Assembly (NCBI RefSeq): GCF_034259205.1
Contig: NZ_CP139487.1
Location: forward strand, 992,001-1,056,000
DNA from: Peredibacter starrii
Lineage (GTDB): Bacteria > Bdellovibrionota > Bacteriovoracia > Bacteriovoracales > Bacteriovoracaceae
Reading direction: 5' to 3'
DNA: 64,000 bases
A program made the translations under genes and the position numbers. Below are positions 1 to 64,000 of the stretch, one piece after another (positions within the stretch are counted from its first letter, which is position 1; the number at the start of each line of letters is the position of its first letter). The notes beneath the pieces are model-generated. The model had not been told where the DNA came from, searched no databases, and was given only the letters and a program-made list of their open reading frames with translations.

Positions 1-427
1 GTCCCGCGAAGTAACCACCAATTACACGAGCAAGAGTTTCACGACCTGAAGCACGTCCGCCACCGCGATGATCACGGTAACCGTATTTCATCATGGTCGT
101 TTTATCCGCGTGTCCTGGGCGATATGAATCTTTTAGAGGTTCATAGTCTGCACTTCGCTGATTGGTATTTCTTACGATAACCGTAATAGGAGTTCCGAGA
201 GTTTTTCCCTCAAACACACCTGAAAGAATTTCAGGAACATCATCTTCTTTACGAGAAGTATGAACCGCATGTTGCCCGGGAGCACGACGAAGAAGTTCTT
301 TTTTAAGATCATCCAGGTTCACAGTAAGACCTGCTGGCATGCCGTCGATAATCACACCAAGTGCTTCACCATGAGACTCACCAAAGGTGGTCACGCGAAA
401 CAATTGACCGAAGCTATTGCCACTCAT
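1..427 (-). CDS. aroC: Chorismate synthase, N-terminal part (runs off the window)
   Basis: Makes chorismate from 5-enolpyruvylshikimate-3-phosphate in the shikimate pathway, using reduced FMN. The 142 residues inside the window start [20 protein letters not shown] and carry the GESHGEALG family signature, then RPGHADKTT and [13 protein letters not shown], which line the FMN/substrate site. The ATG lies at 425-427, 14 bases inside the 3' end of lipB, so the two genes overlap and are probably translated together. The rest of the gene lies left of base 1. Identification is by motif recognition and is secure. Confidence 0.95.
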
Positions 428-1151
428 GTTTGATCCTTTTCAAAAATTCTTCCCGAAACTTCTCGAGCGGGTTCTCGGGTAGAGTAGTAAGTTCTTCTAC
501 CGAAATATATGTTTCTGGATTAAGGCCACAAGGATTGAGATTTCTTAAAGCAGAGACCATGTTCTTACTATGTTTAATATTGAGGGCCATGCCATGAAAG
601 GTCACAAGCTTTTCAATGGCGATTCCCATTGAAGCAAGTTTTCTCTCTCCATGCCATAGACCTAGATATTTATGCGTGTGATGAACGTCCTTAACACCCC
701 AGTCATTCAAGACCTCAATTGAAAAATCAAAAATCTGATCCATCATATGAGACAGCGAAAGTGTCTGTGGATTAAGTTTCACGATGGGATAGAAAATAAA
801 TTGTCCCGGATGGTGAAAGGTCAGACCTCCGCCGCGTTCAATCTGTTGAAGCGGAAAAGGAAGGTTTGGATAGTTCTCTGGTTTAAATTCTACCAGTTCC
901 AGAACTTCACCTTTACGAGGTTTCTGAAGACCACGACCATTAGTCAGAACTTCCGGATGGCTCGTGCAAATGAGAATACGAAGGCCCTGGCCTTCTTGTA
1001 CTTTTGCTAAAGCGAGACGCTGAAACTTATGGGCCTGAGAGTATTCCCAGTTCCATTTCGTAACAACGATTGTTCTTTCATTAAGAGTGGTAAGGTCACT
1101 CTCTTTTAAATCCAAAGATGCTAGTTCAGCGGATGAAAAGAGAGTGTTCAT
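414..1151 (-). CDS. lipB: Octanoyltransferase LipB
   Basis: Transfers octanoyl groups from acyl carrier protein to the lipoyl domains of 2-oxoacid dehydrogenases and similar proteins. At 245 residues it is slightly longer than usual because of about 25 extra N-terminal residues. The active-site features are present: [12 protein letters not shown] at about 106-117, the catalytic lysine K171 in [19 protein letters not shown], and the cysteine C208 in NPCGL. It follows lipA by two bases and overlaps aroC, forming a lipA-lipB-aroC transcript. The next lipoylation client visible in the window is the E1 component at 18325. Confidence 0.95.
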
Positions 1152-1153
1152 GA

Positions 1154-2056
1154 TTAGGCTTTAGTAGTCTCTACGTAATCCAGGAAGTCTGAAGCTTTAT
1201 ATGAACTTCTGACAAGCGGACCAGAGGCCACGAATTTGAAACCCATTTTAAGGGCCATACGTTTTAGTTCTTCAAACTCTTCAGGAGTGTAGAACTTCTT
1301 CACATCAAGGTGACGCTTACTTGGTTGAAGATACTGACCGAAAGTCACGATATCAACTCCATGAGCGCGGATATCTTCTAGCGCTTCTTGGATTTCTGCC
1401 CAAGTTTCACCCAGACCCACCATAAGTGAAGTCTTCGTTTGAATGTGCGGATAATTAGTTTTGTAGAACTTAAGACAGTTAAGGGTCTTCTCGTAACCTG
1501 CACGTGGATCACGAACCGGGTGAGTAAGACGTTTTACTGTTTCAAGGTTTTGCGCAATCACAAATGGATTCGATTTCGCAAGCTTGTGCATATACTCTTC
1601 GATGCCAGCGAAGTCTGGAATCAGAACTTCAACTTTTGTTTCAGGATGATCAAGGTGAACGCGATCAACAACTGCAGCGAAATGTCCTGAACCGTGGTCA
1701 GCAACATCATCACGATCCACAGAAGTGATGACAACGTAACGAAGAGACATCATGCCCACCATCTTAGAGGTGTTCTCGATTTCTTCGTGATTGATGAAGC
1801 CCTTCGGATTTCCGGTCTTCACGTGACAGAACTTACAAGCACGTGTGCATGTATCTCCAAGGATCATCACAGTTGCAGTACGAGCACTCCAACATTCAGA
1901 AATGTTCGGGCACTTCGCTTCTTCGCAAACAGTAGAAAGACCCTTCTCGCGAAGGTTGTTGCGGATATCTTTGAAGTCATCCCCTTGTGGAAGTTTTACT
2001 TTCAACCACTCAGGTTTTCTCTGGTATGTGTCTTTATCAAAATATGTTACGGCCAT
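1154..2056 (-). CDS. lipA: Lipoyl synthase LipA (radical SAM)
   Basis: Inserts two sulfur atoms into octanoyl groups placed by LipB. It is a radical SAM enzyme with two 4Fe-4S clusters. The auxiliary cluster cysteines are C44, C49 and C55 (CEEAKCPNISEC), and the radical SAM motif is C70-x3-C74-x2-C77 (CTRACKFC). The C-terminal RSSYKA contains the serine that ligates the auxiliary cluster in studied homologues. The length of 300 residues is normal. It is first in the lipA-lipB-aroC run. The 101 bases upstream (2057-2157) hold no promoter that I can call firmly. Confidence 0.97.
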   Translation of the reverse strand: MAVTYFDKDTYQRKPEWLKVKLPQGDDFKDIRNNLREKGLSTVCEEAKCPNISECWSARTATVMILGDTCTRACKFCHVKTGNPKGFINHEEIENTSKMVGMMSLRYVVITSVDRDDVADHGSGHFAAVVDRVHLDHPETKVEVLIPDFAGIEEYMHKLAKSNPFVIAQNLETVKRLTHPVRDPRAGYEKTLNCLKFYKTNYPHIQTKTSLMVGLGETWAEIQEALEDIRAHGVDIVTFGQYLQPSKRHLDVKKFYTPEEFEELKRMALKMGFKFVASGPLVRSSYKASDFLDYVETTKA

Positions 2057-2157
2057 GAGGGATATCTATCACGCCAGAGGCGTATTCGACTAGAGGGAGG
2101 GCCATTTTTCATGGTCTTTAAGTGCCTAGAATTACTAGTAAAACTATACCGTTTTTC

Positions 2158-2460
2158 TTAGAAACAGCCTTTACTCACGATAAGTGGGTTCTCGGTCACA
2201 AACATATGCTCGCCCAAGAGGGGATTTGTTGTTTCTTTCCATTGGGCATCGGCGAAGGCAGCACTCTCAGTTTTATAGATGATACAGTCATAAGCTGCGA
2301 GGGGATTCTTGGTAAACATGATGATCTTAGAAGCTGCTACTGGGCTGTTGGTGAAGTAGACAATTTTGTTTGCGAAGAGAGAGCTCTTAGTGAAATACAC
2401 TTGATGGGCGAAGGCGCTTGAAAAAGAAAAGATAAGTACCAACGTAAAAATTGACTTCAT
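2158..2460 (-). CDS. Small secreted repeat protein, septoil-knot (DUF6150)-like
   Basis: A 100-residue protein with a clear signal peptide (residues 1-18, cut after SSAFA). The mature part is a run of six or seven short units of 11-14 residues with the pattern (K/x)-I-(V/I)-Y-F-T-x-S/N-P-x-A-A, for example QVYFTKSSLFAN, KIVYFTNSPVAAS and KIIMFTKNPLAAY, with two cysteines. The pattern resembles the DUF6150 family, whose members are predicted to form a 7(1) torus knot. That link is from memory of the repeat style, so the family call is an inference. The function is unknown. It is alone on its transcript, downstream of the metallophosphatase, and its ribosome-binding site lies in a hairpin (2466-2491). 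Confidence 0.7.
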   Translation of the reverse strand: MKSIFTLVLIFSFSSAFAHQVYFTKSSLFANKIVYFTNSPVAASKIIMFTKNPLAAYDCIIYKTESAAFADAQWKETTNPLLGEHMFVTENPLIVSKGCF

Positions 2461-2465
2461 AAGAA

Positions 2466-2491
2466 CTCCGATGTTCCGCTTATTATCGGAG
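2466..2491 (-). promoter_or_regulatory. Hairpin covering the Shine-Dalgarno of the 2158-2460 gene
   Basis: On the minus strand the leader reads CTCCGAT, a 12-base loop, then ATCGGAG, TTCTT and the ATG. The right arm contains the Shine-Dalgarno sequence (CGGAG, 5 bases before the ATG), so folding would hide it. It could also act as a weak terminator for the upstream metallophosphatase, but no T-run follows. Confidence 0.5.
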
Positions 2492-2510
2492 ATTATGAGA
2501 CCAACAGGTT

Positions 2511-3674
2511 TTATTTTGAAATTGATACAGGGCCGTCAAAAAGCTTTACATTAAATCGCTCAATCACGCTCTTGTCCCCGCCATAAGTAATGACTTCCAG
2601 GAAGCTACCATTCAGTTTAAGTACGCTGAAAGTGGTGATGAACTGGCGGTAGAAAACGCTATAAGGATTGCGATAGGAAACGACGTTATTGATCCCGCCT
2701 GAAGGACCGGCAGTTAGATAGGTGATGCCCGTTTTATGGCTTCTTTCGTACATATGAAGGTGCCCTGAAAGCACCATCTTCACCCCATACTTCTCGAGCA
2801 TAGGAACAAGTTCATTTCTCAGGCGAGTAGGAATAGTACGAATGTGTTCGAGGTTGGATGAATAAGGCGAGTGGTGCATGGTTACCACGGTCGGCTTCTT
2901 CTGCTCTTGGGCAGTTCTGAGTTTCGCCTCAAGCCACTCCCATTGTTCCAGGATTTTAGACTCAGACATCGACTCAAAATTAGAATTCAGCATCAGAACA
3001 TTGATTCGACCAAGATCCAATTGCATGTAACCCAAATCAGGACTGTGTCCGTTTCTCATATAGGTGAGAAATTCTGGTGGGGCCTTATCCATCGAAGGAG
3101 ACTCAAAGTATTCGTGATTTCCGACTGCGGCCATGAGATAGGCGCGACGAAGGTAGACATCCACAGTTTTAAAGAAATTTACCCATTCGTTTTCATAACC
3201 ACCATGCTGAACGATATCGCCCGCATTGATGATGAGACTAAAGGGGTGCATCTTCTGAAACTCAGAAATGGATTTAGAGAGCTCATTGGCACGAATCTGA
3301 CCTGCATCATTCTTGATCTGAGTATCACTCATAAAACCAAAATAAAGCGGGGATTTCTTGGTGCAAGGAATAGCAACGAGAGCATTATCAACCTCGGTAC
3401 GATTTTCTGACGAGATCGTATAACGAAGAGGTTTGTCGCAAGTTAAAGTACCGAGATCAATTTTGGTTAACTTTGTGGCCGGAAACAAACTTCTGAAATG
3501 TTTCTTTTGATCCTGAAGTCTGATTTCAAGTTCAATTTCTTTGGTCGTCTGAAAGTTAAGTGTGATTTTCCCCTGATCTTCCACGGTCACGTAAGGTGAA
3601 ATCGTGAAAGTACTTTGAGCGAAAGTGCTCAAAGAAAACATCAAAGGAATAATGGTTTTGGAAAACCTTAACAT
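2511..3674 (-). CDS. Secreted calcineurin-like metallophosphatase (purple acid phosphatase type)
   Basis: A 387-residue exported protein with a signal peptide (first 19 residues, ending STFAQ). Residues about 20-100 look like the fibronectin-like N-terminal domain of purple acid phosphatases. The catalytic metallophosphoesterase domain follows with all the metal-binding motifs in order: SDTQ, GDIVQHGG, GNHEY, HHSPY and GHLHMYER. It probably releases phosphate from organic phosphates in the periplasm or outside the cell. The substrate cannot be told from the sequence. It is transcribed toward the septoil-like gene, with 50 bases between them. Confidence 0.88.
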   Translation of the reverse strand: MLRFSKTIIPLMFSLSTFAQSTFTISPYVTVEDQGKITLNFQTTKEIELEIRLQDQKKHFRSLFPATKLTKIDLGTLTCDKPLRYTISSENRTEVDNALVAIPCTKKSPLYFGFMSDTQIKNDAGQIRANELSKSISEFQKMHPFSLIINAGDIVQHGGYENEWVNFFKTVDVYLRRAYLMAAVGNHEYFESPSMDKAPPEFLTYMRNGHSPDLGYMQLDLGRINVLMLNSNFESMSESKILEQWEWLEAKLRTAQEQKKPTVVTMHHSPYSSNLEHIRTIPTRLRNELVPMLEKYGVKMVLSGHLHMYERSHKTGITYLTAGPSGGINNVVSYRNPYSVFYRQFITTFSVLKLNGSFLEVITYGGDKSVIERFNVKLFDGPVSISK

Positions 3675-3709
3675 CCTAAAAGACTAGATTGATTCATGGG
3701 GTAATACAA

Positions 3710-3730
3710 GCCCCCTCGCAAAGAGGGGGC
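3710..3730 (-). terminator. Rho-independent type hairpin after the phospholipase D-like gene
   Basis: GCCCCCTC, loop gcaaa, GAGGGGGC: an 8-bp GC-rich stem 12 bases past the stop codon of the minus-strand gene at 3743. The following minus-strand bases (TTGTATTAC) are only partly T-rich. Confidence 0.7.
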
Positions 3731-3742
3731 AAGATTATGAAA

Positions 3743-5158
3743 TTAGAGCTGGTGTTTAATAAGTGGAACGGCCTGTTCGATGACTCTAACTGCGCCTTTC
3801 TTAAAATTTCCTACTTCTGCGTCCTGAAGGTCCTTGTTCATCTCTTGTCTGTCTTTACCTACAAGAAGTGAATCGGCCTTGAACTTATTAATGATGACTG
3901 TCAGGTCTTTGGCGATTCCTGAGCCTTTAGTGTCCTTGATCATGATACCGACTTCACGATTGAGTTTTGAAGAACGAGGATCAAGGTTATAAGTACCAAT
4001 CAAGGCAATTTCATCGTCAATTACAGCGGTCTTAGCGTGAGTTGTATCCACTAAATTATACTCATAAAGTTCAATCCCCATGGCAATCATGGCGTCTTTC
4101 GCTGCTTTATAACCGGCCTGAGCAAAGAGGTTATCCGTCGATTTAAGAGAGTTCGTGATAATGGTTACTTTAACTCCACGATCGATTAGGTCCTGGAACA
4201 TCGTGTGAGCACGTTTCGTTGGAATCAGGTAAGGAGAAAGAATAAGGACTTTCTTCTTCGCCTTACTCACGATTGAGTAAAGTTCATCACTCACAAGCAT
4301 GTTCTTAGAACCCATGTTCTTGTCAGTTGAGTTAGACAGAAGTTTTACCCCATCAATTTCTTTAGCGTCTTTGAACCAGTCACGACCTGTGTTCCACTTT
4401 GCGTTTCCTTTACCGCTCTTTAATCTTTCAATGAGTACCTTCATTCTTTCCGAAGAAGATTTCACATCTCGAAGCATAAGAGCATAAAGCTTATCAACGT
4501 TCTCATCACAATCAGGGCCATGGAGAACGTCACAAATATAAACGAGTTTTTCACGCTGAAGTTTATCGTAGTAGGCCTTCTTTACGATATCGTTCTTTTC
4601 CCAAAGTCCCATGTAGTACTTGCGGGTCTCTTGAACCACTTTACCACTGATCATAATATCGAGATCATGGAAGTTTCTCTTCTTATCCAGACCGAAATAT
4701 TTAGCGTCTACGTTTCGTCCACCAATAATGATTTTTGTTCCATCGACGACAAGCATTTTATCGTGAACGCGGTTAAAGATATCGTAAACCGTATGAACAT
4801 CTTCCAGACGGTTAAAGAGCTTGAAAGTGATGTTGGTATTACCGTTTTTATCTTTACAGTCACGTTGAGTGGCCGCGATGGTCGTGTCTTTTACGCTGCT
4901 TGATAGGGCATCAAGAAGAATGCGAACTTGTACACCTCGTTTCGAGGCCTCACAAAGAAGAGCAACCCCGGTGGTTGAAACGTCATCATCTGTTACGGCG
5001 AAGTATTCGACCAGGATTTCAGATTTTGCTTGTTGAATGAGATCTACGCGAGCTTGCAGGGCCTCTTTATCATCATAGAGAAAGCGCGCTTTTTCGGCCT
5101 TCACCTGAGTGGCAAGAGTCATTAACATAGTCAAAGCTAGTGTTTGATGAATCCTCAT
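3743..5158 (-). CDS. Secreted phospholipase D-family protein with two HKD motifs
   Basis: A 471-residue exported member of the phospholipase D/cardiolipin synthase superfamily. It has a signal peptide (residues 1-22, ending QVKA). It has two complete HxKxxxxD motifs: HDKMLVVD (H132, K134, D139) followed by GGRNVD, and HAKTAVID (H374, K376, D381) followed by GTYNLDPRSSKLN. Two intact HKD motifs in one chain form a single active site in this family, so it is likely active on phospholipids or phosphodiesters. The lack of a transmembrane hairpin after the signal argues against an ordinary membrane-bound cardiolipin synthase. Upstream lie a sigma-54 type promoter (5195-5209) and a palindrome shared with the TULIP-like operon at 53448. 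Confidence 0.88.
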   Translation of the reverse strand: MRIHQTLALTMLMTLATQVKAEKARFLYDDKEALQARVDLIQQAKSEILVEYFAVTDDDVSTTGVALLCEASKRGVQVRILLDALSSSVKDTTIAATQRDCKDKNGNTNITFKLFNRLEDVHTVYDIFNRVHDKMLVVDGTKIIIGGRNVDAKYFGLDKKRNFHDLDIMISGKVVQETRKYYMGLWEKNDIVKKAYYDKLQREKLVYICDVLHGPDCDENVDKLYALMLRDVKSSSERMKVLIERLKSGKGNAKWNTGRDWFKDAKEIDGVKLLSNSTDKNMGSKNMLVSDELYSIVSKAKKKVLILSPYLIPTKRAHTMFQDLIDRGVKVTIITNSLKSTDNLFAQAGYKAAKDAMIAMGIELYEYNLVDTTHAKTAVIDDEIALIGTYNLDPRSSKLNREVGIMIKDTKGSGIAKDLTVIINKFKADSLLVGKDRQEMNKDLQDAEVGNFKKGAVRVIEQAVPLIKHQL

Positions 5159-5194
5159 AGAATTCCCCTGTAAATGGTTATGATGGAGTACTAA

Positions 5195-5209
5195 GCAATA
5201 AGCTTGCCA
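5195..5209 (-). promoter_or_regulatory. Sigma-54 type -24/-12 promoter of the phospholipase D-like gene
   Basis: The minus strand reads TGGCAAGCTTATTGC, which matches the sigma-54 pattern TGGCA-N6-TTGC with exactly ten bases between the invariant GG and GC. It ends about 37 bases before the ATG of the gene at 5158. The same element, also followed by TTA, occurs upstream of 53448. Confidence 0.72.
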
Positions 5210-5268
5210 GGATCATGGACGGGGAATCATGAGGCTAGGATTTAAGCAATGATTAAAAAATGGGAAGT

Positions 5269-5283
5269 GTCTAAAACTTAGAC
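5269..5283 (-). promoter_or_regulatory. 15-base palindrome, possible enhancer-binding protein site
   Basis: GTCTAAGTTTTAGAC on the minus strand (imperfect palindrome, arms GTCTAA/TTAGAC), centred about 74 bases upstream of the sigma-54 promoter centre at 5202. The identical 15-mer is found at 53313-53327 in the same orientation relative to its sigma-54 promoter. I found no third full copy in the window. Its role as an upstream activating sequence is inference. Confidence 0.6.
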
Positions 5284-5306
5284 AGGGCCTTTTTAATTAG
5301 GCCCTG
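5283..5306 (-). terminator. Terminator hairpin after the 5320-5712 gene
   Basis: CAGGGCCT, 8-base loop, AGGCCCTG, 14 bases past the stop of the minus-strand gene. The T-run is weak. Its outer base overlaps the palindrome at 5269-5283. Confidence 0.6.
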
Positions 5307-5319
5307 AGATAAATTGAAA

Positions 5320-5712
5320 TTAGTTCGAACAAGTGACAGTAAATTCTCTAGTTTGGTTACTGACAATAAACTTGCCTTCAAGATCACCTTTCGCGAGGTT
5401 TAGAGTATAAGGAACTTCTGACTCAATACCGATGCCATCAGTTGAAAAATTCACTCGAAAGGCCTTGGAGTCGGAAGTCGTTATAACAGAAATATTTGAG
5501 CCATCAATATTACTTGAAAGAGAAGCATTCGAGCATAGAAGAGGTTTCCCTGTATTGTCTCGGCATCCGCTTAATCTTTGTCCTATCAATTCATGAGTGG
5601 TCGATAGACCTGATAACTTATCATGTGAAATGACTTCGCATTTTAAATTGGTCTCTGATGCAAATGAATTAATCGCGAATAATGCAGATACTAGAACTAG
5701 AACCTTCTTCAT
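5320..5712 (-). CDS. Small secreted protein of unknown function, four cysteines
   Basis: A 130-residue protein with a signal peptide (MKKVLVLVSALFAINSFA). The frame stays open for another 24 codons upstream, but the ATG at 5712 has a strong GGAGGA ribosome-binding site and starts a proper signal peptide, so it is chosen. The mature part is about 110 residues, likely all-beta, with four cysteines (LKCEV, SGCRD, LLCSN, TVTCSN) suited to two disulfides. I do not recognise a family. A half-copy of the GTCTAA motif lies upstream (5796-5803), without a sigma-54 promoter. Confidence 0.75.
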   Translation of the reverse strand: MKKVLVLVSALFAINSFASETNLKCEVISHDKLSGLSTTHELIGQRLSGCRDNTGKPLLCSNASLSSNIDGSNISVITTSDSKAFRVNFSTDGIGIESEVPYTLNLAKGDLEGKFIVSNQTREFTVTCSN

Positions 5713-5806
5713 AATGTCCTCCAAAATTTCATGGAGTTTATCAGAGGTTCGTTCTTTGCTGATGTTCTTTGAAAGACTTTCCAAATGTGATCAAATTTTA
5801 GACGGC

Positions 5807-6772
5807 CTAAAGCGGAATCAGAAAGCACTCTTCCCAGATGGGCATGATTTTTACTTTCTCTTGAACGTCCACGGTAGGCATAGTTTTAAGCACTAACTGG
5901 CGGCCATCAAATCGAAGACGGTGCTCAATACCCTGACGAGTGCCGTAGCTTTCTTCGATCTGAGCTTCAAGACCTTCATTCATCTTCCAGGCGTTGTCAG
6001 GAATCACCATAATGCCTTCGCTGGCATTTGCAAGAGACGCGTTCCATTTACCCCAAGGAGTTTCCGCAACACCTTGTTCAAACTTCACTGGGATAAAATT
6101 CTGGTAACCCATGAATTGGGCCACGAAGAGATTTCTTGGATTTCTTAAAAGCGAAAGTGGAGTGCCCAGTTGTTCCAGGCGACCAAAGTTCATAAGCCCC
6201 ACGATGTCAGAGTACTTCAGGGCCTCTTCTAGTTCATGAGTCACCCAAAGGACAGTGATCCCTTGCTGACGGATAAATTGAAACAGACCATTTAAGATAT
6301 CTCGACGAGTGAATGGATCCAGATGCGTGAATGGTTCATCCATTAAAAGAAGAGCAGGACGATTAATCAGCTCTGCCGCTAAGAGGACCTTTTGTCTTTG
6401 TCCGCTTGAAAGCTGGAAAAGATTCTGACGGAGTTGGAAAGTAAACTCAAAAGTGTCCGCAAGGTCGCGGGCCAGTTGAATCTTCTTCTCGTCATCAACA
6501 TCAATAGTCACCTTACTGATCAAAAACTTTTGAACGTTCATATCCGTAAGGATTTCGTGAGTCGGAAATAAGGATACTGAACCATCAGTCTCAAAATTCC
6601 CCTGATCAGAATTCAGTTGGCCTGAAAGGATTTTAAGAAGCGTGGTTTTACCACTTCCATTCGGTCCCATAATTCCCATAACAATTCCCTTATTCAGGGT
6701 GAAGTTAAGAGCATGAAGGCCCGCGATACCGCGTGAATCGAATTGTTTAGAAAGATTATTTACTCTGATCAT
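5807..6772 (-). CDS. ABC transporter ATP-binding protein without a neighbouring permease
   Basis: A 321-residue ATPase of the type that energises importers of small molecules (FbpC/PotA-like layout). Visible motifs: Walker A GPNGSGKTT (about 36-44), signature LSSGQRQKV, Walker B LLLMDEPFTHLD and the switch VTHELEEA. Residues from about 230 form a C-terminal TOBE-like regulatory extension. The ATG overlaps the stop of the upstream small transporter gene (4 bases, ATGA), so the two are co-translated. No ABC permease or binding protein is nearby, so the substrate and partner are unknown. Confidence 0.85.
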   Translation of the reverse strand: MIRVNNLSKQFDSRGIAGLHALNFTLNKGIVMGIMGPNGSGKTTLLKILSGQLNSDQGNFETDGSVSLFPTHEILTDMNVQKFLISKVTIDVDDEKKIQLARDLADTFEFTFQLRQNLFQLSSGQRQKVLLAAELINRPALLLMDEPFTHLDPFTRRDILNGLFQFIRQQGITVLWVTHELEEALKYSDIVGLMNFGRLEQLGTPLSLLRNPRNLFVAQFMGYQNFIPVKFEQGVAETPWGKWNASLANASEGIMVIPDNAWKMNEGLEAQIEESYGTRQGIEHRLRFDGRQLVLKTMPTVDVQEKVKIMPIWEECFLIPL

Positions 6773-7218
6773 GTGCCTTTCTTTACCACTAAAAAGAGCC
6801 CTGCGAAAAGAAGAATGACGCCTAAAATGCGAGTCATATTTATCGGTTGAGGAGTCAGATTCATAAGTCCATAGTGATCAATAATCACGGACATAACTAG
6901 TTGACCTGTCACGTAGGAGGCAATCATGGTGGTGGCACCCAGTTTCGGGATAAAAATCATGGCCGCAGTGACGAAGATGGCACTTAAGATACCACCCAAA
7001 AACATATACGGTGGCGCTTCAGTGACTCGTTTTAAATCATTCATCGTGACGCCCTGGAGAAGCAATAAAAAGCTCAACCCAATTGTTCCCACAATGAGAG
7101 AAATAATCGGAACGAGATAGGGATGCTTTAGGAAGCGAGTAAATTCTGCATTGATTCCCGCCTGAATGGGCATCAAAGTCCCGATAAAGACGGCCGTCAG
7201 AATTAAAACGTAGATCAT
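6769..7218 (-). CDS. Small DMT-superfamily membrane protein, YdcZ (DUF606) type
   Basis: About 149 residues with five predicted hydrophobic segments, beginning MIYVLILTAVFIGTLMPIQA. It matches the DUF606/YdcZ family of half-size drug/metabolite-transporter proteins (PIQAGINAEF near the N-terminus, then a repeated helix pattern). The start at 7218 is preferred: it places the ATG directly before the first helix and has a GAGG sequence upstream. The frame is open to 7248 in the divergent promoter region shared with oxyR. It overlaps the ABC ATPase gene by four bases. The substrate is unknown. Confidence 0.75.
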   Translation of the reverse strand: MIYVLILTAVFIGTLMPIQAGINAEFTRFLKHPYLVPIISLIVGTIGLSFLLLLQGVTMNDLKRVTEAPPYMFLGGILSAIFVTAAMIFIPKLGATTMIASYVTGQLVMSVIIDHYGLMNLTPQPINMTRILGVILLFAGLFLVVKKGT

Positions 7219-7255
7219 ATTCGACCTCGGCATGAATATATGGTTCAATAAAAGT

Positions 7256-8194
7256 ATGACATTAACTCAATTAAATTACATCCTCGCTGTTGATAGAAAC
7301 CGTAACTTTGCTCAGGCCGCAAAAGAGTGCTTCGTGACTCAGCCGACCTTAAGTATGCAAATTCAAAAGTTAGAGGACTATCTCCAGATCATCATTTTTG
7401 ATCGCAGCAAAACTCCGGTTGAACCAACACCCATGGGTAAAAAGGTTTTGGAGTATGCTCGTAAGGTCATGCAGGGTGCTCATGAACTTGAGGAACTTTC
7501 AAAATCTCTTCGCGGTGAAATCGCTGGAGAGTTTATCCTGGCAGTTATCCCGACATTAGCTCCTTACGTTCTTCCATTGTTCGTAAGAAAATTCGTAGAA
7601 GAGTACCCGCAGGTTGAGCTCAAGATTTTTGAATACCAAACTGACGAAATTATCCGTTACCTTAAAGAAGGAAAAATCGACGGCGCTATTCTTGCGACTC
7701 CACTTGAGACAAAAGAGCTGACTGAAGAACACCTTTTTTACGAGCCATTTAAAATCTTCCTTTCTCCAAACCATGAACTCCTTAAAAAGAAGACCGTGGA
7801 TGAGAAGGACCTTGATATTAAAGAAGCATGGTTACTCAAAGAAGGTCACTGCCTTCGCGCTCAGGCGCTGCACCTGTGCCAATATAAAAACGTTGGTGAG
7901 GGCAGACAGCTTTTCTTTGAAGCAGGAAGCTTGGAAACTCTCATTAATATGGTGAAATCTTCAGAAGGTTTTACAGTACTTCCATATCTCGCGAGCCAGA
8001 ATATGAGCACCGCTGATCAGAAGCTTCTGAAAGACTTCAAAAATCATGTGCCTGTACGTGATATTAGTTTTGTGACTGGTCCGCTTTCGATGAAAAAATC
8101 AATTGAGAAGGCGCTAGTGAAAACCATTCTTCTAACGATTCCAAAAGAACTTAAGAAAGCAAATTCTAAAACAGAAGTGGTGGCCATTAACTAA
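7256..8194 (+). CDS. oxyR: Hydrogen peroxide-sensing LysR-type regulator OxyR
   Basis: A 312-residue LysR-type regulator. The winged helix-turn-helix spans residues 1-60 (NFAQAAKECFVTQPTLSMQIQKLE) and the effector domain covers 90-300. The redox signature is unmistakable: GHCLRAQALHLC places cysteines at positions 199 and 208, the same numbers and spacing as the disulfide-forming pair of E. coli OxyR. The ATG at 7256 is chosen because the sequence MTLTQLNYIL starts the domain; the frame also has an upstream ATG at 7232. The divergent gene is the YdcZ-like protein, only 37 bases away. No catalase or peroxiredoxin gene is adjacent. Confidence 0.93.
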   Translation: MTLTQLNYILAVDRNRNFAQAAKECFVTQPTLSMQIQKLEDYLQIIIFDRSKTPVEPTPMGKKVLEYARKVMQGAHELEELSKSLRGEIAGEFILAVIPTLAPYVLPLFVRKFVEEYPQVELKIFEYQTDEIIRYLKEGKIDGAILATPLETKELTEEHLFYEPFKIFLSPNHELLKKKTVDEKDLDIKEAWLLKEGHCLRAQALHLCQYKNVGEGRQLFFEAGSLETLINMVKSSEGFTVLPYLASQNMSTADQKLLKDFKNHVPVRDISFVTGPLSMKKSIEKALVKTILLTIPKELKKANSKTEVVAIN

Positions 8195-9089
8195 CGGCCG
8201 CCACCTTCTTATTTTTCTGCATAAAATAATACGATTCAGTTGTATACCAGGCAAGTGCCACCCAAATAAGAAGGAAAGCATTAAGCTTATCCGGGCTTAA
8301 TGGTTCATGCAGGACTAATAGTCCGCACAGAAACTTCAAACTTGGTGAGAGGTATTGAATAAATCCTAGAGTCTGAAGTTGCAGGCGACGGGCGCTGTAA
8401 GCAAACAGTACTAATGGGATACAAGTCACAAGTCCCGATAGCAACAGAGTTCCAATTTGCCAGCCAGGAAGAACTCCCAGAATTGTAAATGGAGTTGTGG
8501 GCCCAAAATGCCAGATCGCAAGGATTGGCAAAATCATAAAACAAGTTTCAAAAGTAAGACCTTCTAGTGAGCCCACATTGGTGAACTTACGAAGGAGCCC
8601 ATACATCGCAAAAGTCAAAGACAAGGCAATCGCGATCCACGGAAAGTTTTGTAAATCGGTTTGAAGGGCCATCATCACGATAGAAATTAAGGCGAGGGTA
8701 ATAGCTGGCCATTGAGTCGGGCGAAGCTTCTCTTTCAGAATTAGCCATCCCATAAACACATTAATGAGCGGATTCAAGAAGTAACCCATACTCGCTTCAA
8801 GCACCTTGCCAACATTCACGGCATAGATATAAAGCAGCCAGTTGGATGAAATGAGAATTGCCGACATCATCAGCATGTTACGCGTGCGTTTTTGTTTCCA
8901 AATTTCTTTTAGACTTCCAGTCTTCTTGGTGAAAACTAGAATAATCATCAAGGTTACGAACGACCAAAGAAGTCGATGAGCAAACAAATCCCAGGCACTC
9001 ACGTCATGAAAGATCTTCCAATAGAGAGGAAAAGTTCCCCACATGGAGAAGGCGAGCATGGCAGCGAGATGGGCCTTTGAAATTTTCAT
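8187..9089 (-). CDS. rarD: RarD-type EamA transporter
   Basis: A 300-residue inner-membrane protein with ten predicted helices in two EamA halves. Sequence features typical of RarD are present: MLAFSMWGTFPLYWK at the N-terminus, EIWKQKRTR, NWLLYIYAVN and ASMGYFLNPLINV. RarD proteins belong to the drug/metabolite transporter superfamily; their substrate is poorly defined. The gene converges on oxyR with an eight-base overlap of the 3' ends and follows the MFS gene by one base, so the two transporters share a transcript. Confidence 0.88.
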   Translation of the reverse strand: MKISKAHLAAMLAFSMWGTFPLYWKIFHDVSAWDLFAHRLLWSFVTLMIILVFTKKTGSLKEIWKQKRTRNMLMMSAILISSNWLLYIYAVNVGKVLEASMGYFLNPLINVFMGWLILKEKLRPTQWPAITLALISIVMMALQTDLQNFPWIAIALSLTFAMYGLLRKFTNVGSLEGLTFETCFMILPILAIWHFGPTTPFTILGVLPGWQIGTLLLSGLVTCIPLVLFAYSARRLQLQTLGFIQYLSPSLKFLCGLLVLHEPLSPDKLNAFLLIWVALAWYTTESYYFMQKNKKVAAVS

Positions 9090-9090
9090 G

Positions 9091-10317
9091 TTATCTCAGG
9101 TTAAATTTATTCTTGATCCTTAAAGCAATAAAGATGGCAATAATTGAAGTAACAACTCCAACAACTCCTACGATATTGTAATGAGTAAGAGCACCGGCCG
9201 CAGTAGATCCCAAAATCAAGCCCGCACCTTGAGAGGCCAGACCAGAGGATAACTGTCTTGAAGCATTTTCAAGGCTCATAAACGTTCCGCGCTCTTCAGG
9301 TTTGACAACAGCTGAAACCAGAGTCATTGCCGGAATAAAGCGGGCCGAACCCATCATGGTGAAGAGTGAGCTCACAATAAGAATGATCCACAGGGGAGAT
9401 GTTGGGAGATTGGTCAGAAGAAAAATAGGAACGATAGAAATCAATGCCACTACTTTGAAGACGGCGAAGCTTCCGATTCTATCGCAAAGTTTTCCCACAG
9501 TTCTAGCTGTAATAATTGTACAAATTCCACCAACCAAATAGATCAAAGGAAGCTTATCTTCAGGTAAGCCAGCGTTTCTTACGAGATAGGTTGAGATAAA
9601 GGGAACAATCATGAAGATACCAAAACCCAAAGTACTCGTGAGAGTAAAGGCCTGGATGTAGTCCTTTTGGATCAGGATCGATTTAAAGTTCATGAGATTT
9701 GACTTAAAGCTTCGAGGCTCAGTCTTGATCTTCACCGAAGGAAGAACAAAATAAGCGGCTATCCAGAAAATTAAACCAATGATGCAAATGAAGTAAAAGG
9801 CCCCATGCCAATCAAAAGCATTTGCAATAAAGAGACCTGTTGGCACACCTAAAATACTACTGATAGAAAACGCCGACATCACCACACCCATCGCGGCCCC
9901 GCGGCGTTGATAAGGGATGAGATCAGATACTAGTGATAGAACGCTGGCATTTAAGATTCCGCCAAAGGCCCCTGCAATGATTCTGGCCGCAAGAAGTGCA
10001 CCAAAGTTTGGCGAGATGGCGCACATGAATGTTCCGATAATGAATCCAGAAAAGTTAAATAATAAAAACTTCTTACGATCAAAGTGATCGGCGTAAAGGG
10101 CACCAAAAAATCCTACGATCCCTGCACTGAAAGTATAAGCAGAAACCAGAGTCGAGAATTCGACTGGAGAAATATTAAAGACTCGCATGAACTGAGGACC
10201 CAAAGGCATCATGATCACGAAGTCTAAAATATGCGCCACCTGAATGGCCGCTAAGATAATAATAATGAATCTCTCCTTACGGAGAGCGGCCAAATCGTCA
10301 GTTGCAGGAACGTTCAT
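9091..10317 (-). CDS. Major facilitator superfamily transporter
   Basis: A 408-residue, 12-helix MFS protein. The loop between helices 2 and 3 carries GALYADHFDRKKFLL, the family's GxxxDxxxRK-type motif. A proline/glycine-rich GVPTGLFIA helix 5 points to the drug:H+ antiporter (DHA1) group. It is likely a proton-coupled efflux pump for small molecules; the substrate is unknown. It sits between the aldehyde dehydrogenase gene (4 bases upstream) and rarD (1 base downstream) in one minus-strand run. Confidence 0.85.
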   Translation of the reverse strand: MNVPATDDLAALRKERFIIIILAAIQVAHILDFVIMMPLGPQFMRVFNISPVEFSTLVSAYTFSAGIVGFFGALYADHFDRKKFLLFNFSGFIIGTFMCAISPNFGALLAARIIAGAFGGILNASVLSLVSDLIPYQRRGAAMGVVMSAFSISSILGVPTGLFIANAFDWHGAFYFICIIGLIFWIAAYFVLPSVKIKTEPRSFKSNLMNFKSILIQKDYIQAFTLTSTLGFGIFMIVPFISTYLVRNAGLPEDKLPLIYLVGGICTIITARTVGKLCDRIGSFAVFKVVALISIVPIFLLTNLPTSPLWIILIVSSLFTMMGSARFIPAMTLVSAVVKPEERGTFMSLENASRQLSSGLASQGAGLILGSTAAGALTHYNIVGVVGVVTSIIAIFIALRIKNKFNLR

Positions 10318-10321
10318 CTTT

Positions 10322-11824
10322 TTAGTCTTTTAAGCCTACAACTTCAGAAAGTTTAGAGCTTGTATCATCCAACGTTTCAAGAGAAGCAACTGTGCTTACA
10401 CAGTGATCGATCATCGAAACCGCTGCAGGATGGTGGTTACCGGAATTCTTAACACCGCCAAATGGAAGTCTGGCAGTAGCACCTACAGTAGAACGATTGA
10501 GGTTAATGAGACCTGCATCGATGTCACGAAGGCAAAGATTATAAATGTCAGCATCGCGAGTATAAACTGATGCTGCTAGACCGTATTGAGTACAGTTGGC
10601 AATATGGATCGCCTCTTCAATGTCCTCATAAGGAACGAAGAAACAGTTTGGCCCGAAGATTTCTTCCTGAATGAACTTACCTTCAAGGTTTGGCTTCTTC
10701 GCATAGTGAATTGAAGGAGACACATAGTAACCCTGGAAGCCAACATCAAGCTTACGAGGAGATACGATCTCTTCTGCGCCTTCTTGTTTTCCGAAGTTAC
10801 AGAAATCAAAATAAAGTTTCTCAGCATGCTCATCAATCAGAGGGCCCATGAAAGGATCTGGTTGAGAAGTAGGGTGACCAACACGAATTCTTTCTGTCAC
10901 AGCTTTAAATTGAGAGATGAATTCCTGCTCGATCTTCTTATGCACAAGAATCATTGAAGTCGATGTACAACGCTGACCAGAAGTTAAGAAACATGCTCTT
11001 AGAAGCTCTGGAAGCGCGTGTGAGATATTTGTATCGTGGTGAATGATAGTTGAGTTCTTACCACCAAGTTCAAGGGCCACAAGTTTCGAAAGATCTTTAT
11101 AAGTGTTTTCTACAATTCGCTGACCAACACCTTTTGAACCAGTGAAGAACACACCTCTGATACGCTGATCGCCAGTAAGTTTACCGGCAGTATGACCTGT
11201 GCCATTGATGAAGTTAATCACGCCCTCTGGGAAACCAGCAGCGTGGAAACATTCCATCATCAGTTGTGCTGAATAGATTGTTTTCTCTGATGGCTTGAAG
11301 ATAACTGAGTTACCAGCAAGAAGAGCGGCAAGAATCTGACCGTTTGCCAGGTGACAAGGGAAGTTGAAAGGGCCAATCACAAAACAAGGGCCCAGTGGTT
11401 TATAAACCGTGTGACCATCGATCTTTGGCATAACTTCTTTGATCGTTTCACGCTTAATGCGCTCAAGTGAATCAGTAATTGTTACTGTTACTTTGCTATC
11501 AAGAGCAGCGGCTTCAGTCTTTGCCTCCCAAAGTGGTTTACCCACTTCAAGTGCCAGTGCCATTGAGATCTCATCTTTACGAGCACGGACGGCCTCCTGA
11601 TATTTTTTAAGGAATGCAATTCTTTCTTCGAAAGAAGTTTTTCTCCAGGTTGCGAAACCTTTCTGGGCCGATTCAATGACCGGTTCAATATGATCGTAAT
11701 AAACACCAGCTTCCCACAGAACTTGTGTAAGGTCGGCAGGGCCACGTTTTAAGATCTTTTCTTGAGCATTAGATGATTGGTGAAAACGACCATTAAAGTA
11801 GTCGCCTTTGAGAGTCATTTGCAT
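10322..11824 (-). CDS. Aldehyde dehydrogenase, AstD-like (succinylglutamate semialdehyde type)
   Basis: A 500-residue NAD(P)-dependent aldehyde dehydrogenase. Catalytic residues: E252 in ALELGGKN and C286 in SGQRCTS; the cofactor loop is FTGSKGVG. GPFNFPCHLANGQI is close to the AstD form of the N-terminal Rossmann region, and the C-terminal PFGGVKNSGNHHPAA also fits AstD. The start at 11824 (AAGGA ribosome-binding site) is chosen over an in-frame one at 11953, which would run into the divergent gene. AstD oxidises N-succinylglutamate semialdehyde; astA lies 2.5 kb away. A role in lysine breakdown with the divergent HglS-like gene is an alternative. Confidence 0.82.
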   Translation of the reverse strand: MQMTLKGDYFNGRFHQSSNAQEKILKRGPADLTQVLWEAGVYYDHIEPVIESAQKGFATWRKTSFEERIAFLKKYQEAVRARKDEISMALALEVGKPLWEAKTEAAALDSKVTVTITDSLERIKRETIKEVMPKIDGHTVYKPLGPCFVIGPFNFPCHLANGQILAALLAGNSVIFKPSEKTIYSAQLMMECFHAAGFPEGVINFINGTGHTAGKLTGDQRIRGVFFTGSKGVGQRIVENTYKDLSKLVALELGGKNSTIIHHDTNISHALPELLRACFLTSGQRCTSTSMILVHKKIEQEFISQFKAVTERIRVGHPTSQPDPFMGPLIDEHAEKLYFDFCNFGKQEGAEEIVSPRKLDVGFQGYYVSPSIHYAKKPNLEGKFIQEEIFGPNCFFVPYEDIEEAIHIANCTQYGLAASVYTRDADIYNLCLRDIDAGLINLNRSTVGATARLPFGGVKNSGNHHPAAVSMIDHCVSTVASLETLDDTSSKLSEVVGLKD

Positions 11825-11907
11825 GGGAAATCCTTCTCTTGAATGATGATCCCAATCATACTCTTTTCCCTCAAATATGGCACTAATAATACGGAGAGTT
11901 AAATTAT

Positions 11908-11923
11908 CTCGGGGGTTCCCGAG
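11908..11923. promoter_or_regulatory. Palindrome in the divergent AstD-like / HglS-like promoter region
   Basis: CTCGGGGGTTCCCGAG: perfect 6-base arms around GGTT, centred in a 143-base divergent intergenic region. It lies next to a possible plus-strand promoter (TTCCCG, 18 bases, TACGAT preceded by TGG). It could be the operator for one or both divergent genes. Confidence 0.4.
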
Positions 11924-11967
11924 TAAGCTATAAATCTGGTACGATGGTGCCATTCAGGAGAACTAAT

Positions 11968-12774
11968 ATGACAGTAAAAACTCTACCGGCCTTGTTGGAC
12001 AAAATGTGGCAAGACTATATCGCCATTAACCCATTAGCGAAGAAGATCAGTGACTTACTGGTTGGAGAAGGTGAGAAAATCCTGAACGATCACATTGCAC
12101 TTCGTACGTTTAACCACCCAAGAGTTGGGGTAGACGTGATGGCAAAGCCTTTTATCGAAGCTGGCTATAAGTACAGCGGTGATTATCATTTCCCGGAAAA
12201 GAAGCTTTATGCAAAACACTATGAGCATCCGGATCACACACTTCCTAAGATCTTTATCTCTGAACTTAAGCTGGAAGAGTTCTCACCAGAGCTAAGAAAA
12301 ACCGTAAATTCTCTGGTTGATCAGATTCCTGCCGGCGCTGAAAATGCTTATGATTTCGTTTCTACTGGCCGTCCTTGGAAAGTGACGACGAAGATTTACC
12401 AGGACCTTATGAAGGAAAGCGATTACGCGGCATGGGTTTCGGCCTTTGGTTACCGACCAAATCACTTTACTGTTTTTATCAACGAATTAAAAAAATACTC
12501 GGATATCCTGGTTTTGAACGATCACCTTAAAGCACAAGGTTTCAAACTGAATGCGAGTGGTGGGGAAGTGAAGGGCTCTAAAGAAGTATGTCTTGAGCAG
12601 TCTTCAACGTTGGCCAACAACATCGAAGTAACTTTTGATGATGGTAAACTTACAATCCCAGCTTGTTATTATGAATTCGCGAAACGCTATCCGATGAAAA
12701 ATGGACAGCTTTATCAGGGATTCGTTGCTGCTTCAGCAGACAAGATTTTCGAATCGACTAGTAAGGGTCAATGA
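11968..12774 (+). CDS. HglS-like 2-oxoadipate dioxygenase/decarboxylase (DUF1338)
   Basis: A 268-residue protein of the DUF1338 family. Studied members (HglS/YdcJ) are Fe(II) enzymes that turn 2-oxoadipate into D-2-hydroxyglutarate in lysine catabolism. The probable metal-binding histidines are in NDHIALRTF (about residue 39) and RPNHFTVF (about 165), and a glutamate candidate is in CYYEFAKRYP near the C-terminus. It is the short form, about 270 residues. The ATG at 11968 has an AGGAG site eight bases upstream and is preferred over the in-frame ATG at 11944. It is divergent from an aldehyde dehydrogenase gene, which may work in the same pathway. Confidence 0.8.
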   Translation: MTVKTLPALLDKMWQDYIAINPLAKKISDLLVGEGEKILNDHIALRTFNHPRVGVDVMAKPFIEAGYKYSGDYHFPEKKLYAKHYEHPDHTLPKIFISELKLEEFSPELRKTVNSLVDQIPAGAENAYDFVSTGRPWKVTTKIYQDLMKESDYAAWVSAFGYRPNHFTVFINELKKYSDILVLNDHLKAQGFKLNASGGEVKGSKEVCLEQSSTLANNIEVTFDDGKLTIPACYYEFAKRYPMKNGQLYQGFVAASADKIFESTSKGQ

Positions 12775-13139
12775 TTTAATTGCGCCGACATGTGCTTACG
12801 AATGGAGTCTTCCAATGACATAAAGTTGGGCTTCATAAGTAGGTCGTTGGCGCCAAGCTCTCGAACTTCACGTTTTAACTGTTCCGTTCCATGGCCCGTG
12901 AAAAAGATGATAGGTTGACTGAAACCACGTTCACGGGCGATCTTCATAAATTTTAGACCGTCCATTACTGGCATCTTGATATCAGATACAACGCAGTCAA
13001 TTTTCTTCTCTTCCAGAATTAAAAGAGCTTCTGCTCCGTTGTTGGCTATGAAAATTTCTTTCGCCTCATCTTCCAGCAATTCTTTCATGCTTTCTGATAG
13101 TTCCTCTTCATCGTCAACTAATAGTAGATTGCCTTTCAT
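12768..13139 (-). CDS. Single-domain response regulator (CheY-like)
   Basis: A 123-residue stand-alone receiver domain. Acidic pocket D9/D10 (LLVDDEEE), phosphoacceptor D53 (VVSDIKMPVMDG), switch threonine T81 (FFTGHG) and K103 (LMKPNF) are all present, so it should be phosphorylated by a histidine kinase. There is no output domain and no adjacent kinase gene, so its partner is unknown. The start at 13139 is preferred; two GTG codons upstream are in frame. The 3' end overlaps the HglS-like gene by seven bases, tail to tail. Confidence 0.9.
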   Translation of the reverse strand: MKGNLLLVDDEEELSESMKELLEDEAKEIFIANNGAEALLILEEKKIDCVVSDIKMPVMDGLKFMKIARERGFSQPIIFFTGHGTEQLKREVRELGANDLLMKPNFMSLEDSIRKHMSAQLNH

Positions 13140-13245
13140 AGAATTCACCACGTCGTCAGTATACCCTGAAATTACGCTTTCTTTTAGGCCTTGGAGCGAA
13201 ATTTAAGGACTTCTTTAGAATGAGCGAAGTGCTGAAGTCTGTTTT

Positions 13246-13386
13246 TTATTTACTTTGATTTTCTTTTTCTTCCTCTAATTTAGAGGCAAATTCGATGAGA
13301 ACGTAATCATTACTTGGATTCTCAGGACGAGAAGGGGCGCATGAAGACAGAATAGAGGCAGCGATTAAAAAATAAATGATTTTCAT
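13246..13386 (-). CDS. 46-residue lipoprotein, paralogue of the one at 27610
   Basis: A short reading frame with a lipoprotein signal peptide ending in a lipobox (ILSSC, cysteine 16). The mature part is only about 31 residues and contains SNDYVLIEFASKLEEE. The lipoprotein at 27610-27852 has SDDYVLIELASKLEED at the same place, which makes this a real gene rather than chance. Its ATG overlaps the stop of the upstream two-TM protein gene (ATGA), as in the other copy. Function is unknown; the strict conservation of the 16-residue motif suggests a binding surface for the membrane partner. Confidence 0.82.
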   Translation of the reverse strand: MKIIYFLIAASILSSCAPSRPENPSNDYVLIEFASKLEEEKENQSK

Positions 13387-13811
13387 TTTTTATCTTTCAG
13401 CTCGTTAATGATTGGCTCAAGTTCACGGAAAAAATCATTCTGACGAAATTTAAATGGTTCGTTTTTCAAGCTCGGATCCAACAGATGTTGTTTCATCTTA
13501 TAGATCGGGCCCGCAATACGATGTGAAATAATCAAAGTCACAACAAGAAGAAGAACGAAGTTTGCCACCGCCAGACCAATAAAAAGCATATCAAGATCAT
13601 GCTTCTGGGCCTCAAGAAATTGGTGAAAAACGTGACCTTCAGGAATTCCAACTTTGAGTCCTTTGTTTTTCATGTTCCAGAAAAACAAGTAAGTCGTAGA
13701 GTAGAGGCAGGCGGTAGAAAGAATGAAGAGGCCCACGAAGTAGCCAATGAGTTTTAATTGAAAAGGACCATTAATCAAAATTTTGTTCAGTGATCTTTCT
13801 TTAATGCTCAT
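13383..13811 (-). CDS. Two-TM membrane protein with HAMP-like SHRIAGPIY motif (copy 1)
   Basis: A 142-residue protein with two transmembrane segments (about 20-45 and 75-97) around a periplasmic loop of some 35 residues containing VGIPEGHVFHQFL. A short cytoplasmic tail starts with SHRIAGPIYKMKQHL. That motif is the start of a HAMP-type linker in two-TM sensory proteins, but no signalling domain follows; the protein ends about 45 residues later. It is clearly paralogous to 27849-28289. In both places it is ATGA-coupled to a small lipoprotein. Function is unknown; an envelope sensor or adaptor is a guess. Confidence 0.8.
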   Translation of the reverse strand: MSIKERSLNKILINGPFQLKLIGYFVGLFILSTACLYSTTYLFFWNMKNKGLKVGIPEGHVFHQFLEAQKHDLDMLFIGLAVANFVLLLVVTLIISHRIAGPIYKMKQHLLDPSLKNEPFKFRQNDFFRELEPIINELKDKK

Positions 13812-13844
13812 ACTTTCCTCAGAATCTTTCTACCGAAGGCCCTA

Positions 13845-14330
13845 TTACTTAGCTTTGTAAGGAAGAATTGTCTCAACGTTAATTGTGTCTTCAACACCAA
13901 CACCAAGATATTCAGCTTTGGCCATTTTAAAATCTGATGCCTTCACAGAGAACTTAGCAACAACTTCATCGTTCTTGGTTGTGTAAGTGATGTTAACGGG
14001 CCTTTTCTCGCCATTAACTTCCAGCATAGCAGTGGCCTTACCACCTTGGGCCTTAAGATCCGTCAGCGTGGCCTTCGGATGCTTTGATGAATTCATGTGC
14101 TTCCAGGTATGCTCATCACGAAGATCAATTCCTGTGTTGAAAGACTCGATTGAAACTGTGATTTTATCAGCAGTGAAGTTATCACCCTGTTTTACCAGGT
14201 TACCTTTCACTTTTTTACTAACGGCCTGAAATGAACCGGCCGGGCTTAATGTTACGAAAAGAGTCACTTTGCTTTCAGCAAGTGCGAAAGAAGAAATAAG
14301 AGCGAAACTAAGTGCTACGAACAATTTCAT
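13845..14330 (-). CDS. Periplasmic YceI-family protein (copy 1)
   Basis: A 161-residue exported protein (signal peptide ending SFALA) of the YceI family. Family members form a lipocalin-like barrel that binds polyisoprenoids or other amphiphiles. Typical segments are GNLVKQGDNFTADKITVSIES, shown here in part, FNTGIDLRDEHTWKHMNSS and the C-terminal KAEYLGVGVEDTINV. The paralogue at 34771-35262 shares the LGxGVEDxxxV ending. It lies 32 bases after astA and 33 bases before the two-TM protein gene, probably in one transcript. Confidence 0.88.
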   Translation of the reverse strand: MKLFVALSFALISSFALAESKVTLFVTLSPAGSFQAVSKKVKGNLVKQGDNFTADKITVSIESFNTGIDLRDEHTWKHMNSSKHPKATLTDLKAQGGKATAMLEVNGEKRPVNITYTTKNDEVVAKFSVKASDFKMAKAEYLGVGVEDTINVETILPYKAK

Positions 14331-14362
14331 GCATGACCTCTAAGAGTATGTTGATGAGAGAG

Positions 14363-15424
14363 TTATTTCTTTTTAGGAGAAGCCTTCTTCTTTATCGGCT
14401 GTGCCTTCGGTTTAAATGAAACAAAACGGATTTTGTCCCCGACGCGAAGTTTGAGTGCAGCTGCTGTCACTCCCGATACTTTGTAGCCGCCCGATTTGAG
14501 CTTAACCACGCCACCTAGGGCAGAACGGAAATTGCCACTGGTACGAGAGATGATAAAGATTTCTGACTTGAAGTTCTTATCGGAAACTTCAGCGATTTCT
14601 CCAATAGTGCTTTCTTTGATTGCACGAATATTGTCCACTTCAGCGATAAGAACCGGACCTGGCTCAAAAATCCCCACCAGACCAGAGAATCGGAAACCTT
14701 CTTGCTCGAGAATGCGTTTAGCGGGTTCAGTATTTGGATGAACCTTACCAACCACAAATTGTGCGTCTTCCGGAAGAAGATTGGTAATGATTGGATACTT
14801 CGGCATCAGCTCTTCAATGAAGCGTTTATTCTTCACATACAAGTAATCGGCCGTCGGAAAATCAATTTTAAAGAAGTTCGCACCGACTGCGTCCCAAAAA
14901 GGAGAGTGGCCCGAATCGTTTACCATTCCGCGCATCTCGGCGATCACCTGATCTTCGAAGAACTTGCGGTTCTCGGCGATAAAGAGGAATCGAGAGAGAG
15001 AAAGGAAACGACCGTTTTGCGAATTACGGAAATCCGGGTGGAGATAGAGTGAACATATCTCCGCCGGACCGTTGTGAATAAAGTGAAAATGAAGTGAAGT
15101 AACATCATTTTTTACATGAATAGATTTCGACTCGTGATGAGTTTTTTCCATTCGGTAGAAGTAGTAAGGCTCGAATCCACCAATCTTGGAGATGATGGCA
15201 CATACACCCACTAATCTTCCCGTAAAAAGCTCTTCCATGACGAAGAGGTAGTCTTCACCACCCGGACCATCTTCACGATGCAAGAAGCTTCGTTCAGACA
15301 TACGGATTCTTTTTTTAAGGACCTCAGGGTCCTTAGGTAGAGACGTGAGACCATGCCCGGATTTCTCCAGGAGTTCCATCAGACCATCCAGGTCTTTTTG
15401 TTCGATCGGACGGATGATGAACAT
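14363..15424 (-). CDS. astA: Arginine/ornithine N-succinyltransferase AstA
   Basis: Transfers succinyl from succinyl-CoA to arginine or ornithine. The 353-residue protein begins MFIIRPIEQKDLDGLMELLE and keeps long AstA-type stretches: GHGLTSLP, ICSLYLHPDFR, VIAEMRGMVND, HSPFWDAVGANFF and KVHPNTEPAKRILEQEGF. The C-terminus has an extra lysine-rich tail (KKKASPKKK). The start at 15424 is two bases past the upstream aminotransferase stop; an upstream in-frame start at 15466 lies inside that gene. No astB or astE is in the window, so a full arginine succinyltransferase pathway cannot be shown here. Confidence 0.92.
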   Translation of the reverse strand: MFIIRPIEQKDLDGLMELLEKSGHGLTSLPKDPEVLKKRIRMSERSFLHREDGPGGEDYLFVMEELFTGRLVGVCAIISKIGGFEPYYFYRMEKTHHESKSIHVKNDVTSLHFHFIHNGPAEICSLYLHPDFRNSQNGRFLSLSRFLFIAENRKFFEDQVIAEMRGMVNDSGHSPFWDAVGANFFKIDFPTADYLYVKNKRFIEELMPKYPIITNLLPEDAQFVVGKVHPNTEPAKRILEQEGFRFSGLVGIFEPGPVLIAEVDNIRAIKESTIGEIAEVSDKNFKSEIFIISRTSGNFRSALGGVVKLKSGGYKVSGVTAAALKLRVGDKIRFVSFKPKAQPIKKKASPKKK

Positions 15425-15426
15425 GC

Positions 15427-16815
15427 TTACTCGATCTCTAGAAGTGTTTTTTCGATGATGGCGCAAACTTCATCGATATGTTTTTCCTCAGTCACAAGAG
15501 CTGGCATAAGGAAACGCACACGTGCAGTAGGGTGACCACCGGCAAGGAACGAAAGCACACCGTTTTCAAAGAGTTTCATTGTGAATGCCTTAGACTTCGG
15601 CTCGTCTCCTTTAAAGAGAGACATACCAACCATCACACCAACACCATACGGACCTTGAAGCTTCTCAGGATATTTCTGAGCGATCTTTTCAAGGTTCTTC
15701 TTAAAGTGGTTATGAAGACGATTGTTCTTCCCGTTTTCACCAAGAAGACCACCGTTAACCATTTCATTGATAACATAGTAAGCGGCCGCGATCTGAGACG
15801 CTGAACCTGTGAATGTCTGAGACATTAGACCCGGCTTCGGCTTGTGTTCATCATTATAAAGAGTGGCACAAACTTGAGAGTTCTTACCAACTGATACCAC
15901 GTCTACGTGTTTATCAAGTTTGAAGTATTGGAACGCAAATAGTTCTGAAGTACGACCGAAAGTCTGAACTTCATCCACCATCACAGAGATGTTGTTCTCT
16001 TTACATACGGCGATCAGGGCCTCGAAGAATTCAGTGTGACCGACCCATGAACCGTTCTCACCCTGAATAAGCTCCATGATGAAACCAGCGTGATGGCCAG
16101 GGAAGCGAGTGATGTATTTTTTCATCGCTTTCACTGCAGCATCGATTGAGGCCTGGTGATTATTAGCATCGTAGAATGGGATATAATCCACATCTACCGT
16201 CTTAGGAAGACCAACACGGTAAGCACCTTTATCTGTGACCCATGCCATACCTAGAGTACGACCGGCGAAACATTTCTCGAATGCGAAGAAGCGAGAAGCA
16301 GGGTTACGTTTTTGGAAAATCATTTTGAAGGCGTTCTCGTTTGCCATTGCACCTGAAGTGGTAAGGAAAACGTTTTTTACACCAGCGCCGTATTTACAAG
16401 CTTGCTTCGAGAACAACTCAAGAAGTTTCGCCGTATCAACGTTCTGCTGAAGGTGACCGTTCATAACAGTGTTTGAAATTGCACCGTTAATTTGGGCCTC
16501 AATAACACCTGGGTGAGAGTGGCCCATAGAGTGAACGCCAATCCCTGTGATGAAATCGTATTTAACTGAACCATCTCCAAGTTCAACGAGAGGGCCGTTA
16601 CCAATTCCTGAACCAAGGTAATTATAAAAAAGAGCTCCACCACGAAACTCCGCTACTTTTTTAAGAAGAGCATCGTACGATTCTTTAAGTTCAGGATTAC
16701 CTGGTTTAACACCAGTAATAGTTTTCTGATGTTCAGTCAGTGCTTCTTTGATAAGTTGTTTTGCTTTTTCTAAACGAGGATCTTGAAAGAAACCATCGGC
16801 AATTGTTTTGGCCAT
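15427..16815 (-). CDS. Class III PLP-dependent aminotransferase (ornithine/lysine omega-type)
   Basis: A 462-residue class III aminotransferase. Visible motifs: GVHSMGHSHPGV, the PLP phosphate-binding TTSGAMANENAFK, the aspartate of MVDEVQTFGR, the likely PLP lysine in SVGKNSQVCATLY, and TFTGSASQIAAAY. Operon placement directly before astA suggests the AstC step (succinylornithine to succinylglutamate semialdehyde). The lysine region GKxSQVC is unlike the ALGGGFPI of AstC and closer to lysine 6-aminotransferase, so the amino donor is open. The start is at 16815 with a CTGGAG site upstream. A plus-strand gene diverges at 16971. Confidence 0.82.
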   Translation of the reverse strand: MAKTIADGFFQDPRLEKAKQLIKEALTEHQKTITGVKPGNPELKESYDALLKKVAEFRGGALFYNYLGSGIGNGPLVELGDGSVKYDFITGIGVHSMGHSHPGVIEAQINGAISNTVMNGHLQQNVDTAKLLELFSKQACKYGAGVKNVFLTTSGAMANENAFKMIFQKRNPASRFFAFEKCFAGRTLGMAWVTDKGAYRVGLPKTVDVDYIPFYDANNHQASIDAAVKAMKKYITRFPGHHAGFIMELIQGENGSWVGHTEFFEALIAVCKENNISVMVDEVQTFGRTSELFAFQYFKLDKHVDVVSVGKNSQVCATLYNDEHKPKPGLMSQTFTGSASQIAAAYYVINEMVNGGLLGENGKNNRLHNHFKKNLEKIAQKYPEKLQGPYGVGVMVGMSLFKGDEPKSKAFTMKLFENGVLSFLAGGHPTARVRFLMPALVTEEKHIDEVCAIIEKTLLEIE

Positions 16816-16970
16816 TTGTAACTCCAGAATGAGAAAAAATATAATGAGTTTTCGGCAGTTTATGACAGAGACTTGAAGTTAATCAAGGAATAAGGTGGAG
16901 AAGTTAATTGACTCATCTTGTCTGGTATATTGCATTCAAATCTTTCTCTCAATTAACCGATAAACAAGTG

Positions 16971-17282
16971 ATGAAATTTGTTCTCTTTCTTCTGTTATTC
17001 ACTCTTGGGGCACATGCCAGCGACTCAACCATCGAGGGGAAGGTGTCTATTCCCGCTGATTGTTCAAAGAAGGCCATGGTGTGGTTGTCTTTAGATAAAG
17101 AGAACTACAAAGAACGGCTGCTTCTCATGCATACAGAAGTTCCTCAAGGAGGAACTTATCGCTTCTATGTGAAACCCGGTAATTATCAAGTCAGGGCCTC
17201 AGATGAAAGCGGTTGTGAGTTCATGAAACGCGTTCAAGTTAAGGGCCCGCAGATTGAAAATATTCAGTTGGTGAAGAAATGA
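16971..17282 (+). CDS. Small secreted protein with a carboxypeptidase-regulatory-like fold
   Basis: A 103-residue exported protein (signal peptide MKFVLFLLLFTLGAHA). The mature part, starting STIEGKVSIPADCSKKAMVWLSLD and ending with the PGNYQVRASDESGC pattern, resembles single Ig-like carboxypeptidase-regulatory or transthyretin-like beta domains. Two cysteines could pair. The start at 16971 is chosen for the signal peptide, though no clear ribosome-binding site precedes it; the frame is open from 16908. Its stop overlaps the next gene's start (ATGA), so the two products probably work together. Confidence 0.7.
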   Translation: MKFVLFLLLFTLGAHASDSTIEGKVSIPADCSKKAMVWLSLDKENYKERLLLMHTEVPQGGTYRFYVKPGNYQVRASDESGCEFMKRVQVKGPQIENIQLVKK

Positions 17283-18214
17283 AAAAATATTTCATCCTTC
17301 TCCTTGTGCTGTTTTCTTTCCACGCTTTAAGTAGTGCCACAATTGATTGTGGTCCAAACCTCATTCGAGTCTGGACTCAAGCAAGTGGTATGACTTGTGT
17401 ACCAAGAGTTGTAACTGCTCAATCACAATTATATTGTTTGCCAATTAATGCCCAGCCTTTTCAAATGAGTTTGCTACAGAATTTTCCAGTCGTGCTACAG
17501 GGACAAGCTCCTTGGTGGGCCGCTCAGGGAAATCTCTATTACCCGAATATGAATTACCCCGGCGCTTGGTCTTATCCGGGCATTCAAGCAAATTATTATC
17601 CTGGTCAAGGCCAGGTCTTTGCGGCCAAGCCCAACGTTTATGTTGAGACAGTTCTACCTACAACAAAATTCAGTTTTAAGTTTGTAACGAAGCAACACTT
17701 CCTCGCTCAAACGCCGTTACTGAATAAAGATGAGTGGAGTGGGAAAATTTTTGAGACAGATAAGTTTGAAGTTGATGGTGTGAACTACGACTATCTTTTC
17801 TATGACGTGCGACTTCCGAAAGAAAAAATGCAATTTGAAAATGGCATGTGTTCGACTCGTGAAGAAGTTATTAACTGGATGATCAAAGACCTGAAAGAGC
17901 TTAAACATTCAGAACTCTCGCTCCAGGATTTTGAAGAGCACTGGAGAGTGAAAATTCCTGATTATCCTTACTATTGTGTCTATCCTCAGTATAACCGTGA
18001 GTTAGACGCTGCTATTCCGGTAGAAATAGATCTCGAGCGCACCACTTTCATCAGAAGCCTCTTTGTTCTGGTTCCTCACAAAAAAGAGCCAGATGTGGAC
18101 GAGCCTCAAGAAATTCCATTTCCTAGCAGTGACCCTACCGAGTACCGCCCAGGAGTTAAAATCAAACGTGAAAACACGTTTCGTGAATGGGGAGTGGCTT
18201 TCTTGGGATTCTAG
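17279..18214 (+). CDS. Secreted protein of unknown function, aromatic/Gly/Pro-rich middle
   Basis: A 311-residue exported protein (signal peptide ending LSSA). After a cysteine-bearing start (IDCGPNLIRVW, MTCVPRV, LYCLP) comes a W/Y/P/G/N-rich stretch at about 73-115 (PWWAAQGNLYYPNMNYPG, QANYYPGQGQ) of likely flexible, surface-exposed character. Residues 130-265 look like an ordinary mixed fold. The C-terminus has acidic, proline-rich DEPQEIPFPSSDP. It is coupled by ATGA overlap to the small beta-domain gene before it. I do not recognise a family. Confidence 0.75.
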   Translation: MKKYFILLLVLFSFHALSSATIDCGPNLIRVWTQASGMTCVPRVVTAQSQLYCLPINAQPFQMSLLQNFPVVLQGQAPWWAAQGNLYYPNMNYPGAWSYPGIQANYYPGQGQVFAAKPNVYVETVLPTTKFSFKFVTKQHFLAQTPLLNKDEWSGKIFETDKFEVDGVNYDYLFYDVRLPKEKMQFENGMCSTREEVINWMIKDLKELKHSELSLQDFEEHWRVKIPDYPYYCVYPQYNRELDAAIPVEIDLERTTFIRSLFVLVPHKKEPDVDEPQEIPFPSSDPTEYRPGVKIKRENTFREWGVAFLGF

Positions 18215-18324
18215 GTTTGCTCCGTGTCAATAAGACCATTTTATTGCCGTTAATCTTGGGGTATGATAGTTATCCTTTTACTTTATTTTTTTAATTATTT
18301 GTTCACGCGACAGATGGAGCTCCT

Positions 18325-20367
18325 ATGAAAGTTGCAAAACTACATGATCTTAAAAAGACGGATAAAAAAACATTAGAGAAGTGGTTACACTTACTAATTC
18401 TTGGACGCATGATTGATGAACGTGCTCCGAACTATTTAAAGCAAGCACTTGGTTGGTCATACCATGCACCATATGCTGGTCACGATGCTATTCAACTTGC
18501 TATCGGCCAGGTTTTCGATCGTAAGACCGATCACATGTTCCCTTACTACCGTGACATGCTAACTGCATTGTCAGCTGGTCTAACAACAGAAGAAATCCTT
18601 CTTAACGGTATCTCAAAAGCTACAGATCTAGCTTCTGGTGGCCGTCACATGTCTAACCACTTTGCTAAGCCTGAGTGGAACATCCATAACGTTTCTTCTT
18701 GTACTGGTAACCACACTCTACACGCTGTAGGTGTTGGCCGTGCGATGAAATTCTATAAGCACAAAGGTGTTGCGATTTCTTCTCAAGGCGAGTCTTCAGT
18801 TTCTGAAGGTTACTGTTACGAAGCGATCAACGGTGCTTCAAACGAAAAACTTCCAGTAGTATTCGTGTTCCAGGATAACGGTTACGGTATCTCGGTTCCT
18901 AAAGCAGATCAGACTGCCAACGAATTCGTATGTGATAACTTCACTGGTTTCAAAAATCTTCAAATCGTAAAATGCGATGGTAAAGATGTATTTGATTCTA
19001 TGAACACAATGATCGCAGCTCGCGAGCACGCACTTAAGTTCTCTGAGCCAGTAATCGTTCACGCTATGTGCGTACGTATCGGTAACCACTCTAACTCTGA
19101 TAACCACGAATGGTACCGTGATGAGAAAGAGCGTGCTGATGCAAAAGCTCAAGATCCTCTACCGAAGTTCAAAGCTGATCTTCTTAAAGCGAAGATCTTC
19201 ACTGAAAAAGAAATCGCTAAGATCGAAGAGAAGGCCAAAGCTGAACTTCTTGAAGCTCACGCTAAAGCAGTTAAAGCACCAAATCCAACTCCAGAGTCGA
19301 TCTTTGATCACGTTCTTCCACCTGCATATGAGCCTCAGAAATATACTGATGGTACTCACAACGATACTTCTGAACCTAAGAAGTTCATTGATGCAATTAA
19401 CGGCACTCTTAAAGCTGAATTCCGTCATAACCCAAATACATTCATCTGGGGCCAAGACGTAGCTAATAAAGAGAAGGGTGGTATCTTCAACGTAACAAAA
19501 GGTATGCAACAGGAATTCGGTAAAGGCCGCGTATTCAACGGTCCAATCGCCGAAGACTATATCCTTGGTACAGCTAACGGTATGTCTCGTTTCGACCAAG
19601 ACAAAATCCGCGTAGTTGTTGAAGGTGCAGAGTTCGCAGATTACTTCTGGCCAGCAATGGAGCAGTTCGTAGAAATGTCTCACGATCACTGGAGATCTAA
19701 CGGCGCTTTCTCACCAAACGTAACAATCCGTCTTGCTTCTGGTGGTTATATCGGCGGTGGTCTTTATCACTCACAAAACATCGAAGGTACTCTTTGTACG
19801 TTCCCTGGTGTTCGCGTAGTTGTTCCAGCTTTCGCAGACGATGCTGCTGGTCTTCTAAGAACAGCAATGCGTTCTCAAGGTTGTACTGTATACCTGGAGC
19901 CAAAAGCTCTTTATAACGCTAAACACGCTATGACTTCTATCCCTGAGGACTTCGAAGTTCCTTTCGGTAAGGCCCGCGTTCGTCGCGAGGGTAAAGACCT
20001 TTCAATCATCACTTACGGTAACACTGTTCACTTCTCACTTGAGGCGGCAGAAATTCTTGCGAAAGAAGGCTTTGATGTTGAAGTACTAGATCTACGTTCA
20101 CTTAACCCGCTTGATCTTGATGCTATCGTTGCAACAGTTAAGAAGACTCACAGAGCTCTTGTTGTTCACGAAGATAAAGTGTTCGGTGGTTTCGGTGGTG
20201 AGCTTGTTGGTCAAATCAATGAACACGCGTTCGAGCACCTGGATGCTCCAGTTCGCCGTGTAGGTTCGACTTTCACTCCAGTAGGTTTCAACCGTATTCT
20301 TGAGCGCGCTATCCTTCCAGATATGAATAAGATCTTGGTTGCCGCTCGCGATCTTCTAAATTACTAA
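18325..20367 (+). CDS. Fused E1 alpha-beta subunits of a branched-chain/pyruvate-type 2-oxoacid dehydrogenase
   Basis: A 680-residue thiamine pyrophosphate enzyme joining both E1 subunits in one chain. The alpha half (1-320) holds the TPP motif GESSVSEG...DNGYGIS. A charged alanine/lysine-rich linker (about 270-325) leads to the beta half (345-680) with FNGPIAEDYILG, EGAEFADYFWPA and ITYGNTVHFSLEAA. It decarboxylates a 2-oxoacid and hands the acyl group to a lipoyl-E2. Its best relatives are BCKDH-type fused E1s; pyruvate is possible. No E2 or E3 is adjacent. Codon usage looks more biased than its neighbours (many GGT, CGT and AAC codons), which suggests high expression. A GGAG site precedes the ATG and a strong terminator follows. 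Confidence 0.9.
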   Translation: MKVAKLHDLKKTDKKTLEKWLHLLILGRMIDERAPNYLKQALGWSYHAPYAGHDAIQLAIGQVFDRKTDHMFPYYRDMLTALSAGLTTEEILLNGISKATDLASGGRHMSNHFAKPEWNIHNVSSCTGNHTLHAVGVGRAMKFYKHKGVAISSQGESSVSEGYCYEAINGASNEKLPVVFVFQDNGYGISVPKADQTANEFVCDNFTGFKNLQIVKCDGKDVFDSMNTMIAAREHALKFSEPVIVHAMCVRIGNHSNSDNHEWYRDEKERADAKAQDPLPKFKADLLKAKIFTEKEIAKIEEKAKAELLEAHAKAVKAPNPTPESIFDHVLPPAYEPQKYTDGTHNDTSEPKKFIDAINGTLKAEFRHNPNTFIWGQDVANKEKGGIFNVTKGMQQEFGKGRVFNGPIAEDYILGTANGMSRFDQDKIRVVVEGAEFADYFWPAMEQFVEMSHDHWRSNGAFSPNVTIRLASGGYIGGGLYHSQNIEGTLCTFPGVRVVVPAFADDAAGLLRTAMRSQGCTVYLEPKALYNAKHAMTSIPEDFEVPFGKARVRREGKDLSIITYGNTVHFSLEAAEILAKEGFDVEVLDLRSLNPLDLDAIVATVKKTHRALVVHEDKVFGGFGGELVGQINEHAFEHLDAPVRRVGSTFTPVGFNRILERAILPDMNKILVAARDLLNY

Positions 20368-20376
20368 GATCTTGAT

Positions 20377-20403
20377 AGGGCCTCGAAAGAGGCCCTTTTT
20401 TTT
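20377..20403 (+). terminator. Rho-independent terminator after the E1 gene
   Basis: AGGGCCTC, GAAA loop, GAGGCCCT followed by eight T. It begins ten bases past the stop codon and is a textbook hairpin. Confidence 0.92.
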
Positions 20404-20562
20404 GCCATGGGACGCCTCATGGCGAGAGTAGGCCTCTAAGCCCTTCATTAAAGCGGAAAAAGCAGGTAATTAATACAGTATAAAAAGTGCACTCATTATA
20501 GGCACTTGGGTCTCCCGTCAGTAATATGCCGGCAATTTCCATTCCCTATAAGGAGACCTCAG

Positions 20563-21390
20563 ATGAAAAATTTCCTTTTAGCAGGGGCGATGCTCCTATC
20601 TTTCAATGCTTTCTCTCAGTCTTATCTCGTGCTTAATAACGGTGTGACTCTTACGACAGATAAGTCGGGTTTTATCTACGACTTCGGTAACTTTATTCTT
20701 CCATACAAGGTTCTTGCTAACGGCGGTAACTTCTTAATCGCTGAAGAGAGACTTTCTACAGTTGATGAAAACGGCTTCTTCTATACCAAGTCTGACAAGA
20801 TCAAAAAAATTAAAGCTAAAGGTCAGAACTATTTCATTAATGACGACAATGATCTTGTGACGATTGATTCAAAAGGCTTCTTCTACGTTCTTGAAGATAA
20901 GGCCTTTAAGAAGGCCAATAACTTTGGTGGAAACTTTTTTACAGTTAAACCCGAAGACAAGAAGCCGGCAGTTGACCTTTATACAGTTAACTCAAACGGT
21001 AACTACTTTAAACTGAAAGTGGATCACTTAAATCCTGCCGACATCACAGTTTTCGGTGGAACTTATTTCCAAACGAAGTCGGGGGTTACTTATACAGTTA
21101 ATAAAGATGGTTTCGTTTATCCGAAAACAGAAGTGAAAGTGAAAGCGATCAAGAAGACTGGTGGTAACTTCTTCATCGATTCAGACAATCTTCTTTATAC
21201 CGTTTCTGAAGAAGGTTTCTTGATGCTTCCAGTTCTTCCAGCGAACATCAAGGTCTCAGAAATTGTAAAACTTGGTGCGAACTATATGATCGATACTCAA
21301 GGCCGCATCTTCGTGGTGGATAAAACAGGTGCAATGTATGAGCGCACAATTGATCACGATTTACTAAACGCAAAAGTACTTTCTTTCTAA
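20563..21390 (+). CDS. Secreted seven-repeat protein, putative beta-propeller (copy 1)
   Basis: A 275-residue exported protein (signal peptide ending NAFSQ). The mature part consists of seven units of 35-40 residues with the pattern G-G-N-(Y/F)-F-x3-6-L-x-T-V-D-x2-G-F-x-Y, for example GGNFLIAEERLSTVDENGFF and GGNFFIDSDNLLYTVSEEGF. Seven such beta-rich units suit a seven-bladed propeller, but no known propeller signature is present. The ATG at 20563 with AAGGAG upstream is preferred over an in-frame start at 20506. The neighbour at 21574 is a paralogue with the same repeat number. Function is unknown. Confidence 0.8.
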   Translation: MKNFLLAGAMLLSFNAFSQSYLVLNNGVTLTTDKSGFIYDFGNFILPYKVLANGGNFLIAEERLSTVDENGFFYTKSDKIKKIKAKGQNYFINDDNDLVTIDSKGFFYVLEDKAFKKANNFGGNFFTVKPEDKKPAVDLYTVNSNGNYFKLKVDHLNPADITVFGGTYFQTKSGVTYTVNKDGFVYPKTEVKVKAIKKTGGNFFIDSDNLLYTVSEEGFLMLPVLPANIKVSEIVKLGANYMIDTQGRIFVVDKTGAMYERTIDHDLLNAKVLSF

Positions 21391-21396
21391 TTTGAC

Positions 21397-21423
21397 GGGG
21401 CCCCATCAGGGCCCCTTTTTTTT
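21397..21423 (+). terminator. Rho-independent terminator after repeat protein copy 1
   Basis: GGGGCCC, loop catca, GGGCCCC followed by eight T, six bases after the stop codon. It separates the two paralogues into independent transcripts. Confidence 0.92.
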
Positions 21424-21573
21424 GGCACAACCTTCCAGCACATTCAGTCACCTTAAGGAAACACAGAGCTATTCAAGCGCTTACTCCTCTCGGGCAAATT
21501 TAAAGTCACTCCATAGTAAAGCAAATGATACTTGAGTATAGTCGCTCTGCTTTTCAACTCAAGGAGATGACGA

Positions 21574-22407
21574 ATGAAAAAACTAATGCTGGCAGCTCTT
21601 GCAACTCTTTCCCTTAATGCATTCTCTCAATCATATATCATCATGGATAACGGGATCACGATCACGACTGATAATTCCGGATATGCCTATGATTTTGGTC
21701 ACTACGCTTTCCCTCAGAAGGTAACTCTGAAAGGTGGCCAGTACTTCGTAGAAGAAGGAACAATTCTTGCGACGATCGATGAAAACGGTCTGTTCTTCCG
21801 TAAGTACGAAATGATCCCTGAGAAGATCAAAGGCAAAGGCATCAATTACTTCTTATCGGAAGAGGGCGCTCTTTATGCCATCGATAAGAAAGGCTATGTG
21901 AAATTCACGGAGAATGAACTCTATAAGAAAGCAGTTAACTTCGGTGGAAACTATTTCACTGTAAACGATACAGAAGCTCAATCACTGGATCTTTATGTAG
22001 TTGATGGAACAGGTAAAGTGGCGAAGGCGGATGCTCCGTCTTTAAAAGTGAAAGACATCATCGCCTTTGGTGGAACATACGTGATGAACAATCGTGGTGT
22101 GGTCTTCACTGTTGCAAGTAATGGTGTGGTCACTCCTCAGGACGATGTTCGTGTAGGAATCATCACAAAGAAAGGTGGTAACTACTTCGTTGATTCATCT
22201 GGATATATGTTCACTGTTTCAGAGCAGGGGATTCTAAGAATGCCGGCACTTCCTCTGACTCTAAGAGTAAGCAGCATCTTGAAACTTGGAAGTAACTACT
22301 TCATCGATCAGAGCGGAAAGCTCTTCGTGGTTGATAAGGAAGGGAACATCTTCGAGCGCACTATGCGTGACTACGACTTCAAGACCGCGAAAGTTATTTC
22401 GCTTTAA
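21574..22407 (+). CDS. Secreted seven-repeat protein, putative beta-propeller (copy 2)
   Basis: A 277-residue exported paralogue of the preceding gene (signal peptide ending NAFSQ), with the same order of seven G-x-N-Y-F ... D-x2-G units, such as GGNYFVDSSGYMFTVSEQGI and LGSNYFIDQSGKLFVVDKEG. The two copies align end to end with no length change in most units, so they arose by tandem gene duplication. An AAGGAG ribosome-binding site precedes the ATG. The terminator that should follow it is split by the IS element (22411-22421 and 23790-23800). Confidence 0.8.
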   Translation: MKKLMLAALATLSLNAFSQSYIIMDNGITITTDNSGYAYDFGHYAFPQKVTLKGGQYFVEEGTILATIDENGLFFRKYEMIPEKIKGKGINYFLSEEGALYAIDKKGYVKFTENELYKKAVNFGGNYFTVNDTEAQSLDLYVVDGTGKVAKADAPSLKVKDIIAFGGTYVMNNRGVVFTVASNGVVTPQDDVRVGIITKKGGNYFVDSSGYMFTVSEQGILRMPALPLTLRVSSILKLGSNYFIDQSGKLFVVDKEGNIFERTMRDYDFKTAKVISL

Positions 22408-22410
22408 AAT

Positions 22411-22421
22411 AAGAAGGCCCC
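22411..22421. terminator. Left arm of a bidirectional terminator split by the IS element
   Basis: AAGAAGGCCCC, four bases after the stop of the repeat protein gene. It is the exact complement of GGGGCCTTCTT at 23790-23800. With the IS removed the two arms form an 11-bp stem with a loop of about eight bases, between two convergent genes. Confidence 0.75.
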
Positions 22422-22451
22422 TTAATAATCTGTACCCCGTTTTTTGTACAG

Positions 22452-23357
22452 CTAAAAATGACCGCTAATAAAGCCCCGGTAACAAGCCGGGGCTTTATTA
22501 TTTAAGGCCTTTTGTGGTCTTTCATTGTTGTAATATTCCATTACTTCCTTAACTTCGTTTTTTACATCTTCAAACGTTTTGCATTTTTTAAGTTCTAACA
22601 GATCTTTGAAGTGTCCAAAAAAGCTTTCTATTGGAGCATTGTCATAACAATTGGCCCTTCGAGACATTGACTGTGTGACACCAAATTCTTTAAGGAGATT
22701 TCGGAACGCTTCATGTGTGTATTGGAAGCCTTGATCAGAATGTATAATTAAAGAGCTTCTAATGTTAGGAGATAAGGTTCCTAAAAGCGATTTGAACTCT
22801 TCAGTGAACTGACTTACAGATGGAGAACGCATCAGTTTATAGGATACGATCTCATTTGTTCCCAAGTCTTTAGTTGCCGATAGATAAGCTTTCTCTCCAG
22901 ATCCATAAAATAAAAAAGTCATATCTGTTGAATAAATGGAATTAGGAAGTGGGGTTACAAATTCTCTCCTGAGAAGATTGGGTACAAAAGCATTCTCCGA
23001 AGTAGGTAGACTCTTATAAGGATTTTTCCTTCTGATCTTAGTAATAAGACCATACTCACGCTTTATCCGTTGAATCTTCTTATGATTTATAGGTTTGATT
23101 CCAGAGTTTCGAATCATCATATCGATTGTTCGAGTTCCTCCTTTCTTTCGACTCTTCTCAAAAAACTTTTGTATTATTTCGAGAGAGGATAGATCTCGTT
23201 TTACTCTGTTTTCATTGTTTTTGAGATAATAGTAAAAACCACTTCTGCTAACTCCAGCGACCCTGCAGAGAGCTTGGAGTTTTAGTGAGGGAGATGATGT
23301 AATTGCCTTGTGGATTAATTCAAAAGCTATAGTTCGTCGTCCGCAAGGCCCTTCAAC
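22452..23357 (-). CDS. IS3-family transposase OrfB (DDE integrase core), made by -1 frameshift
   Basis: The reading frame stays open well upstream of its first ATG at 23120. It continues through KAITSSPSLKLQALCRVAGV, SRSGFYYYLK, the RDLSSLEIIQKFFEKSRKKG region and the GGTRTIDMMIR segment typical of IS3 OrfB N-termini. The catalytic triad is present: D in STDMTFL, D in IHSDQGFQYT and E in NAPIESFFGHFK. It is thus complete if entered from OrfA by a -1 shift (about 301 residues in this frame). A 13-bp hairpin (22467-22479 with 22487-22499) lies in its last codons and may stop transcription into or out of the element. Confidence 0.88.
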   Translation of the reverse strand, partial: VEGPCGRRTIAFELIHKAITSSPSLKLQALCRVAGVSRSGFYYYLKNNENRVKRDLSSLEIIQKFFEKSRKKGGTRTIDMMIRNSGIKPINHKKIQRIKREYGLITKIRRKNPYKSLPTSENAFVPNLLRREFVTPLPNSIYSTDMTFLFYGSGEKAYLSATKDLGTNEIVSYKLMRSPSVSQFTEEFKSLLGTLSPNIRSSLIIHSDQGFQYTHEAFRNLLKEFGVTQSMSRRANCYDNAPIESFFGHFKDLLELKKCKTFEDVKNEVKEVMEYYNNERPQKALNNKAPACYRGFISGHF

Positions 23358-23704
23358 TTTTTTAGGTGAGCAATAACCTCTTTTTGATAGGCAATCTCAG
23401 CCTTCATCTCTTCAAAGGTCATATTTTCAAGTGACTTCCTTCGCCCCTTTTTTTCAGGGTGTAAGTCTCCAACTGCTCTAACCTTGCGCCTCCAGCGTCC
23501 CAAACAAGTATCAACAAACTTTTTGTCGAAGCAGTTAACTCCAAGTGTTCTGTTGAAGGTTTCTTCTCGAGTCATGCCTTCAATTAAAGAATCAAGGACA
23601 AGTCGCTTGAAGTGTTCGGTAAAAACAATCTGTTTCTCAGTAATTTTTGCCACGTATGGGCTAGATTTTAGAACTTTTAGGTCGGAATTAGAAAGGCCCT
23701 TCAT
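23327..23704 (-). CDS. IS3-family transposase OrfA (helix-turn-helix)
   Basis: A 125-residue protein with an N-terminal helix-turn-helix region (TEHFKRLVLDSLIEGMTREE, LGVNCFDKKFVDTCLGRWRR) and a C-terminal leucine/charged helix (FEEMKAEIAYQKEVIAHLKK) for multimerisation. The helix runs straight into the frameshift site. OrfA binds the inverted repeats and regulates transposition in this family. It starts 77 bases inside the right end of the IS. Confidence 0.85.
   Translation of the reverse strand: MKGLSNSDLKVLKSSPYVAKITEKQIVFTEHFKRLVLDSLIEGMTREETFNRTLGVNCFDKKFVDTCLGRWRRKVRAVGDLHPEKKGRRKSLENMTFEEMKAEIAYQKEVIAHLKKLKGLADDEL
23357..23363 (-). promoter_or_regulatory. Programmed -1 frameshift heptamer A AAA AAG
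   Basis: The minus strand reads CTA AAA AAG in the OrfA frame, giving the slippery heptamer A AAA AAG exactly in phase. A -1 slip continues as GTT GAA GGG CCT ... in the OrfB frame and bypasses the OrfA stop at 23327-23329. This is the known way IS3-family elements make OrfAB transposase. Confidence 0.85.
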
Positions 23705-23789
23705 GATCTGCTCCTTGTTAGGATTTTAACCCATTTTCCAGAAAAGCGGTTTTTTATGCTTGTCTAGAAAATGGGGTTCAGATCATAAC

Positions 23790-23800
23790 GGGGCCTTCTT
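23790..23800. terminator. Right arm of the split bidirectional terminator
   Basis: GGGGCCTTCTT, the complement of 22411-22421. It overlaps the stop codon (23800-23802) of the minus-strand gene ending at 23800. On the minus strand this arm now lacks its partner for 1.36 kb. Confidence 0.75.
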
Positions 23801-24168
23801 TATTGAATGATTCTTAGATGTGAGCTTAGTTTTCCGACTTGTTTTCGAAGATTATCAAAACCTTCCACTTCATCAATCACCAGAACGTCATTTTCAGTCG
23901 TGAGATCGTTTTTGAAGAGCGAGAGGTAGCTCTCCAGCTCTGCTGTTTTAAGCTCTTTCACGATCATCACATAAAGCGAGCGACCGAAGTTCTTTCCCAC
24001 CACCACACGGCTAGTAACGCCATTAGCGGCACGAAGATTGGCGGTAAGAAGACCGTCCAAAAGATAGTCCACGTCCTCGTAATAAGAATTCTGGGGAGTC
24101 ACTTCTTCTTTAGTGAGCCAGATGATTCCTGTTGTGAGTGGTGTGACTTCCTTTCGAATATCACTCAT
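23800..24168 (-). CDS. Conserved-looking small protein of unknown function downstream of nusB
   Basis: A 122-residue cytoplasmic protein without signal peptide or membrane segment. It has an alternating hydrophobic pattern (GIIWLTKEE, SRVVVGKNFGRSLYVMIVKEL, DVLVIDEVEGFDNLRKQV) that suggests a small alpha/beta fold. It overlaps the end of nusB by eight bases, so it is the third gene of nrdR-nusB-x. I do not recognise the family. Confidence 0.75.
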   Translation of the reverse strand: MSDIRKEVTPLTTGIIWLTKEEVTPQNSYYEDVDYLLDGLLTANLRAANGVTSRVVVGKNFGRSLYVMIVKELKTAELESYLSLFKNDLTTENDVLVIDEVEGFDNLRKQVGKLSSHLRIIQ

Positions 24169-24622
24169 TGCGGTTTAACTCTTGCTTGAAAACGTTGTCC
24201 AGGATTCCGTTAAGGAAGCCAGCAGACTCTTTTGTAGAATATTTTTTACCAAGTTCGATGGCCTCGTTGATCACAACTTTGCCTGGAACTTCCGGATGAT
24301 ACTTAAGCTCATAAATCGCCATCATGAAGATGGTGTGTTCGATTTTAGAAATACGAGAAAGTTTCCAGTTCTTTAAGTACTTCACAAGGATCTCTTCGAT
24401 CTCTTTGTTGGTCTTAAGAATGCCACTCACCAAAGTCGCAACATAGGCCTGTGCCTCACTGTCGAGAACGATTGAAAGAGTTTGTCTGAACTCTTGCATA
24501 CGAGCGAAAATCTCAGTTGAATCCAGTTCTTTTTTCTGATCCTGGAAAGCTGCAAGTTGGAAATGGTAAAGAAATTGTAGGCAAAACTCACGTGCCTCGC
24601 GTTTAGTACTCACGGTTCTCAT
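24161..24622 (-). CDS. nusB: Transcription antitermination factor NusB
   Basis: A 153-residue all-helical protein that joins NusE/S10 at boxA during rRNA transcription. Typical segments: STKREAREFCLQFLYHFQL at the N-terminus, ISKIEHTIFMMAIYELKYHPEVPGKVVINEAIELGKKY, given here only as landmarks in part, and the C-terminal GFLNGILDNV. It overlaps nrdR by 20 bases. The exact start is uncertain: ATG at 24622 or GTG at 24613, just before SSTKRE-like sequence. The nrdR-nusB order is common in many bacteria. Confidence 0.92.
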   Translation of the reverse strand: MRTVSTKREAREFCLQFLYHFQLAAFQDQKKELDSTEIFARMQEFRQTLSIVLDSEAQAYVATLVSGILKTNKEIEEILVKYLKNWKLSRISKIEHTIFMMAIYELKYHPEVPGKVVINEAIELGKKYSTKESAGFLNGILDNVFKQELNRNE

Positions 24623-25103
24623 CCTTATTAGAAGCTGGATTTATTTTAAACTGGTTGTTCTCGTCGTGCTTAAGTTCGTTCACGAATTCTTCCACGTCCT
24701 GGAACTTACGATAAACTGCTGCAAAACGAATATAGGCCACTGGATCCAGGTGACGAAGATACATCATCACTAAATTACCAACGTCCTTAGTATTAACTTC
24801 TTTATCAGAAATATCTAATACTGCTTTTTCAATGTTCTGAATGATTCTTTCAATCTGAATGGCAGAGATTGGACGTTTTTCACAGGCCTTCTCGATACCA
24901 GTTAGAATTTTCTCACGCTTATATGGTTCGCGACGACCGTCACGTTTAATCACCATAGGCATTGAGAGTTCAACTGTTTCAAAAGTTGTAAAACGCTTCT
25001 GACAGGCCTCGCACTTTCTGCGACGACGGATAGTAGAGCCTTCATCCAGGTTTCTGGAATCTAGCACCTTGGTGTCAGGGGCCGAACAATAGGGACATTT
25101 CAT
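24603..25103 (-). CDS. nrdR: Ribonucleotide reductase repressor NrdR
   Basis: A 166-residue zinc-ribbon plus ATP-cone repressor of ribonucleotide reductase genes. The ribbon is CPYC (residues 3-6) ... CEACQKRF. The ATP cone spans about 50-140, starting VIKRDGRREPYKREKILTGI. The C-terminus carries an extra 15-20 polar residues. Its own leader contains two sequences that look like tandem NrdR boxes, which suggests autoregulation. Confidence 0.96.
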   Translation of the reverse strand: MKCPYCSAPDTKVLDSRNLDEGSTIRRRRKCEACQKRFTTFETVELSMPMVIKRDGRREPYKREKILTGIEKACEKRPISAIQIERIIQNIEKAVLDISDKEVNTKDVGNLVMMYLRHLDPVAYIRFAAVYRKFQDVEEFVNELKHDENNQFKINPASNKDENREY

Positions 25104-25114
25104 AATGCAGACCT

Positions 25115-25130
25115 AAACTATATCTAGTGG
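25115..25130 (-). promoter_or_regulatory. NrdR box (proximal)
   Basis: The minus strand reads CCACTAGATATAGTTT, close to the NrdR-box consensus acaCwAtATaTwGtgt. It lies 12 bases upstream of the nrdR ATG and overlaps a possible -10 element (TATAGT). Confidence 0.6.
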
Positions 25131-25145
25131 TTTGTTCGGCTTTTT

Positions 25146-25161
25146 CTACCATGTATGGAAC
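25146..25161 (-). promoter_or_regulatory. NrdR box (distal, degenerate)
   Basis: CTACCATGTATGGAAC on the plus strand; a weaker match, but its centre is exactly 31 bases from the proximal box, which is three helical turns, as in known tandem NrdR boxes. Confidence 0.4.
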
Positions 25162-25232
25162 AAGTTGAGAAGCTAAATAGCTGATTCTGGGATAGGGCGA
25201 GGGCCTGTGATTTCTAAGGCTTGTACGTATTT

Positions 25233-25270
25233 GACGCAAATTCACTACGACGTCGTAGTAAACTTGCGTC
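25233..25270. repeat. 38-base interrupted palindrome between the Kazal gene and nrdR
   Basis: Outer arms GACGCAA and TTGCGTC flank a perfect 16-base core ACTACGACGTCGTAGT, with four unpaired bases on each side. It begins 11 bases after the stop of the Kazal lipoprotein gene and lies 130-167 bases upstream of nrdR. No T-run follows on the minus strand. It could be a weak terminator or a dyad operator. Confidence 0.6.
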
Positions 25271-25280
25271 GAAATAACGA

Positions 25281-25538
25281 TTACTTCTTTTTAGGAGCTC
25301 CACATGAGCCTTCAGTCCATGTCTTATGGCCATGACATTCGGCCTCACAAGAGTTGCCGTAGTTCGTGCCGTTAGCACAAACAGGCTTGAAGATTTTCAT
25401 GCAGTAGCAGGGCTGAACAGTATAAGGACTCACTTGAGCTGAGTCACTTTCGCCAGCAGATTCTACTTTAGGTTCTTCTTTCTTTTTCGTCGTACAAGAA
25501 ACAGCAAAGGCGAGGGCGAGAATTAAAATGTACTTCAT
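25281..25538 (-). CDS. Kazal-type protease inhibitor-like lipoprotein
   Basis: An 85-residue lipoprotein with a lipobox (AFAVSC, cysteine 15), then a charged linker of about 25 residues (KKKEEPKVESAGESDSAQ). A Kazal-like domain follows with six cysteines: CYC, KPVCANGTNYGNSCEAECHG and GSC. PVCA-NGTxYxNxCxA is the core of Kazal serine-protease inhibitors. It would display an inhibitor on the periplasmic or outer face of the membrane. It follows glyA by 11 bases with its own AAGGA site. The target protease is unknown. Confidence 0.85.
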   Translation of the reverse strand: MKYILILALAFAVSCTTKKKEEPKVESAGESDSAQVSPYTVQPCYCMKIFKPVCANGTNYGNSCEAECHGHKTWTEGSCGAPKKK

Positions 25539-25549
25539 CTGATCCTTCC

Positions 25550-26788
25550 TTATTTATAAACTGGAAATTTTGTACAAAGGTCATGAACACTTAGTTTCAC
25601 TTCCTTCTGAATTTTTTCATCAGTTGGATTCTTAAGTGCTTTCACAATAAGTTCTGCCATGAATTTTGTTTCAGCTTCTTTAAAACCACGAGTTGTTACT
25701 GCTGGAGTTCCCAGACGAATACCAGAAGTCACGAACGGAGAACGTTTATCATTCGGAACCATGTTCTTGTTACAAGTGATGTCCACGCGCTCAAGGATTT
25801 CTCCTGCTTCTTTACCAGACATGTTCACTGAATCTGTTTTTAGAAGAACAAGATGGTTATCCGTTCCGCCAGAAACGAGTTCAATCCCGTGATCCATCAG
25901 GGTCTTCGCGAGAACCTTGGAGTTTTTCACCACTTGCTCTTGGTAAGTTTTAAAACTTGGATCAAGGGCCTCTTTGAAAGCAACTGCTTTACCAGCAATC
26001 ACGTGCTCAAGAGGACCGCCCTGAATACCAGGGAAAATAAGAGAGTTAAATTTCTTAGCAAGATCATCATTGTTCGTAAGAATCAAACCACCACGAGGAC
26101 CACGGAGAGTTTTGTGAGTGGTAGATGTCACGACATCAGCATAATCCATCGGAGAAGGGTGGAGACCCGCGGCCACAAGACCTGCGATGTGGGCCATATC
26201 AACCATCAATACTGCACCAACTGATTTAGCAATCGCGCCGAATTTTTCGAAATCAATAATTCGCGGATAGGCAGAAGCACCAGCAATAATCATGCGAGGC
26301 CTTTCACGTTTAGCGATATCTTCAAGTTGGTTGTAATCGATTGTTTCCTGAGCATTCAAACCATAGTGCATGGCCTTGAAAAGTTTCCCAGAAAAGTTAA
26401 CCGGTGAACCGTGAGTTAAGTGGCCACCTTGAGCAAGGTCCATTCCTAAGAAGGCCTCGCCTGGATTTAAGCAGGCCATGTACACGGCCATGTTAGCTTG
26501 AGAACCAGAGTGGGGTTGAACGTTGGCGTGTTTAGCGTTGAAGATTTTCTTCAAGCGTTCAATTGCCAGAGTTTCAATTCCATCTACGAATTCGCAACCG
26601 TTGTAATAACGTTTGCCAGGGTAACCTTCAGCATATTTGTTAGTGAGGCAAGACCCTTGGGCCTCCATCACAGCTTGCGAACAGTAGTTTTCAGATGCGA
26701 TTAGCTCCAGACCCATTTCCTGGCGGTTTTGTTCTTTACCGATAAATTGCGCGACCTCAGGGTCCACTTCGATGAGACGTTTAGACAT
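25550..26788 (-). CDS. glyA: Serine hydroxymethyltransferase
   Basis: Interconverts serine and glycine with tetrahydrofolate, supplying one-carbon units. The 412-residue length is standard. The PLP lysine is in [14 protein letters not shown]. Other landmarks are [25 protein letters not shown] and [24 protein letters not shown] precedes the ATG. It shares a transcript with the Kazal lipoprotein gene, with no obvious functional link. Confidence 0.97.
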
Positions 26789-26893
26789 GGTATCTCCTTA
26801 TTTTCCTAATTTTATAGGGACTTACCCGGAATTGTAAGAACTTCCCTAGGGGCTTCCGTGAAAAGGCCTTTTTATGATATTTTGCATTGCATT

Positions 26894-27613
26894 ATGGAAG
26901 TTTACGTACTGATTCTCATTCTGGCCGTGGTTCAATCGCTCTTTGGAGTGGGCCTTTTGTTATTCGGTACACCAATTATGCTTCTGATGGGTTACGAGTA
27001 TACCGAAGCGCTTATGTATCTCTTGCCCGCATCTGCCGCATTAAGCTGGAGTCAGGTGAAGGATCTCCATAAAGAAAAGCTCAACGGCGGATATCGCAAA
27101 CTGTTCTTTCTGATCTGTCTTCCTCTTTTATTTGTGGGGATGGTAGCGGCAACTCATCTGGATGTTAAATGGGAAATTAAACTCTTTGTTACAATCATGT
27201 TGGTGGTGGCCTTCATCATTCGCACTAACTCATCATTTCGTGAGTCATTGCAGACCCTGATGAAGAACCATTTACCAATTGCATTGGGTGCGATGGGACT
27301 GATCCATGGACTTTCGAATATGGGTGGATCAATTCTCACACCGATGGTGTCGAGTCTTTATAAAGATAAGACGAAGGTGTTGGCAGGAGTTAGTTTTGAT
27401 TACGCTTTTATGGCGAGTCTTCAATTAATCGTTTTGATTTTCTTTAAAGGCGAGACCCTTGAAATGAAATATCTCATAGGTCCGGCCATCTCATTATTCA
27501 TTCGTTATTCTATCGGTAAAAAGGTCTTCGCTTTTACCTCAGAGACAAATTATCAGCGACTACTTGACGGCTTTATTCTCGCGAATGCTGTCTTACTAGG
27601 AATTAATCTCTAA
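26894..27613 (+). CDS. TauE/SafE-type membrane permease
   Basis: A 239-residue, eight-helix protein. The first half begins with a glycine-rich helix (LAVVQSLFGVGLLLFGTPIMLL) and the second half repeats this as GLIHGLSNMGGSILTPMVSSLY, the internal repeat typical of the TauE/SafE family of anion exporters. The start at 26894 is set so that the protein begins at the first helix; the frame is open from a GTG at 26858 and no good ribosome-binding site is seen for either. The substrate (sulfite, sulfonate or other anion) is not clear. Its 3' end overlaps the convergent lipoprotein gene by four bases. Confidence 0.75.
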   Translation: MEVYVLILILAVVQSLFGVGLLLFGTPIMLLMGYEYTEALMYLLPASAALSWSQVKDLHKEKLNGGYRKLFFLICLPLLFVGMVAATHLDVKWEIKLFVTIMLVVAFIIRTNSSFRESLQTLMKNHLPIALGAMGLIHGLSNMGGSILTPMVSSLYKDKTKVLAGVSFDYAFMASLQLIVLIFFKGETLEMKYLIGPAISLFIRYSIGKKVFAFTSETNYQRLLDGFILANAVLLGINL

Positions 27614-27852
27614 GGGTGATGTGGATCCATTGGTTCGTGCATAGCTGGTTCCTCAGGAGCTTCGGCTGCAGACTCTTCAAGTCCCTTGGCCGACGTATCA
27701 TAAGGTATCTTGTGGAGACGGTGATAGTCTTCTTCAAGTTTAGAAGCGAGCTCAATTAAAACGTAATCGTCACTTGGTTCCTGTTCACTGGTCTGCTCCG
27801 GTTTAGAGCAGGCAACAAAAAGCAATAAAGCACTTAATGAAATGAATTTCAC
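27610..27852 (-). CDS. 80-residue lipoprotein, paralogue of the one at 13246
   Basis: Lipoprotein signal peptide with lipobox LLFVAC (cysteine 15). The motif SDDYVLIELASKLEED is nearly identical to SNDYVLIEFASKLEEE in the 46-residue lipoprotein at 13246. After it this copy continues for about 40 residues, ending in an acidic, proline- and histidine-rich tail (EEPAMHEPMDPHHP) that the other lacks. The tail could bind metal. Its ATG overlaps the stop of the two-TM protein gene (ATGA). Confidence 0.82.
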   Translation of the reverse strand: MKFISLSALLLFVACSKPEQTSEQEPSDDYVLIELASKLEEDYHRLHKIPYDTSAKGLEESAAEAPEEPAMHEPMDPHHP

Positions 27853-28289
27853 TTCATTTTCTCCTTCAGGCCGTCGACTAGAGGTTCGAGTTCTTTGAAA
27901 AAATCTTTATCTCGAAGTTTAAAGTTCTCTGAGTCCGATTTCATTTCGGCGAGATGTCTTTTGAGTTTGAAAATTGGACCAGCAATTCGGTGAGACACAA
28001 TAAAGCCCGTACCGATCAGAAGTAAAAAGTTGAACACGACTAAAGCGATGAACAACATATCCAGGTCGGCCTTTTGGTTGGCCAAAAAGCGGAAGAAGAC
28101 GTGACCTTTAGGAATACCCACACTTAGTGCCTTCTCTCCCAGACGCCAGAAAAAGAGATAGCTAACAGAGTAGAGTGACAGGGTGGTCACAACAAATAGT
28201 CCTACAAAGTAACTAAGCAGTTTTAATTGAAATTCCGGGTTAAGAAGATAGTTCTTGAGTTGTCTTCGATACGGTCTTTGATCTGCCAT
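27849..28289 (-). CDS. Two-TM membrane protein with HAMP-like SHRIAGPIF motif (copy 2)
   Basis: A 146-residue paralogue of 13383-13811 with the same layout: a basic N-terminus, a first helix in FQLKLLSYFVGLF, a loop with VGIPKGHVFFRFL and KADLDMLFI, a second helix, SHRIAGPIFKLKRHL, and FFKELEPLVDGLKEK at the end. Conservation is strongest in the loop motif and the SHRIAGPI junction. It is ATGA-coupled to its small lipoprotein. The module stands alone here, between two convergent or divergent unrelated genes. Function is unknown. Confidence 0.82.
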   Translation of the reverse strand: MADQRPYRRQLKNYLLNPEFQLKLLSYFVGLFVVTTLSLYSVSYLFFWRLGEKALSVGIPKGHVFFRFLANQKADLDMLFIALVVFNFLLLIGTGFIVSHRIAGPIFKLKRHLAEMKSDSENFKLRDKDFFKELEPLVDGLKEKMK

Positions 28290-28423
28290 TTTTCCTCGGC
28301 GCTTGTACGTCTTGATAGAAGTTTAAGCGAACATTATAAAGTGCTGATTTTCCCAAGGAAATCTCTTTTTGGTTGACTGAAAAAGTCGCTCAAGAATTTG
28401 ACCTCGCTTACGATAAGTTTACT

Positions 28424-29896
28424 ATGAAGCACCTTATATTATTAAGTTTTTTGGCATTACCACAACTCCTTCAGGCCCAAGTGACGGCGTCCGATGAATT
28501 GAAACGCCTGAATAAGTGCTATGGCCTCTTTGTTCGTGAACGTATTCCTACTGATCACCCTTTATGGGTGGCAGTTTCAAGAGGAACAAAATCAGGAACA
28601 GATGCGTGTATGGAGCTTTTTGATAAGGCGAAACTCACAAGCTCTGGTGAGCTGCCTAAAACAAACGGCAATTATGATTATGAAGGAATGAGAGTTCTGA
28701 ATTCTTTTCTTCGTTTTCATAAATCACAATTTGAAATTCCTGATTTCTCAACTGCAGTTGGTAACGGTATCGATCGCTTCACTCGTGACGTTACAGATTC
28801 AAATGAACCTGCTTACCACTTTCTTTATTCGTTGTTCGCTCCTGAGCAAAAGTTCTCGGATGTTGTGACGAGAGATTTTTCTCTACGTGCTAAACGTTAC
28901 TCGATGAAGTCTGAGCGCACACGCAGTGTTGCTTCAGTTGCACTACCTGTGATCATGCAAGGTGTGTATAAAACAGTAAAAGACGCCAATGGAAACAGCG
29001 TTCTCGTTCCTGATGATGCAAAAGGGGGAGCTTCTCCTTTTGAACCAGTTCTACCAGAAACAGGTATCCTGATCGGACTTGATGTAGATCAGGAAGACAA
29101 TAGTATTGAACCAACACATTTCAATCCTAACTTCGGTACTCTTAAATTTACTTCAACCAATATCAACCAACATTTAGGTGGTGGGATCATTGGTTCGCAG
29201 GGATATCTTCTTGGTAACCTTGGTAAAGACGGCTTCACGAACGGTGGTACGAACTTGTTCCGTCGTTGGGGGAAGCACGTGATGGCAGATTTACTTTGTC
29301 GCGATCTTCCGGCACTTCGTTCAAAAGACGTGGTGGCAGAAGTTGACGCTGAATCTACGATTGCGTTCCGCACTGGTATCTCGTGTATGGGCTGTCACTC
29401 TTCAATGGACCCATTAGCAGGTGCCGCAAGAAACTCGCGAGCTGCATGGACCAGTAACGCCGGTATGTCCTTTAACCGTGTGAAGTTCATTGGCCATCGT
29501 ACACCGGATCTTGGGTATGCTGAATTCCCATCTAAGGTTGCAGACGCAAACTTCCATCGTCGTCCGGCCAATGGAAGACTGTATTACAGAAGCTACAATG
29601 GTGATCTCGTATTAAATGAAGTTGAAGGTCTACAACAGTTGGGTGAATCAATCGCCAAGACTAATGATTATTATGTATGTGCGGCCAAACGCTATTACCG
29701 TTTCCTGACTGGAATTAATGTTAATCTTGCCGACCTTGGTAACATCAACACTCCTGCACTATCACCTGGTGAAAAATTTCAACGTGATCGAGTGATCAAT
29801 ATGGGGCTGGATCTCAAGTCTCACCAATCACTAAGAACACTGATAAAAAATATTATTAAATCTGATGCCTTCATCTATCCAGATCGTGGAGTTTAA
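28424..29896 (+). CDS. Exported DUF1588-like protein with a single haem c motif
   Basis: A 490-residue exported protein (signal peptide MKHLILLSFLALPQLLQA). Near residue 325 it has RTGISCMGCHSSMDPLAG, a CxxCH haem c site in the setting seen in DUF1588/DUF1592 proteins (CxxCHxxxDP). The rest is mostly helical. The C-terminal part contains YYVCAAKRYYRFLTGINVNL and ends with SDAFIYPDRGV, also typical of that group. It is followed two bases later by a Tat-exported DUF1501-like gene, the usual kind of partner for such proteins in planctomycetes and myxobacteria. The role of the pair is not established. The ATG at 28424 is chosen for the signal peptide; the frame opens at 28373. Confidence 0.8.
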   Translation: MKHLILLSFLALPQLLQAQVTASDELKRLNKCYGLFVRERIPTDHPLWVAVSRGTKSGTDACMELFDKAKLTSSGELPKTNGNYDYEGMRVLNSFLRFHKSQFEIPDFSTAVGNGIDRFTRDVTDSNEPAYHFLYSLFAPEQKFSDVVTRDFSLRAKRYSMKSERTRSVASVALPVIMQGVYKTVKDANGNSVLVPDDAKGGASPFEPVLPETGILIGLDVDQEDNSIEPTHFNPNFGTLKFTSTNINQHLGGGIIGSQGYLLGNLGKDGFTNGGTNLFRRWGKHVMADLLCRDLPALRSKDVVAEVDAESTIAFRTGISCMGCHSSMDPLAGAARNSRAAWTSNAGMSFNRVKFIGHRTPDLGYAEFPSKVADANFHRRPANGRLYYRSYNGDLVLNEVEGLQQLGESIAKTNDYYVCAAKRYYRFLTGINVNLADLGNINTPALSPGEKFQRDRVINMGLDLKSHQSLRTLIKNIIKSDAFIYPDRGV

Positions 29897-29898
29897 TT

Positions 29899-31572
29899 AT
29901 GTCTGATAAGAAAAAATTTGAATTAGATCGAAGGACCTTATTGAAAAACATTCTCCTCGGCACAGGTGTTGTTTCATCTGCCCCGTTCGATATGTTTTTA
30001 ACCAACATGATGGTGAATCTTCTTCAATCAGGCACGGCCCATGCTGCCGGTGAAGAGGCGGCCTTTCAGGATTTTAAATTCATCAGTCTTGTGATGGCCG
30101 GCGGGGCCCCACGTTACTACTGGGATCTTCCTGTTCAACCAAATGGTGATGATCAAATAGTGTCCAACCCTATGGTGGTCAACAAATTCGTTAATAATGG
30201 TTCAACCATTAATGCCACCTATGCTACGACGAAAGTAGGGGACTATTATATGCCTCACGTGTGGAGTGGTAATATTGCCACGACTGCGGGTGTGGTTCCC
30301 ATGTCTCAACTGGGACAAAACATGATGATCATGAGAGGGATTGATCTCCAAATCGATAGCCATCCAATCGATCGTGAACGTCAAATCGCTCCAGTTCCGG
30401 GTGGTATTTCACTAACTGGTTTAGTTGCCGATCATGCTACAACTCCTATTCCAGCAGTTGGTAGAAATGGTGGTGGTAACTTCTATCGTGGAGAAAAAGG
30501 CATTGCCTATGTTGAGCTTGCCGGAACCAATCCTCTAACGAGTGCTTTGGCCCCATTCTCGCCACTGAGTTCGATGAAGACCATCAATAATGGTTCAGTG
30601 GAGAGTGCCATTGATGCCGCTTTAAAAAGAATGTCGGCCACATCAGCTGATAAGAGCAAGTTTCTTCCAAGTACTTTCGCCACTCGTTTTAACGCCAAAA
30701 AAATGATGATGAAGTCCTTCGGGAACCTTCAACTAAACTACAACAATCTTGTTGCAAAATATCGCTCGCTCATTAGTCGTGCTTTTGAAGCGAAAGACAG
30801 TTTGTCTCTGGCCGGTGTTGACGATATGGCAATTCCTGGTCTTGGTACTAGTCCATACCGCGTTCTGGAAGCTGAGTATCTGACAAGCACAGATATCAGA
30901 ACAATGACTGATGCAATGACGGGTATTACGAATCTTGCGGAAGGTATGGCGATCGCAGAATTCATGGTGACTCAAGGTCTTTCTTCTTCTGTGAACATTC
31001 AGGCCGATAACTTCAGTAACGTGCTTTATCAGTCTGTATATAACATGACTACAAAAGTAACTCGTACAAATGTTCGTGGCGCCCACACAATGGACGTTCA
31101 CTTCACGGGTTCACATGCTGGAACAATTCTTTTCTCTCGTTACTACCGTGCTGTTTCGGCCTGTTTATATGAATTAATCGCTCAGCTAAAATCAGTTCAA
31201 GTAGGTTATGGTCAGAATCTTTTTGACCGCACAGTACTTTCTGTAACATCTGAATTTAACCGTATTCCTCGTACAGATGGTAGTGGTGCAGACCATGGCT
31301 GGCAGGGATCAAACTTCACCGTGCTTTCAGGTATGATCGACAATCTAACAGTTGTTGGTAACGTGAAAACGAATGAAGGTTCTCGTGGTACTTGGGGTCT
31401 TGCCGGTCCAATGGAAGAGTTAAACGGCCGTGAGGCAATCATCGGTAATGCTTCGTCGACTGTTTCGGCCATGCTCGAAGTAAAAACTCCGACTCCGAAC
31501 GATCAGGCCTTTGCGTATAAAGAAAACGGCAAAGTGAAACTGGCCATTAAGTCTTTAAAGAACGTTGCTTAA
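29899..31572 (+). CDS. Tat-exported DUF1501-like protein
   Basis: A 557-residue protein starting with a twin-arginine signal (ELDRRTLLKNILLGTGVVSS, cut near AHAAG). This indicates export in a folded state, often with a cofactor. The C-terminal region has SEFNRIPRTDGSGADHGWQG, matching the DUF1501 pattern (E-F-x-R-x-P ... G-x-D-H-G), related to the alkaline phosphatase/sulfatase fold. It is the middle gene of a three-gene set with a haem c protein before and a lipoprotein after. Substrate unknown. Confidence 0.8.
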   Translation: MSDKKKFELDRRTLLKNILLGTGVVSSAPFDMFLTNMMVNLLQSGTAHAAGEEAAFQDFKFISLVMAGGAPRYYWDLPVQPNGDDQIVSNPMVVNKFVNNGSTINATYATTKVGDYYMPHVWSGNIATTAGVVPMSQLGQNMMIMRGIDLQIDSHPIDRERQIAPVPGGISLTGLVADHATTPIPAVGRNGGGNFYRGEKGIAYVELAGTNPLTSALAPFSPLSSMKTINNGSVESAIDAALKRMSATSADKSKFLPSTFATRFNAKKMMMKSFGNLQLNYNNLVAKYRSLISRAFEAKDSLSLAGVDDMAIPGLGTSPYRVLEAEYLTSTDIRTMTDAMTGITNLAEGMAIAEFMVTQGLSSSVNIQADNFSNVLYQSVYNMTTKVTRTNVRGAHTMDVHFTGSHAGTILFSRYYRAVSACLYELIAQLKSVQVGYGQNLFDRTVLSVTSEFNRIPRTDGSGADHGWQGSNFTVLSGMIDNLTVVGNVKTNEGSRGTWGLAGPMEELNGREAIIGNASSTVSAMLEVKTPTPNDQAFAYKENGKVKLAIKSLKNVA

Positions 31573-31585
31573 CCAGGAACAAAAC

Positions 31586-32224
31586 ATGTTGAGAAGTAGT
31601 TCATTCATTTTAGCTCTTCTTATGCTTGCTGCTTGTCAGCCGGCACAGGAAGAACTTAAATTCGATGCTCCGAATGCGTTGGTAGAAAAGCAGCAGCAGT
31701 TGAATTATGCTTCGGAAATTCAGATGGCCGATCGGGCCTATGTTGAATCGGTTTTGCTTCAAATCTTCAATGCTTCAGGAACATCGGCCGCGACCTATAT
31801 TCAGTCTGATATTTATCAGAAGGTCGAGTTTGGTGGGGCCTGTGATTTTTATTCCACTTCGGACCTAAGTCCTACAACGGTAGAGTTCCCTCGTGAGCAA
31901 TGTTATACCGGGATGGGTGTGGTCCAAAACCCTAATAACAATCCTATGAGATATTCACTTACGACCAAAGTATGTGAGCGTCTGGTCGTGGATAGCGCGC
32001 GAATGGATGTAGTAAAAGCGAAGATCTTCTCCAACAACCAATGGGAAGCTCCAAGCGATGCTTCCATTCAAAGGGCCTGGTCTTTGTTCTTTCCAATTGA
32101 AAGCGCTTCGCCAGCAGTCGTGAAAGACCTAAAAGCGATTGCGGATGTGAGCAGTGGGAATGAGGACGCCTGGAAGAACATTATTCTGACGATGTGTATT
32201 TCGCCAGAATGGCAGGTTCTTTAG
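31586..32224 (+). CDS. Lipoprotein, third gene of the DUF1588/DUF1501 set
   Basis: A 212-residue lipoprotein (lipobox LMLAAC, cysteine 18). No known domain is visible. Four more cysteines occur (GACDFY, REQCYTG, TKVCERL, LTMCISP), probably in disulfides. The ATG at 31586 has an AGGA site and begins the signal peptide, so it is preferred to the in-frame ATG at 31565 inside the previous gene. The conserved position suggests it anchors or assists the DUF1501 and haem proteins. The 3' end overlaps the convergent gene by four bases. Confidence 0.78.
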   Translation: MLRSSSFILALLMLAACQPAQEELKFDAPNALVEKQQQLNYASEIQMADRAYVESVLLQIFNASGTSAATYIQSDIYQKVEFGGACDFYSTSDLSPTTVEFPREQCYTGMGVVQNPNNNPMRYSLTTKVCERLVVDSARMDVVKAKIFSNNQWEAPSDASIQRAWSLFFPIESASPAVVKDLKAIADVSSGNEDAWKNIILTMCISPEWQVL

Positions 32225-33252
32225 AACTGTCGGCCGAATCCTAGACCCCAAAAGCTTTCCTGCTTTTTGAAGTACTGGCCAAACTCAGTTCTTAAGTACC
32301 ATTGTCCAAATTGCCAGCGCGAATTGATGGTAGCGAGGTAAGACAACGGGCTCTCTTCACTCACTTTATAATCAGGGTCAGAAGGCTGAGTCAGGTTCTG
32401 TGACGTATAGATAAGTGGTAGCCCAATACCAATTCTGGACTTTGAGCTGGAAACGATCATAGAGGCCATTGGGCCCAGTTTAATGCCGGTAGCAGGGACA
32501 TTCTGCTGATAAGTGATATTCGAATCACCATAAGCGCTTACACCACCCACACCCATCAAGAAACAGCCGTCGAGAAGGAAGTGATAAAAACCGTTCTCGA
32601 TACCAACGTCACCACCTACGCAGTAACCCTGGTTCGTCATGATAAGTCCGGTGTTTTTGCCGGAACTTGAACGATGAAGAGTAGCATCGTGCTGCCAGCT
32701 CACGTATTGAACGTTTACACTCGCTGAAAAACGATAAATTTTATCTTCCAAATACTGAAGGTGGGCCATGACCTTGTTGTTAAGCTTTTCAGCTTTACCT
32801 TCACGGAATTCAAGCTCACTTAGAATTTGGCGGAAAATAACGTAGATCTTTTGGTCTTTTTCCAGACCCGGGCCCAGCTCATCGTAGTCCAACAAGATGT
32901 TGGCGTAGTCGTTATAGAGGTTCCAGTAATGAATAGGAAGTGACTTAGGATAATCGTCGACATCCAGAGTTTCTTTCTCGCGAATTTTCTTTCTGATGTC
33001 AGCGTGCTCTTTGGCATAGTCTTTTTTTAGAATACGAAAAACAACTTTGGCGTCCTCACGATACTTTCCAAGTTTCCTGAAAGAGTGAGAGATCATGATC
33101 AGTTCTTTCGTAGAAAGCTCGCCCCATTTATCAGGTGAACCATAAGTCGCAACAATGCGCTTGAATTCTTTGCGTTCAAACAACGGCTGGACATTTGCCG
33201 CCATGGCGACATTCATCGAGACAAGAATGAGAGCAACTAACTTAAGCATCAT
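32221..33252 (-). CDS. Probable outer-membrane protein with helical N-terminal domain
   Basis: A 343-residue exported protein (signal peptide ending NVAMA). Residues about 20-165 are helical and charged (FERKEFKRIVATYGS, SFRKLGKYREDAKVVFRILK), reminiscent of TPR-like repeats. From about 170 the sequence alternates as in a beta-barrel (FSASVNVQYVSW, GIENGFYHFLLDGCFLMG) and ends with FWGLGFGRQF, an aromatic C-terminus as in outer-membrane barrels. The start at 33252 overlaps the upstream stop (ATGA). It is the last gene of the YceI-cytochrome-porin operon. Confidence 0.75.
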   Translation of the reverse strand: MMLKLVALILVSMNVAMAANVQPLFERKEFKRIVATYGSPDKWGELSTKELIMISHSFRKLGKYREDAKVVFRILKKDYAKEHADIRKKIREKETLDVDDYPKSLPIHYWNLYNDYANILLDYDELGPGLEKDQKIYVIFRQILSELEFREGKAEKLNNKVMAHLQYLEDKIYRFSASVNVQYVSWQHDATLHRSSSGKNTGLIMTNQGYCVGGDVGIENGFYHFLLDGCFLMGVGGVSAYGDSNITYQQNVPATGIKLGPMASMIVSSSKSRIGIGLPLIYTSQNLTQPSDPDYKVSEESPLSYLATINSRWQFGQWYLRTEFGQYFKKQESFWGLGFGRQF

Positions 33253-34403
33253 AACCATAAGTGTGTCTGGAACAAGTACATCCAGCTGTCTTTCGTGGAA
33301 GCTTCTGGAGAAAAGTTCCGGGTATTATAAATATCTAATCGAAGTTCCACTCGCTGAATCGGGAAGGTCTGAAGTGCCGGACCCCAACGAACTGCATAGG
33401 ATTTTTCTTCTATGTCGCGTTTGATGTATTCAACGTTAGTAAGGAAGTAGACTCCGCGTACAGGTCTTAAGTAGGCCTGTAGAAGTCCATATCGGGCAAC
33501 TGTTTCTTCCTCTGAAAGTGTGACCTTCTGAGTGGTCTGTCCAAGTTCAAGTAAGAGGGCGGAGCCTTCTTTTAAATTGAAACGCGCATGTCCGGCCACT
33601 GAAGTGAGTTCGTTATAATCGTTTTTAGATGTGATGAACGAAGCACCCAGGCGGTGAATATCAAAAACTGTTTTTTCGAAAGTTGCGCTATAACCCTTCA
33701 TCTGAATGTCTTTATCTTGCGATAAATTTCCAAGGAAGAACTGAGCTCCGCCTTCCCAACCTTCACTTACATAGTGAAGAGTTGCTCCGTGGGTCTGATC
33801 GTTTTGAGCGACTTGAGGAAGGGCACGGCTGTAAGCAATGTGTTCAATAACTCTTAAACCGTAGATCTTATCCATCAAACCAACATAGGCACCCAGACGA
33901 GGTGTGATTCGGTAACCCATGTAGTACTCGCGGCTGCGCCATTCGCCTTGTTCTTTTCCAGGAACCGTTGATTGAGGTTCAGGGGCATAACCAATGTTCC
34001 CCACCATGACGAATTTATCGTTCTCACCGAACTTCAAAATCACACGGGCATCGGCCTGCATGTTGATCCATTCTTTGGTCTCTGATTCTTTTGAGCCTGG
34101 GTTACGAACGAGCTGGAAACCACGATAGTTAATCTGTGTTCTTAACCAGTTCTGCTTCGGCTTACGAAATAAAAATCCAGAAGTGTAGGCGATCTTTTCT
34201 TCGTCCCAGCTTTTTGGATAAAGCGCACGTGAAGAAATAGTTGTTGCCGATACCGCACGACCATAATCTGTCAGTGGTCCGCCACCAAAGGGATTGTAGT
34301 GACAGTTTAAACACGAGGTATAGTTGTGTCCGATGAAGTTCGGATAAGCTTCGGCGGTAAAATTAATAAATAATGAAGCGAGAAGTAGGACGATGAATTT
34401 CAT
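33249..34403 (-). CDS. Haem c-bearing outer-membrane beta-barrel protein
   Basis: A 384-residue exported protein (signal peptide ending FTAEA). Just after the signal comes NYTSCLNCHYNPFGGGPLTDYGR, a CxxCH haem c site. The rest (about 90-384) is an alternating beta-barrel sequence ending SWMYLFQTHLWL, with the aromatic end of an outer-membrane barrel. A haem near the mouth of a barrel could carry electrons across or to the outer membrane, as in porin-cytochrome systems, but here both parts are in one chain. It is ATGA-coupled on both sides. Confidence 0.8.
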   Translation of the reverse strand: MKFIVLLLASLFINFTAEAYPNFIGHNYTSCLNCHYNPFGGGPLTDYGRAVSATTISSRALYPKSWDEEKIAYTSGFLFRKPKQNWLRTQINYRGFQLVRNPGSKESETKEWINMQADARVILKFGENDKFVMVGNIGYAPEPQSTVPGKEQGEWRSREYYMGYRITPRLGAYVGLMDKIYGLRVIEHIAYSRALPQVAQNDQTHGATLHYVSEGWEGGAQFFLGNLSQDKDIQMKGYSATFEKTVFDIHRLGASFITSKNDYNELTSVAGHARFNLKEGSALLLELGQTTQKVTLSEEETVARYGLLQAYLRPVRGVYFLTNVEYIKRDIEEKSYAVRWGPALQTFPIQRVELRLDIYNTRNFSPEASTKDSWMYLFQTHLWL

Positions 34404-34774
34404 GGAATTTCTTCAATCCATTTTCTCAGATGCTGATATTCAGCATCGGGAAGAGCACTTCCACCTTGAGGCATGTTTGAACTGGCCCCACCGTAATTGA
34501 TAATACGCTGAACGAAGTATGAATTATCCGGATCGCCTCTTTGGATCATGCCTGAATCAAGCCAAGCGGCATTGTCCTGATAGGTCGCCCAAATATCATG
34601 GATGGTCGAACTGTGGCAGCTGACACAACGGTTTTGAATGATATTGTAGGCCTGAGCAAAATTAGGATCACTTTCATTCAGGACCACTGGACCATATTTA
34701 ATACGATCTGCAGAATTCGAATTATAATCCTGACAGCTTACCAGAATGAGGAGAGGGAGAAGAAACTTCATCAT
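34400..34774 (-). CDS. Mono-haem c-type cytochrome lipoprotein
   Basis: A 124-residue lipoprotein (lipobox ILVSC, cysteine 14). It has a single cytochrome c domain: CVSCH haem site at about residues 50-54, and a likely distal methionine in SSNMPQGG. It would sit on a membrane facing the periplasm and pass electrons between membrane donors and the haem-barrel protein encoded next. It is ATGA-coupled to the YceI gene before and the barrel gene after. Confidence 0.85.
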   Translation of the reverse strand: MMKFLLPLLILVSCQDYNSNSADRIKYGPVVLNESDPNFAQAYNIIQNRCVSCHSSTIHDIWATYQDNAAWLDSGMIQRGDPDNSYFVQRIINYGGASSNMPQGGSALPDAEYQHLRKWIEEIP

Positions 34775-35262
34775 TTTTTCTCGAAATAGTATTGAACTGA
34801 GACTTTCACTTTATCTTCAACTCCAATACCGAGGTACTGGGCCTTTGGAAGATTGAAGCTCGAACAAAGAACTTCAAACTTAGCATCCACGTATTTGTCG
34901 TGAGCTGTGTAAGTGATATCTACTGGTTTAGTAATGCCATTGATTGTGATGTTGGCCTTGGCCGTGCCTTTAGTGCCCTTAAGTTCCGTAATGTCGATTC
35001 TTGAATGGGGAAGCTTAGGTCCGCCTCCGATGTATTCTGCAAAATGCTTATCACGAAGACCATTGTCGGTTCTGAATGAATCTGCAAAAACGCTGATTCT
35101 ATCAGCAGTGAAGTCTTCTCCACGCTTCAGCAGACGCCCGCGGGCCTTCTCACTGGTGGCCACAAATGAGCCTGTGTTCGGAACCAGGACCGCATTTACC
35201 CGAATAATATTTTGGGCATGCAGTACCGTCGAAAAAAAGAGGAAAAATACTAGAAGTTTCAT
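34771..35262 (-). CDS. Periplasmic YceI-family protein (copy 2)
   Basis: A 163-residue exported YceI protein (signal peptide ending VLHAQ) with KRGEDFTADRISVFADSFRT, ITINGITKPVDITYTAHD and AQYLGIGVEDKVKV, all aligned with copy 1 at 13845. It opens a four-gene operon with a cytochrome, a haem-barrel protein and an outer-membrane protein. YceI proteins bind isoprenoid-type lipids, so a quinone-related role beside cytochromes is attractive but inferred. The start is uncertain among ATGs at 35262, 35268 and 35277. Confidence 0.85.
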   Translation of the reverse strand: MKLLVFFLFFSTVLHAQNIIRVNAVLVPNTGSFVATSEKARGRLLKRGEDFTADRISVFADSFRTDNGLRDKHFAEYIGGGPKLPHSRIDITELKGTKGTAKANITINGITKPVDITYTAHDKYVDAKFEVLCSSFNLPKAQYLGIGVEDKVKVSVQYYFEKK

Positions 35263-35424
35263 GTACATACATTCCATCAGAGATTCTTAGAGGTTGTCAA
35301 AGAAAAGCGGTCTTTTGATGGGCCTATGTCGAAATTTTGAACAGCACTCTGAAAATTCACCCTGCCACCTCCATTTGCATCTGAAATCATTAGATAATGC
35401 TCCAAACTCACCGGGGAAACTTAA

Positions 35425-35829
35425 ATGAAACTCATGCTTACTCTCACTTTGCTTTTGTCTTCATTCACTGTTTTTGCCAAAGATCAGATGCTCTCCGATA
35501 TTATTCAGGAGAAGAGATGTCATCTTGAAGTTGCTCAAGATGTGATCATTCAGGCCTCACAACCCTCAGTCACTGTCGGTAATGCTTTATTGGTCATGAA
35601 GCAGAAAGATACGGCCAATAATCGTCGCCTTAAGGCAGGAAGAGTTTTAAAAATTTCTTCGAACGATGAGAATTATATTTTCTTCAACGATGCCCATGTT
35701 GAGAGCATTTGTGTTTATGAGCCGCATTTTTGTCATGAACTTGGCCGAATTAAGGCATCTGATTTTGAGCGCTGGTCTCAAAACAAATTGAAACTTGTTT
35801 GTAACGGTAAACCGACAATTGATATCTAA
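35425..35829 (+). CDS. Small secreted protein, tandem pair copy 1
   Basis: A 134-residue exported protein (signal peptide ending FTVFA). It shares with the next gene the order CHxEVxxDVxI, NRRLxAGRxxxI, an aspartate-containing IFFxDxxVxxxC, then a second cysteine pair and a final LxLVC. Four cysteines in matching positions suggest two disulfides. I do not recognise a family. It is followed nine bases later by its paralogue. Confidence 0.78.
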   Translation: MKLMLTLTLLLSSFTVFAKDQMLSDIIQEKRCHLEVAQDVIIQASQPSVTVGNALLVMKQKDTANNRRLKAGRVLKISSNDENYIFFNDAHVESICVYEPHFCHELGRIKASDFERWSQNKLKLVCNGKPTIDI

Positions 35830-35838
35830 GGAAACATT

Positions 35839-36243
35839 ATGAAACTTATTTTAAGCGCACTCTTTGTTCTTTCTAGTCTTTCAGCTTTCGCGGGAGATCT
35901 TCGTTGGGAAGTTGAAGATAAAAATTGCCATGTGGAAGTTTTAGAAGATGTTTATATTCTTCACTCAACTCAAGATGTGATTTTAGATAAGGCCCGTCTT
36001 ACGGCGCTTTCAATCAATCGAAATGAGAATCGTCGCCTACGTGCTGGTCGAATCATTCCAGTTCGTACCGTGACTGATGATCGAATTATTTTCCGCGATC
36101 ATACGATGCGTGACATGTGTATTTTTGCTGGAAATAACGGCATGTGTTTGTGGACGAGAAATCTGGATGTTTCTGACATCGCGGCCTTCTCTCAAGGAAT
36201 GTTACAAATGGTTTGTGTCCCGAAAGGCACAGTTGATGCATAA
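35839..36243 (+). CDS. Small secreted protein, tandem pair copy 2
   Basis: A 134-residue exported protein (signal peptide ending SAFAG), the same length as the previous gene and clearly homologous: ENRRLRAGRIIPVR, DRIIFRDHTMRDMCIF, SDIAAFSQGMLQMVCVPKG. Overall identity by eye is about a third, so the duplication is not recent. Function is unknown. A strong bidirectional terminator follows. Confidence 0.78.
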   Translation: MKLILSALFVLSSLSAFAGDLRWEVEDKNCHVEVLEDVYILHSTQDVILDKARLTALSINRNENRRLRAGRIIPVRTVTDDRIIFRDHTMRDMCIFAGNNGMCLWTRNLDVSDIAAFSQGMLQMVCVPKGTVDA

Positions 36244-36244
36244 A

Positions 36245-36272
36245 AAAAAGGCCCTCGAAAGAGGGCCTTTTT
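36245..36272. terminator. Bidirectional terminator between the paralogue pair and fabF
   Basis: AAAAAGGCCCTC, GAAA loop, GAGGGCCTTTTT: a 12-bp perfect stem with A and T tracts, serving the plus-strand gene ending 36243 and the minus-strand fabF ending 36277. Confidence 0.93.
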
Positions 36273-36276
36273 GTTT

Positions 36277-37518
36277 TTAGGCTTTTTTGAAGATCGTCGA
36301 TGAGTTTGTTCCACCGAAACCGAAAGAGTTGTTAAGCGCGTACTTGATGTCGCGTTTTTCAGACTTGTTCGGAACATAATAAAGATCACAAGCAGGATCC
36401 TGATTATCGAGGTTGATCGTCGGAGGAAGAATTCCTGTCTCAAGTGCCTTGATACAGAAAATTGATTCCAGACCGCCGGCCGCACCAAGAAGGTGACCAG
36501 TCATTGATTTAGTTGAACTCACGGCCAGTTTGTAAGCGTGATCACCGAATGCTTTTTTAATCGCACCAGTTTCAGCAACGTCACCAAGCGGAGTCGAAGT
36601 TCCGTGAGCGTTGATGTAACCGATTTCTTCTTTCGGAACACCTGAAAGCTCAAGAGCTTGATTCATACAGATAAGTGCACCTAGTCCTTCCGGATGTGGA
36701 GCTGTAAAGTGGTGAGCATCAGAACTTGCACCGAAGCCAACAACTTCAGCGATGATTCGAGCACCACGAGCAACTGCTTTATCGTAGTTTTCAAGAACGA
36801 TGATACCAGCACCTTCACCCATGACGAATCCATCACGATCAACATCGTATGGACGAGAAGCACGAGACGGCTCTTCGTTACGGCGAGAAAGGGCCTTCAT
36901 GTTATTGAAGCCCGCAATTGTATATCCAGTAATAACCGCTTCAGTACCACCAGTAATCATGGCGTCCTGACGGCCAAGCATGATTTCAGTCGCAGCTAGT
37001 TCAAGAGCGTGAGCACTTGAAGCACAAGCAGAAGCAACCGCAAAGTTTACACCCTGGAAACCATAGTGAATCGAGATCAGACCTTCCGGCATGTTCGGGA
37101 TCACAGATGGAATGAAGAAAGGAGACACACGACGTGGACCTTTTTCAATGAATGCTTTGTGGTTGGATTCAATGTGCGGGAATCCACCAAGACCAGTACC
37201 GAAGATGATACCGATTTTTGCAGGATTATATTTCGCTTCAAGAAGGTTTGCTTGCTTGATCGCTTCAGCAGAAGCGTGAAGAGCGTATTGGTTAAAAAGG
37301 TCAAAGCGCTCTTGGTCTTTTGGATCCATAAGAACAGGATCTAGTTTGAAGTTCTTCACTTCACCACCAAAAGTAACACCCCAGCCTTCAGTATTTTGAT
37401 TTTGTAATGTTGTTACGCCAGATTTTCCGGCAAGTGCGTTTGCCCATACTTCGTCTAGAGAGTTTCCTAGACCACAGATGGCACCCATTCCAGTTACAGC
37501 TACACGATTAAGTTTCAT
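36277..37518 (-). CDS. fabF: 3-oxoacyl-ACP synthase II
   Basis: Elongating condensing enzyme of type II fatty-acid synthesis, 413 residues. The catalytic triad is visible: cysteine in VASACASSAH, histidine in NAHGTSTPLGD and histidine in KSMTGHLLGAAG. The start at 37518 has an AAGGAAG site; an upstream in-frame start at 37548 is not supported. It is the last gene of the fab cluster, separated from acpP by a hairpin at 37617-37636, so it may have its own promoter or rely on read-through. Confidence 0.96.
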   Translation of the reverse strand: MKLNRVAVTGMGAICGLGNSLDEVWANALAGKSGVTTLQNQNTEGWGVTFGGEVKNFKLDPVLMDPKDQERFDLFNQYALHASAEAIKQANLLEAKYNPAKIGIIFGTGLGGFPHIESNHKAFIEKGPRRVSPFFIPSVIPNMPEGLISIHYGFQGVNFAVASACASSAHALELAATEIMLGRQDAMITGGTEAVITGYTIAGFNNMKALSRRNEEPSRASRPYDVDRDGFVMGEGAGIIVLENYDKAVARGARIIAEVVGFGASSDAHHFTAPHPEGLGALICMNQALELSGVPKEEIGYINAHGTSTPLGDVAETGAIKKAFGDHAYKLAVSSTKSMTGHLLGAAGGLESIFCIKALETGILPPTINLDNQDPACDLYYVPNKSEKRDIKYALNNSFGFGGTNSSTIFKKA

Positions 37519-37616
37519 ATAGTCTTCCTTGGTCCAATTTGTTTTCACCCATCACCAAGAACTTGGGACCGTTTAATGAGTTCGAGGGGAATAAAGGGGT
37601 GTGCTTAAAAAGCAAA

Positions 37617-37636
37617 AAGCCACCCGAAGGTGGCTT
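37617..37636 (-). terminator. Hairpin after acpP
   Basis: AAGCCACC, CGAA loop, GGTGGCTT, 13 bases past the acpP stop, with TTTTTGC following on the minus strand. It could end most acpP transcripts before fabF. Confidence 0.8.
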
Positions 37637-37648
37637 CAAGATGTCGAA

Positions 37649-37882
37649 TTAGTGAGATTTAGACTTTAAGTAAGTAACTACGTCGCCGATCGACTTAAGA
37701 TTCTCAGTTTCATCTTCTGGGATCTCTACGCCGAATTCGTCTTCCATCTTCATCATAAGCTCAACCATATCTAGTGAATCTAGGTTAAGGTCATCAACGA
37801 AGCTTGTGTTAAGGCTAATGTTAGCTGCGTCCATCTTTGTAGCTTCAGAAACGAGCTTAATTACCTTGTCTTGTAATTCCAT
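37649..37882 (-). CDS. acpP: Acyl carrier protein
   Basis: A 77-residue acidic protein carrying growing acyl chains on 4'-phosphopantetheine. The attachment serine is S36 in NLDSLDMVELMMKMEDEF, the universal DSL motif. The ATG at 37882 has a GGAGGA site and is preferred to an in-frame start at 37897. It lies 36 bases after fabG. Confidence 0.97.
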   Translation of the reverse strand: MELQDKVIKLVSEATKMDAANISLNTSFVDDLNLDSLDMVELMMKMEDEFGVEIPEDETENLKSIGDVVTYLKSKSH

Positions 37883-37918
37883 TAAAATATCCTCCAAAAT
37901 GTGAGATGCGCTAATTTA

Positions 37919-38677
37919 TTAAATGTATAGGCCGCCGTCAATTTTAATCACTTCTCCAGTCAGGTAACTTGATGCAGAGCTTAAAAGGAAACAGGTCAAA
38001 TTAGCTACTTCCTCGGCCTTACCCATGCGACCTAAAGGGATCGATTTTGCGTATTCTTCTTTAGCTTTCTCATTAAGTGCGTCTGTCATATCAGTTTGAA
38101 TAAATCCAGGACAGATCACGTTACAACGAACGTTACGAGAAGCTAGTTCTTTTGCCACTGATTTAGAGAAACCAATCAGACCTGCTTTAGAAGCAGCGTA
38201 TGCGGCCTGAGAAGGGTTACCCATAAGGCCCACGATTGAACTCATATTCACAATTGATACGTTCTCAGCTTTCAGAAAGTTTCTTGAAAGAGCTTGAGTC
38301 ACCATCATTGAACCTTTTAGGTTCGTATCGAGGATTGAAGAGATTTCATCTGGTTTCAAACGAAGAAGAAGAGTGTCTTTCGAAACACCAGCATTGTTAA
38401 CCAGACCAGAAATCGGGCCCACTGTTTTTGTGAACTCGTCGATTGCTTTAGTCATGGCTTCGTAATCAGTAACATCAAATTTAAGACCAGTGGCCTTACC
38501 ACCAGCTGCTTGAAGTTCTTCTTTAAGAGCTGCTGCTTTAGCTTCATCACCACGGTAGTTAAATACTACGTGAGCTCCTTGAGCAGAAAGAGTAAGAGCA
38601 ATTGATTTGCCGATACCACGAGCGGCACCAGTTACTAGAATTACTTTGTCTTTTAAATCAGAATACGTCGCTGTCAT
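37919..38677 (-). CDS. fabG: 3-oxoacyl-ACP reductase
   Basis: NADPH-dependent short-chain dehydrogenase reducing 3-oxoacyl-ACP, 252 residues. The cofactor loop is TGAARGIGKS, with NNAG at about residue 91, the catalytic serine in NMSSIVG, and YAASK (Tyr/Lys). The C-terminus YLTGEVIKIDGGLYI is typical. Its ATG overlaps the fabD stop by four bases. Confidence 0.96.
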   Translation of the reverse strand: MTATYSDLKDKVILVTGAARGIGKSIALTLSAQGAHVVFNYRGDEAKAAALKEELQAAGGKATGLKFDVTDYEAMTKAIDEFTKTVGPISGLVNNAGVSKDTLLLRLKPDEISSILDTNLKGSMMVTQALSRNFLKAENVSIVNMSSIVGLMGNPSQAAYAASKAGLIGFSKSVAKELASRNVRCNVICPGFIQTDMTDALNEKAKEEYAKSIPLGRMGKAEEVANLTCFLLSSASSYLTGEVIKIDGGLYI

Positions 38678-39606
38678 AGTGCCTCGACTTCAGAAAAGCC
38701 AGTCTCAGAATCAAGTGAGATGACTTTCAAGTTAGGGTTAATTTTTTTGATCAGACCGGCAAGAACTTTACCAGGTCCGCATTCAATAATGATTGTGTCG
38801 TCAGATAGTTTCTGAATACTGTGAGTCCAAAGTACTGAACCACAAACTTGCTTTACAAGATTGTCTTTGATCGTCTCTGGATTTGTATCAGTTGGATATT
38901 CTTTCGCATCGATATTGGCGATGTAGTTAAACTTCAATGGTTGAAATTTAATGTTATCCAGAACTGGCTTAAGTTTTAGTTCTGCTGGCTTCATAAGTGC
39001 GCAGTGGAAAGGGGCCGAGACCTGAAGTTCGATCGCCTTAACACGCCCACCAGTTTTATCTTCCATCAAACGGATCGCGCGCTCACAAGCTGGCTTGTCA
39101 CCAGAGATCACGATTTGCGAAGGTTCGTTGAAGTTGGCCGGAGAAACTTTTTCTTCAGAAGTTGAAGCGCCTTCACAAGCTTCGCGAATGACTGCTTCTT
39201 CTTGTTTTAGGATCGCGTACATTGTGCCTTTACCGGCAGGAACTGATTCCTGCATGTATTTTCCGCGGAAGTGAACCGCTTTCACGGCCTCTTCAAAAGT
39301 CATCGCACCCGCAGCTGCAAGAGCGGCATATTCACCCACTGAGTGACCAAGCACGCGCTCAACTGTGATGTTTTTTTGCTTAAGAAGCGGAGAAAGTTTA
39401 TCAAACAACATAAGTGAGTGAGCAACGATTGCTGGTTGCGTGTTCTCAGTTAGTTTTAGATCTTCTGCCGGACCTTCAAGCATGATCTTTTTTAGGTCAT
39501 AACCAGCGGCCTCGTTGGCTTTTTCAAAATAAGCGAAGTCAGAAAAAACTTTTCCCATTCCAACGTATTGGGTCCCTTGACCAGGGAAAACAACAGTAAC
39601 TTTCAT
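38674..39606 (-). CDS. fabD: Malonyl-CoA:ACP transacylase
   Basis: Loads malonyl groups onto ACP; 310 residues. N-terminal FPGQGTQYVGMGK, the active-site serine in GHSVGEYAALAAAG, an arginine in FRGKYMQE, and histidine in VSAPFHCALM are all present. It sits between fabH (8 bases upstream) and fabG (ATGA overlap). Confidence 0.96.
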   Translation of the reverse strand: MKVTVVFPGQGTQYVGMGKVFSDFAYFEKANEAAGYDLKKIMLEGPAEDLKLTENTQPAIVAHSLMLFDKLSPLLKQKNITVERVLGHSVGEYAALAAAGAMTFEEAVKAVHFRGKYMQESVPAGKGTMYAILKQEEAVIREACEGASTSEEKVSPANFNEPSQIVISGDKPACERAIRLMEDKTGGRVKAIELQVSAPFHCALMKPAELKLKPVLDNIKFQPLKFNYIANIDAKEYPTDTNPETIKDNLVKQVCGSVLWTHSIQKLSDDTIIIECGPGKVLAGLIKKINPNLKVISLDSETGFSEVEAL

Positions 39607-39614
39607 CAGGGCTC

Positions 39615-40616
39615 CTAGTATTTTAAGAAAATCGCGCCGGCAGTTAGACCTGCACCAAAGGCCGCAAGAAGTACATTATCTCCACGCTTAATACGGCCAT
39701 CACGAATCGCTTCATCTAGAGCAACTGGAACAGTCGCTGAAGAAGTGTTGGCGTACTTATCAACGTTGATAATTACTTTCTCGGCAGGGAAATTGAAACG
39801 ATTTCCAACTGCTTCGATGATGCGAAGGTTTGCCTGGTGAGGAATGAACCAATCAACATCGTTCATGGTCATACCGGAATCTTTAATCACTTTTTCAGAG
39901 TGAGCGGCCATGGTTTTAACCGCAGCTTTGAAAATTTCCTGACCATTCATCGTCATCCACTGTTCACCTTTTTCAAGGACTTCAGGAGTAATACGCTTTA
40001 CCGCACCACCGGCCCAAAGAGTCAGGTGATCTTTCTTTGTAGAATCTGATGAAAGGATTGTTGAATAAATTTGCGAGTCTTCGTTCTCTGCCGCACGTCC
40101 AAGGATCGCAGCACCACAAGCATCTCCGAAAAGAATACAAGTATTGCGGTCGTCCCAGTTGTTGAAAGAAGAGAGCATCTCTGAACCAACAACAAGGATG
40201 TGTTTATATAGACCGGTCTTAATCATGGCGTCTGCCATAGGAAGAAGATAGATCCAGCCTGAGCAAGCAGCGTTTACATCAAGAGCAGGGCAGTTATTTG
40301 TGATGCCGAGTTTTTCCTGAAGTACAGAAGCTGTGTTTGGCATTACTTGATCCGGCATCGTTGCCGATAAAAGAATCAAATCAATGTCATTTGGAGTTAA
40401 GTTCGCGGCCTCGATTGCTTTAAGTGCAGCTTCTTTGGCCATTCCACTTGGAGATTCGCCTTTTGATAAATCGGCGATACGACGAGAATGAATCCCAGTT
40501 CTTTCTACGATCCACTGGTGACTCGTATCAATTCTTTTAGATAAATCGTCGTTAGTTACTACTCTGTCCGGAAGGAAACTTCCCGTTCCGAGAATCTTTG
40601 TATTGAAGAGTTTCAT
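39615..40616 (-). CDS. fabH: 3-oxoacyl-ACP synthase III
   Basis: Starts fatty-acid chains by condensing acyl-CoA with malonyl-ACP; 333 residues. The triad is cysteine in NAACSGWIY, histidine in IPHQANLRI and asparagine in KYANTSSATVP. It is the first gene of fabH-fabD-fabG-acpP, directly after the rpmF terminator. In many bacteria yceD-rpmF-plsX-fabH are contiguous; plsX is missing here. Confidence 0.96.
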   Translation of the reverse strand: MKLFNTKILGTGSFLPDRVVTNDDLSKRIDTSHQWIVERTGIHSRRIADLSKGESPSGMAKEAALKAIEAANLTPNDIDLILLSATMPDQVMPNTASVLQEKLGITNNCPALDVNAACSGWIYLLPMADAMIKTGLYKHILVVGSEMLSSFNNWDDRNTCILFGDACGAAILGRAAENEDSQIYSTILSSDSTKKDHLTLWAGGAVKRITPEVLEKGEQWMTMNGQEIFKAAVKTMAAHSEKVIKDSGMTMNDVDWFIPHQANLRIIEAVGNRFNFPAEKVIINVDKYANTSSATVPVALDEAIRDGRIKRGDNVLLAAFGAGLTAGAIFLKY

Positions 40617-40666
40617 AAATCATCCTTCTTATTGTCATCTTCTTGGCGCTCCTCCTGAGCACAAAT

Positions 40667-40694
40667 AAAAAAGCCATCTTTCGATGGCTTTTTT
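40667..40694. terminator. Terminator between rpmF and fabH
   Basis: AAAAAAGCCATC, loop tttc, GATGGCTTTTTT. The minus-strand side gives TTTTTTATTTG after the stem, so it ends the yceD-rpmF transcript and makes fabH depend on its own promoter or on read-through. Confidence 0.9.
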
Positions 40695-40719
40695 TATTGA
40701 ATTTTGAATGCTTAAAATA

Positions 40720-40929
40720 TTACGCTTCAGCGTTTGCTTCAGCTTTAACTTTAATTTCGAAAACTTGCTTACCTTTGTAGTGACCGCAAGCTGGGCATAC
40801 AGTGTGTGGAAGTACAGAATCACCACAGTTAGGACAAGCCTGAGGGAATTTTCTGTAAAGTTTATGATGTTGGCCAGCTCTTCTTAACCCCTTACGAGAT
40901 ACGCTGGTTCTTTTCTTAGGTACTGCCAC
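40720..40929 (-). CDS. rpmF: Ribosomal protein L32
   Basis: A 69-residue L32 of the zinc-binding form: MAVPKKRTSVSRKGLRRAG, then C-x2-C (CPNC) and C-x2-C (CPAC). It starts with GTG at 40929, seven bases after a GGAGG site. The alanine/glutamate-rich tail (KAEANAEA) is slightly long. It follows yceD by 107 bases, the common arrangement. Confidence 0.97.
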   Translation of the reverse strand: MAVPKKRTSVSRKGLRRAGQHHKLYRKFPQACPNCGDSVLPHTVCPACGHYKGKQVFEIKVKAEANAEA

Positions 40930-41036
40930 AAATGCCTCCGATATTACTCTGAATACTTATTTATTATATTTTCTTAAAAATGAGGTTCTATTTCTAATAC
41001 AGATTAACCTCGTTGCCAAGCCTAAATTTCCGACCG

Positions 41037-41573
41037 CTATGGGGTGTCCCCAGAGTCAACGCCTTCAAGTTTACTTTCCGCGTCAAGAACCGGGTACTGA
41101 TCGTAGTTTAGGAATATTTGTTCGTGGATCATTTCCTGGAACTCGACCGTTCTTTTGTTGTAAAAGTAGATCTCGTACACGTCATTTTCAATATATGTCT
41201 CATCAATCTCAGCAAAAAGCTCGCTTGAGGCCATGGCCTCATCGATAAAAGCGACCTTAAACGGAACGTCTAGTTGGACCGTCATGGGCTTTAAAGTACG
41301 GACACATTCAGTTACGTAATCGGCTTCGATGTTACCTTTTACGATCAAAAACTCACCTAAATCAGGTTTATTTTTTTTCTCGATAGACCCCGAAATATAC
41401 AGAGAAGTCTCAGAAAGATACTCTTCCGGTGACTTTTCCGTGGCGTTTTCGTTCATTTCTACCAGAATTTCACGAACCCAGTCCGTGTCGGCATCAAGTT
41501 CGAATTCAATGGCATTATTAGCTGCCAGCTTAATCAAATTGATTTTTGCCGTAACCTTATCTTGCTTATTCAT
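41037..41573 (-). CDS. yceD: YceD/DUF177 family protein (23S rRNA accumulation)
   Basis: A 178-residue DUF177 protein. Members are encoded before rpmF and affect 23S rRNA accumulation in bacteria and plants. The recognisable part is the EADYVTECVRTLKPMTVQLD segment, where only one cysteine of the usual CxRCL remains, followed by the acidic FAEIDETYIENDVYEIY. The frame is open for 79 codons upstream, but the ATG at 41573 fits the domain and avoids overlap with divergent aroK. The call rests mostly on context plus this pattern. Confidence 0.8.
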   Translation of the reverse strand: MNKQDKVTAKINLIKLAANNAIEFELDADTDWVREILVEMNENATEKSPEEYLSETSLYISGSIEKKNKPDLGEFLIVKGNIEADYVTECVRTLKPMTVQLDVPFKVAFIDEAMASSELFAEIDETYIENDVYEIYFYNKRTVEFQEMIHEQIFLNYDQYPVLDAESKLEGVDSGDTP

Positions 41574-41645
41574 ATAGAGAACCTTTTTCAGTAAAATGAG
41601 TTCTGGTTTAATTAATAAACAAAATACGAACTCACAAGGGCCAAT

Positions 41646-42182
41646 ATGGCTAAATGCGAAAAATTTTTGATGGCCGGATTCTCGGGAGCTGGAAAAACCA
41701 GTTTTCTGCGGGAACTTGAGTTTATGGCCCCGGACCTTAGTTGGGAATTTGCGGATCTTGATCAGTTGATTCTTAAAAGTCGGGGAAAAGGCTTGAAGGA
41801 ACTGGCCCAAGTCATCGAGCGAGATGGCTGGGACAAATTTCGTCTTTATGAAAGACAGGAGCTCGAAGGTTGGCTCAAAGAAGAAGGTAAAGGTGTGCTC
41901 GCTTTAGGCGGGGGGACGCTTTCTCCTTTATTATATGATCTGTATAAGACGAGTAGAAAAGTCGGAATAGTTTATCTACATGCTCCATTTGAAGACTGTT
42001 GGGAACGACTTCATCTTGAGAAGGCGGAACCTCGACCTCTGGTTAAAAGAGGGAAGAGTGAATTGCACAGAATTTATGAAGAACGCCAACAAGTTTTCAG
42101 TCAAATTCCCTGGCGAATAGAGAATCCGAAAGGCGCTGATCTCACCGGTCTTGCGAAGGCCTTTTGGGAGAGAGTTTCTTAA
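41646..42182 (+). CDS. aroK: Shikimate kinase
   Basis: Phosphorylates shikimate at the 3-hydroxyl; 178 residues. P-loop GFSGAGKTS (11-19), the DLDQ motif, an arginine in FRLYERQEL, GGGT in LALGGGTLS and the RPLVKRGK lid region are all visible. aroC, further along the same pathway, is at the left edge of the window. An AAGGG site precedes the ATG. It is divergent from yceD. Confidence 0.9.
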   Translation: MAKCEKFLMAGFSGAGKTSFLRELEFMAPDLSWEFADLDQLILKSRGKGLKELAQVIERDGWDKFRLYERQELEGWLKEEGKGVLALGGGTLSPLLYDLYKTSRKVGIVYLHAPFEDCWERLHLEKAEPRPLVKRGKSELHRIYEERQQVFSQIPWRIENPKGADLTGLAKAFWERVS

Positions 42183-42254
42183 GCGTAAGGTTGCCGATCG
42201 GTCCACCCTCGGGATACCATGTTAAAAAGTTTTTCATTAGGTCGGGAGGACCGT

Positions 42255-43691
42255 ATGCAGACCACACTTCAAGGGATTGAACTATCTGTGGCCATTCTGA
42301 TGGATGATTTGGCGTCTGCCAAAGAAATCGCATCTGCGCTTAGACAATCAAATATCTTTGCTCATCATTATCAAAGCCTTGAAGAATTCTGGGGTGCTTG
42401 TTCATTAGAACTTCCTGATCTCGCGATCATCGATGTTACAAAAATGAGTCAGGGTTCGATTCAGTTTAAAACACATCCAAAAGTTGTGGATCGTTCTCTT
42501 GCTTACGCTTTTTATTCAAAAGATTCGACGAAGATGCTCTTATCTTCGACGTTTAACCTTGCGCCGGTGGGTTATCTTCACCACGATATTTCTTTGAATG
42601 CTCAAATTATGAACATTCTTGCCAGACGTAGGGAGACCCTGAAGCTTGCTCGTGACAAGAAAGAGCTTGAGATGCGTCTGCAAAGAATGCAGGCCCGCTC
42701 TCAGCGAATCATCGCCGAAAGATCAGACGCTGAAGAGTTTCGTGCTCACTTTGATTTCATTCGTAATCTTTGCGCTGAAATTGAGACGGAATCAACTCGC
42801 CAGGACTTCACTCGTTGTCTGATTGAAAAGATGGAAGGTTGGGAGGCCGCTCACGGTTATGGTCTCTTTGAATTAAATCAGAACGGACAGAAGCTCATCT
42901 CTCCGGAAATTTCTAAACGTAAGCATCACCCGTTTCCCTCTCTATGGTTGGGACAAGCAAATACTCACGGTATCGAAGAGTTCGCGCAAGACATGGCAAC
43001 TCAAGTGGCCAACGATCTTTTTGATGTAGCACCGGTCATGATTCGCATCTACTCGGGCAGCAATAATCCGGACATGCTTCTTTATGTTTCTTTCACTGAA
43101 GAGCGAATGGTGAACTTTCCTTGGGACGTATTTGAATCCATGCTGAGCTCAAGCCTTCGTCGCCTGAAGCTTTATCAGCAATTGCCTCAGTACGCGAACC
43201 AGTTTCTTCCGATGTGGGAGGCGATGGACAACATGGATCGTATGCAGAAAGAAACGAAAGACGAAGATATGCGAATCATCGCTCTTTCACTTATTCCGCT
43301 GACAAACATCGCGAAGAAACGTGCTCATAATAAATTTTTCTGGTCATCGTTCTTCAACGATTTCTTTTTACAACTTTCAGGTCGCCTACAGAAAACCACT
43401 AAGCTTTCTTTGTTCGGACCTTGGCATGTAGTGTTCTTCGTTCCTCGTGAAAACGTTGAGACCGAAACTCTCATGCTTCAATCTTTCATTAAACAATTCG
43501 GTTACTGGAAGTTTTTTGAAGATAACTCTCAGGTGCTTTCAGAAGAAATGTACCCAACTCTAAAACTTATTCCTGCCTCGTCTGCTCACTACCTTCGAAT
43601 TTTTGAAAGAGAATTTGGAGAGTTGGCAGTTGCCGAAGAAGGTAAACGTCTCATGGCAAATGAGAGGGGCGCTAAGAGGCTATCAATTTAA
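42255..43691 (+). CDS. Pseudo-receiver protein with coiled coil and unknown C-terminal domain
   Basis: A 478-residue cytoplasmic protein. Residues 8-130 follow a receiver-domain pattern: VAILMDDL (acidic pair), LAIIDVTKMS (aspartate at the phosphoacceptor place), AYAFYSKDS, and VGYLHHD where the conserved lysine is replaced. It is probably not phosphorylated normally. Residues about 135-165 form a charged coiled coil (RRRETLKLARDKKELEMRLQ). The remaining 300 residues resemble no domain I know; one stretch (MWEAMDNMDRMQKETKDEDMR ... LFGPWHVVFFVPRE) has a GGDEF-like rhythm without its motif. GGAGG lies five bases before the ATG. It is two bases or so upstream of alr. Confidence 0.7.
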   Translation: MQTTLQGIELSVAILMDDLASAKEIASALRQSNIFAHHYQSLEEFWGACSLELPDLAIIDVTKMSQGSIQFKTHPKVVDRSLAYAFYSKDSTKMLLSSTFNLAPVGYLHHDISLNAQIMNILARRRETLKLARDKKELEMRLQRMQARSQRIIAERSDAEEFRAHFDFIRNLCAEIETESTRQDFTRCLIEKMEGWEAAHGYGLFELNQNGQKLISPEISKRKHHPFPSLWLGQANTHGIEEFAQDMATQVANDLFDVAPVMIRIYSGSNNPDMLLYVSFTEERMVNFPWDVFESMLSSSLRRLKLYQQLPQYANQFLPMWEAMDNMDRMQKETKDEDMRIIALSLIPLTNIAKKRAHNKFFWSSFFNDFFLQLSGRLQKTTKLSLFGPWHVVFFVPRENVETETLMLQSFIKQFGYWKFFEDNSQVLSEEMYPTLKLIPASSAHYLRIFEREFGELAVAEEGKRLMANERGAKRLSI

Positions 43692-43694
43692 TTT

Positions 43695-44807
43695 ATGCGT
43701 CACTCGACTTATCTCGAAGTGAATCTGGGCCACATTGGCTCGAACTTCGAAAAAATACAAGAACTCGCTCCGCGAGCGGAAATTGTTCCGATGGTTAAGT
43801 CCAATGCTTATGGCAATGGCATGGTACCCATCGCCCAGTTTTTAGTTCGTGACTGTGGAGTGAAAAAGCTTGGTTGCGGCACTTTAGCTGAGGCCCTGCA
43901 TATAACGGAAGAATGTCCGGACATGAAGGCCGATCTGATTGTCTATTCCGACACCGAACTTCATGATTCTGATCTTAGACAAGCGTATTTAAATCTCAAT
44001 ATCACACCAGTGCTGGCGCAGCCACGTGACCTGGAGCTGGTACTGAAAGATCCTACTTTTAAGCGCATGCCTTTGATTGTGAAACTTAATACGGGCATGA
44101 ATCGTCTGGGATTTACCTGGGAAGAACTGGAACCATTTGTTCCAAGACTTAAAGAGCGTGGGATTGAGCATTTGATGACTCACTTTGCCCGTTCTTCGGA
44201 TGTTTTAAAACCAGGTGATAAAACTCATCGTCAGATGGATGAGTTCAATAAAGTGAGAACTGCTCTTCTGGAAGCGGGAGTTGAAATCAGAGGAACATCT
44301 GTTTCTAACTCTGGTGCGATTGAGCAGAAATTTGGCGTAGAGGAGACCTTCGTTCGTCCAGGTCTAATGCTTTACGGTCCTCCAAGTGTGACTGATCCCA
44401 TTAGCTGGAACGGGGCCCAGTGCTCGCGTTTAGTGACAAAAGTTCTATCGAGCTTTCATGTAAAGAAAGGTACACCGGTTGGTTATGGCGTGAACGTAAC
44501 TCCGAAGGACGGCTACATGGTAGTTGTTCCGATCGGCTATGGTGACGGGATGTTCACGTATTTCAGCGGAACAAAATTGAATGTGAATGGGTGTGATGGA
44601 TATATCTTTGGTCGCATCAGCATGGATGTTGCTTATATCTTCTTTGATCCGGAAGTTTCTTCAAAAATTAAAGTTGATGATAGAATTGAAATCTGGAACC
44701 ACGACAATCGTGTGATCACAGACATCGCGACACAAAACAAGACAATTGCTTATCAATTGATGTGCGGAATCTCGAGTCGAATCCCACGAATTTATAAAGT
44801 AAAGTAG
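43695..44807 (+). CDS. alr: Alanine racemase
   Basis: PLP enzyme making D-alanine for peptidoglycan; 370 residues. The PLP lysine is in MVKSNAYGNG (K34 by position), with KLNTGMNRLGF in the barrel and the second catalytic tyrosine in GYGVNVTP of the C-terminal domain. The FGRISMD segment is also typical. It lies between the pseudo-receiver gene (3 bases) and mlaE (4 bases), so all are likely on one transcript. Confidence 0.95.
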   Translation: MRHSTYLEVNLGHIGSNFEKIQELAPRAEIVPMVKSNAYGNGMVPIAQFLVRDCGVKKLGCGTLAEALHITEECPDMKADLIVYSDTELHDSDLRQAYLNLNITPVLAQPRDLELVLKDPTFKRMPLIVKLNTGMNRLGFTWEELEPFVPRLKERGIEHLMTHFARSSDVLKPGDKTHRQMDEFNKVRTALLEAGVEIRGTSVSNSGAIEQKFGVEETFVRPGLMLYGPPSVTDPISWNGAQCSRLVTKVLSSFHVKKGTPVGYGVNVTPKDGYMVVVPIGYGDGMFTYFSGTKLNVNGCDGYIFGRISMDVAYIFFDPEVSSKIKVDDRIEIWNHDNRVITDIATQNKTIAYQLMCGISSRIPRIYKVK

Positions 44808-44811
44808 GACC

Positions 44812-45609
44812 ATGAACGTTAAAGCAATAGTAGAAAATCGCATTACTGATGTAGGTCAAAGTGTTATGGACCTGATTCAGGGGTTAGGGGATTTTACTAC
44901 TTTTACCATGAAGACCATTTTTTGGACCTTCAAACCTCCTTTTCGTTTCCGTTTATTGTTTGACCAGATTTATTTCATGGGCAACAAGTCCGTGTTCATT
45001 ATTTTCCTGACTTCAAGTTTTACCGGCGCGGTTTTCGCGTTCCAGATTTACTTGGGGATGAAGGCGATTAATACAGATTCATTCATTGGCCCGATTGTAA
45101 CTATCGCGCTCGCAAAAGAACTTGCTCCGGTGCTTTCGGGATTGGTTGTGGCCGGTCGTTGTGGTGCCGCCATGGCAGCACAAATTGGTAGTATGAAAGT
45201 GACAGAGCAAATCGACGCTTTGGAAGTAATGGGAATTAACAGCTACCAGTATCTCGCAGTTCCACGCATCCTCGGTGCTATGCTGTCGATGCCACTTCTA
45301 TCAGGAATTTTCCTTTTGATTGGTTACTGGGGTTCTTGGCTTATTGGTGTAAAAGTCATTCAAATTGATGAAACTCTTTATACTGCTAAAATTTCGGATT
45401 TCATGAATCTGAGCATGGTGGCAGAAGGTCTGATTAAAGCGACTGTGTTTGGCTACCTCATTGGTATCATCGGAACCTACCAGGGTTTTAATGTTCAGGG
45501 TGGTGCAGAAGGTGTGGGCCGTGGGACCAATATGGCAGTTGTCTGGGGTATGATCACAGTTCTTGTGGTAGACTTCTTCCTCACAAGTTTTCTGGCGAAA
45601 ATCCTATGA
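44812..45609 (+). CDS. mlaE: MlaE-type ABC permease (phospholipid transport)
   Basis: A 265-residue inner-membrane permease of the MlaE family, which moves phospholipids between the inner membrane and MCE-protein carriers. Landmarks: FPGxAF-like region replaced by SSFTGAVFAFQIYLG, GPIVTIALAKELAPVLSGLVVAGR, MKVTEQIDALEVMGINSYQYL and PRILGAMLSMPLL, all typical. It overlaps mlaF by four bases (ATGA). Confidence 0.93.
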   Translation: MNVKAIVENRITDVGQSVMDLIQGLGDFTTFTMKTIFWTFKPPFRFRLLFDQIYFMGNKSVFIIFLTSSFTGAVFAFQIYLGMKAINTDSFIGPIVTIALAKELAPVLSGLVVAGRCGAAMAAQIGSMKVTEQIDALEVMGINSYQYLAVPRILGAMLSMPLLSGIFLLIGYWGSWLIGVKVIQIDETLYTAKISDFMNLSMVAEGLIKATVFGYLIGIIGTYQGFNVQGGAEGVGRGTNMAVVWGMITVLVVDFFLTSFLAKIL

Positions 45610-46361
45610 GCGAATTCAGCGGCGAATATTCAGTCGAGTTTAAAGGACTCACAAAAAAGTTTGGTGATAGCACCATTTTGTACAATCTGAATTTCGGTAT
45701 TCATCGTGGCAAAATAACGACTATCTTGGGATTCTCAGGAGCTGGGAAAACTACACTGATGAAACACATCCTGGGTCTGGTTGATCCGACTGAGGGTGAT
45801 GTTGTAGTACTTGGAACGGCGATTAATAAGTTAGGGGAGCTTGATCTCCGCGAGTTTCGCCGAAACTTCGGCATGGTTTTCCAGTATGCGGCGCTATTCG
45901 ACTTCCTTTCGTCCTATGAGAATGTGGCGTTTCCTCTGCGCGAGTTTACTAAAATGAACGAAGAAGAAATCAGAACAAAGGTCATGGGCCTTTTAGAATC
46001 AGTAGGGATTAGTCCCGAGGCCGCCAAACGACTTCCGTCGGAATTATCCGGAGGGATGAGAAAAAGAGTGGGTCTGGCGAGAGGCCTTGCCTTAGATCCT
46101 CACATTATGCTATATGATGAGCCGACTTCGGGTCTTGACCCGATCACAACACACGTTGTGTACGATTTGATGAGAGATACTCATCGTCGTAATGAACATA
46201 GAGGCTTTACTTCCATTATTATTTCACATGATATTCATGCCACACTTAAATACTCAGACTATATTGTCTTTATGGAAAAGGGACGCGTAGTTGAGCATTT
46301 GGATGTGGAATCATTCAAGAAATCGGAAAATCCGGTCATTCGAAGATTCCTTGAGTTATAA
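45606..46361 (+). CDS. mlaF: MlaF-type ABC ATPase (phospholipid transport)
   Basis: A 251-residue ATPase partner of MlaE. Walker A GFSGAGKTT, signature LSGGMRKRVGLARGLAL, Walker B HIMLYDEPTSGLDP and the switch histidine in IISHDIHA. The SGGMRKR form is diagnostic for the Mla/MCE ATPases. It is followed by the MCE gene after 71 bases. Confidence 0.94.
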   Translation: MSEFSGEYSVEFKGLTKKFGDSTILYNLNFGIHRGKITTILGFSGAGKTTLMKHILGLVDPTEGDVVVLGTAINKLGELDLREFRRNFGMVFQYAALFDFLSSYENVAFPLREFTKMNEEEIRTKVMGLLESVGISPEAAKRLPSELSGGMRKRVGLARGLALDPHIMLYDEPTSGLDPITTHVVYDLMRDTHRRNEHRGFTSIIISHDIHATLKYSDYIVFMEKGRVVEHLDVESFKKSENPVIRRFLEL

Positions 46362-46432
46362 CCGGAATCGATTATCATCTTTAGTAATAACCGATAGTAA
46401 GTGTTATTGAATTTTGATGGAGTAAAATTCCT

Positions 46433-47812
46433 TTGAATCCACTGAAAGTAGGACTTCTCACATTGGCGGCAATGGCCAGTGTAGTGGTAATGTCATTAAA
46501 AATTACGCAGAACCAATCCGGTTTTGGTAAGCACGTCACATATAAAACTCTCGTAAAAGATGCATCTGGTATTTTTGAAAAGACTCCCATTAAAGTCGCG
46601 GGGATTAATGCTGGTAAAATTAAGAGCATTGAACTTGCAGGCCGTGATGCTTTGATCACTTTCGAGATCCAGGAAAAAGTCAGAGTCACTCCAAACGCGA
46701 AATTGAAAATTAAAAGCGTGGGACTTCTTGGTGATAAATTCATTGATATCGACCTGGGAGCTGAAACGGACAAGCGTCTTGAAGAAGGTTCTTTCATTTC
46801 AACGGAAGGCGGTGAAGGTTTTGACAGTCTGGCCAAAGACGCTTCCGCAGTACTTAAAGATGTAAAAGAAATCACTGCTGGAATTAAAGAGGCCTTAAGA
46901 GATGATGAAGGCCGCAACGTGGTCAAGCAAATCGTTGAAAACATCAATGAAGTGACTGCCAGCTTAAGAAGAATTACTGATAATAATGAAGAGAAAGTGA
47001 ACAAGATCATTGATGATATTGAACAGCTTTCTTCACAACTTGCTCACGAAACTGACCGTTATCAAAAAGATTCTTTGATGGCCGATCTTTCAAAAATCGG
47101 ACCTATCCTGGATAAAGTAGATGCCACGGTTTCAGATCTTCGAGTTATCGTTGCTGACGTAAAAGATGGTAAGGGTACTGTTGGTAAACTTCTTCGTGAT
47201 GATGCGGTAGTGGATCAAGTATCACAGACCCTTTCTTCAGTTAACCGTCTTGTGAACCGTATTAACAACATTGAAGCGGACATTGGTCTTTCAACAGGTG
47301 CCAACACTCGTACGGGATCTGATACTCGTTTCGATCTTGATATTTACCCGGCACCTGAGCGTTTCTTCCGTCTTGGTATCGTAACCAACGATTTTGGACC
47401 TCAGTCGGAAAAAGAAACGGACACCTTCACATCAACGAACGGTGGACCTGAAACAAAAACAAGTGTTCGTAAAATCAACAAAGACGACTTCAAATTCAAC
47501 TTCCAGATTGGTCGACGCATTCAACGCTTCGGTCTTCGTGCAGGTTTGATCGAGTCGACGGGTGGTGTTGGTGTGGATTACTTCTTCCCGGATTGGGGCA
47601 TCAGGACGGGGATGGAGTTGTTTGACTACCAGAAAGACGCGGGACCAAATCTTCGTCTAATGGGTGAGTTCAAAATCTGGAACGTGCTATTTGCGCGTGT
47701 TGCAGGTGAAGATTTGATTTCTAAAGATGGCAAACAGAGTGCTACGATCTCAATGGGTCTACGCTTTAGTGACCAGGATCTAGCGGCATTAATTGGTATT
47801 TTCGCAAGATAA
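46433..47812 (+). CDS. mlaD: MCE-domain lipid carrier (MlaD-type) with large C-terminal domain
   Basis: A 459-residue protein. The N-terminal helix (PLKVGLLTLAAMASVVVMSL) anchors it in the inner membrane, and the single MCE domain spans about 32-120 (LVKDASGIFEKTPIKVAGI, VGLLGDKFIDIDLG). A long amphipathic helical region (135-280) leads to a 170-residue beta-rich C-terminal domain (RFDLDIYPAPERFFRLGIV ... GGVGVDYFF ... LMGEFKIWNVLFARVAG), longer than E. coli MlaD. It starts with TTG at 46433, after a GGAG site; the nearest ATG upstream (46417) runs into a stop at once. Confidence 0.88.
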   Translation: MNPLKVGLLTLAAMASVVVMSLKITQNQSGFGKHVTYKTLVKDASGIFEKTPIKVAGINAGKIKSIELAGRDALITFEIQEKVRVTPNAKLKIKSVGLLGDKFIDIDLGAETDKRLEEGSFISTEGGEGFDSLAKDASAVLKDVKEITAGIKEALRDDEGRNVVKQIVENINEVTASLRRITDNNEEKVNKIIDDIEQLSSQLAHETDRYQKDSLMADLSKIGPILDKVDATVSDLRVIVADVKDGKGTVGKLLRDDAVVDQVSQTLSSVNRLVNRINNIEADIGLSTGANTRTGSDTRFDLDIYPAPERFFRLGIVTNDFGPQSEKETDTFTSTNGGPETKTSVRKINKDDFKFNFQIGRRIQRFGLRAGLIESTGGVGVDYFFPDWGIRTGMELFDYQKDAGPNLRLMGEFKIWNVLFARVAGEDLISKDGKQSATISMGLRFSDQDLAALIGIFAR

Positions 47813-47813
47813 T

Positions 47814-49574
47814 ATGGATAAAAACTGGCTGATTAGAACAAAATCGAATCATATCTTGGGACCCATCTCAAAAGAGAAGGTTCTCGAGCTATATAAAAAT
47901 GGTTCAATCAAGCCGGATGATGAAGTGTGCTCTGGTAACGGTTTTTGGTTCTTTATTCGTGAAGAAGAGATGGTTACAAAATACCTGAATGGAAATGAAG
48001 TTCAGACTTTCAATCCTATCTCTGAGGCCAAGGACGTACTGACACATGGGCAGACTCCTGGCCCTGAAACTGATGACATAACTTTAGTTGGTGGAATTAA
48101 TTTATCGATGCTGAACAAGGAAGAGACGGCCGTCCCTCCAGTTCCTGACCTGCCACCACCTGCACACAAATCACAATTCTCTTCTCCGAAAGAAACAGGG
48201 TCTCAGGATCCTAAAAAAAAAAATAACTCCAAAATGAGGGCAAAGGGTGTGCCATCAAGGCCACTCAAGAAGCAAGGCTATCTCCGATATTTAGGAATTA
48301 TTGGCTTCATTGTTCTCTTTCTCCTGATCTATTTTCGTAAAACCATCATTCGCTCACTCTTTGAAGGTGAGATGACATTCTCGGCACCGGCCCTGATTCA
48401 CTCAGCTCATGCTCAGGCGGATGAAACTCCGAGCGAAAAAAAAAAGCTTCTGGAGGCCTCCATCTCAATTGAGAAGGTGAGTTTCAAACCTGTCATTGGC
48501 CTTAATGGTTTTGTGGTGACGAGTTCCTTTGATATTGAGGAAATCACCTGTGAAGATTTTAAGACCGACATTTATCAATTAGGCGTTATCCTTCATCCAC
48601 CTGAAGTGCTGAATGAGAAATTCCTGATCCGTTTAAGAGACTGTGTGGTGAAGCTTTCAGACACTCATCCCTTAAAGCGCTGGCTGAAGTGGGTGTCTAA
48701 GTCAAAACCACTCGATGCTAAAGATCAGAAGAAGCAAACCTTTCTCAATGAAATTATTAATACCAGCTTCAATCTCATCACAGACACCAAAGTCAAAAAT
48801 CAGATCATCGATTTATTAGATGAAGTTCCTGAGGACACAATGCCGGAGCAGGTCCTGCGTTCTTATCTTTATTTGATGATCGGAAACATCACTCGTTCGG
48901 ACAATATCCTGAGAAGCATTGTGAACACCACTCCACGTGTGAATTGGGAGAAGCGTCCTCAAGTTGAAAGTTTTTATCACCGAATTGCGGGCCTGCAGTT
49001 CGGACAAATTTTTAAAAAATTCGCCAAGCATCCGGCGGATCGAAGATCATTCGAATTGTTTGGAATGTATATCACGAGTTTTTACAATGAAGAGGGCCTC
49101 GTGAACATGGCAAAAGACATCGACGTGAGTGAACTCGAAGAGAAAATTGGTCTTCGTTATATTGAAGAACTGGCCCCTTCGTTTGTTCATTATTTGCGCT
49201 TAAAAGAAGTCAGTGAGACCGTAAGAGTGAAGCGTCTTAGAAATATTCAAAAGTTTCCTTTGAATGAGCAGGCCTATTGGATCTGGCCTTTTCTTGATAT
49301 CAATCCGCTTATTTCAGACAGCATGAATCCTGAAATCGAAAGAATTGAGAAGGAAGATCAGCTGTGGTTTATCTATCTGATGGACAATGAAAAGCTTGCG
49401 GATGTTTTCTCCAAGAAGACTGGTAAGAGTTTTCTTCCCGGAAGAAGACCATATCTAAAATCGAACCTCACAACTCCTCCGGGCTTTATGATGAGTCTTT
49501 ATAAGTTAATCGAGCTAGGGGACATTAACCCTGAACTCGTTCAGACCACGATTAACTTCATTGCTCATGAGTGA
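47814..49574 (+). CDS. GYF_2-domain, single-TM protein linked to the Mla operon
   Basis: A 586-residue protein. Residues 3-60 are a GYF_2/DUF4339-like domain (WLIRTKSNHILGPISKEKVLELYKNG). A proline-rich, disordered linker follows (about 70-150, with PPVPDLPPPA). There is one transmembrane helix (159-174) and a helical extracytoplasmic part of about 410 residues. Two long A tracts lie in the gene: 11 A at 48213-48223 and 10 A at about 48436-48445. They could cause slippage. The ATG comes one base after the mlaD stop. Function is unknown; position suggests a link to lipid transport. Confidence 0.75.
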   Translation: MDKNWLIRTKSNHILGPISKEKVLELYKNGSIKPDDEVCSGNGFWFFIREEEMVTKYLNGNEVQTFNPISEAKDVLTHGQTPGPETDDITLVGGINLSMLNKEETAVPPVPDLPPPAHKSQFSSPKETGSQDPKKKNNSKMRAKGVPSRPLKKQGYLRYLGIIGFIVLFLLIYFRKTIIRSLFEGEMTFSAPALIHSAHAQADETPSEKKKLLEASISIEKVSFKPVIGLNGFVVTSSFDIEEITCEDFKTDIYQLGVILHPPEVLNEKFLIRLRDCVVKLSDTHPLKRWLKWVSKSKPLDAKDQKKQTFLNEIINTSFNLITDTKVKNQIIDLLDEVPEDTMPEQVLRSYLYLMIGNITRSDNILRSIVNTTPRVNWEKRPQVESFYHRIAGLQFGQIFKKFAKHPADRRSFELFGMYITSFYNEEGLVNMAKDIDVSELEEKIGLRYIEELAPSFVHYLRLKEVSETVRVKRLRNIQKFPLNEQAYWIWPFLDINPLISDSMNPEIERIEKEDQLWFIYLMDNEKLADVFSKKTGKSFLPGRRPYLKSNLTTPPGFMMSLYKLIELGDINPELVQTTINFIAHE

Positions 49575-50163
49575 TTATCTGCAACCAGGCTTCTATCGGT
49601 TCAATCAAGACTCACTCTTTCTCGTAAATTGGATTGCTCATAAGCTGCAAACTGCCTCGCACGTCCTTGATCTGGGTGCCGGCTCGGGAGTCATAGGAAT
49701 TGAAGTTTCAAATCGACTGAATCCGCAAAGTCTGACTTTGGTCGAGCTTCAAAAAGAATTTCTTTCTTACTTGGAAACGAACTCCAGAGATCAGAAAAAA
49801 GCTCATTACGATATAGAAATTGTTAACGCTTCCTTTGGAGAGTTTAAGACTGATAAAAAATTCGATCTGATTGTTTCCAACCCTCCGTACTATTTACCTG
49901 GCCGCGGAGAGGCCTCTCAAGATGTAAAAAAAGGCATGGCCCGTTCATTTATCGTTGATGGTTGGGCGGTTCTTCTTCAAAGAATCGAAGAGCTACTAAC
50001 TTCAGAAGGCAGGGCCTTTATCGTGATTAAGAACGATAAATCCATTTTGTCTCATCTTCGCAAAGAGGTAAGGGGACTTAATGTAACTGAGTTTATAGAA
50101 AAGGATCTGGTGGTTCTGGAACTAGCGAGACTGCATGAAGATCGACATCATGAGCTCTCTTAG
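49567..50163 (+). CDS. N6-adenine-type methyltransferase, TrmN6-like
   Basis: A 198-residue class I methyltransferase. SAM-binding VLDLGAGSGVIGIEV (about 34-48) and the catalytic SNPPYYLPG match enzymes that methylate amino groups of adenine, such as the tRNA1(Val) A37 N6-methyltransferase (TrmN6/YfiC), which also has this size. It overlaps the preceding gene by eight bases and the convergent DciA-like gene by 42 bases. Confidence 0.8.
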   Translation: MSDYLQPGFYRFNQDSLFLVNWIAHKLQTASHVLDLGAGSGVIGIEVSNRLNPQSLTLVELQKEFLSYLETNSRDQKKAHYDIEIVNASFGEFKTDKKFDLIVSNPPYYLPGRGEASQDVKKGMARSFIVDGWAVLLQRIEELLTSEGRAFIVIKNDKSILSHLRKEVRGLNVTEFIEKDLVVLELARLHEDRHHELS

Positions 50164-50625
50164 TTCTTTCTCTTCAATATCACCAAATAAGCGATCGGCC
50201 TCAAGCTTCAAAACTTTATAACGTGGATCCTGAGGATGAAGTTTAGGCACCGCTGGTTTCTTGGCCTCTTCGGCCTGCTTCTGTTGGAAGAAGTTTTCCT
50301 GCGTTTGGAAATTTAATTTTTTGATCACAGGTTTCAGCGCAGGGAAAAGCACAAAAATTTTCTGCTTCAGCTCTTCTGAAAGATACGAAATATTATGTGA
50401 GTAGCTTGCGTGTGTCGTAACGATGATGAGTGAATCGCCCTTAATCTTCAAAGGCGAAGTCACTTTGGCAAAAGCAGGACCGATGATTTCAGGCCACTTT
50501 TTTACCAATTCCAGAAAGTCGAAGGTCTGGTAGAAAGAGTGCATGTTGTCTCGCTTCAAGTCATGCGAGTCAAAACGCTCTAAATCCTTGTAATTAAGAC
50601 CTTTAAAATCGATTTTTTTAAACAT
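50122..50625 (-). CDS. DUF721 (DciA-like) protein
   Basis: A 167-residue protein with the DUF721 core: FDFLELVKKWPEIIGPAFAKVTSPLKIK, cited in part, then DSLIIVTTHASYSHNISYLSEELKQK. In DciA this domain helps load the replicative helicase DnaB. A basic, proline-bearing C-terminal tail (about 115-167) follows. It is alone on the minus strand between plus-strand genes; its 3' 42 bases overlap the methyltransferase gene. Next to it lies holA, another replication gene. Confidence 0.8.
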   Translation of the reverse strand: MFKKIDFKGLNYKDLERFDSHDLKRDNMHSFYQTFDFLELVKKWPEIIGPAFAKVTSPLKIKGDSLIIVTTHASYSHNISYLSEELKQKIFVLFPALKPVIKKLNFQTQENFFQQKQAEEAKKPAVPKLHPQDPRYKVLKLEADRLFGDIEEKELRELMMSIFMQSR

Positions 50626-50678
50626 GTTCTTTAATGACTAACCTAGCTCTTCCCTCTTGTCCATGATATAGAATTATT

Positions 50679-51323
50679 ATGCGTTGGTTAATCATTTTAC
50701 TTATGCTCGCTGGCTGCAGCGGCTATCGCTTTTCTCAGCAGGAAAATCCGCTTTCCCAATATGGAATTCAGAGTCTTTCTGTACCAATGTTTTACAATTA
50801 TTCAAACATTTCTGAGGCCTCGGGGGAATTCACCCGTGAGACTTATCGTCTTCTAACGGGTTTCAGCGGACTAAAACTCTACAACGGTTATAAATCCAGT
50901 TCAGATGCTATTCTTATCGGAATCATTAAATCTCCGGAAAAAATGTACGATTCTTTAAGGCCAAACAACTTGCGTGTGGCCCAGGACAAAGCACCTAATT
51001 CAATTGGTACTACCAGAGAGAATTTTTATATTCCTGGTACGACTGATGTGCAGTTGTATCTTCAGGTGATCGTTATTAAGAAGCCGAGTGAAGAAGAACT
51101 CTCTCTTCTTAAATCAGGCATTGGCGATCAAGTGAGAACGAATTCAAAAATTATCTTCAACGAAGTGATTCCTTTAAAGATGCAGTACACTCGCGAAATT
51201 CTTGATAATCAAGGAACGCAGGTGAACGCGACTCAGAACTTTGGTGCTCAAAGAAAAACCATTCGTACCATGGCTGAACAAGCGGCCGTGACCGTAAGGG
51301 ACATGATTTTCTATGCATTCTAA
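50679..51323 (+). CDS. lptE: LptE-like outer-membrane lipoprotein (LPS assembly)
   Basis: A 214-residue lipoprotein (lipobox LMLAGC, cysteine 13, then SGYRFSQ). The GYRF start, IQSLSVPMFYNYSNISEASGEFTRETYRLL and C-terminal AEQAAVTVRDMIFYAF follow the LptE pattern. LptE plugs the LptD barrel that inserts lipopolysaccharide. The next gene is holA, the same pair as in E. coli, which supports the call. The two overlap by 11 bases. Confidence 0.85.
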   Translation: MRWLIILLMLAGCSGYRFSQQENPLSQYGIQSLSVPMFYNYSNISEASGEFTRETYRLLTGFSGLKLYNGYKSSSDAILIGIIKSPEKMYDSLRPNNLRVAQDKAPNSIGTTRENFYIPGTTDVQLYLQVIVIKKPSEEELSLLKSGIGDQVRTNSKIIFNEVIPLKMQYTREILDNQGTQVNATQNFGAQRKTIRTMAEQAAVTVRDMIFYAF

Positions 51324-52269
51324 GTGGCAAATCTGGGACTTCTTCTCATCGTTTAAACGCGACTATCTCAAGACATTCGAGGGCACACTCGCCATCAATT
51401 CTTTTGATCCCATTTGTTTAAAGATGGTGAAGGATTTTCTTACTCGTGGTGCTGACGATAAAGTCATCCATTATAAGATGGCCGCAGAAGTCACCAGAGG
51501 ATGGATTGAAGAGGAGTTTCAAACTCTAAGCCTCTTCGGAAATTCTGAATCTTTTTTCATTCATCAGGCACAGGATCTCAATGCGGAAATGCTTGAGATG
51601 ATTTCAAATCTTGATGTCAGTGGTCGCTTCCTTATCTTGAGTTTTGAAAACGAACTTGCTACCTGGAAGAAACTTGTGAAAGAGGGGAAGATCGGAACTT
51701 TAGTGATCGAGCCACCTCGCTTCTGGGAAATTAATAAGCTTTTGGATTTTACCTGCGCTCATTTACGTCTTCCGCTGAGCTATGAAGCGAAGACCTGGAT
51801 TCTGGACGCTTTGGAAAACAATCTAGGAACTTTCTATAATGCCTGCTGCTTGATTAAGCTTAACCATCCAGAGGCCCGTGAAGTAGGAATCAATGAAGTT
51901 AAAGAACTTCTGACCCTGGAGAAACTTGATCAGTTTCAACTCGCTTCTCTCGTGGCACGTAAGAAGCAAAAAGAGTTTTTTGAAAAACTTGTGGCCCTTG
52001 AAGGTGATTTTGAAAAGATGCGTGGCTTTTTTAATTTCATGCAGTCGCATTTAATAAAGATGGCCGACCCGTCTTACCTCGCTCAAAAAGCACGTCTTAC
52101 CCAATATGATAAGGATCTTCAGAGTACTTCTAAACTTTGGAAATCTGATGAACTGATGAATGAGATTCAAAAGTTTAATCGTTGGGAGCTACTGTGTAAG
52201 AAGAAAGACTCTCATCTCTGGCACGAGATCAAAGAGGCCCATCTTCGTTCTATCTCTGTTGCTCGTTAA
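51313..52269 (+). CDS. holA: DNA polymerase III delta subunit
   Basis: A 318-residue clamp-loader delta subunit. Delta signatures are modest at the sequence level: an N-terminal AAA-like region (TLSLFGNSESFFIHQAQDL ... RFLILSFEN), then a helical middle (LENNLGTFYNACCLIKLNH resembling the LxNxLxxxxxELEKL motif) and a collar domain (YDKDLQSTSKLW resembling ADxxLKxG). Position after lptE, and the size, support the call. The 3' end overlaps the convergent esterase gene by 20 bases. Confidence 0.82.
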   Translation: MHSKWQIWDFFSSFKRDYLKTFEGTLAINSFDPICLKMVKDFLTRGADDKVIHYKMAAEVTRGWIEEEFQTLSLFGNSESFFIHQAQDLNAEMLEMISNLDVSGRFLILSFENELATWKKLVKEGKIGTLVIEPPRFWEINKLLDFTCAHLRLPLSYEAKTWILDALENNLGTFYNACCLIKLNHPEAREVGINEVKELLTLEKLDQFQLASLVARKKQKEFFEKLVALEGDFEKMRGFFNFMQSHLIKMADPSYLAQKARLTQYDKDLQSTSKLWKSDELMNEIQKFNRWELLCKKKDSHLWHEIKEAHLRSISVAR

Positions 52270-53239
52270 TCAGACGATCCACATAGTCCTTCGCTGATTC
52301 ACCACTTTCAATATCAATACTGTTTGCTGCCACATCTGGAATGATGAGAAGCATGTGTCCGATTCCTTCACTAATGTGAGTAGAGCAGTTCTTTGTATTG
52401 CGAAGGGTGTTTCTAATTCCTTCTCGACCTAGGACAACTTTTTTATGCTCTTCCTGTGAAATGTCACCAAACATGGCAGACATAATGACGTCACGAGTGG
52501 TTTGGATAAAGCCCATCTTCCAGTCACTTCGAGTGTTGCAGTAATTTTTTAATTGAGGCGCCACAAGACCACTGGATAGGTCAATGTGAATGCCGACCTT
52601 TGCAAATGTTTCCCCAAAGTCACGCATAAGTTCCGGCGTGAATTTTTTCCAGAAATTGGGCCCATAGTGAAGCCCTGGACTATCAGCAATGAGAAGTTTT
52701 TTCTCGGGACGCATGTATTTCAAATAAGTGTCGGCATGAAGAAGCGAACCAATTGCACCTGCAGATGAACCGAAGGCCACGAGGTCTTTTACTTGTGGGA
52801 AATCAATGATTCGATTGGCCTTTAGATAATCAAGGGCCTTAATGAGATTTCTTTTACCATGGTGATGAGTTCCTTTAAGTTCGCCTGGAAAGTAATTGGC
52901 GGTGTGATTCCCGGCATAGACGTCACCATTACAATAAGGAAAATAAAGAAATGTATGATCTCTGAGAGGGCTGTCCTCAGTGGTGAGATAGCTATAGGCA
53001 GGTAATTCTGGAATGGGATGAATCCAGGTATGAAACTTCGGTCCCCAACAGGTCGCAAGACTCCAACATGCGCCTCCACCCATCAGTTCTATCGCGAGTT
53101 TTGCTCTCTTTCCCTTACGTACAAAAACTTTAAAAGGAACACCATCGCCACACTTGGCGTTTGGAATGGTGACAGTTTCCCAAGGAGAAGCAAAAACATT
53201 GGTCGTAATGAAAAGAAGAGAGAGGAGTAATTGTTTCAT
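52250..53239 (-). CDS. Secreted pectinacetylesterase/NOTUM-like hydrolase
   Basis: A 329-residue exported alpha/beta-hydrolase of the pectinacetylesterase-NOTUM family. Signal peptide MKQLLLSLLFITTNVFA. The oxyanion region ELMGGGACWSLATCWG, the nucleophile serine in AFGSSAGAIGS and the histidine in GIGHMLL are present. It probably removes ester-linked acyl or acetyl groups from a polymer or lipid. The start at 53239 is chosen for the signal peptide; no good ribosome-binding site is seen. It is divergent from the TULIP-like operon, and the palindrome at 53313 lies 74 bases upstream of it. Confidence 0.82.
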   Translation of the reverse strand: MKQLLLSLLFITTNVFASPWETVTIPNAKCGDGVPFKVFVRKGKRAKLAIELMGGGACWSLATCWGPKFHTWIHPIPELPAYSYLTTEDSPLRDHTFLYFPYCNGDVYAGNHTANYFPGELKGTHHHGKRNLIKALDYLKANRIIDFPQVKDLVAFGSSAGAIGSLLHADTYLKYMRPEKKLLIADSPGLHYGPNFWKKFTPELMRDFGETFAKVGIHIDLSSGLVAPQLKNYCNTRSDWKMGFIQTTRDVIMSAMFGDISQEEHKKVVLGREGIRNTLRNTKNCSTHISEGIGHMLLIIPDVAANSIDIESGESAKDYVDRLINEQQR

Positions 53240-53312
53240 AAAAATAATTGGAGCATTAATGGAGCACATTCACAAATGTCTTAAGCTTACAAAGAATAGG
53301 TTCTCAGGGACT

Positions 53313-53327
53313 GTCTAAGTTTTAGAC
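53313..53327 (+). promoter_or_regulatory. 15-base palindrome identical to that upstream of the phospholipase D-like gene
   Basis: GTCTAAGTTTTAGAC, centred 84 bases upstream of the sigma-54 promoter centre at 53404. A further hairpin (CCCCCT at 53373-53378, AGGGGG at 53385-53390) lies between the two. The next four bases (GGCC) match a half-site at 5796-5807. Confidence 0.6.
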
Positions 53328-53396
53328 GGCCTGTAAAAACATCCTACACCTCTCAAAATCCTTACCAACCAGCCCCCTGTATTTAGGGGGTAAGTT

Positions 53397-53411
53397 TGGC
53401 ATCCCGATTGC
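53397..53411 (+). promoter_or_regulatory. Sigma-54 type -24/-12 promoter of the TULIP-like operon
   Basis: TGGCATCCCGATTGC has ten bases between GG and GC, as sigma-54 requires, and the bases around it (TTGGCA, TTGCTTA) fit the consensus. The predicted start of transcription is about 53423, 25 bases before the ATG. Confidence 0.75.
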
Positions 53412-53447
53412 TTACTAAGACCCAAACCCTTTATTTGAGGAGCTTCC

Positions 53448-55244
53448 ATGCGTACGTGGAAATTTGGCCTTTTTCTTATGCTTACAACAGGACAACTGTT
53501 CGCCCAGGAACAGATGGCCCTGAGGCTTAATGAGAACGGGATGATGAAAATCCTTCGCATGGCGATCCAGTACAATACATCGTCTAAAACGAGTAAGACG
53601 ATCGTTATTCCTCAAAACATTTATAAGTTCACGATCAAAAAAGATCAGCTGACTTCGAACCCGATTATTCCGGTGATTAACGAGATCAGTGATTTGAACC
53701 TAAATCGTGATCTGGATTTTTATCTCAATACTTCAGATATTAAATTGACTGGTAACGTGGATGAGAAAAGCTTAAAAATGAGCATTTCAAATTCTAACGA
53801 TAATGGCTTTGATTTAAAACTTAGCCTGAACTTACCGCAAATTGTGGTCAACGGGGCCCGTTTGAGCCTGTGTGAAGATAAGGCCAAAAACAGCAAGAGC
53901 TGTGGCAAAGGTCTTCAGGCCTCAATGACTAATTTAAAAATTCAAACGAAGTCTCGTCCGGTAAGTCTTTCGGCCACTCTACGTTTAAGAACTGACGGAA
54001 AAGTTGCTCGTGTGAGTGTCCTTTCTGTGACTTCAAACCTTGAAGGAAAAAACGCTCCGGTGATGGACATTAACTTCCAGACGGTGACGGTTCCTAAAAT
54101 TTCAATCGTGATTGATGGTCAGGAAACTGAGCTTGATACTTCTCGCTTGAAAGACGAGATCCTTAAACGTAAAGGCTTCCTGGCAGCGAAACTTATGTCT
54201 TTCGCCGCTGACTTCATTACGTCAGACCTAGCTGAGATGATTAACGTGTACCTTGTGAATAAACAGGTGGCGACTTCATATCAGGTCTATCGTAAAGAAG
54301 GTCTGACAACATTTAACGAATTCATGAGTGACCGTGATTCATATCCTAACCGTGAAAACTATGTTCGTTCTGCGATCCAGCCGGAAGGTAAGGATCCTAT
54401 GACGGTTATCATGGCCGAGATCTCTGAAGTGATTCGCAACGCTCAAGTTGATATCGCACTTAAGAAGATTTCAACTCCACAAAATAAGGACATCGAGCTG
54501 GCCGGATTCCTGAACTTTGTTCTGAATAACCGTGCCATGGCGATCAAGAATACTTTGGGGAACTCTAACCGTGCCCTTCCAAAGCTTGATCTGACTGCAC
54601 ACCGTAACAATGACATCAACCTTGCCATCTCAGAGCCCCTTATTAACGGTGCTTTAGATCTGGTGAATACCACTGGTCTCTATCAGGAAGTATTCAATGC
54701 CATGGCAGATGTGAAAGGCTTCTCAATCAAGAGCATTAAAATGCACTTCCAGGGTGATAAATCCATCGTGGCAGTTGTGAATGCTCAAGTTGATCTTAAA
54801 AAGCTAGAGTCTTCAGGTCTTAGCTCTTGGTTCAAAAACAAACTGGCGGCGTATCTTGAAAGAAATAACAACAATGCTGTGATCTACTTCCCAATTGAAG
54901 TTCAGGTTGTACCAACTGTAACGAAACTTCCATCGGGTGGAGCGGGCCTTGATCTCAAAGTGCTGTCACCGTTTAATTATGTCGAGCTTCCAAACAAGTT
55001 CAACTACCCATCGAACGTGGGCAATATGACCGACATCGTGAAAGATGGTGTCATGGCCCAGCTTAAGGACAATCTTGAGCCATATGTGAACAAAACATAT
55101 AGCGTGGACGTAACAAAATTCCTGAACCAGTCGGGAGTTGTATTCCTTCCGAAAGGCATCTCGATTAATCAGGGCGCTTACTTCCTGCTTAATCTTGATC
55201 TGGTTGATATTAAATTTAACAGCACGAACCCAAACCTACGTTAA
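53448..55244 (+). CDS. Large secreted protein, putative TULIP/BPI-fold lipid-binding protein 1
   Basis: A 598-residue exported protein (signal peptide ending GQLFA). Two halves can be seen. Residues 22-230 read like the N-terminal TULIP domain of BPI/LBP: MALRLNENGMMKILRMAI as the opening helix, then an amphipathic beta pattern (DLDFYLNTSDIKLTGNV, LKMSISNSNDNGFDLKLSLN). A cysteine pair lies at 142 and 152. From about 380 a second domain starts with INLAISEPLINGALDL, like the hDVxxxISxxxxN start of the BPI C-terminal domain. The fold assignment is my reading of the pattern, not a search result. It is first in a two-gene operon with a sigma-54 promoter; GAGGAG precedes the ATG. Confidence 0.72.
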   Translation: MRTWKFGLFLMLTTGQLFAQEQMALRLNENGMMKILRMAIQYNTSSKTSKTIVIPQNIYKFTIKKDQLTSNPIIPVINEISDLNLNRDLDFYLNTSDIKLTGNVDEKSLKMSISNSNDNGFDLKLSLNLPQIVVNGARLSLCEDKAKNSKSCGKGLQASMTNLKIQTKSRPVSLSATLRLRTDGKVARVSVLSVTSNLEGKNAPVMDINFQTVTVPKISIVIDGQETELDTSRLKDEILKRKGFLAAKLMSFAADFITSDLAEMINVYLVNKQVATSYQVYRKEGLTTFNEFMSDRDSYPNRENYVRSAIQPEGKDPMTVIMAEISEVIRNAQVDIALKKISTPQNKDIELAGFLNFVLNNRAMAIKNTLGNSNRALPKLDLTAHRNNDINLAISEPLINGALDLVNTTGLYQEVFNAMADVKGFSIKSIKMHFQGDKSIVAVVNAQVDLKKLESSGLSSWFKNKLAAYLERNNNNAVIYFPIEVQVVPTVTKLPSGGAGLDLKVLSPFNYVELPNKFNYPSNVGNMTDIVKDGVMAQLKDNLEPYVNKTYSVDVTKFLNQSGVVFLPKGISINQGAYFLLNLDLVDIKFNSTNPNLR

Positions 55245-55255
55245 GGGATTAGATA

Positions 55256-56938
55256 ATGAAAAAGATCACAAGCTTTCTACTCATTGGTCTTCTAACTTAC
55301 GGACAGGTGCATGCCCAATCCCAGGGCTTCAAGTCACCGGACATCATCGTAGACACACGTCTGGACTATGACTGGACAAGCTTTCTGATTTCAAAATTCA
55401 GAGTACTGCTTAAAAACTATAACGTTGCTGATCCTTTCAGTAACCGATTTGAAGGCGAGATGGTAGTTAATGAGGACGTAGTAGGGAACTATCTACCTGC
55501 GGACTCTAAAGTTCTCATCGATGATTTCGGAAACGCAGTCGGACTAAATGTTCTTAAAGCAAAAACCAAAGTGACTTTGCATGGCCTTGCCTATGATGTG
55601 AAAGGTTTTAAGACCAATATGAAGGCAGCTGAGCAGGCCAGAGACGGTCTGGTAGTAGGAACCAATTTCTCGGCCTCAGAAGTTACTGTGACGGCAGATA
55701 AAATTTCTCTTTCATTAGTGATTCCTGGGAAAAACAATTCTCCCGTATTTAACGTTGATATCATTCGCCCTGAAATTCAGGCCAATGAGGAAGAACTTGT
55801 AAACTTCTTCACTAAAGTTAAGATTCAGGATCAGAAAGACCATTTTAAACTTCAAATCATCGATGCGGACTTTGATAAAATGGCATCGGGAATGTTGAAG
55901 CATCCTGAGAACATTGAACTTAACTACGAGCGCATCAATATTCCCTCTGTAAGTCTTAGAGTTGGTTCTAAAGTTGTACAATTCTCTCAAACAAAGATTC
56001 AGAATCTTTTAAGAGAGAATCACGAGGCGATTAAAGGAATTCTTCTGGCCCAATTGGCGGGAGTTTTAAATTCAAACACAACGGACGCGGCCTTCAAGGT
56101 TCTTGAGAGCTACAAGATCAAAAAAGAATTCTGGTTAAATTCATCAATCCTTAATAGTCAGTTCATGATCTCAAACTTCAGTAGCTACAGTCGTGGCAAT
56201 AACATTGCCGTTAGCCTACCGGCCGATTTCTGTACCGCTCAAAAGTTCACTCAGCTTAAGGCCGAGTGTGTGAACAACAAAGTCACTCAAACTGCACTTT
56301 CTCGATTGAACAGTCAGCTTCACAAAGAGTCGCTGAATAACATGAATGATATGATGGCGAGTGGAGACGCAAACCTGGTAGTAAGTATCTCTGAAGATTA
56401 TTTGAATAAACTCTTAGTAACTACTTACGATGCTGGTCTTTGGAAGTCTGCTCTGGATGAGGCAGCGGTTGAACTTGGGCCAAGCAAGATGGTTCTTCGT
56501 ATGGACAAGCGTGGAGAGACCGGTACTCTGATGCTGGACGTGATCTACAGGCCAAGCAAGATGGAGAAAATGCTCACTGGTTCAACTCAGATTCGTTTCC
56601 CGCTAGTGGTGGATGTATCGATTCGAATTGAAAATAAAAACGATGTTCCAACTGTAGTAGTGCGTATGAATGATGTGGACTCGAACGACGATACAATCAT
56701 CAATGGTCGTCCGAAAGAGAACATGACAAGTACCGTGAAAAACGTTCCGCGCTTCCAGGGCAAAGTGGCCAAGGCGATTCGCGAGAAGATTTCAGTGCTT
56801 CGTAATAAAGACATCGTTGAACTCAAATATCCTGAGTTCAAAGGACTAGGTCTGGATAAGGTAGAGTTCCTGTCAGATGGTAATGGACGCATGAACGCCA
56901 TTATGGATCTGGATGATCTGATTTCTAGCAAGAACTAG
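55256..56938 (+). CDS. Large secreted protein, putative TULIP/BPI-fold lipid-binding protein 2
   Basis: A 560-residue exported protein (signal peptide ending GQVHAQ), 11 bases after the first. Overall layout matches its neighbour: an N-terminal domain (25-240), a helical bridge (245-290) and a C-terminal domain with SEDYLNKLLVTTYDAGLW at 379-396 and STQIRFPLVVDVSIRIENKN further on, both very much like the second domain of BPI-type proteins. Identity with gene 1 is low, so the pair is old or they form a heterodimer. A role in binding lipids or lipopolysaccharide is inference. The 3' end overlaps the convergent methyltransferase gene by four bases. Confidence 0.72.
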   Translation: MKKITSFLLIGLLTYGQVHAQSQGFKSPDIIVDTRLDYDWTSFLISKFRVLLKNYNVADPFSNRFEGEMVVNEDVVGNYLPADSKVLIDDFGNAVGLNVLKAKTKVTLHGLAYDVKGFKTNMKAAEQARDGLVVGTNFSASEVTVTADKISLSLVIPGKNNSPVFNVDIIRPEIQANEEELVNFFTKVKIQDQKDHFKLQIIDADFDKMASGMLKHPENIELNYERINIPSVSLRVGSKVVQFSQTKIQNLLRENHEAIKGILLAQLAGVLNSNTTDAAFKVLESYKIKKEFWLNSSILNSQFMISNFSSYSRGNNIAVSLPADFCTAQKFTQLKAECVNNKVTQTALSRLNSQLHKESLNNMNDMMASGDANLVVSISEDYLNKLLVTTYDAGLWKSALDEAAVELGPSKMVLRMDKRGETGTLMLDVIYRPSKMEKMLTGSTQIRFPLVVDVSIRIENKNDVPTVVVRMNDVDSNDDTIINGRPKENMTSTVKNVPRFQGKVAKAIREKISVLRNKDIVELKYPEFKGLGLDKVEFLSDGNGRMNAIMDLDDLISSKN

Positions 56939-57759
56939 AAATAAACCTGTGCCTTGGCCTGCATGAATGAATAAAGGAAGACTGCGTTTGGATCGTTAGC
57001 GACTCGGCCCAACTCTTCCTTGGTCTTCGTCACAACTTCCTGGTCTACATACTTTTCTTCAACCAATTTATCGGCTGCAGATAGAAGTAGGTCGGTCCAA
57101 AAAAGGATCGCCTGCTTTCTTAGTGCCGGCTGACGATTGTCAAAGTGCCAGGTCTTCACTTCAGTTCTTACCTGATGGTAGCCCACTTGCGTGAGAAGGT
57201 TTCCAAGTTTAGCACCAATGAATGGATCACCTGCGTGGTCGTATTGATAATCGTTGAAGGCCATCCAGTACTTCCATACGTTCGGAGAGTATGGGTCCAG
57301 GAAGAACGAAGAGTTCATGACCTCAGTCACTACAATCTCTGCACCCGGACGAAGCACACGGCGAACTTCGGAAAGAACCTGAGCTGGATTTGGTACGTGC
57401 TCGAGAATCCAGCATAAATATGCAGCATCAAATGTCTGGGCATCAAAGCTCAGATTATCACCGCTCATTTTATGGAACTCGTAGCGATTCGCTACAGCAG
57501 GCATACCGCCAATGAACTTCTTGGCGGCATCCAGTTGTTTTTCATTAAGATCGACACCGGTCACATGAACTTTAGGGAAACGACGGAGTAAAATCTCCGT
57601 CTGAGCTCCAACTCCGCATCCAACCTCTAACACCTTCTTCGCATTTGAGAAGTTGATGTTCTGAAAAATCGTGTATTCCGCAAATTCGGCCTGAGCACGA
57701 AGACGGTTTTGTTCAGTTTCAGAAAATCCGTGGAGGTAGGGGAAGTCGGTCTTGCTCAT
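56935..57759 (-). CDS. Class I SAM-dependent methyltransferase
   Basis: A 274-residue methyltransferase. Motif I VLEVGCGVGAQTEIL (about 43-57), the acidic loop VTGVDLNEKQL, and motif post-I/IV AYLCWILEHVPNP followed by VRRVLRPGAEIVVTEV. It belongs to the UbiE/small-molecule group (methyltransf_11/25). Substrate unknown. It is ATGA-coupled to the protoporphyrinogen oxidase-like gene, so a tetrapyrrole or quinone substrate is possible but not shown. Confidence 0.85.
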   Translation of the reverse strand: MSKTDFPYLHGFSETEQNRLRAQAEFAEYTIFQNINFSNAKKVLEVGCGVGAQTEILLRRFPKVHVTGVDLNEKQLDAAKKFIGGMPAVANRYEFHKMSGDNLSFDAQTFDAAYLCWILEHVPNPAQVLSEVRRVLRPGAEIVVTEVMNSSFFLDPYSPNVWKYWMAFNDYQYDHAGDPFIGAKLGNLLTQVGYHQVRTEVKTWHFDNRQPALRKQAILFWTDLLLSAADKLVEEKYVDQEVVTKTKEELGRVANDPNAVFLYSFMQAKAQVYF

Positions 57760-59015
57760 CTGATTTCCTTATATTCCTGTGGGTTTTGAGCAAATGCTCT
57801 TGCCGCAGAAATCATTTCTCTAAGAGAGATACCGGCCACATAGTTACCGAAGATAGCGAAGTTTTCTTCGCCTTTGGCCAACTGATGAAGCTTTTTAACA
57901 CTGAGGTAGCGCTGAAGATCATAGATCGGCAGAGCTTTGTCCCAATGAGTTTGTTCCATATACTCAAGATCTTCTTCTACGAATTCCGAGTAAAGCATCT
58001 TGATATCAGAGTAGACTTCGGCCTCAGACAGCTTCTTTCTGGCGATGAAAGTGTATGAGAACACGTTTTCATTGTTGGCCGGGAATGTCGCTTTGTTGTT
58101 AATCACGCCGATAGAATTGAAGCCACTTTCAAGTGGAATCAAAACTCCGAATGATTTTTGAAGAGATTTGATTTCACGCTTTAAGAACACAGTCACACTT
58201 GAAAGCTCCTGATACTTCACACGAGCAAGCTCGGTGCTGATTTCAGGTTTAAATTCATGCGTGAGTTCTGATGCAGTGATGGCATCAGTACAAAGGATGG
58301 TGTTCCCTTTGATTTTAAACTGCTCTTTAGAGTTAAGTTTAATGTCGTGTTTAAGTACATCCGCCAGACGGTTAACCAGCGTTTGCATACCACCTTCAAA
58401 GCTCACTGATCCGCTTACATCTAAACGAGGCTTCATCTTTTGATTCTTGATCAAAAGTTTAATGAAGTCCCAGTAAGAGTTGAACTGAGCGATGTGCGCC
58501 ATTTCACTGAAAACTGATTTAAAGTGAAGGCTCTCACTTGAAGTGGCGTAAATTCCACCCAGGATCGGAGAAAGAAACTGGTTGATATTTTCAGAGCCGA
58601 TTAACGGACGGAAAAATTCAGCAACAGTCAGACCATCAGCGATTAGAGGTGGTTTCTTGTGTCCATGAACGGCAAGTTGTCCAAGAATGCCCAGTTGAAC
58701 CGGACGCTTTGGTTTACCACCGATAAGAAGAAGGCGACGAAGCTTTTTTGCCGCTGGAAGTGGCTCAAGTTTAAGTTCCTTCAATAGATCCATTCCGTCA
58801 GCGTTCATGTAAAGAGCGTTTGGCCCTTTCTCAACCAGACCAGCTTGTGTTTTCTTGGTCTGAATTTTACCGCCGACCTTATTCGATTTCTCGTGGATCG
58901 TGATCTTATATCCCTGATCTTTTAGATAATATCCCAGAATCAATCCTGAGAAACCCGCGCCCCAAATGGTGACATGCTTGTCTGCGGGATTTAGTTTTCC
59001 AATGACTCTTTTCAT
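57756..59015 (-). CDS. Protoporphyrinogen oxidase-like FAD protein (HemY type)
   Basis: A 419-residue FAD-dependent amine oxidase-family enzyme. The dinucleotide-binding motif is TIWGAGFSGLILGYYLKDQG (15-34), followed by EKSNKVGGKIQT and EKGPNALYMN, as in oxygen-dependent protoporphyrinogen oxidase. Also PILGGIYATSSESL and the C-terminal FGNYVAGISLREMI fit HemY. It is slightly shorter than usual (about 450-470), so a related flavin oxidase is possible. It follows grxD by three bases and overlaps the methyltransferase gene (ATGA). Confidence 0.82.
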   Translation of the reverse strand: MKRVIGKLNPADKHVTIWGAGFSGLILGYYLKDQGYKITIHEKSNKVGGKIQTKKTQAGLVEKGPNALYMNADGMDLLKELKLEPLPAAKKLRRLLLIGGKPKRPVQLGILGQLAVHGHKKPPLIADGLTVAEFFRPLIGSENINQFLSPILGGIYATSSESLHFKSVFSEMAHIAQFNSYWDFIKLLIKNQKMKPRLDVSGSVSFEGGMQTLVNRLADVLKHDIKLNSKEQFKIKGNTILCTDAITASELTHEFKPEISTELARVKYQELSSVTVFLKREIKSLQKSFGVLIPLESGFNSIGVINNKATFPANNENVFSYTFIARKKLSEAEVYSDIKMLYSEFVEEDLEYMEQTHWDKALPIYDLQRYLSVKKLHQLAKGEENFAIFGNYVAGISLREMISAARAFAQNPQEYKEIR

Positions 59016-59018
59016 GGG

Positions 59019-59384
59019 TTAGTTGTTTTTTAAGTAGTCTTGAAGTTCGCCTGACTTGTACATCTCAGTGATGATGTCGTTACCACCGATCAACTTAGCA
59101 TTTACGTAAAGCTGAGGGTAAGTCGGCCAGTTAGAAAACTCTTTAAGTCCCTGACGAATTTCCGGATCGTTAAGGATGTTGAAAGTTTTGAATGGAACAC
59201 CTAAGTGTTTAAGGATCGCCACTGAGTTAGCAGAAAAACCACATTGAGGCATTTCAGAGTTCCCTTTCATGAAAAGAACGATTTTACCGCTCTTAAGAAG
59301 GCCCTCGATTTGCGAGTTCAACTCTTGAGATTTGTCAGCTACTTCAATTTCCTGAATGTCATTGTTTAATACGTTGAAAGACAT
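59019..59384 (-). CDS. grxD: Monothiol glutaredoxin (Grx4 type)
   Basis: A 121-residue CGFS glutaredoxin: FMKGNSEMPQCGFSANSV (C48), WPTYPQLYVNAKLIGGNDI. It binds a shared 2Fe-2S cluster with glutathione and passes it to client proteins, often with BolA. A short N-terminal extension (about 20 residues) precedes the domain. The bolA gene is directly upstream (9 bases), which is strong support for a Grx-BolA pair. Confidence 0.95.
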   Translation of the reverse strand: MSFNVLNNDIQEIEVADKSQELNSQIEGLLKSGKIVLFMKGNSEMPQCGFSANSVAILKHLGVPFKTFNILNDPEIRQGLKEFSNWPTYPQLYVNAKLIGGNDIITEMYKSGELQDYLKNN

Positions 59385-59393
59385 AGTTACCTC

Positions 59394-59648
59394 TTATTTA
59401 TTAGCTAGTGCGAATTTTTCTTTTGTATACGTTTGAAGTTTTACCGCGTGGATACGCTGTTTAAGTTCTTCTTTTAAAAGTGTCATAAGCATTTGGTGCT
59501 GTTCAAAAAGGAGTTTGCCTTTGAATGCATCCGACACAACTGTGATCGCAAGATGATCACGTGTCCCTGTCATATCTTCTACCATCACTTGTGCGTCCGG
59601 AAGACCGGCCTTAATGATGTCTTCAACAAATTGAAATTCAGTACTCAT
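59394..59648 (-). CDS. bolA: BolA-family protein
   Basis: An 84-residue BolA/IbaG protein: GLPDAQVMVEDMTGTRDHLAITVVS, cited in part, and the KRIHAVKLQTYT-like end (RIHAVKLQTYTKE). The histidines in RDHLA and RIHA are the usual cluster ligands. It forms 2Fe-2S complexes with monothiol glutaredoxin. Its ATG overlaps the stop of the small membrane protein gene by four bases. Confidence 0.92.
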   Translation of the reverse strand: MSTEFQFVEDIIKAGLPDAQVMVEDMTGTRDHLAITVVSDAFKGKLLFEQHQMLMTLLKEELKQRIHAVKLQTYTKEKFALANK

Positions 59649-60040
59649 AGAGATTCCTTAGGAACAACCGCCCAAAAGCTAGTGATGAAAGTTAAAACTC
59701 TCATGGTGAAAGTAGTGTAGCCCAAAATTTTATGCTTCGTACGGATAGAATTGTCTCCAGCGAGGAGTTTTCGTCCGGTATAAACCATGAATCCATACAG
59801 AATTACTGAAGTAACCGCGATGGAAACATGAATATTCAACATCATAGGATTAGAGAGAGCTTTAGATGCTTTTAGAACAGCGGAGCGACTTAGTTCAACT
59901 TGGAGAATGATGATAATGTCCCAAATCATCGCGAGACTCATGATTCTTACATGAAGTTTACGATTTCGTCTTAGAACTATTCCCGCAATCATAAGCAGGA
60001 TAATGCAAAGTGATTGGGTCTGCATGAGCCAAACTTCCAT
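59645..60040 (-). CDS. Small four-helix membrane protein, DUF420/cytochrome b561-like
   Basis: A 131-residue inner-membrane protein with four hydrophobic helices. Histidines at conserved-looking places (KLHVRIMSLAM, MLNIHVSIAVTSVI, RTKHKILGY) could bind haem, as in DUF420/CtaM-type proteins involved in cytochrome oxidase assembly. The family link is tentative. A GAGGAAAG site precedes the ATG. It is the first gene of the bolA-grxD-hemY-like-methyltransferase run, all about iron, haem or Fe-S handling. Confidence 0.7.
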   Translation of the reverse strand: MEVWLMQTQSLCIILLMIAGIVLRRNRKLHVRIMSLAMIWDIIIILQVELSRSAVLKASKALSNPMMLNIHVSIAVTSVILYGFMVYTGRKLLAGDNSIRTKHKILGYTTFTMRVLTFITSFWAVVPKESL

Positions 60041-60083
60041 GCTTTCCTCTTTGAAAAAATAGATTTAATGCAAGTTAGCATAA

Positions 60084-60113
60084 TTGACGAAAGTCTGCCT
60101 ATTAATTTATGGT
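60084..60113 (+). promoter_or_regulatory. Possible sigma-70 promoter of the DinG-type gene
   Basis: TTGACG, 18 bases, TATGGT, 38 bases before the ATG at 60152. The -35 box is good and the -10 box partial. Confidence 0.4.
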
Positions 60114-60151
60114 AGAACCCTTCACATGTCACTTAGCGTAAAGGTTGAAAA

Positions 60152-63010
60152 ATGGGTCTTGGAACCTGGGCAGTCATAGATATTGAAACCACTGGGATTC
60201 ATCCTGCCACAGATGAGATCATCGACCTGGGCTTTTTGCAGTTTGAAGGGACAAAACTAGTCAGGACTTATTCTTCCCTGGTGCGTCCAGAAAATCAGGT
60301 CTCAAGTTTCATTACAAAGCTGACCGGGATCACTAATGATCACCTGAAAAAGGCCCCGCTGTGGACACAAGTCGAGCAGGACCTTTTATCACTCGAGGCC
60401 CACTCACTTCTTGCTCATAATGCGAATTTTGAAGAAAGCTTCCTCAAGCGCTACTTTGATAAAATTCCAAGTCCGAATGGCCGCGAAAGTTATCACGATT
60501 CATTGTTTTATTTAGCACTGTTGTTCCCAGAGGCCTCTACACTTAATCTTGAAGGTTTTATTAATCAATTAGGTGTTGCGGACAAGGAAGAACACAGAGG
60601 GCTGGCGGACTCTCGTGATCTACTAAAAGTTCTCCTGCTTGCGACTTATCTCACTCACCAGGACAAAGAATTCAGAATGAAACTTTCTGAAGTGCTGATG
60701 GAGTTCCCGGCGGAATTTTTCTATCGTCAGTTCTTTATGTTAAAAGCAGAAGAGTTGGAAGAGATCGCCGAACAACTTGATTATCCTCTGGTTGAATCAG
60801 CAAAACGTTATCTGATCGCCAACAAAGTTGAGCCATTAAAGATCGATAAGTTTGATAAATTCTCGACTGATTTTTCGGGTCAGAATATACAAAATATTCT
60901 TCGTGCAGAAAAAGATATTAATGAAGTACTTCCTTATTACAAATACCGTGCTGCCCAGGAATCTCTTTCATTAAGAGTGGGACAGGCCTTTAAAAACGGC
61001 ATTCATGCTCTTATTCAGGCACCGACTGGTACTGGTAAGACCATGGGATACCTTCTTCCATCATTCTTGTTCTCGAAGGCCTTCAAGGAAACTTGCCTGG
61101 TTGCGACCGGAACAAAAACTCTGCAAGATCAGGCCCTCGCAAAAGATGTGCCTCAGATGAAGCGTCTTTTAAATCTGGGACCTGAAACTAAAGTTGTGAA
61201 GCTGGTTGGTTCAAGTAACCACCTGTGTGAACTTCTTTTTAGAGAAGACAATAATGAAGAGCCAACTTTCATTACTCCTTTTGGTGAGACTTTCACCAAG
61301 GCGTATTTTGAAATGCTCTTTTTCTATAATTCCCGTGTGCCTTATGAGAAGAAACTCACTCGTGAGCAGATTCCTTTTATTCTTAAAAAACTCGCTCCTG
61401 AGCTTGCGGAAAAAGATCAGAACCTGGCGGTTGATTACCGTGCCTGTGCGGGACAAAACTGTCCGCTGGTGAATGAATGTTCTTATCAGCAAGGTCTACG
61501 TGAGGCGAAGGAAGCTCAACTTATTATTGGTAACCATGCCCTGATGCTTAACTGGCCAAGGAGCATTCCACGTCCACAATTTATCGTGGTGGACGAGGCC
61601 CATCGTCTAGAGCATGAGGCCACTAAGGCCTATAGTCTTGAAGTTCATCATAAGAGCATTGAATCGCTTCTTAAAAACCTTCCGCAAGGAATGGGTGCCC
61701 TGATTTATCTTCTTAACAGTATGGAGGATGGATTTGCGGTGGAGAACACAGTTCAAACTCTAAGAGATCAAACCCAGTTTAGTCTTAAGATGCTCCGCGA
61801 TCACTATGATTCACTTCCAGGAGTAGTGGAGGCGTTCTTTAAGAAGCTTCCAAATTATAGTCCGGCCTATTCAAATGAACTTCCGTTTCCGAAAAAATCG
61901 GAGCTTAAAGATCCTCTGGCAGCGGCAATTTTAAATCATATTGAAAGCATGAATTTCATTTTTGAGACGCTTTATAATCTCTATATGCCGTTCATTTCTC
62001 GCTGGGAAAACCGTGATTTTAAGAATGAAGCACAAAAGTTAAAGGCCTGGGCGGTTTTTGAAACGAACTTCGGTTCTCTTGAAAAACTCCACGCTTCATT
62101 CAAGCACTATATTGAGTATCCGGCCGATTGGTCGACCATCATTAAATATTCAGAGAGTGATAGTTATAGTTTTGAGTCTTCGCCAATTGATGTGGGGAGA
62201 AAGATTCACGACGAACTTTTGATGATGAGTACTTCGGTGGTGTTCACGTCTGCGACCCTTGGAAACGCTTCAGGTGATTCTGGTGTTCAGGGTGTGGAGT
62301 GGATGACGGGTTATACTTACTTAGCTCCTGAAAAACGTTTTAAAACCGGTCTCTATCTAGAGGCGGTGTACGATTATAAGAACAATTCAAAAGTGTATCT
62401 GTGCCCGGATACCCGCAATATTTCGGACCCGCTCTTTGTGCCGGAACTTTTAGCGCAAGTGAACCCACTCATCACAAAACTCGGTGGTAAGACACTTCTT
62501 CTTTTCTCTTCACGTCTTCGCTTTGAAGCGGCCAGTGAAATTATTCTTCGTGAATTTGAAGGCAAGATTCCGGTCTTCGTTCAAGGTCTTGGTAAAAACG
62601 TGGTGGAAGAATTTAAAAAAGAGGAAGGCGCCATTTTGATCGGAATGGAGAGTTTCGGAGAGGGAATTGATATTCCGGGTGAGAAACTTTCATTCATCGT
62701 GGTCGATAAAATTCCAGATGTTCGTCAGGATCTGGTGATTCAGAAACGTCGCGACTTTTTTGAATTCAAATTCGGAAACGAATTCAATGATTACTTCCTT
62801 GCTCATCGTACTCGTTCACTACATCAAAAATTTGGACGTCTACTGCGCTCAGAAAAAGATCATGGGGCCATTTTGTTGGTGGATAACCGAGTGAAGAAAT
62901 GGAAGGGCAATACGCTTAAGACTTTCCAGAAACTGATGGAGCCTTACCAGATTGTTTCAGTGCCGTTGAAAGACGCCACCGAGCAAATCGCCGACTATTT
63001 CAAAGTTTAG
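60152..63010 (+). CDS. DEDDh exonuclease fused to a DinG-family helicase
   Basis: A 952-residue protein. Residues 5-170 are a DnaQ-like DEDDh 3'-5' exonuclease (VIDIETTG with D10 and E12; SLLAHNANFEESFL; EEHRGLADSRDLLKVL). A superfamily 2 helicase of the XPD/DinG type follows: Walker A APTGTGKT, DEAH box VVDEAHRL, and GMESFGEGIDIPG in motif V/VI. The cysteines CAGQNCPLVNEC have the C-x4-C-x5-C spacing of the DinG 4Fe-4S cluster, with a fourth in SSNHLCELL. This fusion is known in Firmicutes, where the cluster is often missing; here the cluster ligands remain. It likely acts in DNA repair. Confidence 0.9.
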   Translation: MGLGTWAVIDIETTGIHPATDEIIDLGFLQFEGTKLVRTYSSLVRPENQVSSFITKLTGITNDHLKKAPLWTQVEQDLLSLEAHSLLAHNANFEESFLKRYFDKIPSPNGRESYHDSLFYLALLFPEASTLNLEGFINQLGVADKEEHRGLADSRDLLKVLLLATYLTHQDKEFRMKLSEVLMEFPAEFFYRQFFMLKAEELEEIAEQLDYPLVESAKRYLIANKVEPLKIDKFDKFSTDFSGQNIQNILRAEKDINEVLPYYKYRAAQESLSLRVGQAFKNGIHALIQAPTGTGKTMGYLLPSFLFSKAFKETCLVATGTKTLQDQALAKDVPQMKRLLNLGPETKVVKLVGSSNHLCELLFREDNNEEPTFITPFGETFTKAYFEMLFFYNSRVPYEKKLTREQIPFILKKLAPELAEKDQNLAVDYRACAGQNCPLVNECSYQQGLREAKEAQLIIGNHALMLNWPRSIPRPQFIVVDEAHRLEHEATKAYSLEVHHKSIESLLKNLPQGMGALIYLLNSMEDGFAVENTVQTLRDQTQFSLKMLRDHYDSLPGVVEAFFKKLPNYSPAYSNELPFPKKSELKDPLAAAILNHIESMNFIFETLYNLYMPFISRWENRDFKNEAQKLKAWAVFETNFGSLEKLHASFKHYIEYPADWSTIIKYSESDSYSFESSPIDVGRKIHDELLMMSTSVVFTSATLGNASGDSGVQGVEWMTGYTYLAPEKRFKTGLYLEAVYDYKNNSKVYLCPDTRNISDPLFVPELLAQVNPLITKLGGKTLLLFSSRLRFEAASEIILREFEGKIPVFVQGLGKNVVEEFKKEEGAILIGMESFGEGIDIPGEKLSFIVVDKIPDVRQDLVIQKRRDFFEFKFGNEFNDYFLAHRTRSLHQKFGRLLRSEKDHGAILLVDNRVKKWKGNTLKTFQKLMEPYQIVSVPLKDATEQIADYFKV

Positions 63011-63708
63011 ATATTCTTCTTTAAGTGTTTAATTACAATTCGCTGGTCCCCATGAGTAAGCTCATAGGGGATAGCGTAGTGCTTACTTAAATAAATGTTC
63101 ACGGGCTGTTCCGCGCCGGCATTTGATGTATCAAATTCATAGAGACACAAATGACTGGCGGATAGTGAATTATTATTCAATTTGTAATCTTGCATCTCGC
63201 GAGTCTTAAATTCCGCAAAAATGACTTTTTCTACCGGGGGGGCCTTATAGGTCCAGTCGTTATCGGAGCTAATAAGTGTAATGGGTGTCCTTCCCGTAAC
63301 ATCAAATTTCTTTGATAACGTAAATAATCCACTGGTGCTAACAGCGGGAGCAGTTAAATAGTGCTTGGCCCCGATGGTGCGGCCGAATTCCTGGGTCATC
63401 TGGGAATTTTGAAAAGTGTAGCTGAGTTCAAGGTTAGACAGGTCTACCTTATAAACTTCCTGTGCGTACTTATTACCAATCGATTTTTCAATTCTCACAA
63501 AATAAGGGACATAGTGCTGATTCATTTCGTACCGCACTAATATTTTGAGAAATTCACCGGTTTCAATTCGAGAAAGGACCTCGGCCGAGATTTGATAATT
63601 CTGTTGTTCAGGATAAAAAAGTAATTTGAAATTTTCTTGAGAGTAGTTTGTTCCATTCTGATAATACAGATAGGAGCCTTCCATTAAAATTTCAGTTAAT
63701 TGTGACAT
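63007..63708 (-). CDS. Cytoplasmic protein of unknown function
   Basis: A 233-residue protein without signal peptide or membrane segments. It is rich in tyrosine, asparagine and glutamine (EGSYLYYQNGTNYSQENF, YPEQQNYQISAEV) with a beta-rich look. A PilZ-like start (about residues 8-85: a polar lead, then FLKILVRYEMNQHYVPYFVRIE) is possible, but the RxxxR and DxSxxG motifs of PilZ are not seen. The 3' end overlaps the DinG-type gene by four bases. It diverges from nqrA. I do not recognise it. Confidence 0.65.
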   Translation of the reverse strand: MSQLTEILMEGSYLYYQNGTNYSQENFKLLFYPEQQNYQISAEVLSRIETGEFLKILVRYEMNQHYVPYFVRIEKSIGNKYAQEVYKVDLSNLELSYTFQNSQMTQEFGRTIGAKHYLTAPAVSTSGLFTLSKKFDVTGRTPITLISSDNDWTYKAPPVEKVIFAEFKTREMQDYKLNNNSLSASHLCLYEFDTSNAGAEQPVNIYLSKHYAIPYELTHGDQRIVIKHLKKNI

Positions 63709-63761
63709 AGTTTAATTTAATCACGCACTGCGTGTTTGTTGCAACTTATTCCTACTTTCAT

Positions 63762-63790
63762 TTGAGCATAGAAATAGAGAATGGTAAGAT
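63762..63790 (+). promoter_or_regulatory. Possible sigma-70 promoter of nqrA
   Basis: TTGAGC, 17 bases, TAAGAT preceded by TGG, 39 bases before the nqrA ATG. Confidence 0.5.
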
Positions 63791-63828
63791 TAAAATTCGA
63801 TAATCTCTAGAATTTACGAAGGATTTCC

Positions 63829-64000
63829 ATGATCAAAACATCGAAAGGTTTGGACATTCCTATATCAGGAGCTCCAGCACAACAAATCTCGGCATCGAAA
63901 ACGGTCCGAACAGTGGCCCTCCTTGGTGAGGATTACAACGGGATGAAACCTACCATGTTGGTACAGGTGGGGGACAAGGTCCTTAAAGGTCAGCCGTTAT
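63829..64000 (+). CDS. nqrA: Na+-translocating NADH:quinone reductase subunit A, N-terminal part
   Basis: The visible 57 residues start MIKTSKGLDIPISGAPAQ and continue with VALLGEDYNGMKPTMLVQVGD, then KVLKGQPL. GLDxPIxGxP and ALLGEDYxGMxPTM are characteristic of NqrA. It would be the first gene of the nqr operon, encoding the sodium-pumping complex. GAAGGA lies upstream of the ATG. The gene continues past the window end. Confidence 0.93.
   Translation, partial: MIKTSKGLDIPISGAPAQQISASKTVRTVALLGEDYNGMKPTMLVQVGDKVLKGQPL

Follow-up and report, generated by a model that had tools for sequence, protein, structure and literature searches.

Four adjoining genes on the minus strand of Peredibacter starrii encode a YceI protein, a cytochrome c lipoprotein, a porin-like protein with a haem c motif (haem-barrel) and an outer-membrane protein (P4). 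We consider it fairly probable that this operon encodes a redox module of the outer membrane with a Cyc2-like cytochrome-porin at its core. The genes lie in a window (the whole stretch of DNA analysed) of 64,000 nucleotides, contig NZ_CP139487.1, positions 992,001 to 1,056,000. The features discussed below, numbered from the first letter of the window, are:

34771..35262 (ORF from 35277), minus strand: YceI-like periplasmic protein (YceI1), first operon gene
34771..34774, minus strand: ATGA overlap of the YceI stop and the cytochrome start
34400..34774, minus strand: monohaem cytochrome c lipoprotein, lipobox Cys14, CxxCH at residues 50-54 (alignment of 20 orthologues)
34400..34403, minus strand: ATGA overlap of the cytochrome stop and the haem-barrel start
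33249..34403, minus strand: haem-barrel, with signal peptide, short N-terminal haem c module and predicted 16-strand porin-like barrel (Cyc2-like)
34299..34313, minus strand: CLNCH haem c motif, haem-barrel residues 31-35, invariant in 59/59 homologues
33249..33252, minus strand: ATGA overlap of the haem-barrel stop and the P4 start
32221..33252 (longest ORF from 33258), minus strand: P4, with predicted N-terminal helical TPR-like domain and C-terminal 8-strand OmpA/OprF-type barrel
31565..32224, plus strand: convergent neighbour F, a lipoprotein, in 4-base convergent overlap with P4
29899..31572, plus strand: convergent neighbour E, a secreted DUF1501-like protein with a Tat-like signal
28373..29896, plus strand: convergent neighbour D, a DUF1588/DUF1585-type (PSCyt3-PSD2) protein with one CxxCH (weak Pfam match)
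27849..28289, minus strand: two-TM, HAMP-like membrane protein without a Pfam HAMP match
13383..14330, minus strand: second HAMP-like gene and second YceI gene (YceI2)

The four-gene ATGA-coupled operon proposed in a sequence-only reading of this DNA was borne out: all three overlaps were located and the gene set is conserved. The third overlap depends on a P4 start at 33252, as the longest-ORF start at 33258 gives none. A single ATGA overlap is ordinary, since 8 of the 43 same-strand gene pairs in the window could overlap by four bases at stop and start; three of these eight belong to the operon. Related loci mostly have the −4 overlap too, though with exceptions (spacings of +6, +12, 0 and +53 are also seen). 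The overlaps suggest translational coupling of the operon genes; the strict stoichiometry that had been read from them is not supported, and in other families of the phylum the gene set is divided into separate units.

The haem-barrel is the centre of the argument. Its residues C31, C34 and H35, as well as R94, M115 and H188, are each conserved in all 59 homologues, which argues for the redox-module reading, and every haem-barrel locus has one CxxCH per haem-barrel gene. The structure model has 16 strands, with His188 in predicted porin loop L3, and is matched by solved 16-strand porins (OprO 4rjw, Z 19.0; OprP 2o4v, Z 18.4), phosphate, sugar and general porins being equally good matches. The alignment with OprO and OprP, the reported templates of the Cyc2 barrel (PMC8406198), also favours the redox module. 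The pLDDT is mostly 70-82 in the barrel, lower in part of it, and <50 in the haem module, so the model does not fix the place of the module in the pore. The earlier reading had proposed a single chain holding both a beta-barrel and a haem c motif, and had staked this on conservation of CLNCH in orthologues and on a barrel prediction; both tests were passed. Neither the haem-barrel nor P4 has a real Pfam or NCBIfam match, and solved structures searched by phmmer or by profile, with the haem-barrel as query, gave nothing real. A DUF6445 assignment of the haem-barrel was dismissed (19.0 bits against a cut-off of 24).

The further claim that such a one-chain arrangement is a new design fails, as Cyc2, in which a monohaem cytochrome and a 16-strand porin are fused (PMC8406198), was already known. 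The haem modules of the haem-barrel and Cyc2 appear homologous, being significantly alike in sequence. The haem-module profile scored 42.2 against Cyc2-like proteins, above all 200 column shuffles (mean 23.9, maximum 37.2), which supports the redox-module reading; two unrelated cytochrome families scored 25.7 and 27.7. The hhalign probability was 91.5 for the haem module against Cyc2 and 95.7 for the region alone. Two observations count against a Cyc2-like reading: the Cyc2 signature AR[QK][TY] (of the upstream AXPXFAR[Q/K][T/Y] motif) is present in 0/59 haem-barrel homologues, and the barrel parts of the two proteins gave no sequence alignment. Upstream of the haem site P-x-[FYLM] alone is kept (45 of 59 homologues). 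Cyc2 has a PXL motif shortly past CXXCH; in that direction 51 of 59 homologues have an L[NT]xYGR-type element, behind a Gly-rich insertion. Because the signature is absent and the insertion present, the haem-barrel is a sister variant of Cyc2 rather than a strict Cyc2. Plasmid searches with the haem-barrel found no relative. Six plasmid loci with Cyc2-like proteins were inspected: five have a c-type cytochrome gene downstream and one has it upstream; this pairing is of the same kind as in the haem-barrel operon and thus argues for the redox module.

A search for the gene set in other Bdellovibrionota, which the earlier reading had called for, detected the haem-barrel in 236 of 368 genomes, with its partners usually adjoining. 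Within 4 kb of 58 haem-barrel loci we counted YceI at 44, the cytochrome at 48 and P4 at 44; these are lower bounds, as the simple ORF caller missed partners (e.g. at L039 and L058) that tblastn recovers. The usual neighbours of the haem-barrel are a small outer-membrane barrel, the cytochrome and YceI, and within the genus P4 tracks the haem-barrel. Such linkage favours the redox-module reading.

The lipoprotein cytochrome c of the earlier reading was confirmed. C50, C53, H54 and M101 are invariant in the 20 orthologues and follow the class I cytochrome c pattern, with Met101 the likely distal haem ligand. Its match to Pfam PF13442 stays under the cut-off (22.7 bits, cut-off 27); its profile finds cytochrome c-551/552 (E 0.006). 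Assignment of the first gene to the YceI family likewise stood: YceI1 scores 41.2 bits against PF04264 (cut-off 23.7), and its orthologue profile matches the solved YceI proteins 7bwl, 2fgs, 1y0g and 3hpe (E about 1e-6 to 1e-5). Most solved YceI structures have a bound isoprenoid, ubiquinone-8 among them (PMC9113575), and binding of ubiquinone-8 by YceI proteins favours a redox module. A rival reading is a defence against lipid peroxides: a quinol held by YceI would quench peroxyl radicals at the outer membrane, its redox state being set by the cytochromes. YceI is indeed a constant partner, even in a P4-less subfamily with the order (two-CxxCH cytochrome)-YceI-haem-barrel, and in Burkholderia the cytochrome b561 LcoA was proposed to set the redox state for the YceI lipocalin BcnA (PMC9113575). 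Yet neither the operon nor the three convergent genes encode a cytochrome b561 domain, a porin with its own haem would be unnecessary, and none of the examined neighbourhoods showed stress genes; we regard this defence as unlikely.

P4 was modelled with a mean pLDDT of 88. Its barrel part (about 32224-32739) aligns with the OprF N-domain (4rlc, Z 17.1, 1.8 A over 121), and the N-terminal helices align with TPR/BamD folds (Z 9.5-10). Bdellovibrio versions of P4 consist of the barrel alone.

Homologues of the HAMP-like protein directly follow P4 in related operons, and L038, L040 and L065 have the order YceI-cytochrome-haem-barrel-P4-HAMP-like-(60 aa)-REC, where REC passes Pfam PF00072 with 87.8 bits. 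The haem-barrel and P4 might then serve redox or metal sensing, signalling to the HAMP-like inner-membrane protein and the CheY-like regulator encoded just downstream. We give this even less credence, since the HAMP-like protein lacks a Pfam HAMP match, a kinase or an output domain, REC is absent at many loci, and both are apart from the haem-barrel in the window. The site equivalent to 13383..14330 in related genomes reads YceI-cytochrome-haem-barrel-P4-HAMP-REC; its three middle genes are absent from this site in P. starrii. Among the convergent genes, neighbour D is linked to the haem-barrel in several families and has relatives above the PSD2 cut-off in L055 and L080; the relative of neighbour E in L055 reaches 25.1 bits (cut-off 27). 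That a second cytochrome/Tat-protein/lipoprotein trio, which adjoins the operon in other genomes, is a divergent form of D, E and F was unsupported, as the profiles shared only the signal. Least likely of all is a substrate-specific porin whose haem is structural or ligand-binding, without electron transfer: the barrel fits porins of several kinds equally well, but the constant cytochrome c partner (48 of 58 loci) and the fully conserved haem motif argue for redox use.

We return to the outer-membrane redox module, and infer that the operon proteins transfer electrons to or across the outer membrane. The haem-barrel would be exported, acquire a single covalently bound haem c near the mature N-terminus, and fold as a 16-strand porin whose periplasmic mouth or lumen the haem module probably plugs. 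A small redox-active substrate may enter the pore and exchange an electron with this haem. The next carrier would be the His/Met cytochrome c lipoprotein, presumably anchored at the outer membrane, followed by a soluble cytochrome c and finally a haem-copper oxidase. P4 would assist the porin as an accessory protein of the outer membrane, and YceI may hold a quinone-like isoprenoid, donating to the cytochromes or being recharged by them. An inward direction is preferred, and Fe(II) is one candidate substrate only. The P. starrii genome encodes two COX1-type oxidases and a cytochrome c assembly protein and has no match to MtrB_PioB (PF11854), all of which favours this reading. Against it we count that the Bdellovibrionota described so far are aerobic and predatory and not known to be lithotrophs (PMC13200544), and that two Bdellovibrionota MAGs, which may or may not hold a haem-barrel, gave no iron gene with FeGenie at default settings. 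More tentatively, the Bdellovibrionota haem-porins might form a distinct phylum-wide class that oxidises or reduces a small extracellular or prey-derived substrate inside the pore, with the invariant loop-3 His as distal haem ligand or substrate site and YceI-bound quinone as redox buffer, and so provide a surface electron-transfer route to bacteria in which none is known.

The phylum-wide haem-barrel, its usual gene partners and its invariant His188 and Met115 are new. The literature searched on Bdellovibrio or Bacteriovorax gave no direct description of the operon or the haem-barrel; in one table, a lone Bdellovibrionota MAG is entered with an iron-oxidation hit of unspecified kind (PMC12501874). 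A unit conserved across most of the phylum points to possible electron movement at the cell surface of relatives of predatory bacteria. If the proposal is correct, most of this predatory phylum has a one-chain haem-porin missed by current Cyc2 searches, which would exclude it because they demand AR[QK][TY]; cytochrome-porins would reach beyond iron-oxidising lithotrophs to predators, and a genetically tractable host would become available for their study. His188 and Met115 would then be invariant barrel residues for testing haem-in-porin function, apparently unsettled for Cyc2 too.

Among known systems, the Cyc2/Cyt572 iron oxidases resemble the haem-barrel in several features. Both have a signal peptide and, close to the start of the mature chain, a single CxxCH, which P-x-F precedes in the same register (C at +10 from that P) and L-T-x-[YF]-G-R follows; both also have a 16-strand porin matching OprO/OprP and an adjoining c-type cytochrome gene. 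The haem-barrel differs from them in a three-residue Gly-rich insertion past the haem site (NPFGGGP), in the two invariant barrel residues, and in having YceI and P4 as operon partners. The MtrCAB, MtoAB and PioAB conduits also associate a cytochrome with an outer-membrane barrel; however, they use a 26-strand porin and separate decahaem proteins, whereas the haem-barrel would have one haem in the porin chain itself. In the BcnA-LcoA pair, as in the operon, a YceI protein is encoded together with a cytochrome, there an inner-membrane cytochrome b561 and here c-type cytochromes predicted at the outer membrane. Finally, the 8-strand barrels of OprF, OmpA and OmpW have the fold predicted for the C-terminal half of P4 (Z 13-17), while the N-terminal half of P4, unlike theirs, is a TPR-like helical domain of variable length.

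The four genes lie on the minus strand (35262-32221) and encode a YceI protein (YceI1), a monohaem cytochrome c lipoprotein, a haem-barrel protein and an outer-membrane protein (P4). All three ATGA overlaps reported in the sequence-only reading were located in the window; the third requires P4 to start at 33252, while the longest P4 ORF begins at 33258. The observation is confirmed and its interpretation in that reading partly supported; strict stoichiometry, which the same reading drew from the overlaps, is not supported. An ATGA-type overlap is possible in 8 of 43 same-strand neighbour pairs of the window, and we therefore regard it as a common sign of coupling rather than of fixed stoichiometry; between operon genes in related loci it is usual, not universal. 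Two tandem paralogous secreted proteins (35425-35829 and 35839-36243; 134 aa each, about one-third identical) had no Pfam match.

The haem-barrel has a signal peptide ending in AEA; the haem motif follows twelve residues further on and precedes a 16-strand barrel. The model has a mean pLDDT of 61, with barrel residues mostly at 70-82 and the haem region below 50; it aligned to OprO with Z 19.0 (3.2 Å over 265 residues) and to OprP with Z 18.4. Among 59 homologues across Bdellovibrionota, C31, C34, H35, G40, G42, R94, M115, G175, H188 and G253 are invariant. The contexts of R94, M115 and H188 were inspected in distant members, the alignment of M115 being less convincing in the two most divergent (L070 and L071). 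If the N-terminus is periplasmic, His188, between strands 5 and 6, would fall in extracellular loop 3, which constricts the channel of classical porins. The obvious candidates for the distal haem ligand or a substrate site are His188 and Met115, and the low certainty of the model around the haem does not allow a choice between them. The P4 model (mean pLDDT 88) combines a helical TPR-like domain with an OprF/OmpA-type 8-strand barrel.

YceI1 matches PF04264 at 41.2 bits, and a profile of its orthologues recovered solved YceI proteins. Ten YceI-family matches (E 0.001 or better) were found in the genome, an unusual number. The second protein (124 residues) is by sequence a His/Met cytochrome c: lipobox Cys14, CxxCH at 50-54 and Met101 are invariant in an alignment of 20 orthologues. 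Its lipid cysteine is directly followed by Gln, which specifies outer-membrane sorting in E. coli and may do so in this phylum.

A profile built from 35 sequences (threshold E 1e-5 or better) matched haem-barrels in 236 of 368 Bdellovibrionota genomes. Within 4 kb of the haem-barrel we found YceI in 44, a lipoprotein-family cytochrome in 48 and P4 in 44 of 58 loci; the chance of YceI near a random gene is ~2% (ten matches in 4.15 Mb). P4 was present in all 16 genus genomes with a close haem-barrel and convincing in one of the 10 without. Gene order varies by family: some have one four-gene operon, others haem-barrel-P4 convergent on YceI-cytochrome. A second haem-barrel subfamily (L056-L064; motif CxxCHxSPxGGG) is without P4; most of its loci have the order (two-CxxCH cytochrome)-YceI-haem-barrel, here too with ATGA overlaps. 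Neighbouring genes in the window include:

D, plus strand, convergent to the operon: DUF1588/DUF1585-type cytochrome
E, plus strand, convergent to the operon: DUF1501-like protein with Tat signal
F, plus strand, convergent to the operon: lipoprotein
27849-28289: two-TM HAMP-like protein, with family members directly 3' of P4 in related genomes

The D-E-F trio also adjoins the haem-barrel in several other families. Another conserved trio (CxxCH protein, Tat-exported protein of ~470-520 aa, lipoprotein) stands beside the operon in L037, L051, L052, L082, L084 and L085; its plan resembles D-E-F, but the two are not alignable. A separate LspA-like gene adjoins the operon in the same loci. In L053 (9629-11593, minus strand) an LspA-like protein with a HAMP-like end is apparently fused in frame to the haem-barrel within a single ORF, and the same apparent fusion is seen in other genomes of its genus, where the open frames measure 655-663 aa.

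Sister genomes carry aminotransferase-AstA-YceI-cytochrome-haem-barrel-P4-HAMP-REC at a site equivalent to window 13383-14330. Here, REC, HAMP-like, YceI2 (the second YceI copy), AstA-like and class-III aminotransferase genes follow the sister-genome order (12768-16815, noted as the ancestral-type site of the module), with ~36 bases between YceI2 and the HAMP-like gene and no cytochrome, haem-barrel or P4 between them. In the tree, some branches of which are weakly supported, YceI2 groups with YceI proteins of the sister-genome site, and YceI1 forms a fast-evolving pair with the L036 YceI (support 0.999). Since three genes are missing at this site and the two YceI copies group in this way, this lineage has undergone a relocation or replacement of the module.

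On the best reading, the haem-barrel would be an outer-membrane redox porin with putative haem attachment, exchanging electrons with a putative substrate. The next carrier would be the outer-membrane-anchored cytochrome lipoprotein and the sink a cytochrome oxidase; YceI may carry a quinone-like lipid, as has precedent (PMC9113575). Two COX1 genes and a cytochrome c assembly protein are encoded in the genome; a genome search did not find MtrB. Rivals to the redox-porin reading are a plain porin, sensing and lipid-peroxide defence. No description of the operon was found in the literature searched; two magnetotactic Bdellovibrionota MAGs had no iron gene by FeGenie at default settings (PMC13200544), and an unspecified iron-oxidation hit is listed for one Bdellovibrionota MAG (PMC12501874).

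Among the closest known systems is Cyc2, in which one chain joins a monohaem cytochrome to a 16-strand porin; it is recognized by AXPXFAR[QK][TY], CXXCH and PXL, and its structural templates are OprO and OprP (PMC8406198). Five real Cyc2-like proteins were retrieved from plasmids with a consensus-peptide probe based on the published motif, and profiles were then compared. The haem module alone aligned, AYPNFIGHNYTSCLNCHYNPFGGGPLTDYGR against A-x-P-x-F-A-R-Q-T-G-x-x-C-x-x-C-H...P-x-L-T-x-Y-G-R; no alignment was obtained for the barrel parts. The module score, 42.2, exceeded all 200 column shuffles keeping CxxCH (mean 23.9, maximum 37.2) and also the scores of two unrelated cytochrome families (25.7 and 27.7). 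The strict signature is absent in 59/59 haem-barrel homologues; since it served as a filter for the published set of Cyc2 proteins (PMC8406198), haem-barrels would have dropped out there. The haem-barrel shares with Cyc2 the single-chain haem c motif and predicted 16-strand porin, the OprO/OprP-matching fold and a similar haem module, but differs in lacking the strict signature and in a barrel sequence that is not alignable; for this reason it is classed here as Cyc2-like and not as Cyc2 itself. Our verdict is that the operon represents a new variant of cytochrome-porins, notable for its breadth, its partners and the clear tests it offers.

Follow-up and report, generated by a model that had tools for sequence, protein, structure and literature searches.

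We propose that, in the Bacteriovoracia, the palindrome GTCTAA-N3-TTAGAC acts as the upstream enhancer for a sigma-54 regulon that spans the class and serves mostly exported proteins, a reading to which we give a probability of roughly 0.85 on the strength of sequence comparisons. In the mechanism that we infer, a dimeric enhancer-binding protein (EBP) would bind the palindrome 39-93 bp 5' of a TGGC-N8-TGC promoter and on the helix face that also carries the RNA polymerase-sigma-54, would contact the latter through looping and would spend ATP to open the promoter, and the output of the regulon would consist mostly of exported proteins; the signal for such activation, and any timing in the life cycle, would be equally conjectural. 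It appears to be a single control circuit for secreted proteins that has not been described before, and in the open-licence papers searched we found no described regulon of this kind in Bdellovibrio or Bacteriovorax and little on sigma-54 control in the phylum.

Paired palindromes and promoters in the window, the genome and the class

The window, i.e. the whole 64-kb stretch of DNA analysed (positions 992001-1056000 of a genome that forms one contig of 4.15 Mb), contains the 15-mer GTCTAAGTTTTAGAC in two places only, at 53313-53327 on the plus strand and at 5269-5283 reading on the minus strand, and as a putative enhancer palindrome the element was assigned to neither strand. The first copy lies 69 bp (68-74 bin of the gaps described below) from a predicted sigma-54 -24/-12 promoter on the plus strand, TGGCATCCCGATTGC (53397-53411; PWM score 22.8, a level reached by ~0.0005 of background windows), and the second lies 59 bp (57-65 bin) from a predicted minus-strand promoter, TGGCAAGCTTATTGC (5195-5209; PWM score 16.4, ~0.001 of background windows). 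Both promoters are of the form GG-N10-GC and are directly followed by TTA, and the centre-to-centre distances from palindrome to promoter are 84 and 74, respectively. The two 15-mers, the two promoters with their TTA and a spacing of 74-84 had all been claimed in an earlier note on this DNA, and we could confirm each of them.

Downstream of the first pair, a plus-strand ORF (53448-55244) encodes an exported protein of 598 aa with a predicted tandem-TULIP (BPI/LBP-like) architecture and is followed, after 11 bases, by an ORF for a second exported protein of 560 aa (55256-56938). Neither protein had a Pfam match, the second is not clearly similar to the first in sequence, and the TULIP family had no match in the PDB by sequence search. 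Membership of the first protein in the TULIP superfamily, with a BPI/LBP-like fold, is supported by a low-confidence model, for which the top fold matches are LBP, BPI, Der p 7 and JHBP (Foldseek E of 5e-8 to 5e-6 against LBP/BPI; Z of 13.9 over 188 residues with an rmsd of 3.9 against Der p 7). Downstream of the second pair, on the minus strand, lies a gene for an exported phospholipase D-like (PLD) protein of 471 aa (3743-5158; PLDc_2, 1.8e-40; PLDc active-site motif, 6.9e-11). This gene is probably monocistronic because its stop codon is followed by a terminator-like hairpin, GCCCCCTCTTTGCGAGGGGGC (approximately 3707-3730, minus strand, read by eye), adjoined by a T-rich tail. Thus, of the two operons in the earlier description, the TULIP pair looks like one and the PLD gene probably is not.

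Genome-wide, the exact 15-mer occurs in 3 copies and the general palindrome in 14 exact places, or in 42 with at most one mismatch; with T/A flanks it is found 12 times versus 0 for a reversed control, and 65 times versus 2 across 30 genomes of the class. A single rpoN gene is present (Sigma54_DBD, 5.5e-63), which removes one ground on which the earlier reading might have failed. The promoter pattern TGGCN7TTGCW alone is not enriched over the genome (68 versus 61 in the control). At permitted distances from the 42 palindromes, 7 sigma-54-like sites were counted versus 0.043 expected from their genome-wide density, and the pairing is therefore far beyond chance.

The pair is conserved well outside this genome. 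A search of 59 genomes of the family for GTCTAAN3TTAGAC-N(40-70)-TGGCN8TGC returned dozens of matches, spread over 25 genomes, and none with the reversed control, while at gaps of 9-39 there were 2 matches, both at exactly 39, and 1 control match, so that no pair was found at gaps of 9-38. Among 129 genomes of the class, pairs with gaps of 39-69 were present in 56 and pairs with gaps of 70-100 in 26 (68 in union), and the reversed control had no match at gaps of 39-100. The promoter pattern was set by the search itself and its logo is thus not independent evidence. A stricter form, with TTGC, was sought in one genome for each of 84,980 species and returned 104 matching stretches, most of them from Bacteriovoracaceae, Bacteriovorax, Halobacteriovorax and other records labelled Bdellovibrionota/Oligoflexia, the remainder being a Bacteroidales cluster and a few others.

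Helical spacing and exported products

Across the class, 137 gaps between palindrome and TGG fall only in 39-43, 48-54, 57-65, 68-74, 79-84 and 91-93, leaving 44-47, 55-56, 66-67, 75-78, 85-90 and 94-100 empty. The best period is ~10.15 bp, reached by 0/5000 uniform and 0/5000 jittered sets, in a collection that includes related species whose orthologous sites are not independent. There is a hard lower limit to the spacing, and from the binned gaps (39-93) the palindrome centres come to lie between about -73 and -127 relative to the predicted start, on one helix face. A dyad-symmetric site some 70-150 bp 5' of the start, as for an EBP enhancer, is thus what we find by predicted starts, and the six gap bins amount to face-of-helix dependence as seen by comparative sequence. 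Such dependence is established for NtrC-type activators, and the ladder is the signature that would be expected of a DNA-looping, same-face EBP acting on sigma-54 polymerase. It also provides an unusually clean class-wide set of natural data on face-of-helix enhancer spacing.

Where genes are homologous, the pair is retained and the gaps are offset from one another by roughly whole helical turns. The gaps are 59/39/39 for PLD homologues, including one with 29% identity and a gap of 39 (L103), 69/60/60/58/41/41/41 for TULIP homologues, which carry the same palindrome and promoter in other genera, 40/58-60/69-70 for a membrane-anchored family and 40/59/62/71/84 for a lipoprotein family.

By a crude, heuristic signal-peptide test, 80 of the 93 distinct downstream proteins (61/72 families) are exported, as compared with 170/466 other ORFs in the same loci (36%; p = 3e-19). 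The recognisable products include a subtilase (L043) and an S41 peptidase (L093), a permuted papain-like amidase (L095), SLT transglycosylases (L146, L187) and an L,D-transpeptidase-like protein (L129), as well as PLD (in the window and L103), a metallophosphoesterase (L127) and a peptidyl-arginine deiminase (L182), alongside many lipoproteins of no assigned function and many products that matched no Pfam family. A class-III aminotransferase (L026) is an exception, and the pair is retained in its relatives L149 and L190. No flagellar gene is found among the annotated targets, which are only part of all targets.

The whole-genome search for palindrome and promoter proposed in the earlier note yielded more genes for exported proteins, and the idea of a dedicated sigma-54 regulon marked by the palindrome is strongly supported by rpoN, the spacing ladder, a class-wide pair without control matches and the exported cargo. 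Its description as a regulon for secreted lipid-active proteins holds for secretion and is too narrow as to lipids, given the proteases, transglycosylases, deiminase and lipoproteins. On a practical matter, the cis-code predicts which exported proteins of no assigned function switch together, giving a candidate list (PLD, TULIP/BPI-like proteins, proteases, transglycosylases), and it also yields a directly testable regulator.

Candidate activators and related sigma-54 systems

Six EBPs of the genome (L047-L052) have GAFTGA, and three AAA+ EBP relatives (L053-L055) appear to be without it; the latter therefore probably do not act on sigma-54 and were rejected as the activator, no GAFTGA having been seen in L053, L054 or the part of L055 that was read. 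L055 sits in an operon that we name flagellar by inspection. L050, confined to close relatives and absent from most pattern-positive genomes, was likewise rejected, and L051 and L052 have drifting helix-turn-helix domains (HTHs). In L047, L048 and L049 the HTH is conserved in 7/7 pattern-positive genomes inventoried.

Our best candidate, tentatively and at slightly less than even confidence, for the activator that would read the palindrome is L047 (genome positions 3931443-3932969), an orphan sigma-54 activator being what the earlier note had suggested looking for. This orphan response-regulator EBP has a full receiver domain, and its gene lies near metK and an ABC operon of Mla type (names given by inspection). 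Its alignment to FleQ extends through the HTH, where the recognition helix is NRTTLIEKM as compared with RRTTLVEKM in FleQ. Its presence tracks the strict palindrome (21/22 versus 4/8, p = 0.011) and, weakly, the promoter pair (p = 0.09).

If the enhancer mechanism is right, the palindrome might still be read by another EBP, i.e. L048, L049 or one outside those considered, and we regard this as having close to an even chance. The HTHs of L048 and L049 are near-invariant in the inventoried genomes, and one genus (g7; G006, G052) carries the pair with no L047 detected there, which favours another EBP. However, palindrome-free genomes (G028, G019, G083) have L048 and L049 too, and the helices of these two, PKKTLLRKI and SRAGLIMKV, are less like that of FleQ or the helix TRQTLYSKL of the Bacteroidales EBPs described below.

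Two further ideas concerning the EBPs were rejected. Loss of the palindrome with a Met to Ile/Leu change in the L047 helix was suggested by G048 and G083, yet G021, G035 and G039 have Ile/Leu and palindromes. For autoregulation of an EBP gene by the palindrome, we found two one-mismatch matches in EBP loci, that of L198 lying before a lipoprotein gene, and no exact site. A near-consensus sigma-54 site, TGGCACGGTCCTTGCT (G000:C1:669151-669166, minus strand), was seen between the EBP gene L052, which it directly follows, and the small gene that comes next.

QseF/GlrR sites at glmY have the form TGTC-N10-GACA. This system shares with ours a response-regulator EBP, sigma-54, envelope-related targets and TGTC...GACA ends, and differs in that our element has N9 spacing and many exported-protein targets, whereas the targets there are small RNAs. 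The string TGTCN10GACA occurs in PMC8745638.

FleQ and FlrA resemble L047 in being GAFTGA EBPs with a Fis-type HTH and an RTTL-x-EKM helix (in L047 the last motif residue is M, I or L), and their sites, like the palindrome, begin with GTC and end with GAC (PMC6120874, PMC4641369). The proposed FleQ site is GTCaNTAAAtTGAC, in a paper that itself doubts a general consensus (PMC6120874), while FlrA-type sites read GTCA-N6-TGAC (PMC4641369). In contrast, L047 has a full receiver domain, the palindrome is GTC-N9-GAC, one base longer than GTC-N8-GAC, and no flagellar gene is among those targets that were annotated. The EBP regulons of Desulfovibrio vulgaris likewise combine an EBP motif with a sigma-54 promoter and have partly cell-exterior targets, but in that species an EBP usually has a few operons under its control, which often lie close to the gene that encodes it (PMC4641369), whereas here tens of scattered genes have no EBP gene nearby. 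Francke et al. 2011 also tied sigma-54 to exterior and exported functions (PMC3162934), as a trend in genome context, whereas here a single cis element with a single spacing rule delimits one regulon; no mention of Bdellovibrio was met in a word search through that paper.

Loci in Bacteroidales (L096, L098, L111, L114, L123, L130, L134, L161, L179, L191) carry GTCTAAT-N-ATTAGAC-like palindromes 53-57 bp 5' of TGGCACG-type sigma-54 promoters, which precede genes that look TolC- or MacB-type by inspection. In L096, L111, L114 and L130 an EBP gene is close by, and in several of the Bacteroidales loci the EBP helix is TRQTLYSKL or similar. The outer GTCTAA...TTAGAC, the sigma-54 promoter 53-57 bp 3' and the nearby EBP gene are shared features, while the narrow gap range, the TolC/efflux-type targets (by inspection) and the EBP beside its target set these loci apart, and they are probably an independent use of the palindrome.

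Palindromes without a sigma-54 site

Seven of the 14 exact palindromes in the genome have no convincing sigma-54 site by the PWM, and the element may therefore have another use as well. Among them is the third copy of the 15-mer (L003), with TGGCACGCTCTTGCA, a GG-N9-GC sequence; the other seven include one with a weak site (L004, TTGG at -12). The earlier note had held that copies without a sigma-54 promoter would speak against it, and this is the case for about half of the exact palindromes, the other half having sites.

Such copies could reflect a dual-use operator, at which the same protein or a GAFTGA-less relative (e.g. L053) would also act at sigma-70 promoters from a site centred at about -68, an explanation that we consider possible but on balance doubtful. 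FleQ and TyrR act at both kinds of promoter. Genes after the sigma-54-less palindromes also encode exported proteins (21/28 for the one-mismatch sites of this genome and 28/39 in relatives, versus 36%), although on the sides of this genome's exact palindromes that are without sigma-54 the share is just 9/16. Furthermore, -10-like hexamers peak 48-51 bp after the sigma-54-less palindromes of this genome (L013, L016, L018, L024, L041 and others), with 22 versus 7.7 per 4-bp bin and a significance of ~5e-4 after correction, the peak having been found post hoc. This was not reproduced in 33 palindromes of relatives (11 versus 9.7 per bin), and we thus rejected a fixed sigma-70 -10 element 3' of these palindromes as a feature beyond this genome. 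The palindrome as divergent -35 boxes was rejected as well, there being no consistent -10 at 15-19 bp. The palindrome may have a second, sigma-70 mode.

The Bacteriovorax-type bacteria belong to a group known for bacterial predators. We consider it unlikely, though worth stating, that a single palindrome with a single regulator makes up an export code for the whole class, read at sigma-54 promoters through the helical ladder and at sigma-70 promoters at fixed spacing, which would switch a large part of the exported set as a unit, in predatory members possibly a prey-degrading one.

It is very improbable that the palindrome serves some unrelated regulator as its operator, or is a non-regulatory repeat, with sigma-54 sites nearby by coincidence. 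Its sequence formally fits the T-N11-A box of LysR-type proteins, and half of the exact copies are without a sigma-54 site. However, coincidence could not produce a spacing with a hard minimum, six bins in phase with empty valleys between them and, at these gaps, a clean control, and it is established that a LysR protein cannot activate sigma-54 by itself. Returning to the sigma-54 enhancer as the preferred reading, two repeated sequences near palindromes may be recorded. The 18-mer TTTTTAATCATTGCTTAA lies 3' of the palindrome at both L001 (minus strand) and L031 (plus strand), and neither place has a TGG element at the corresponding position, and TGGCATCAATATTGAAT, a sigma-54-like site with GA in place of GC at -12, is found near palindromes of two different genera, at L020 (minus strand) and L381 (plus strand).
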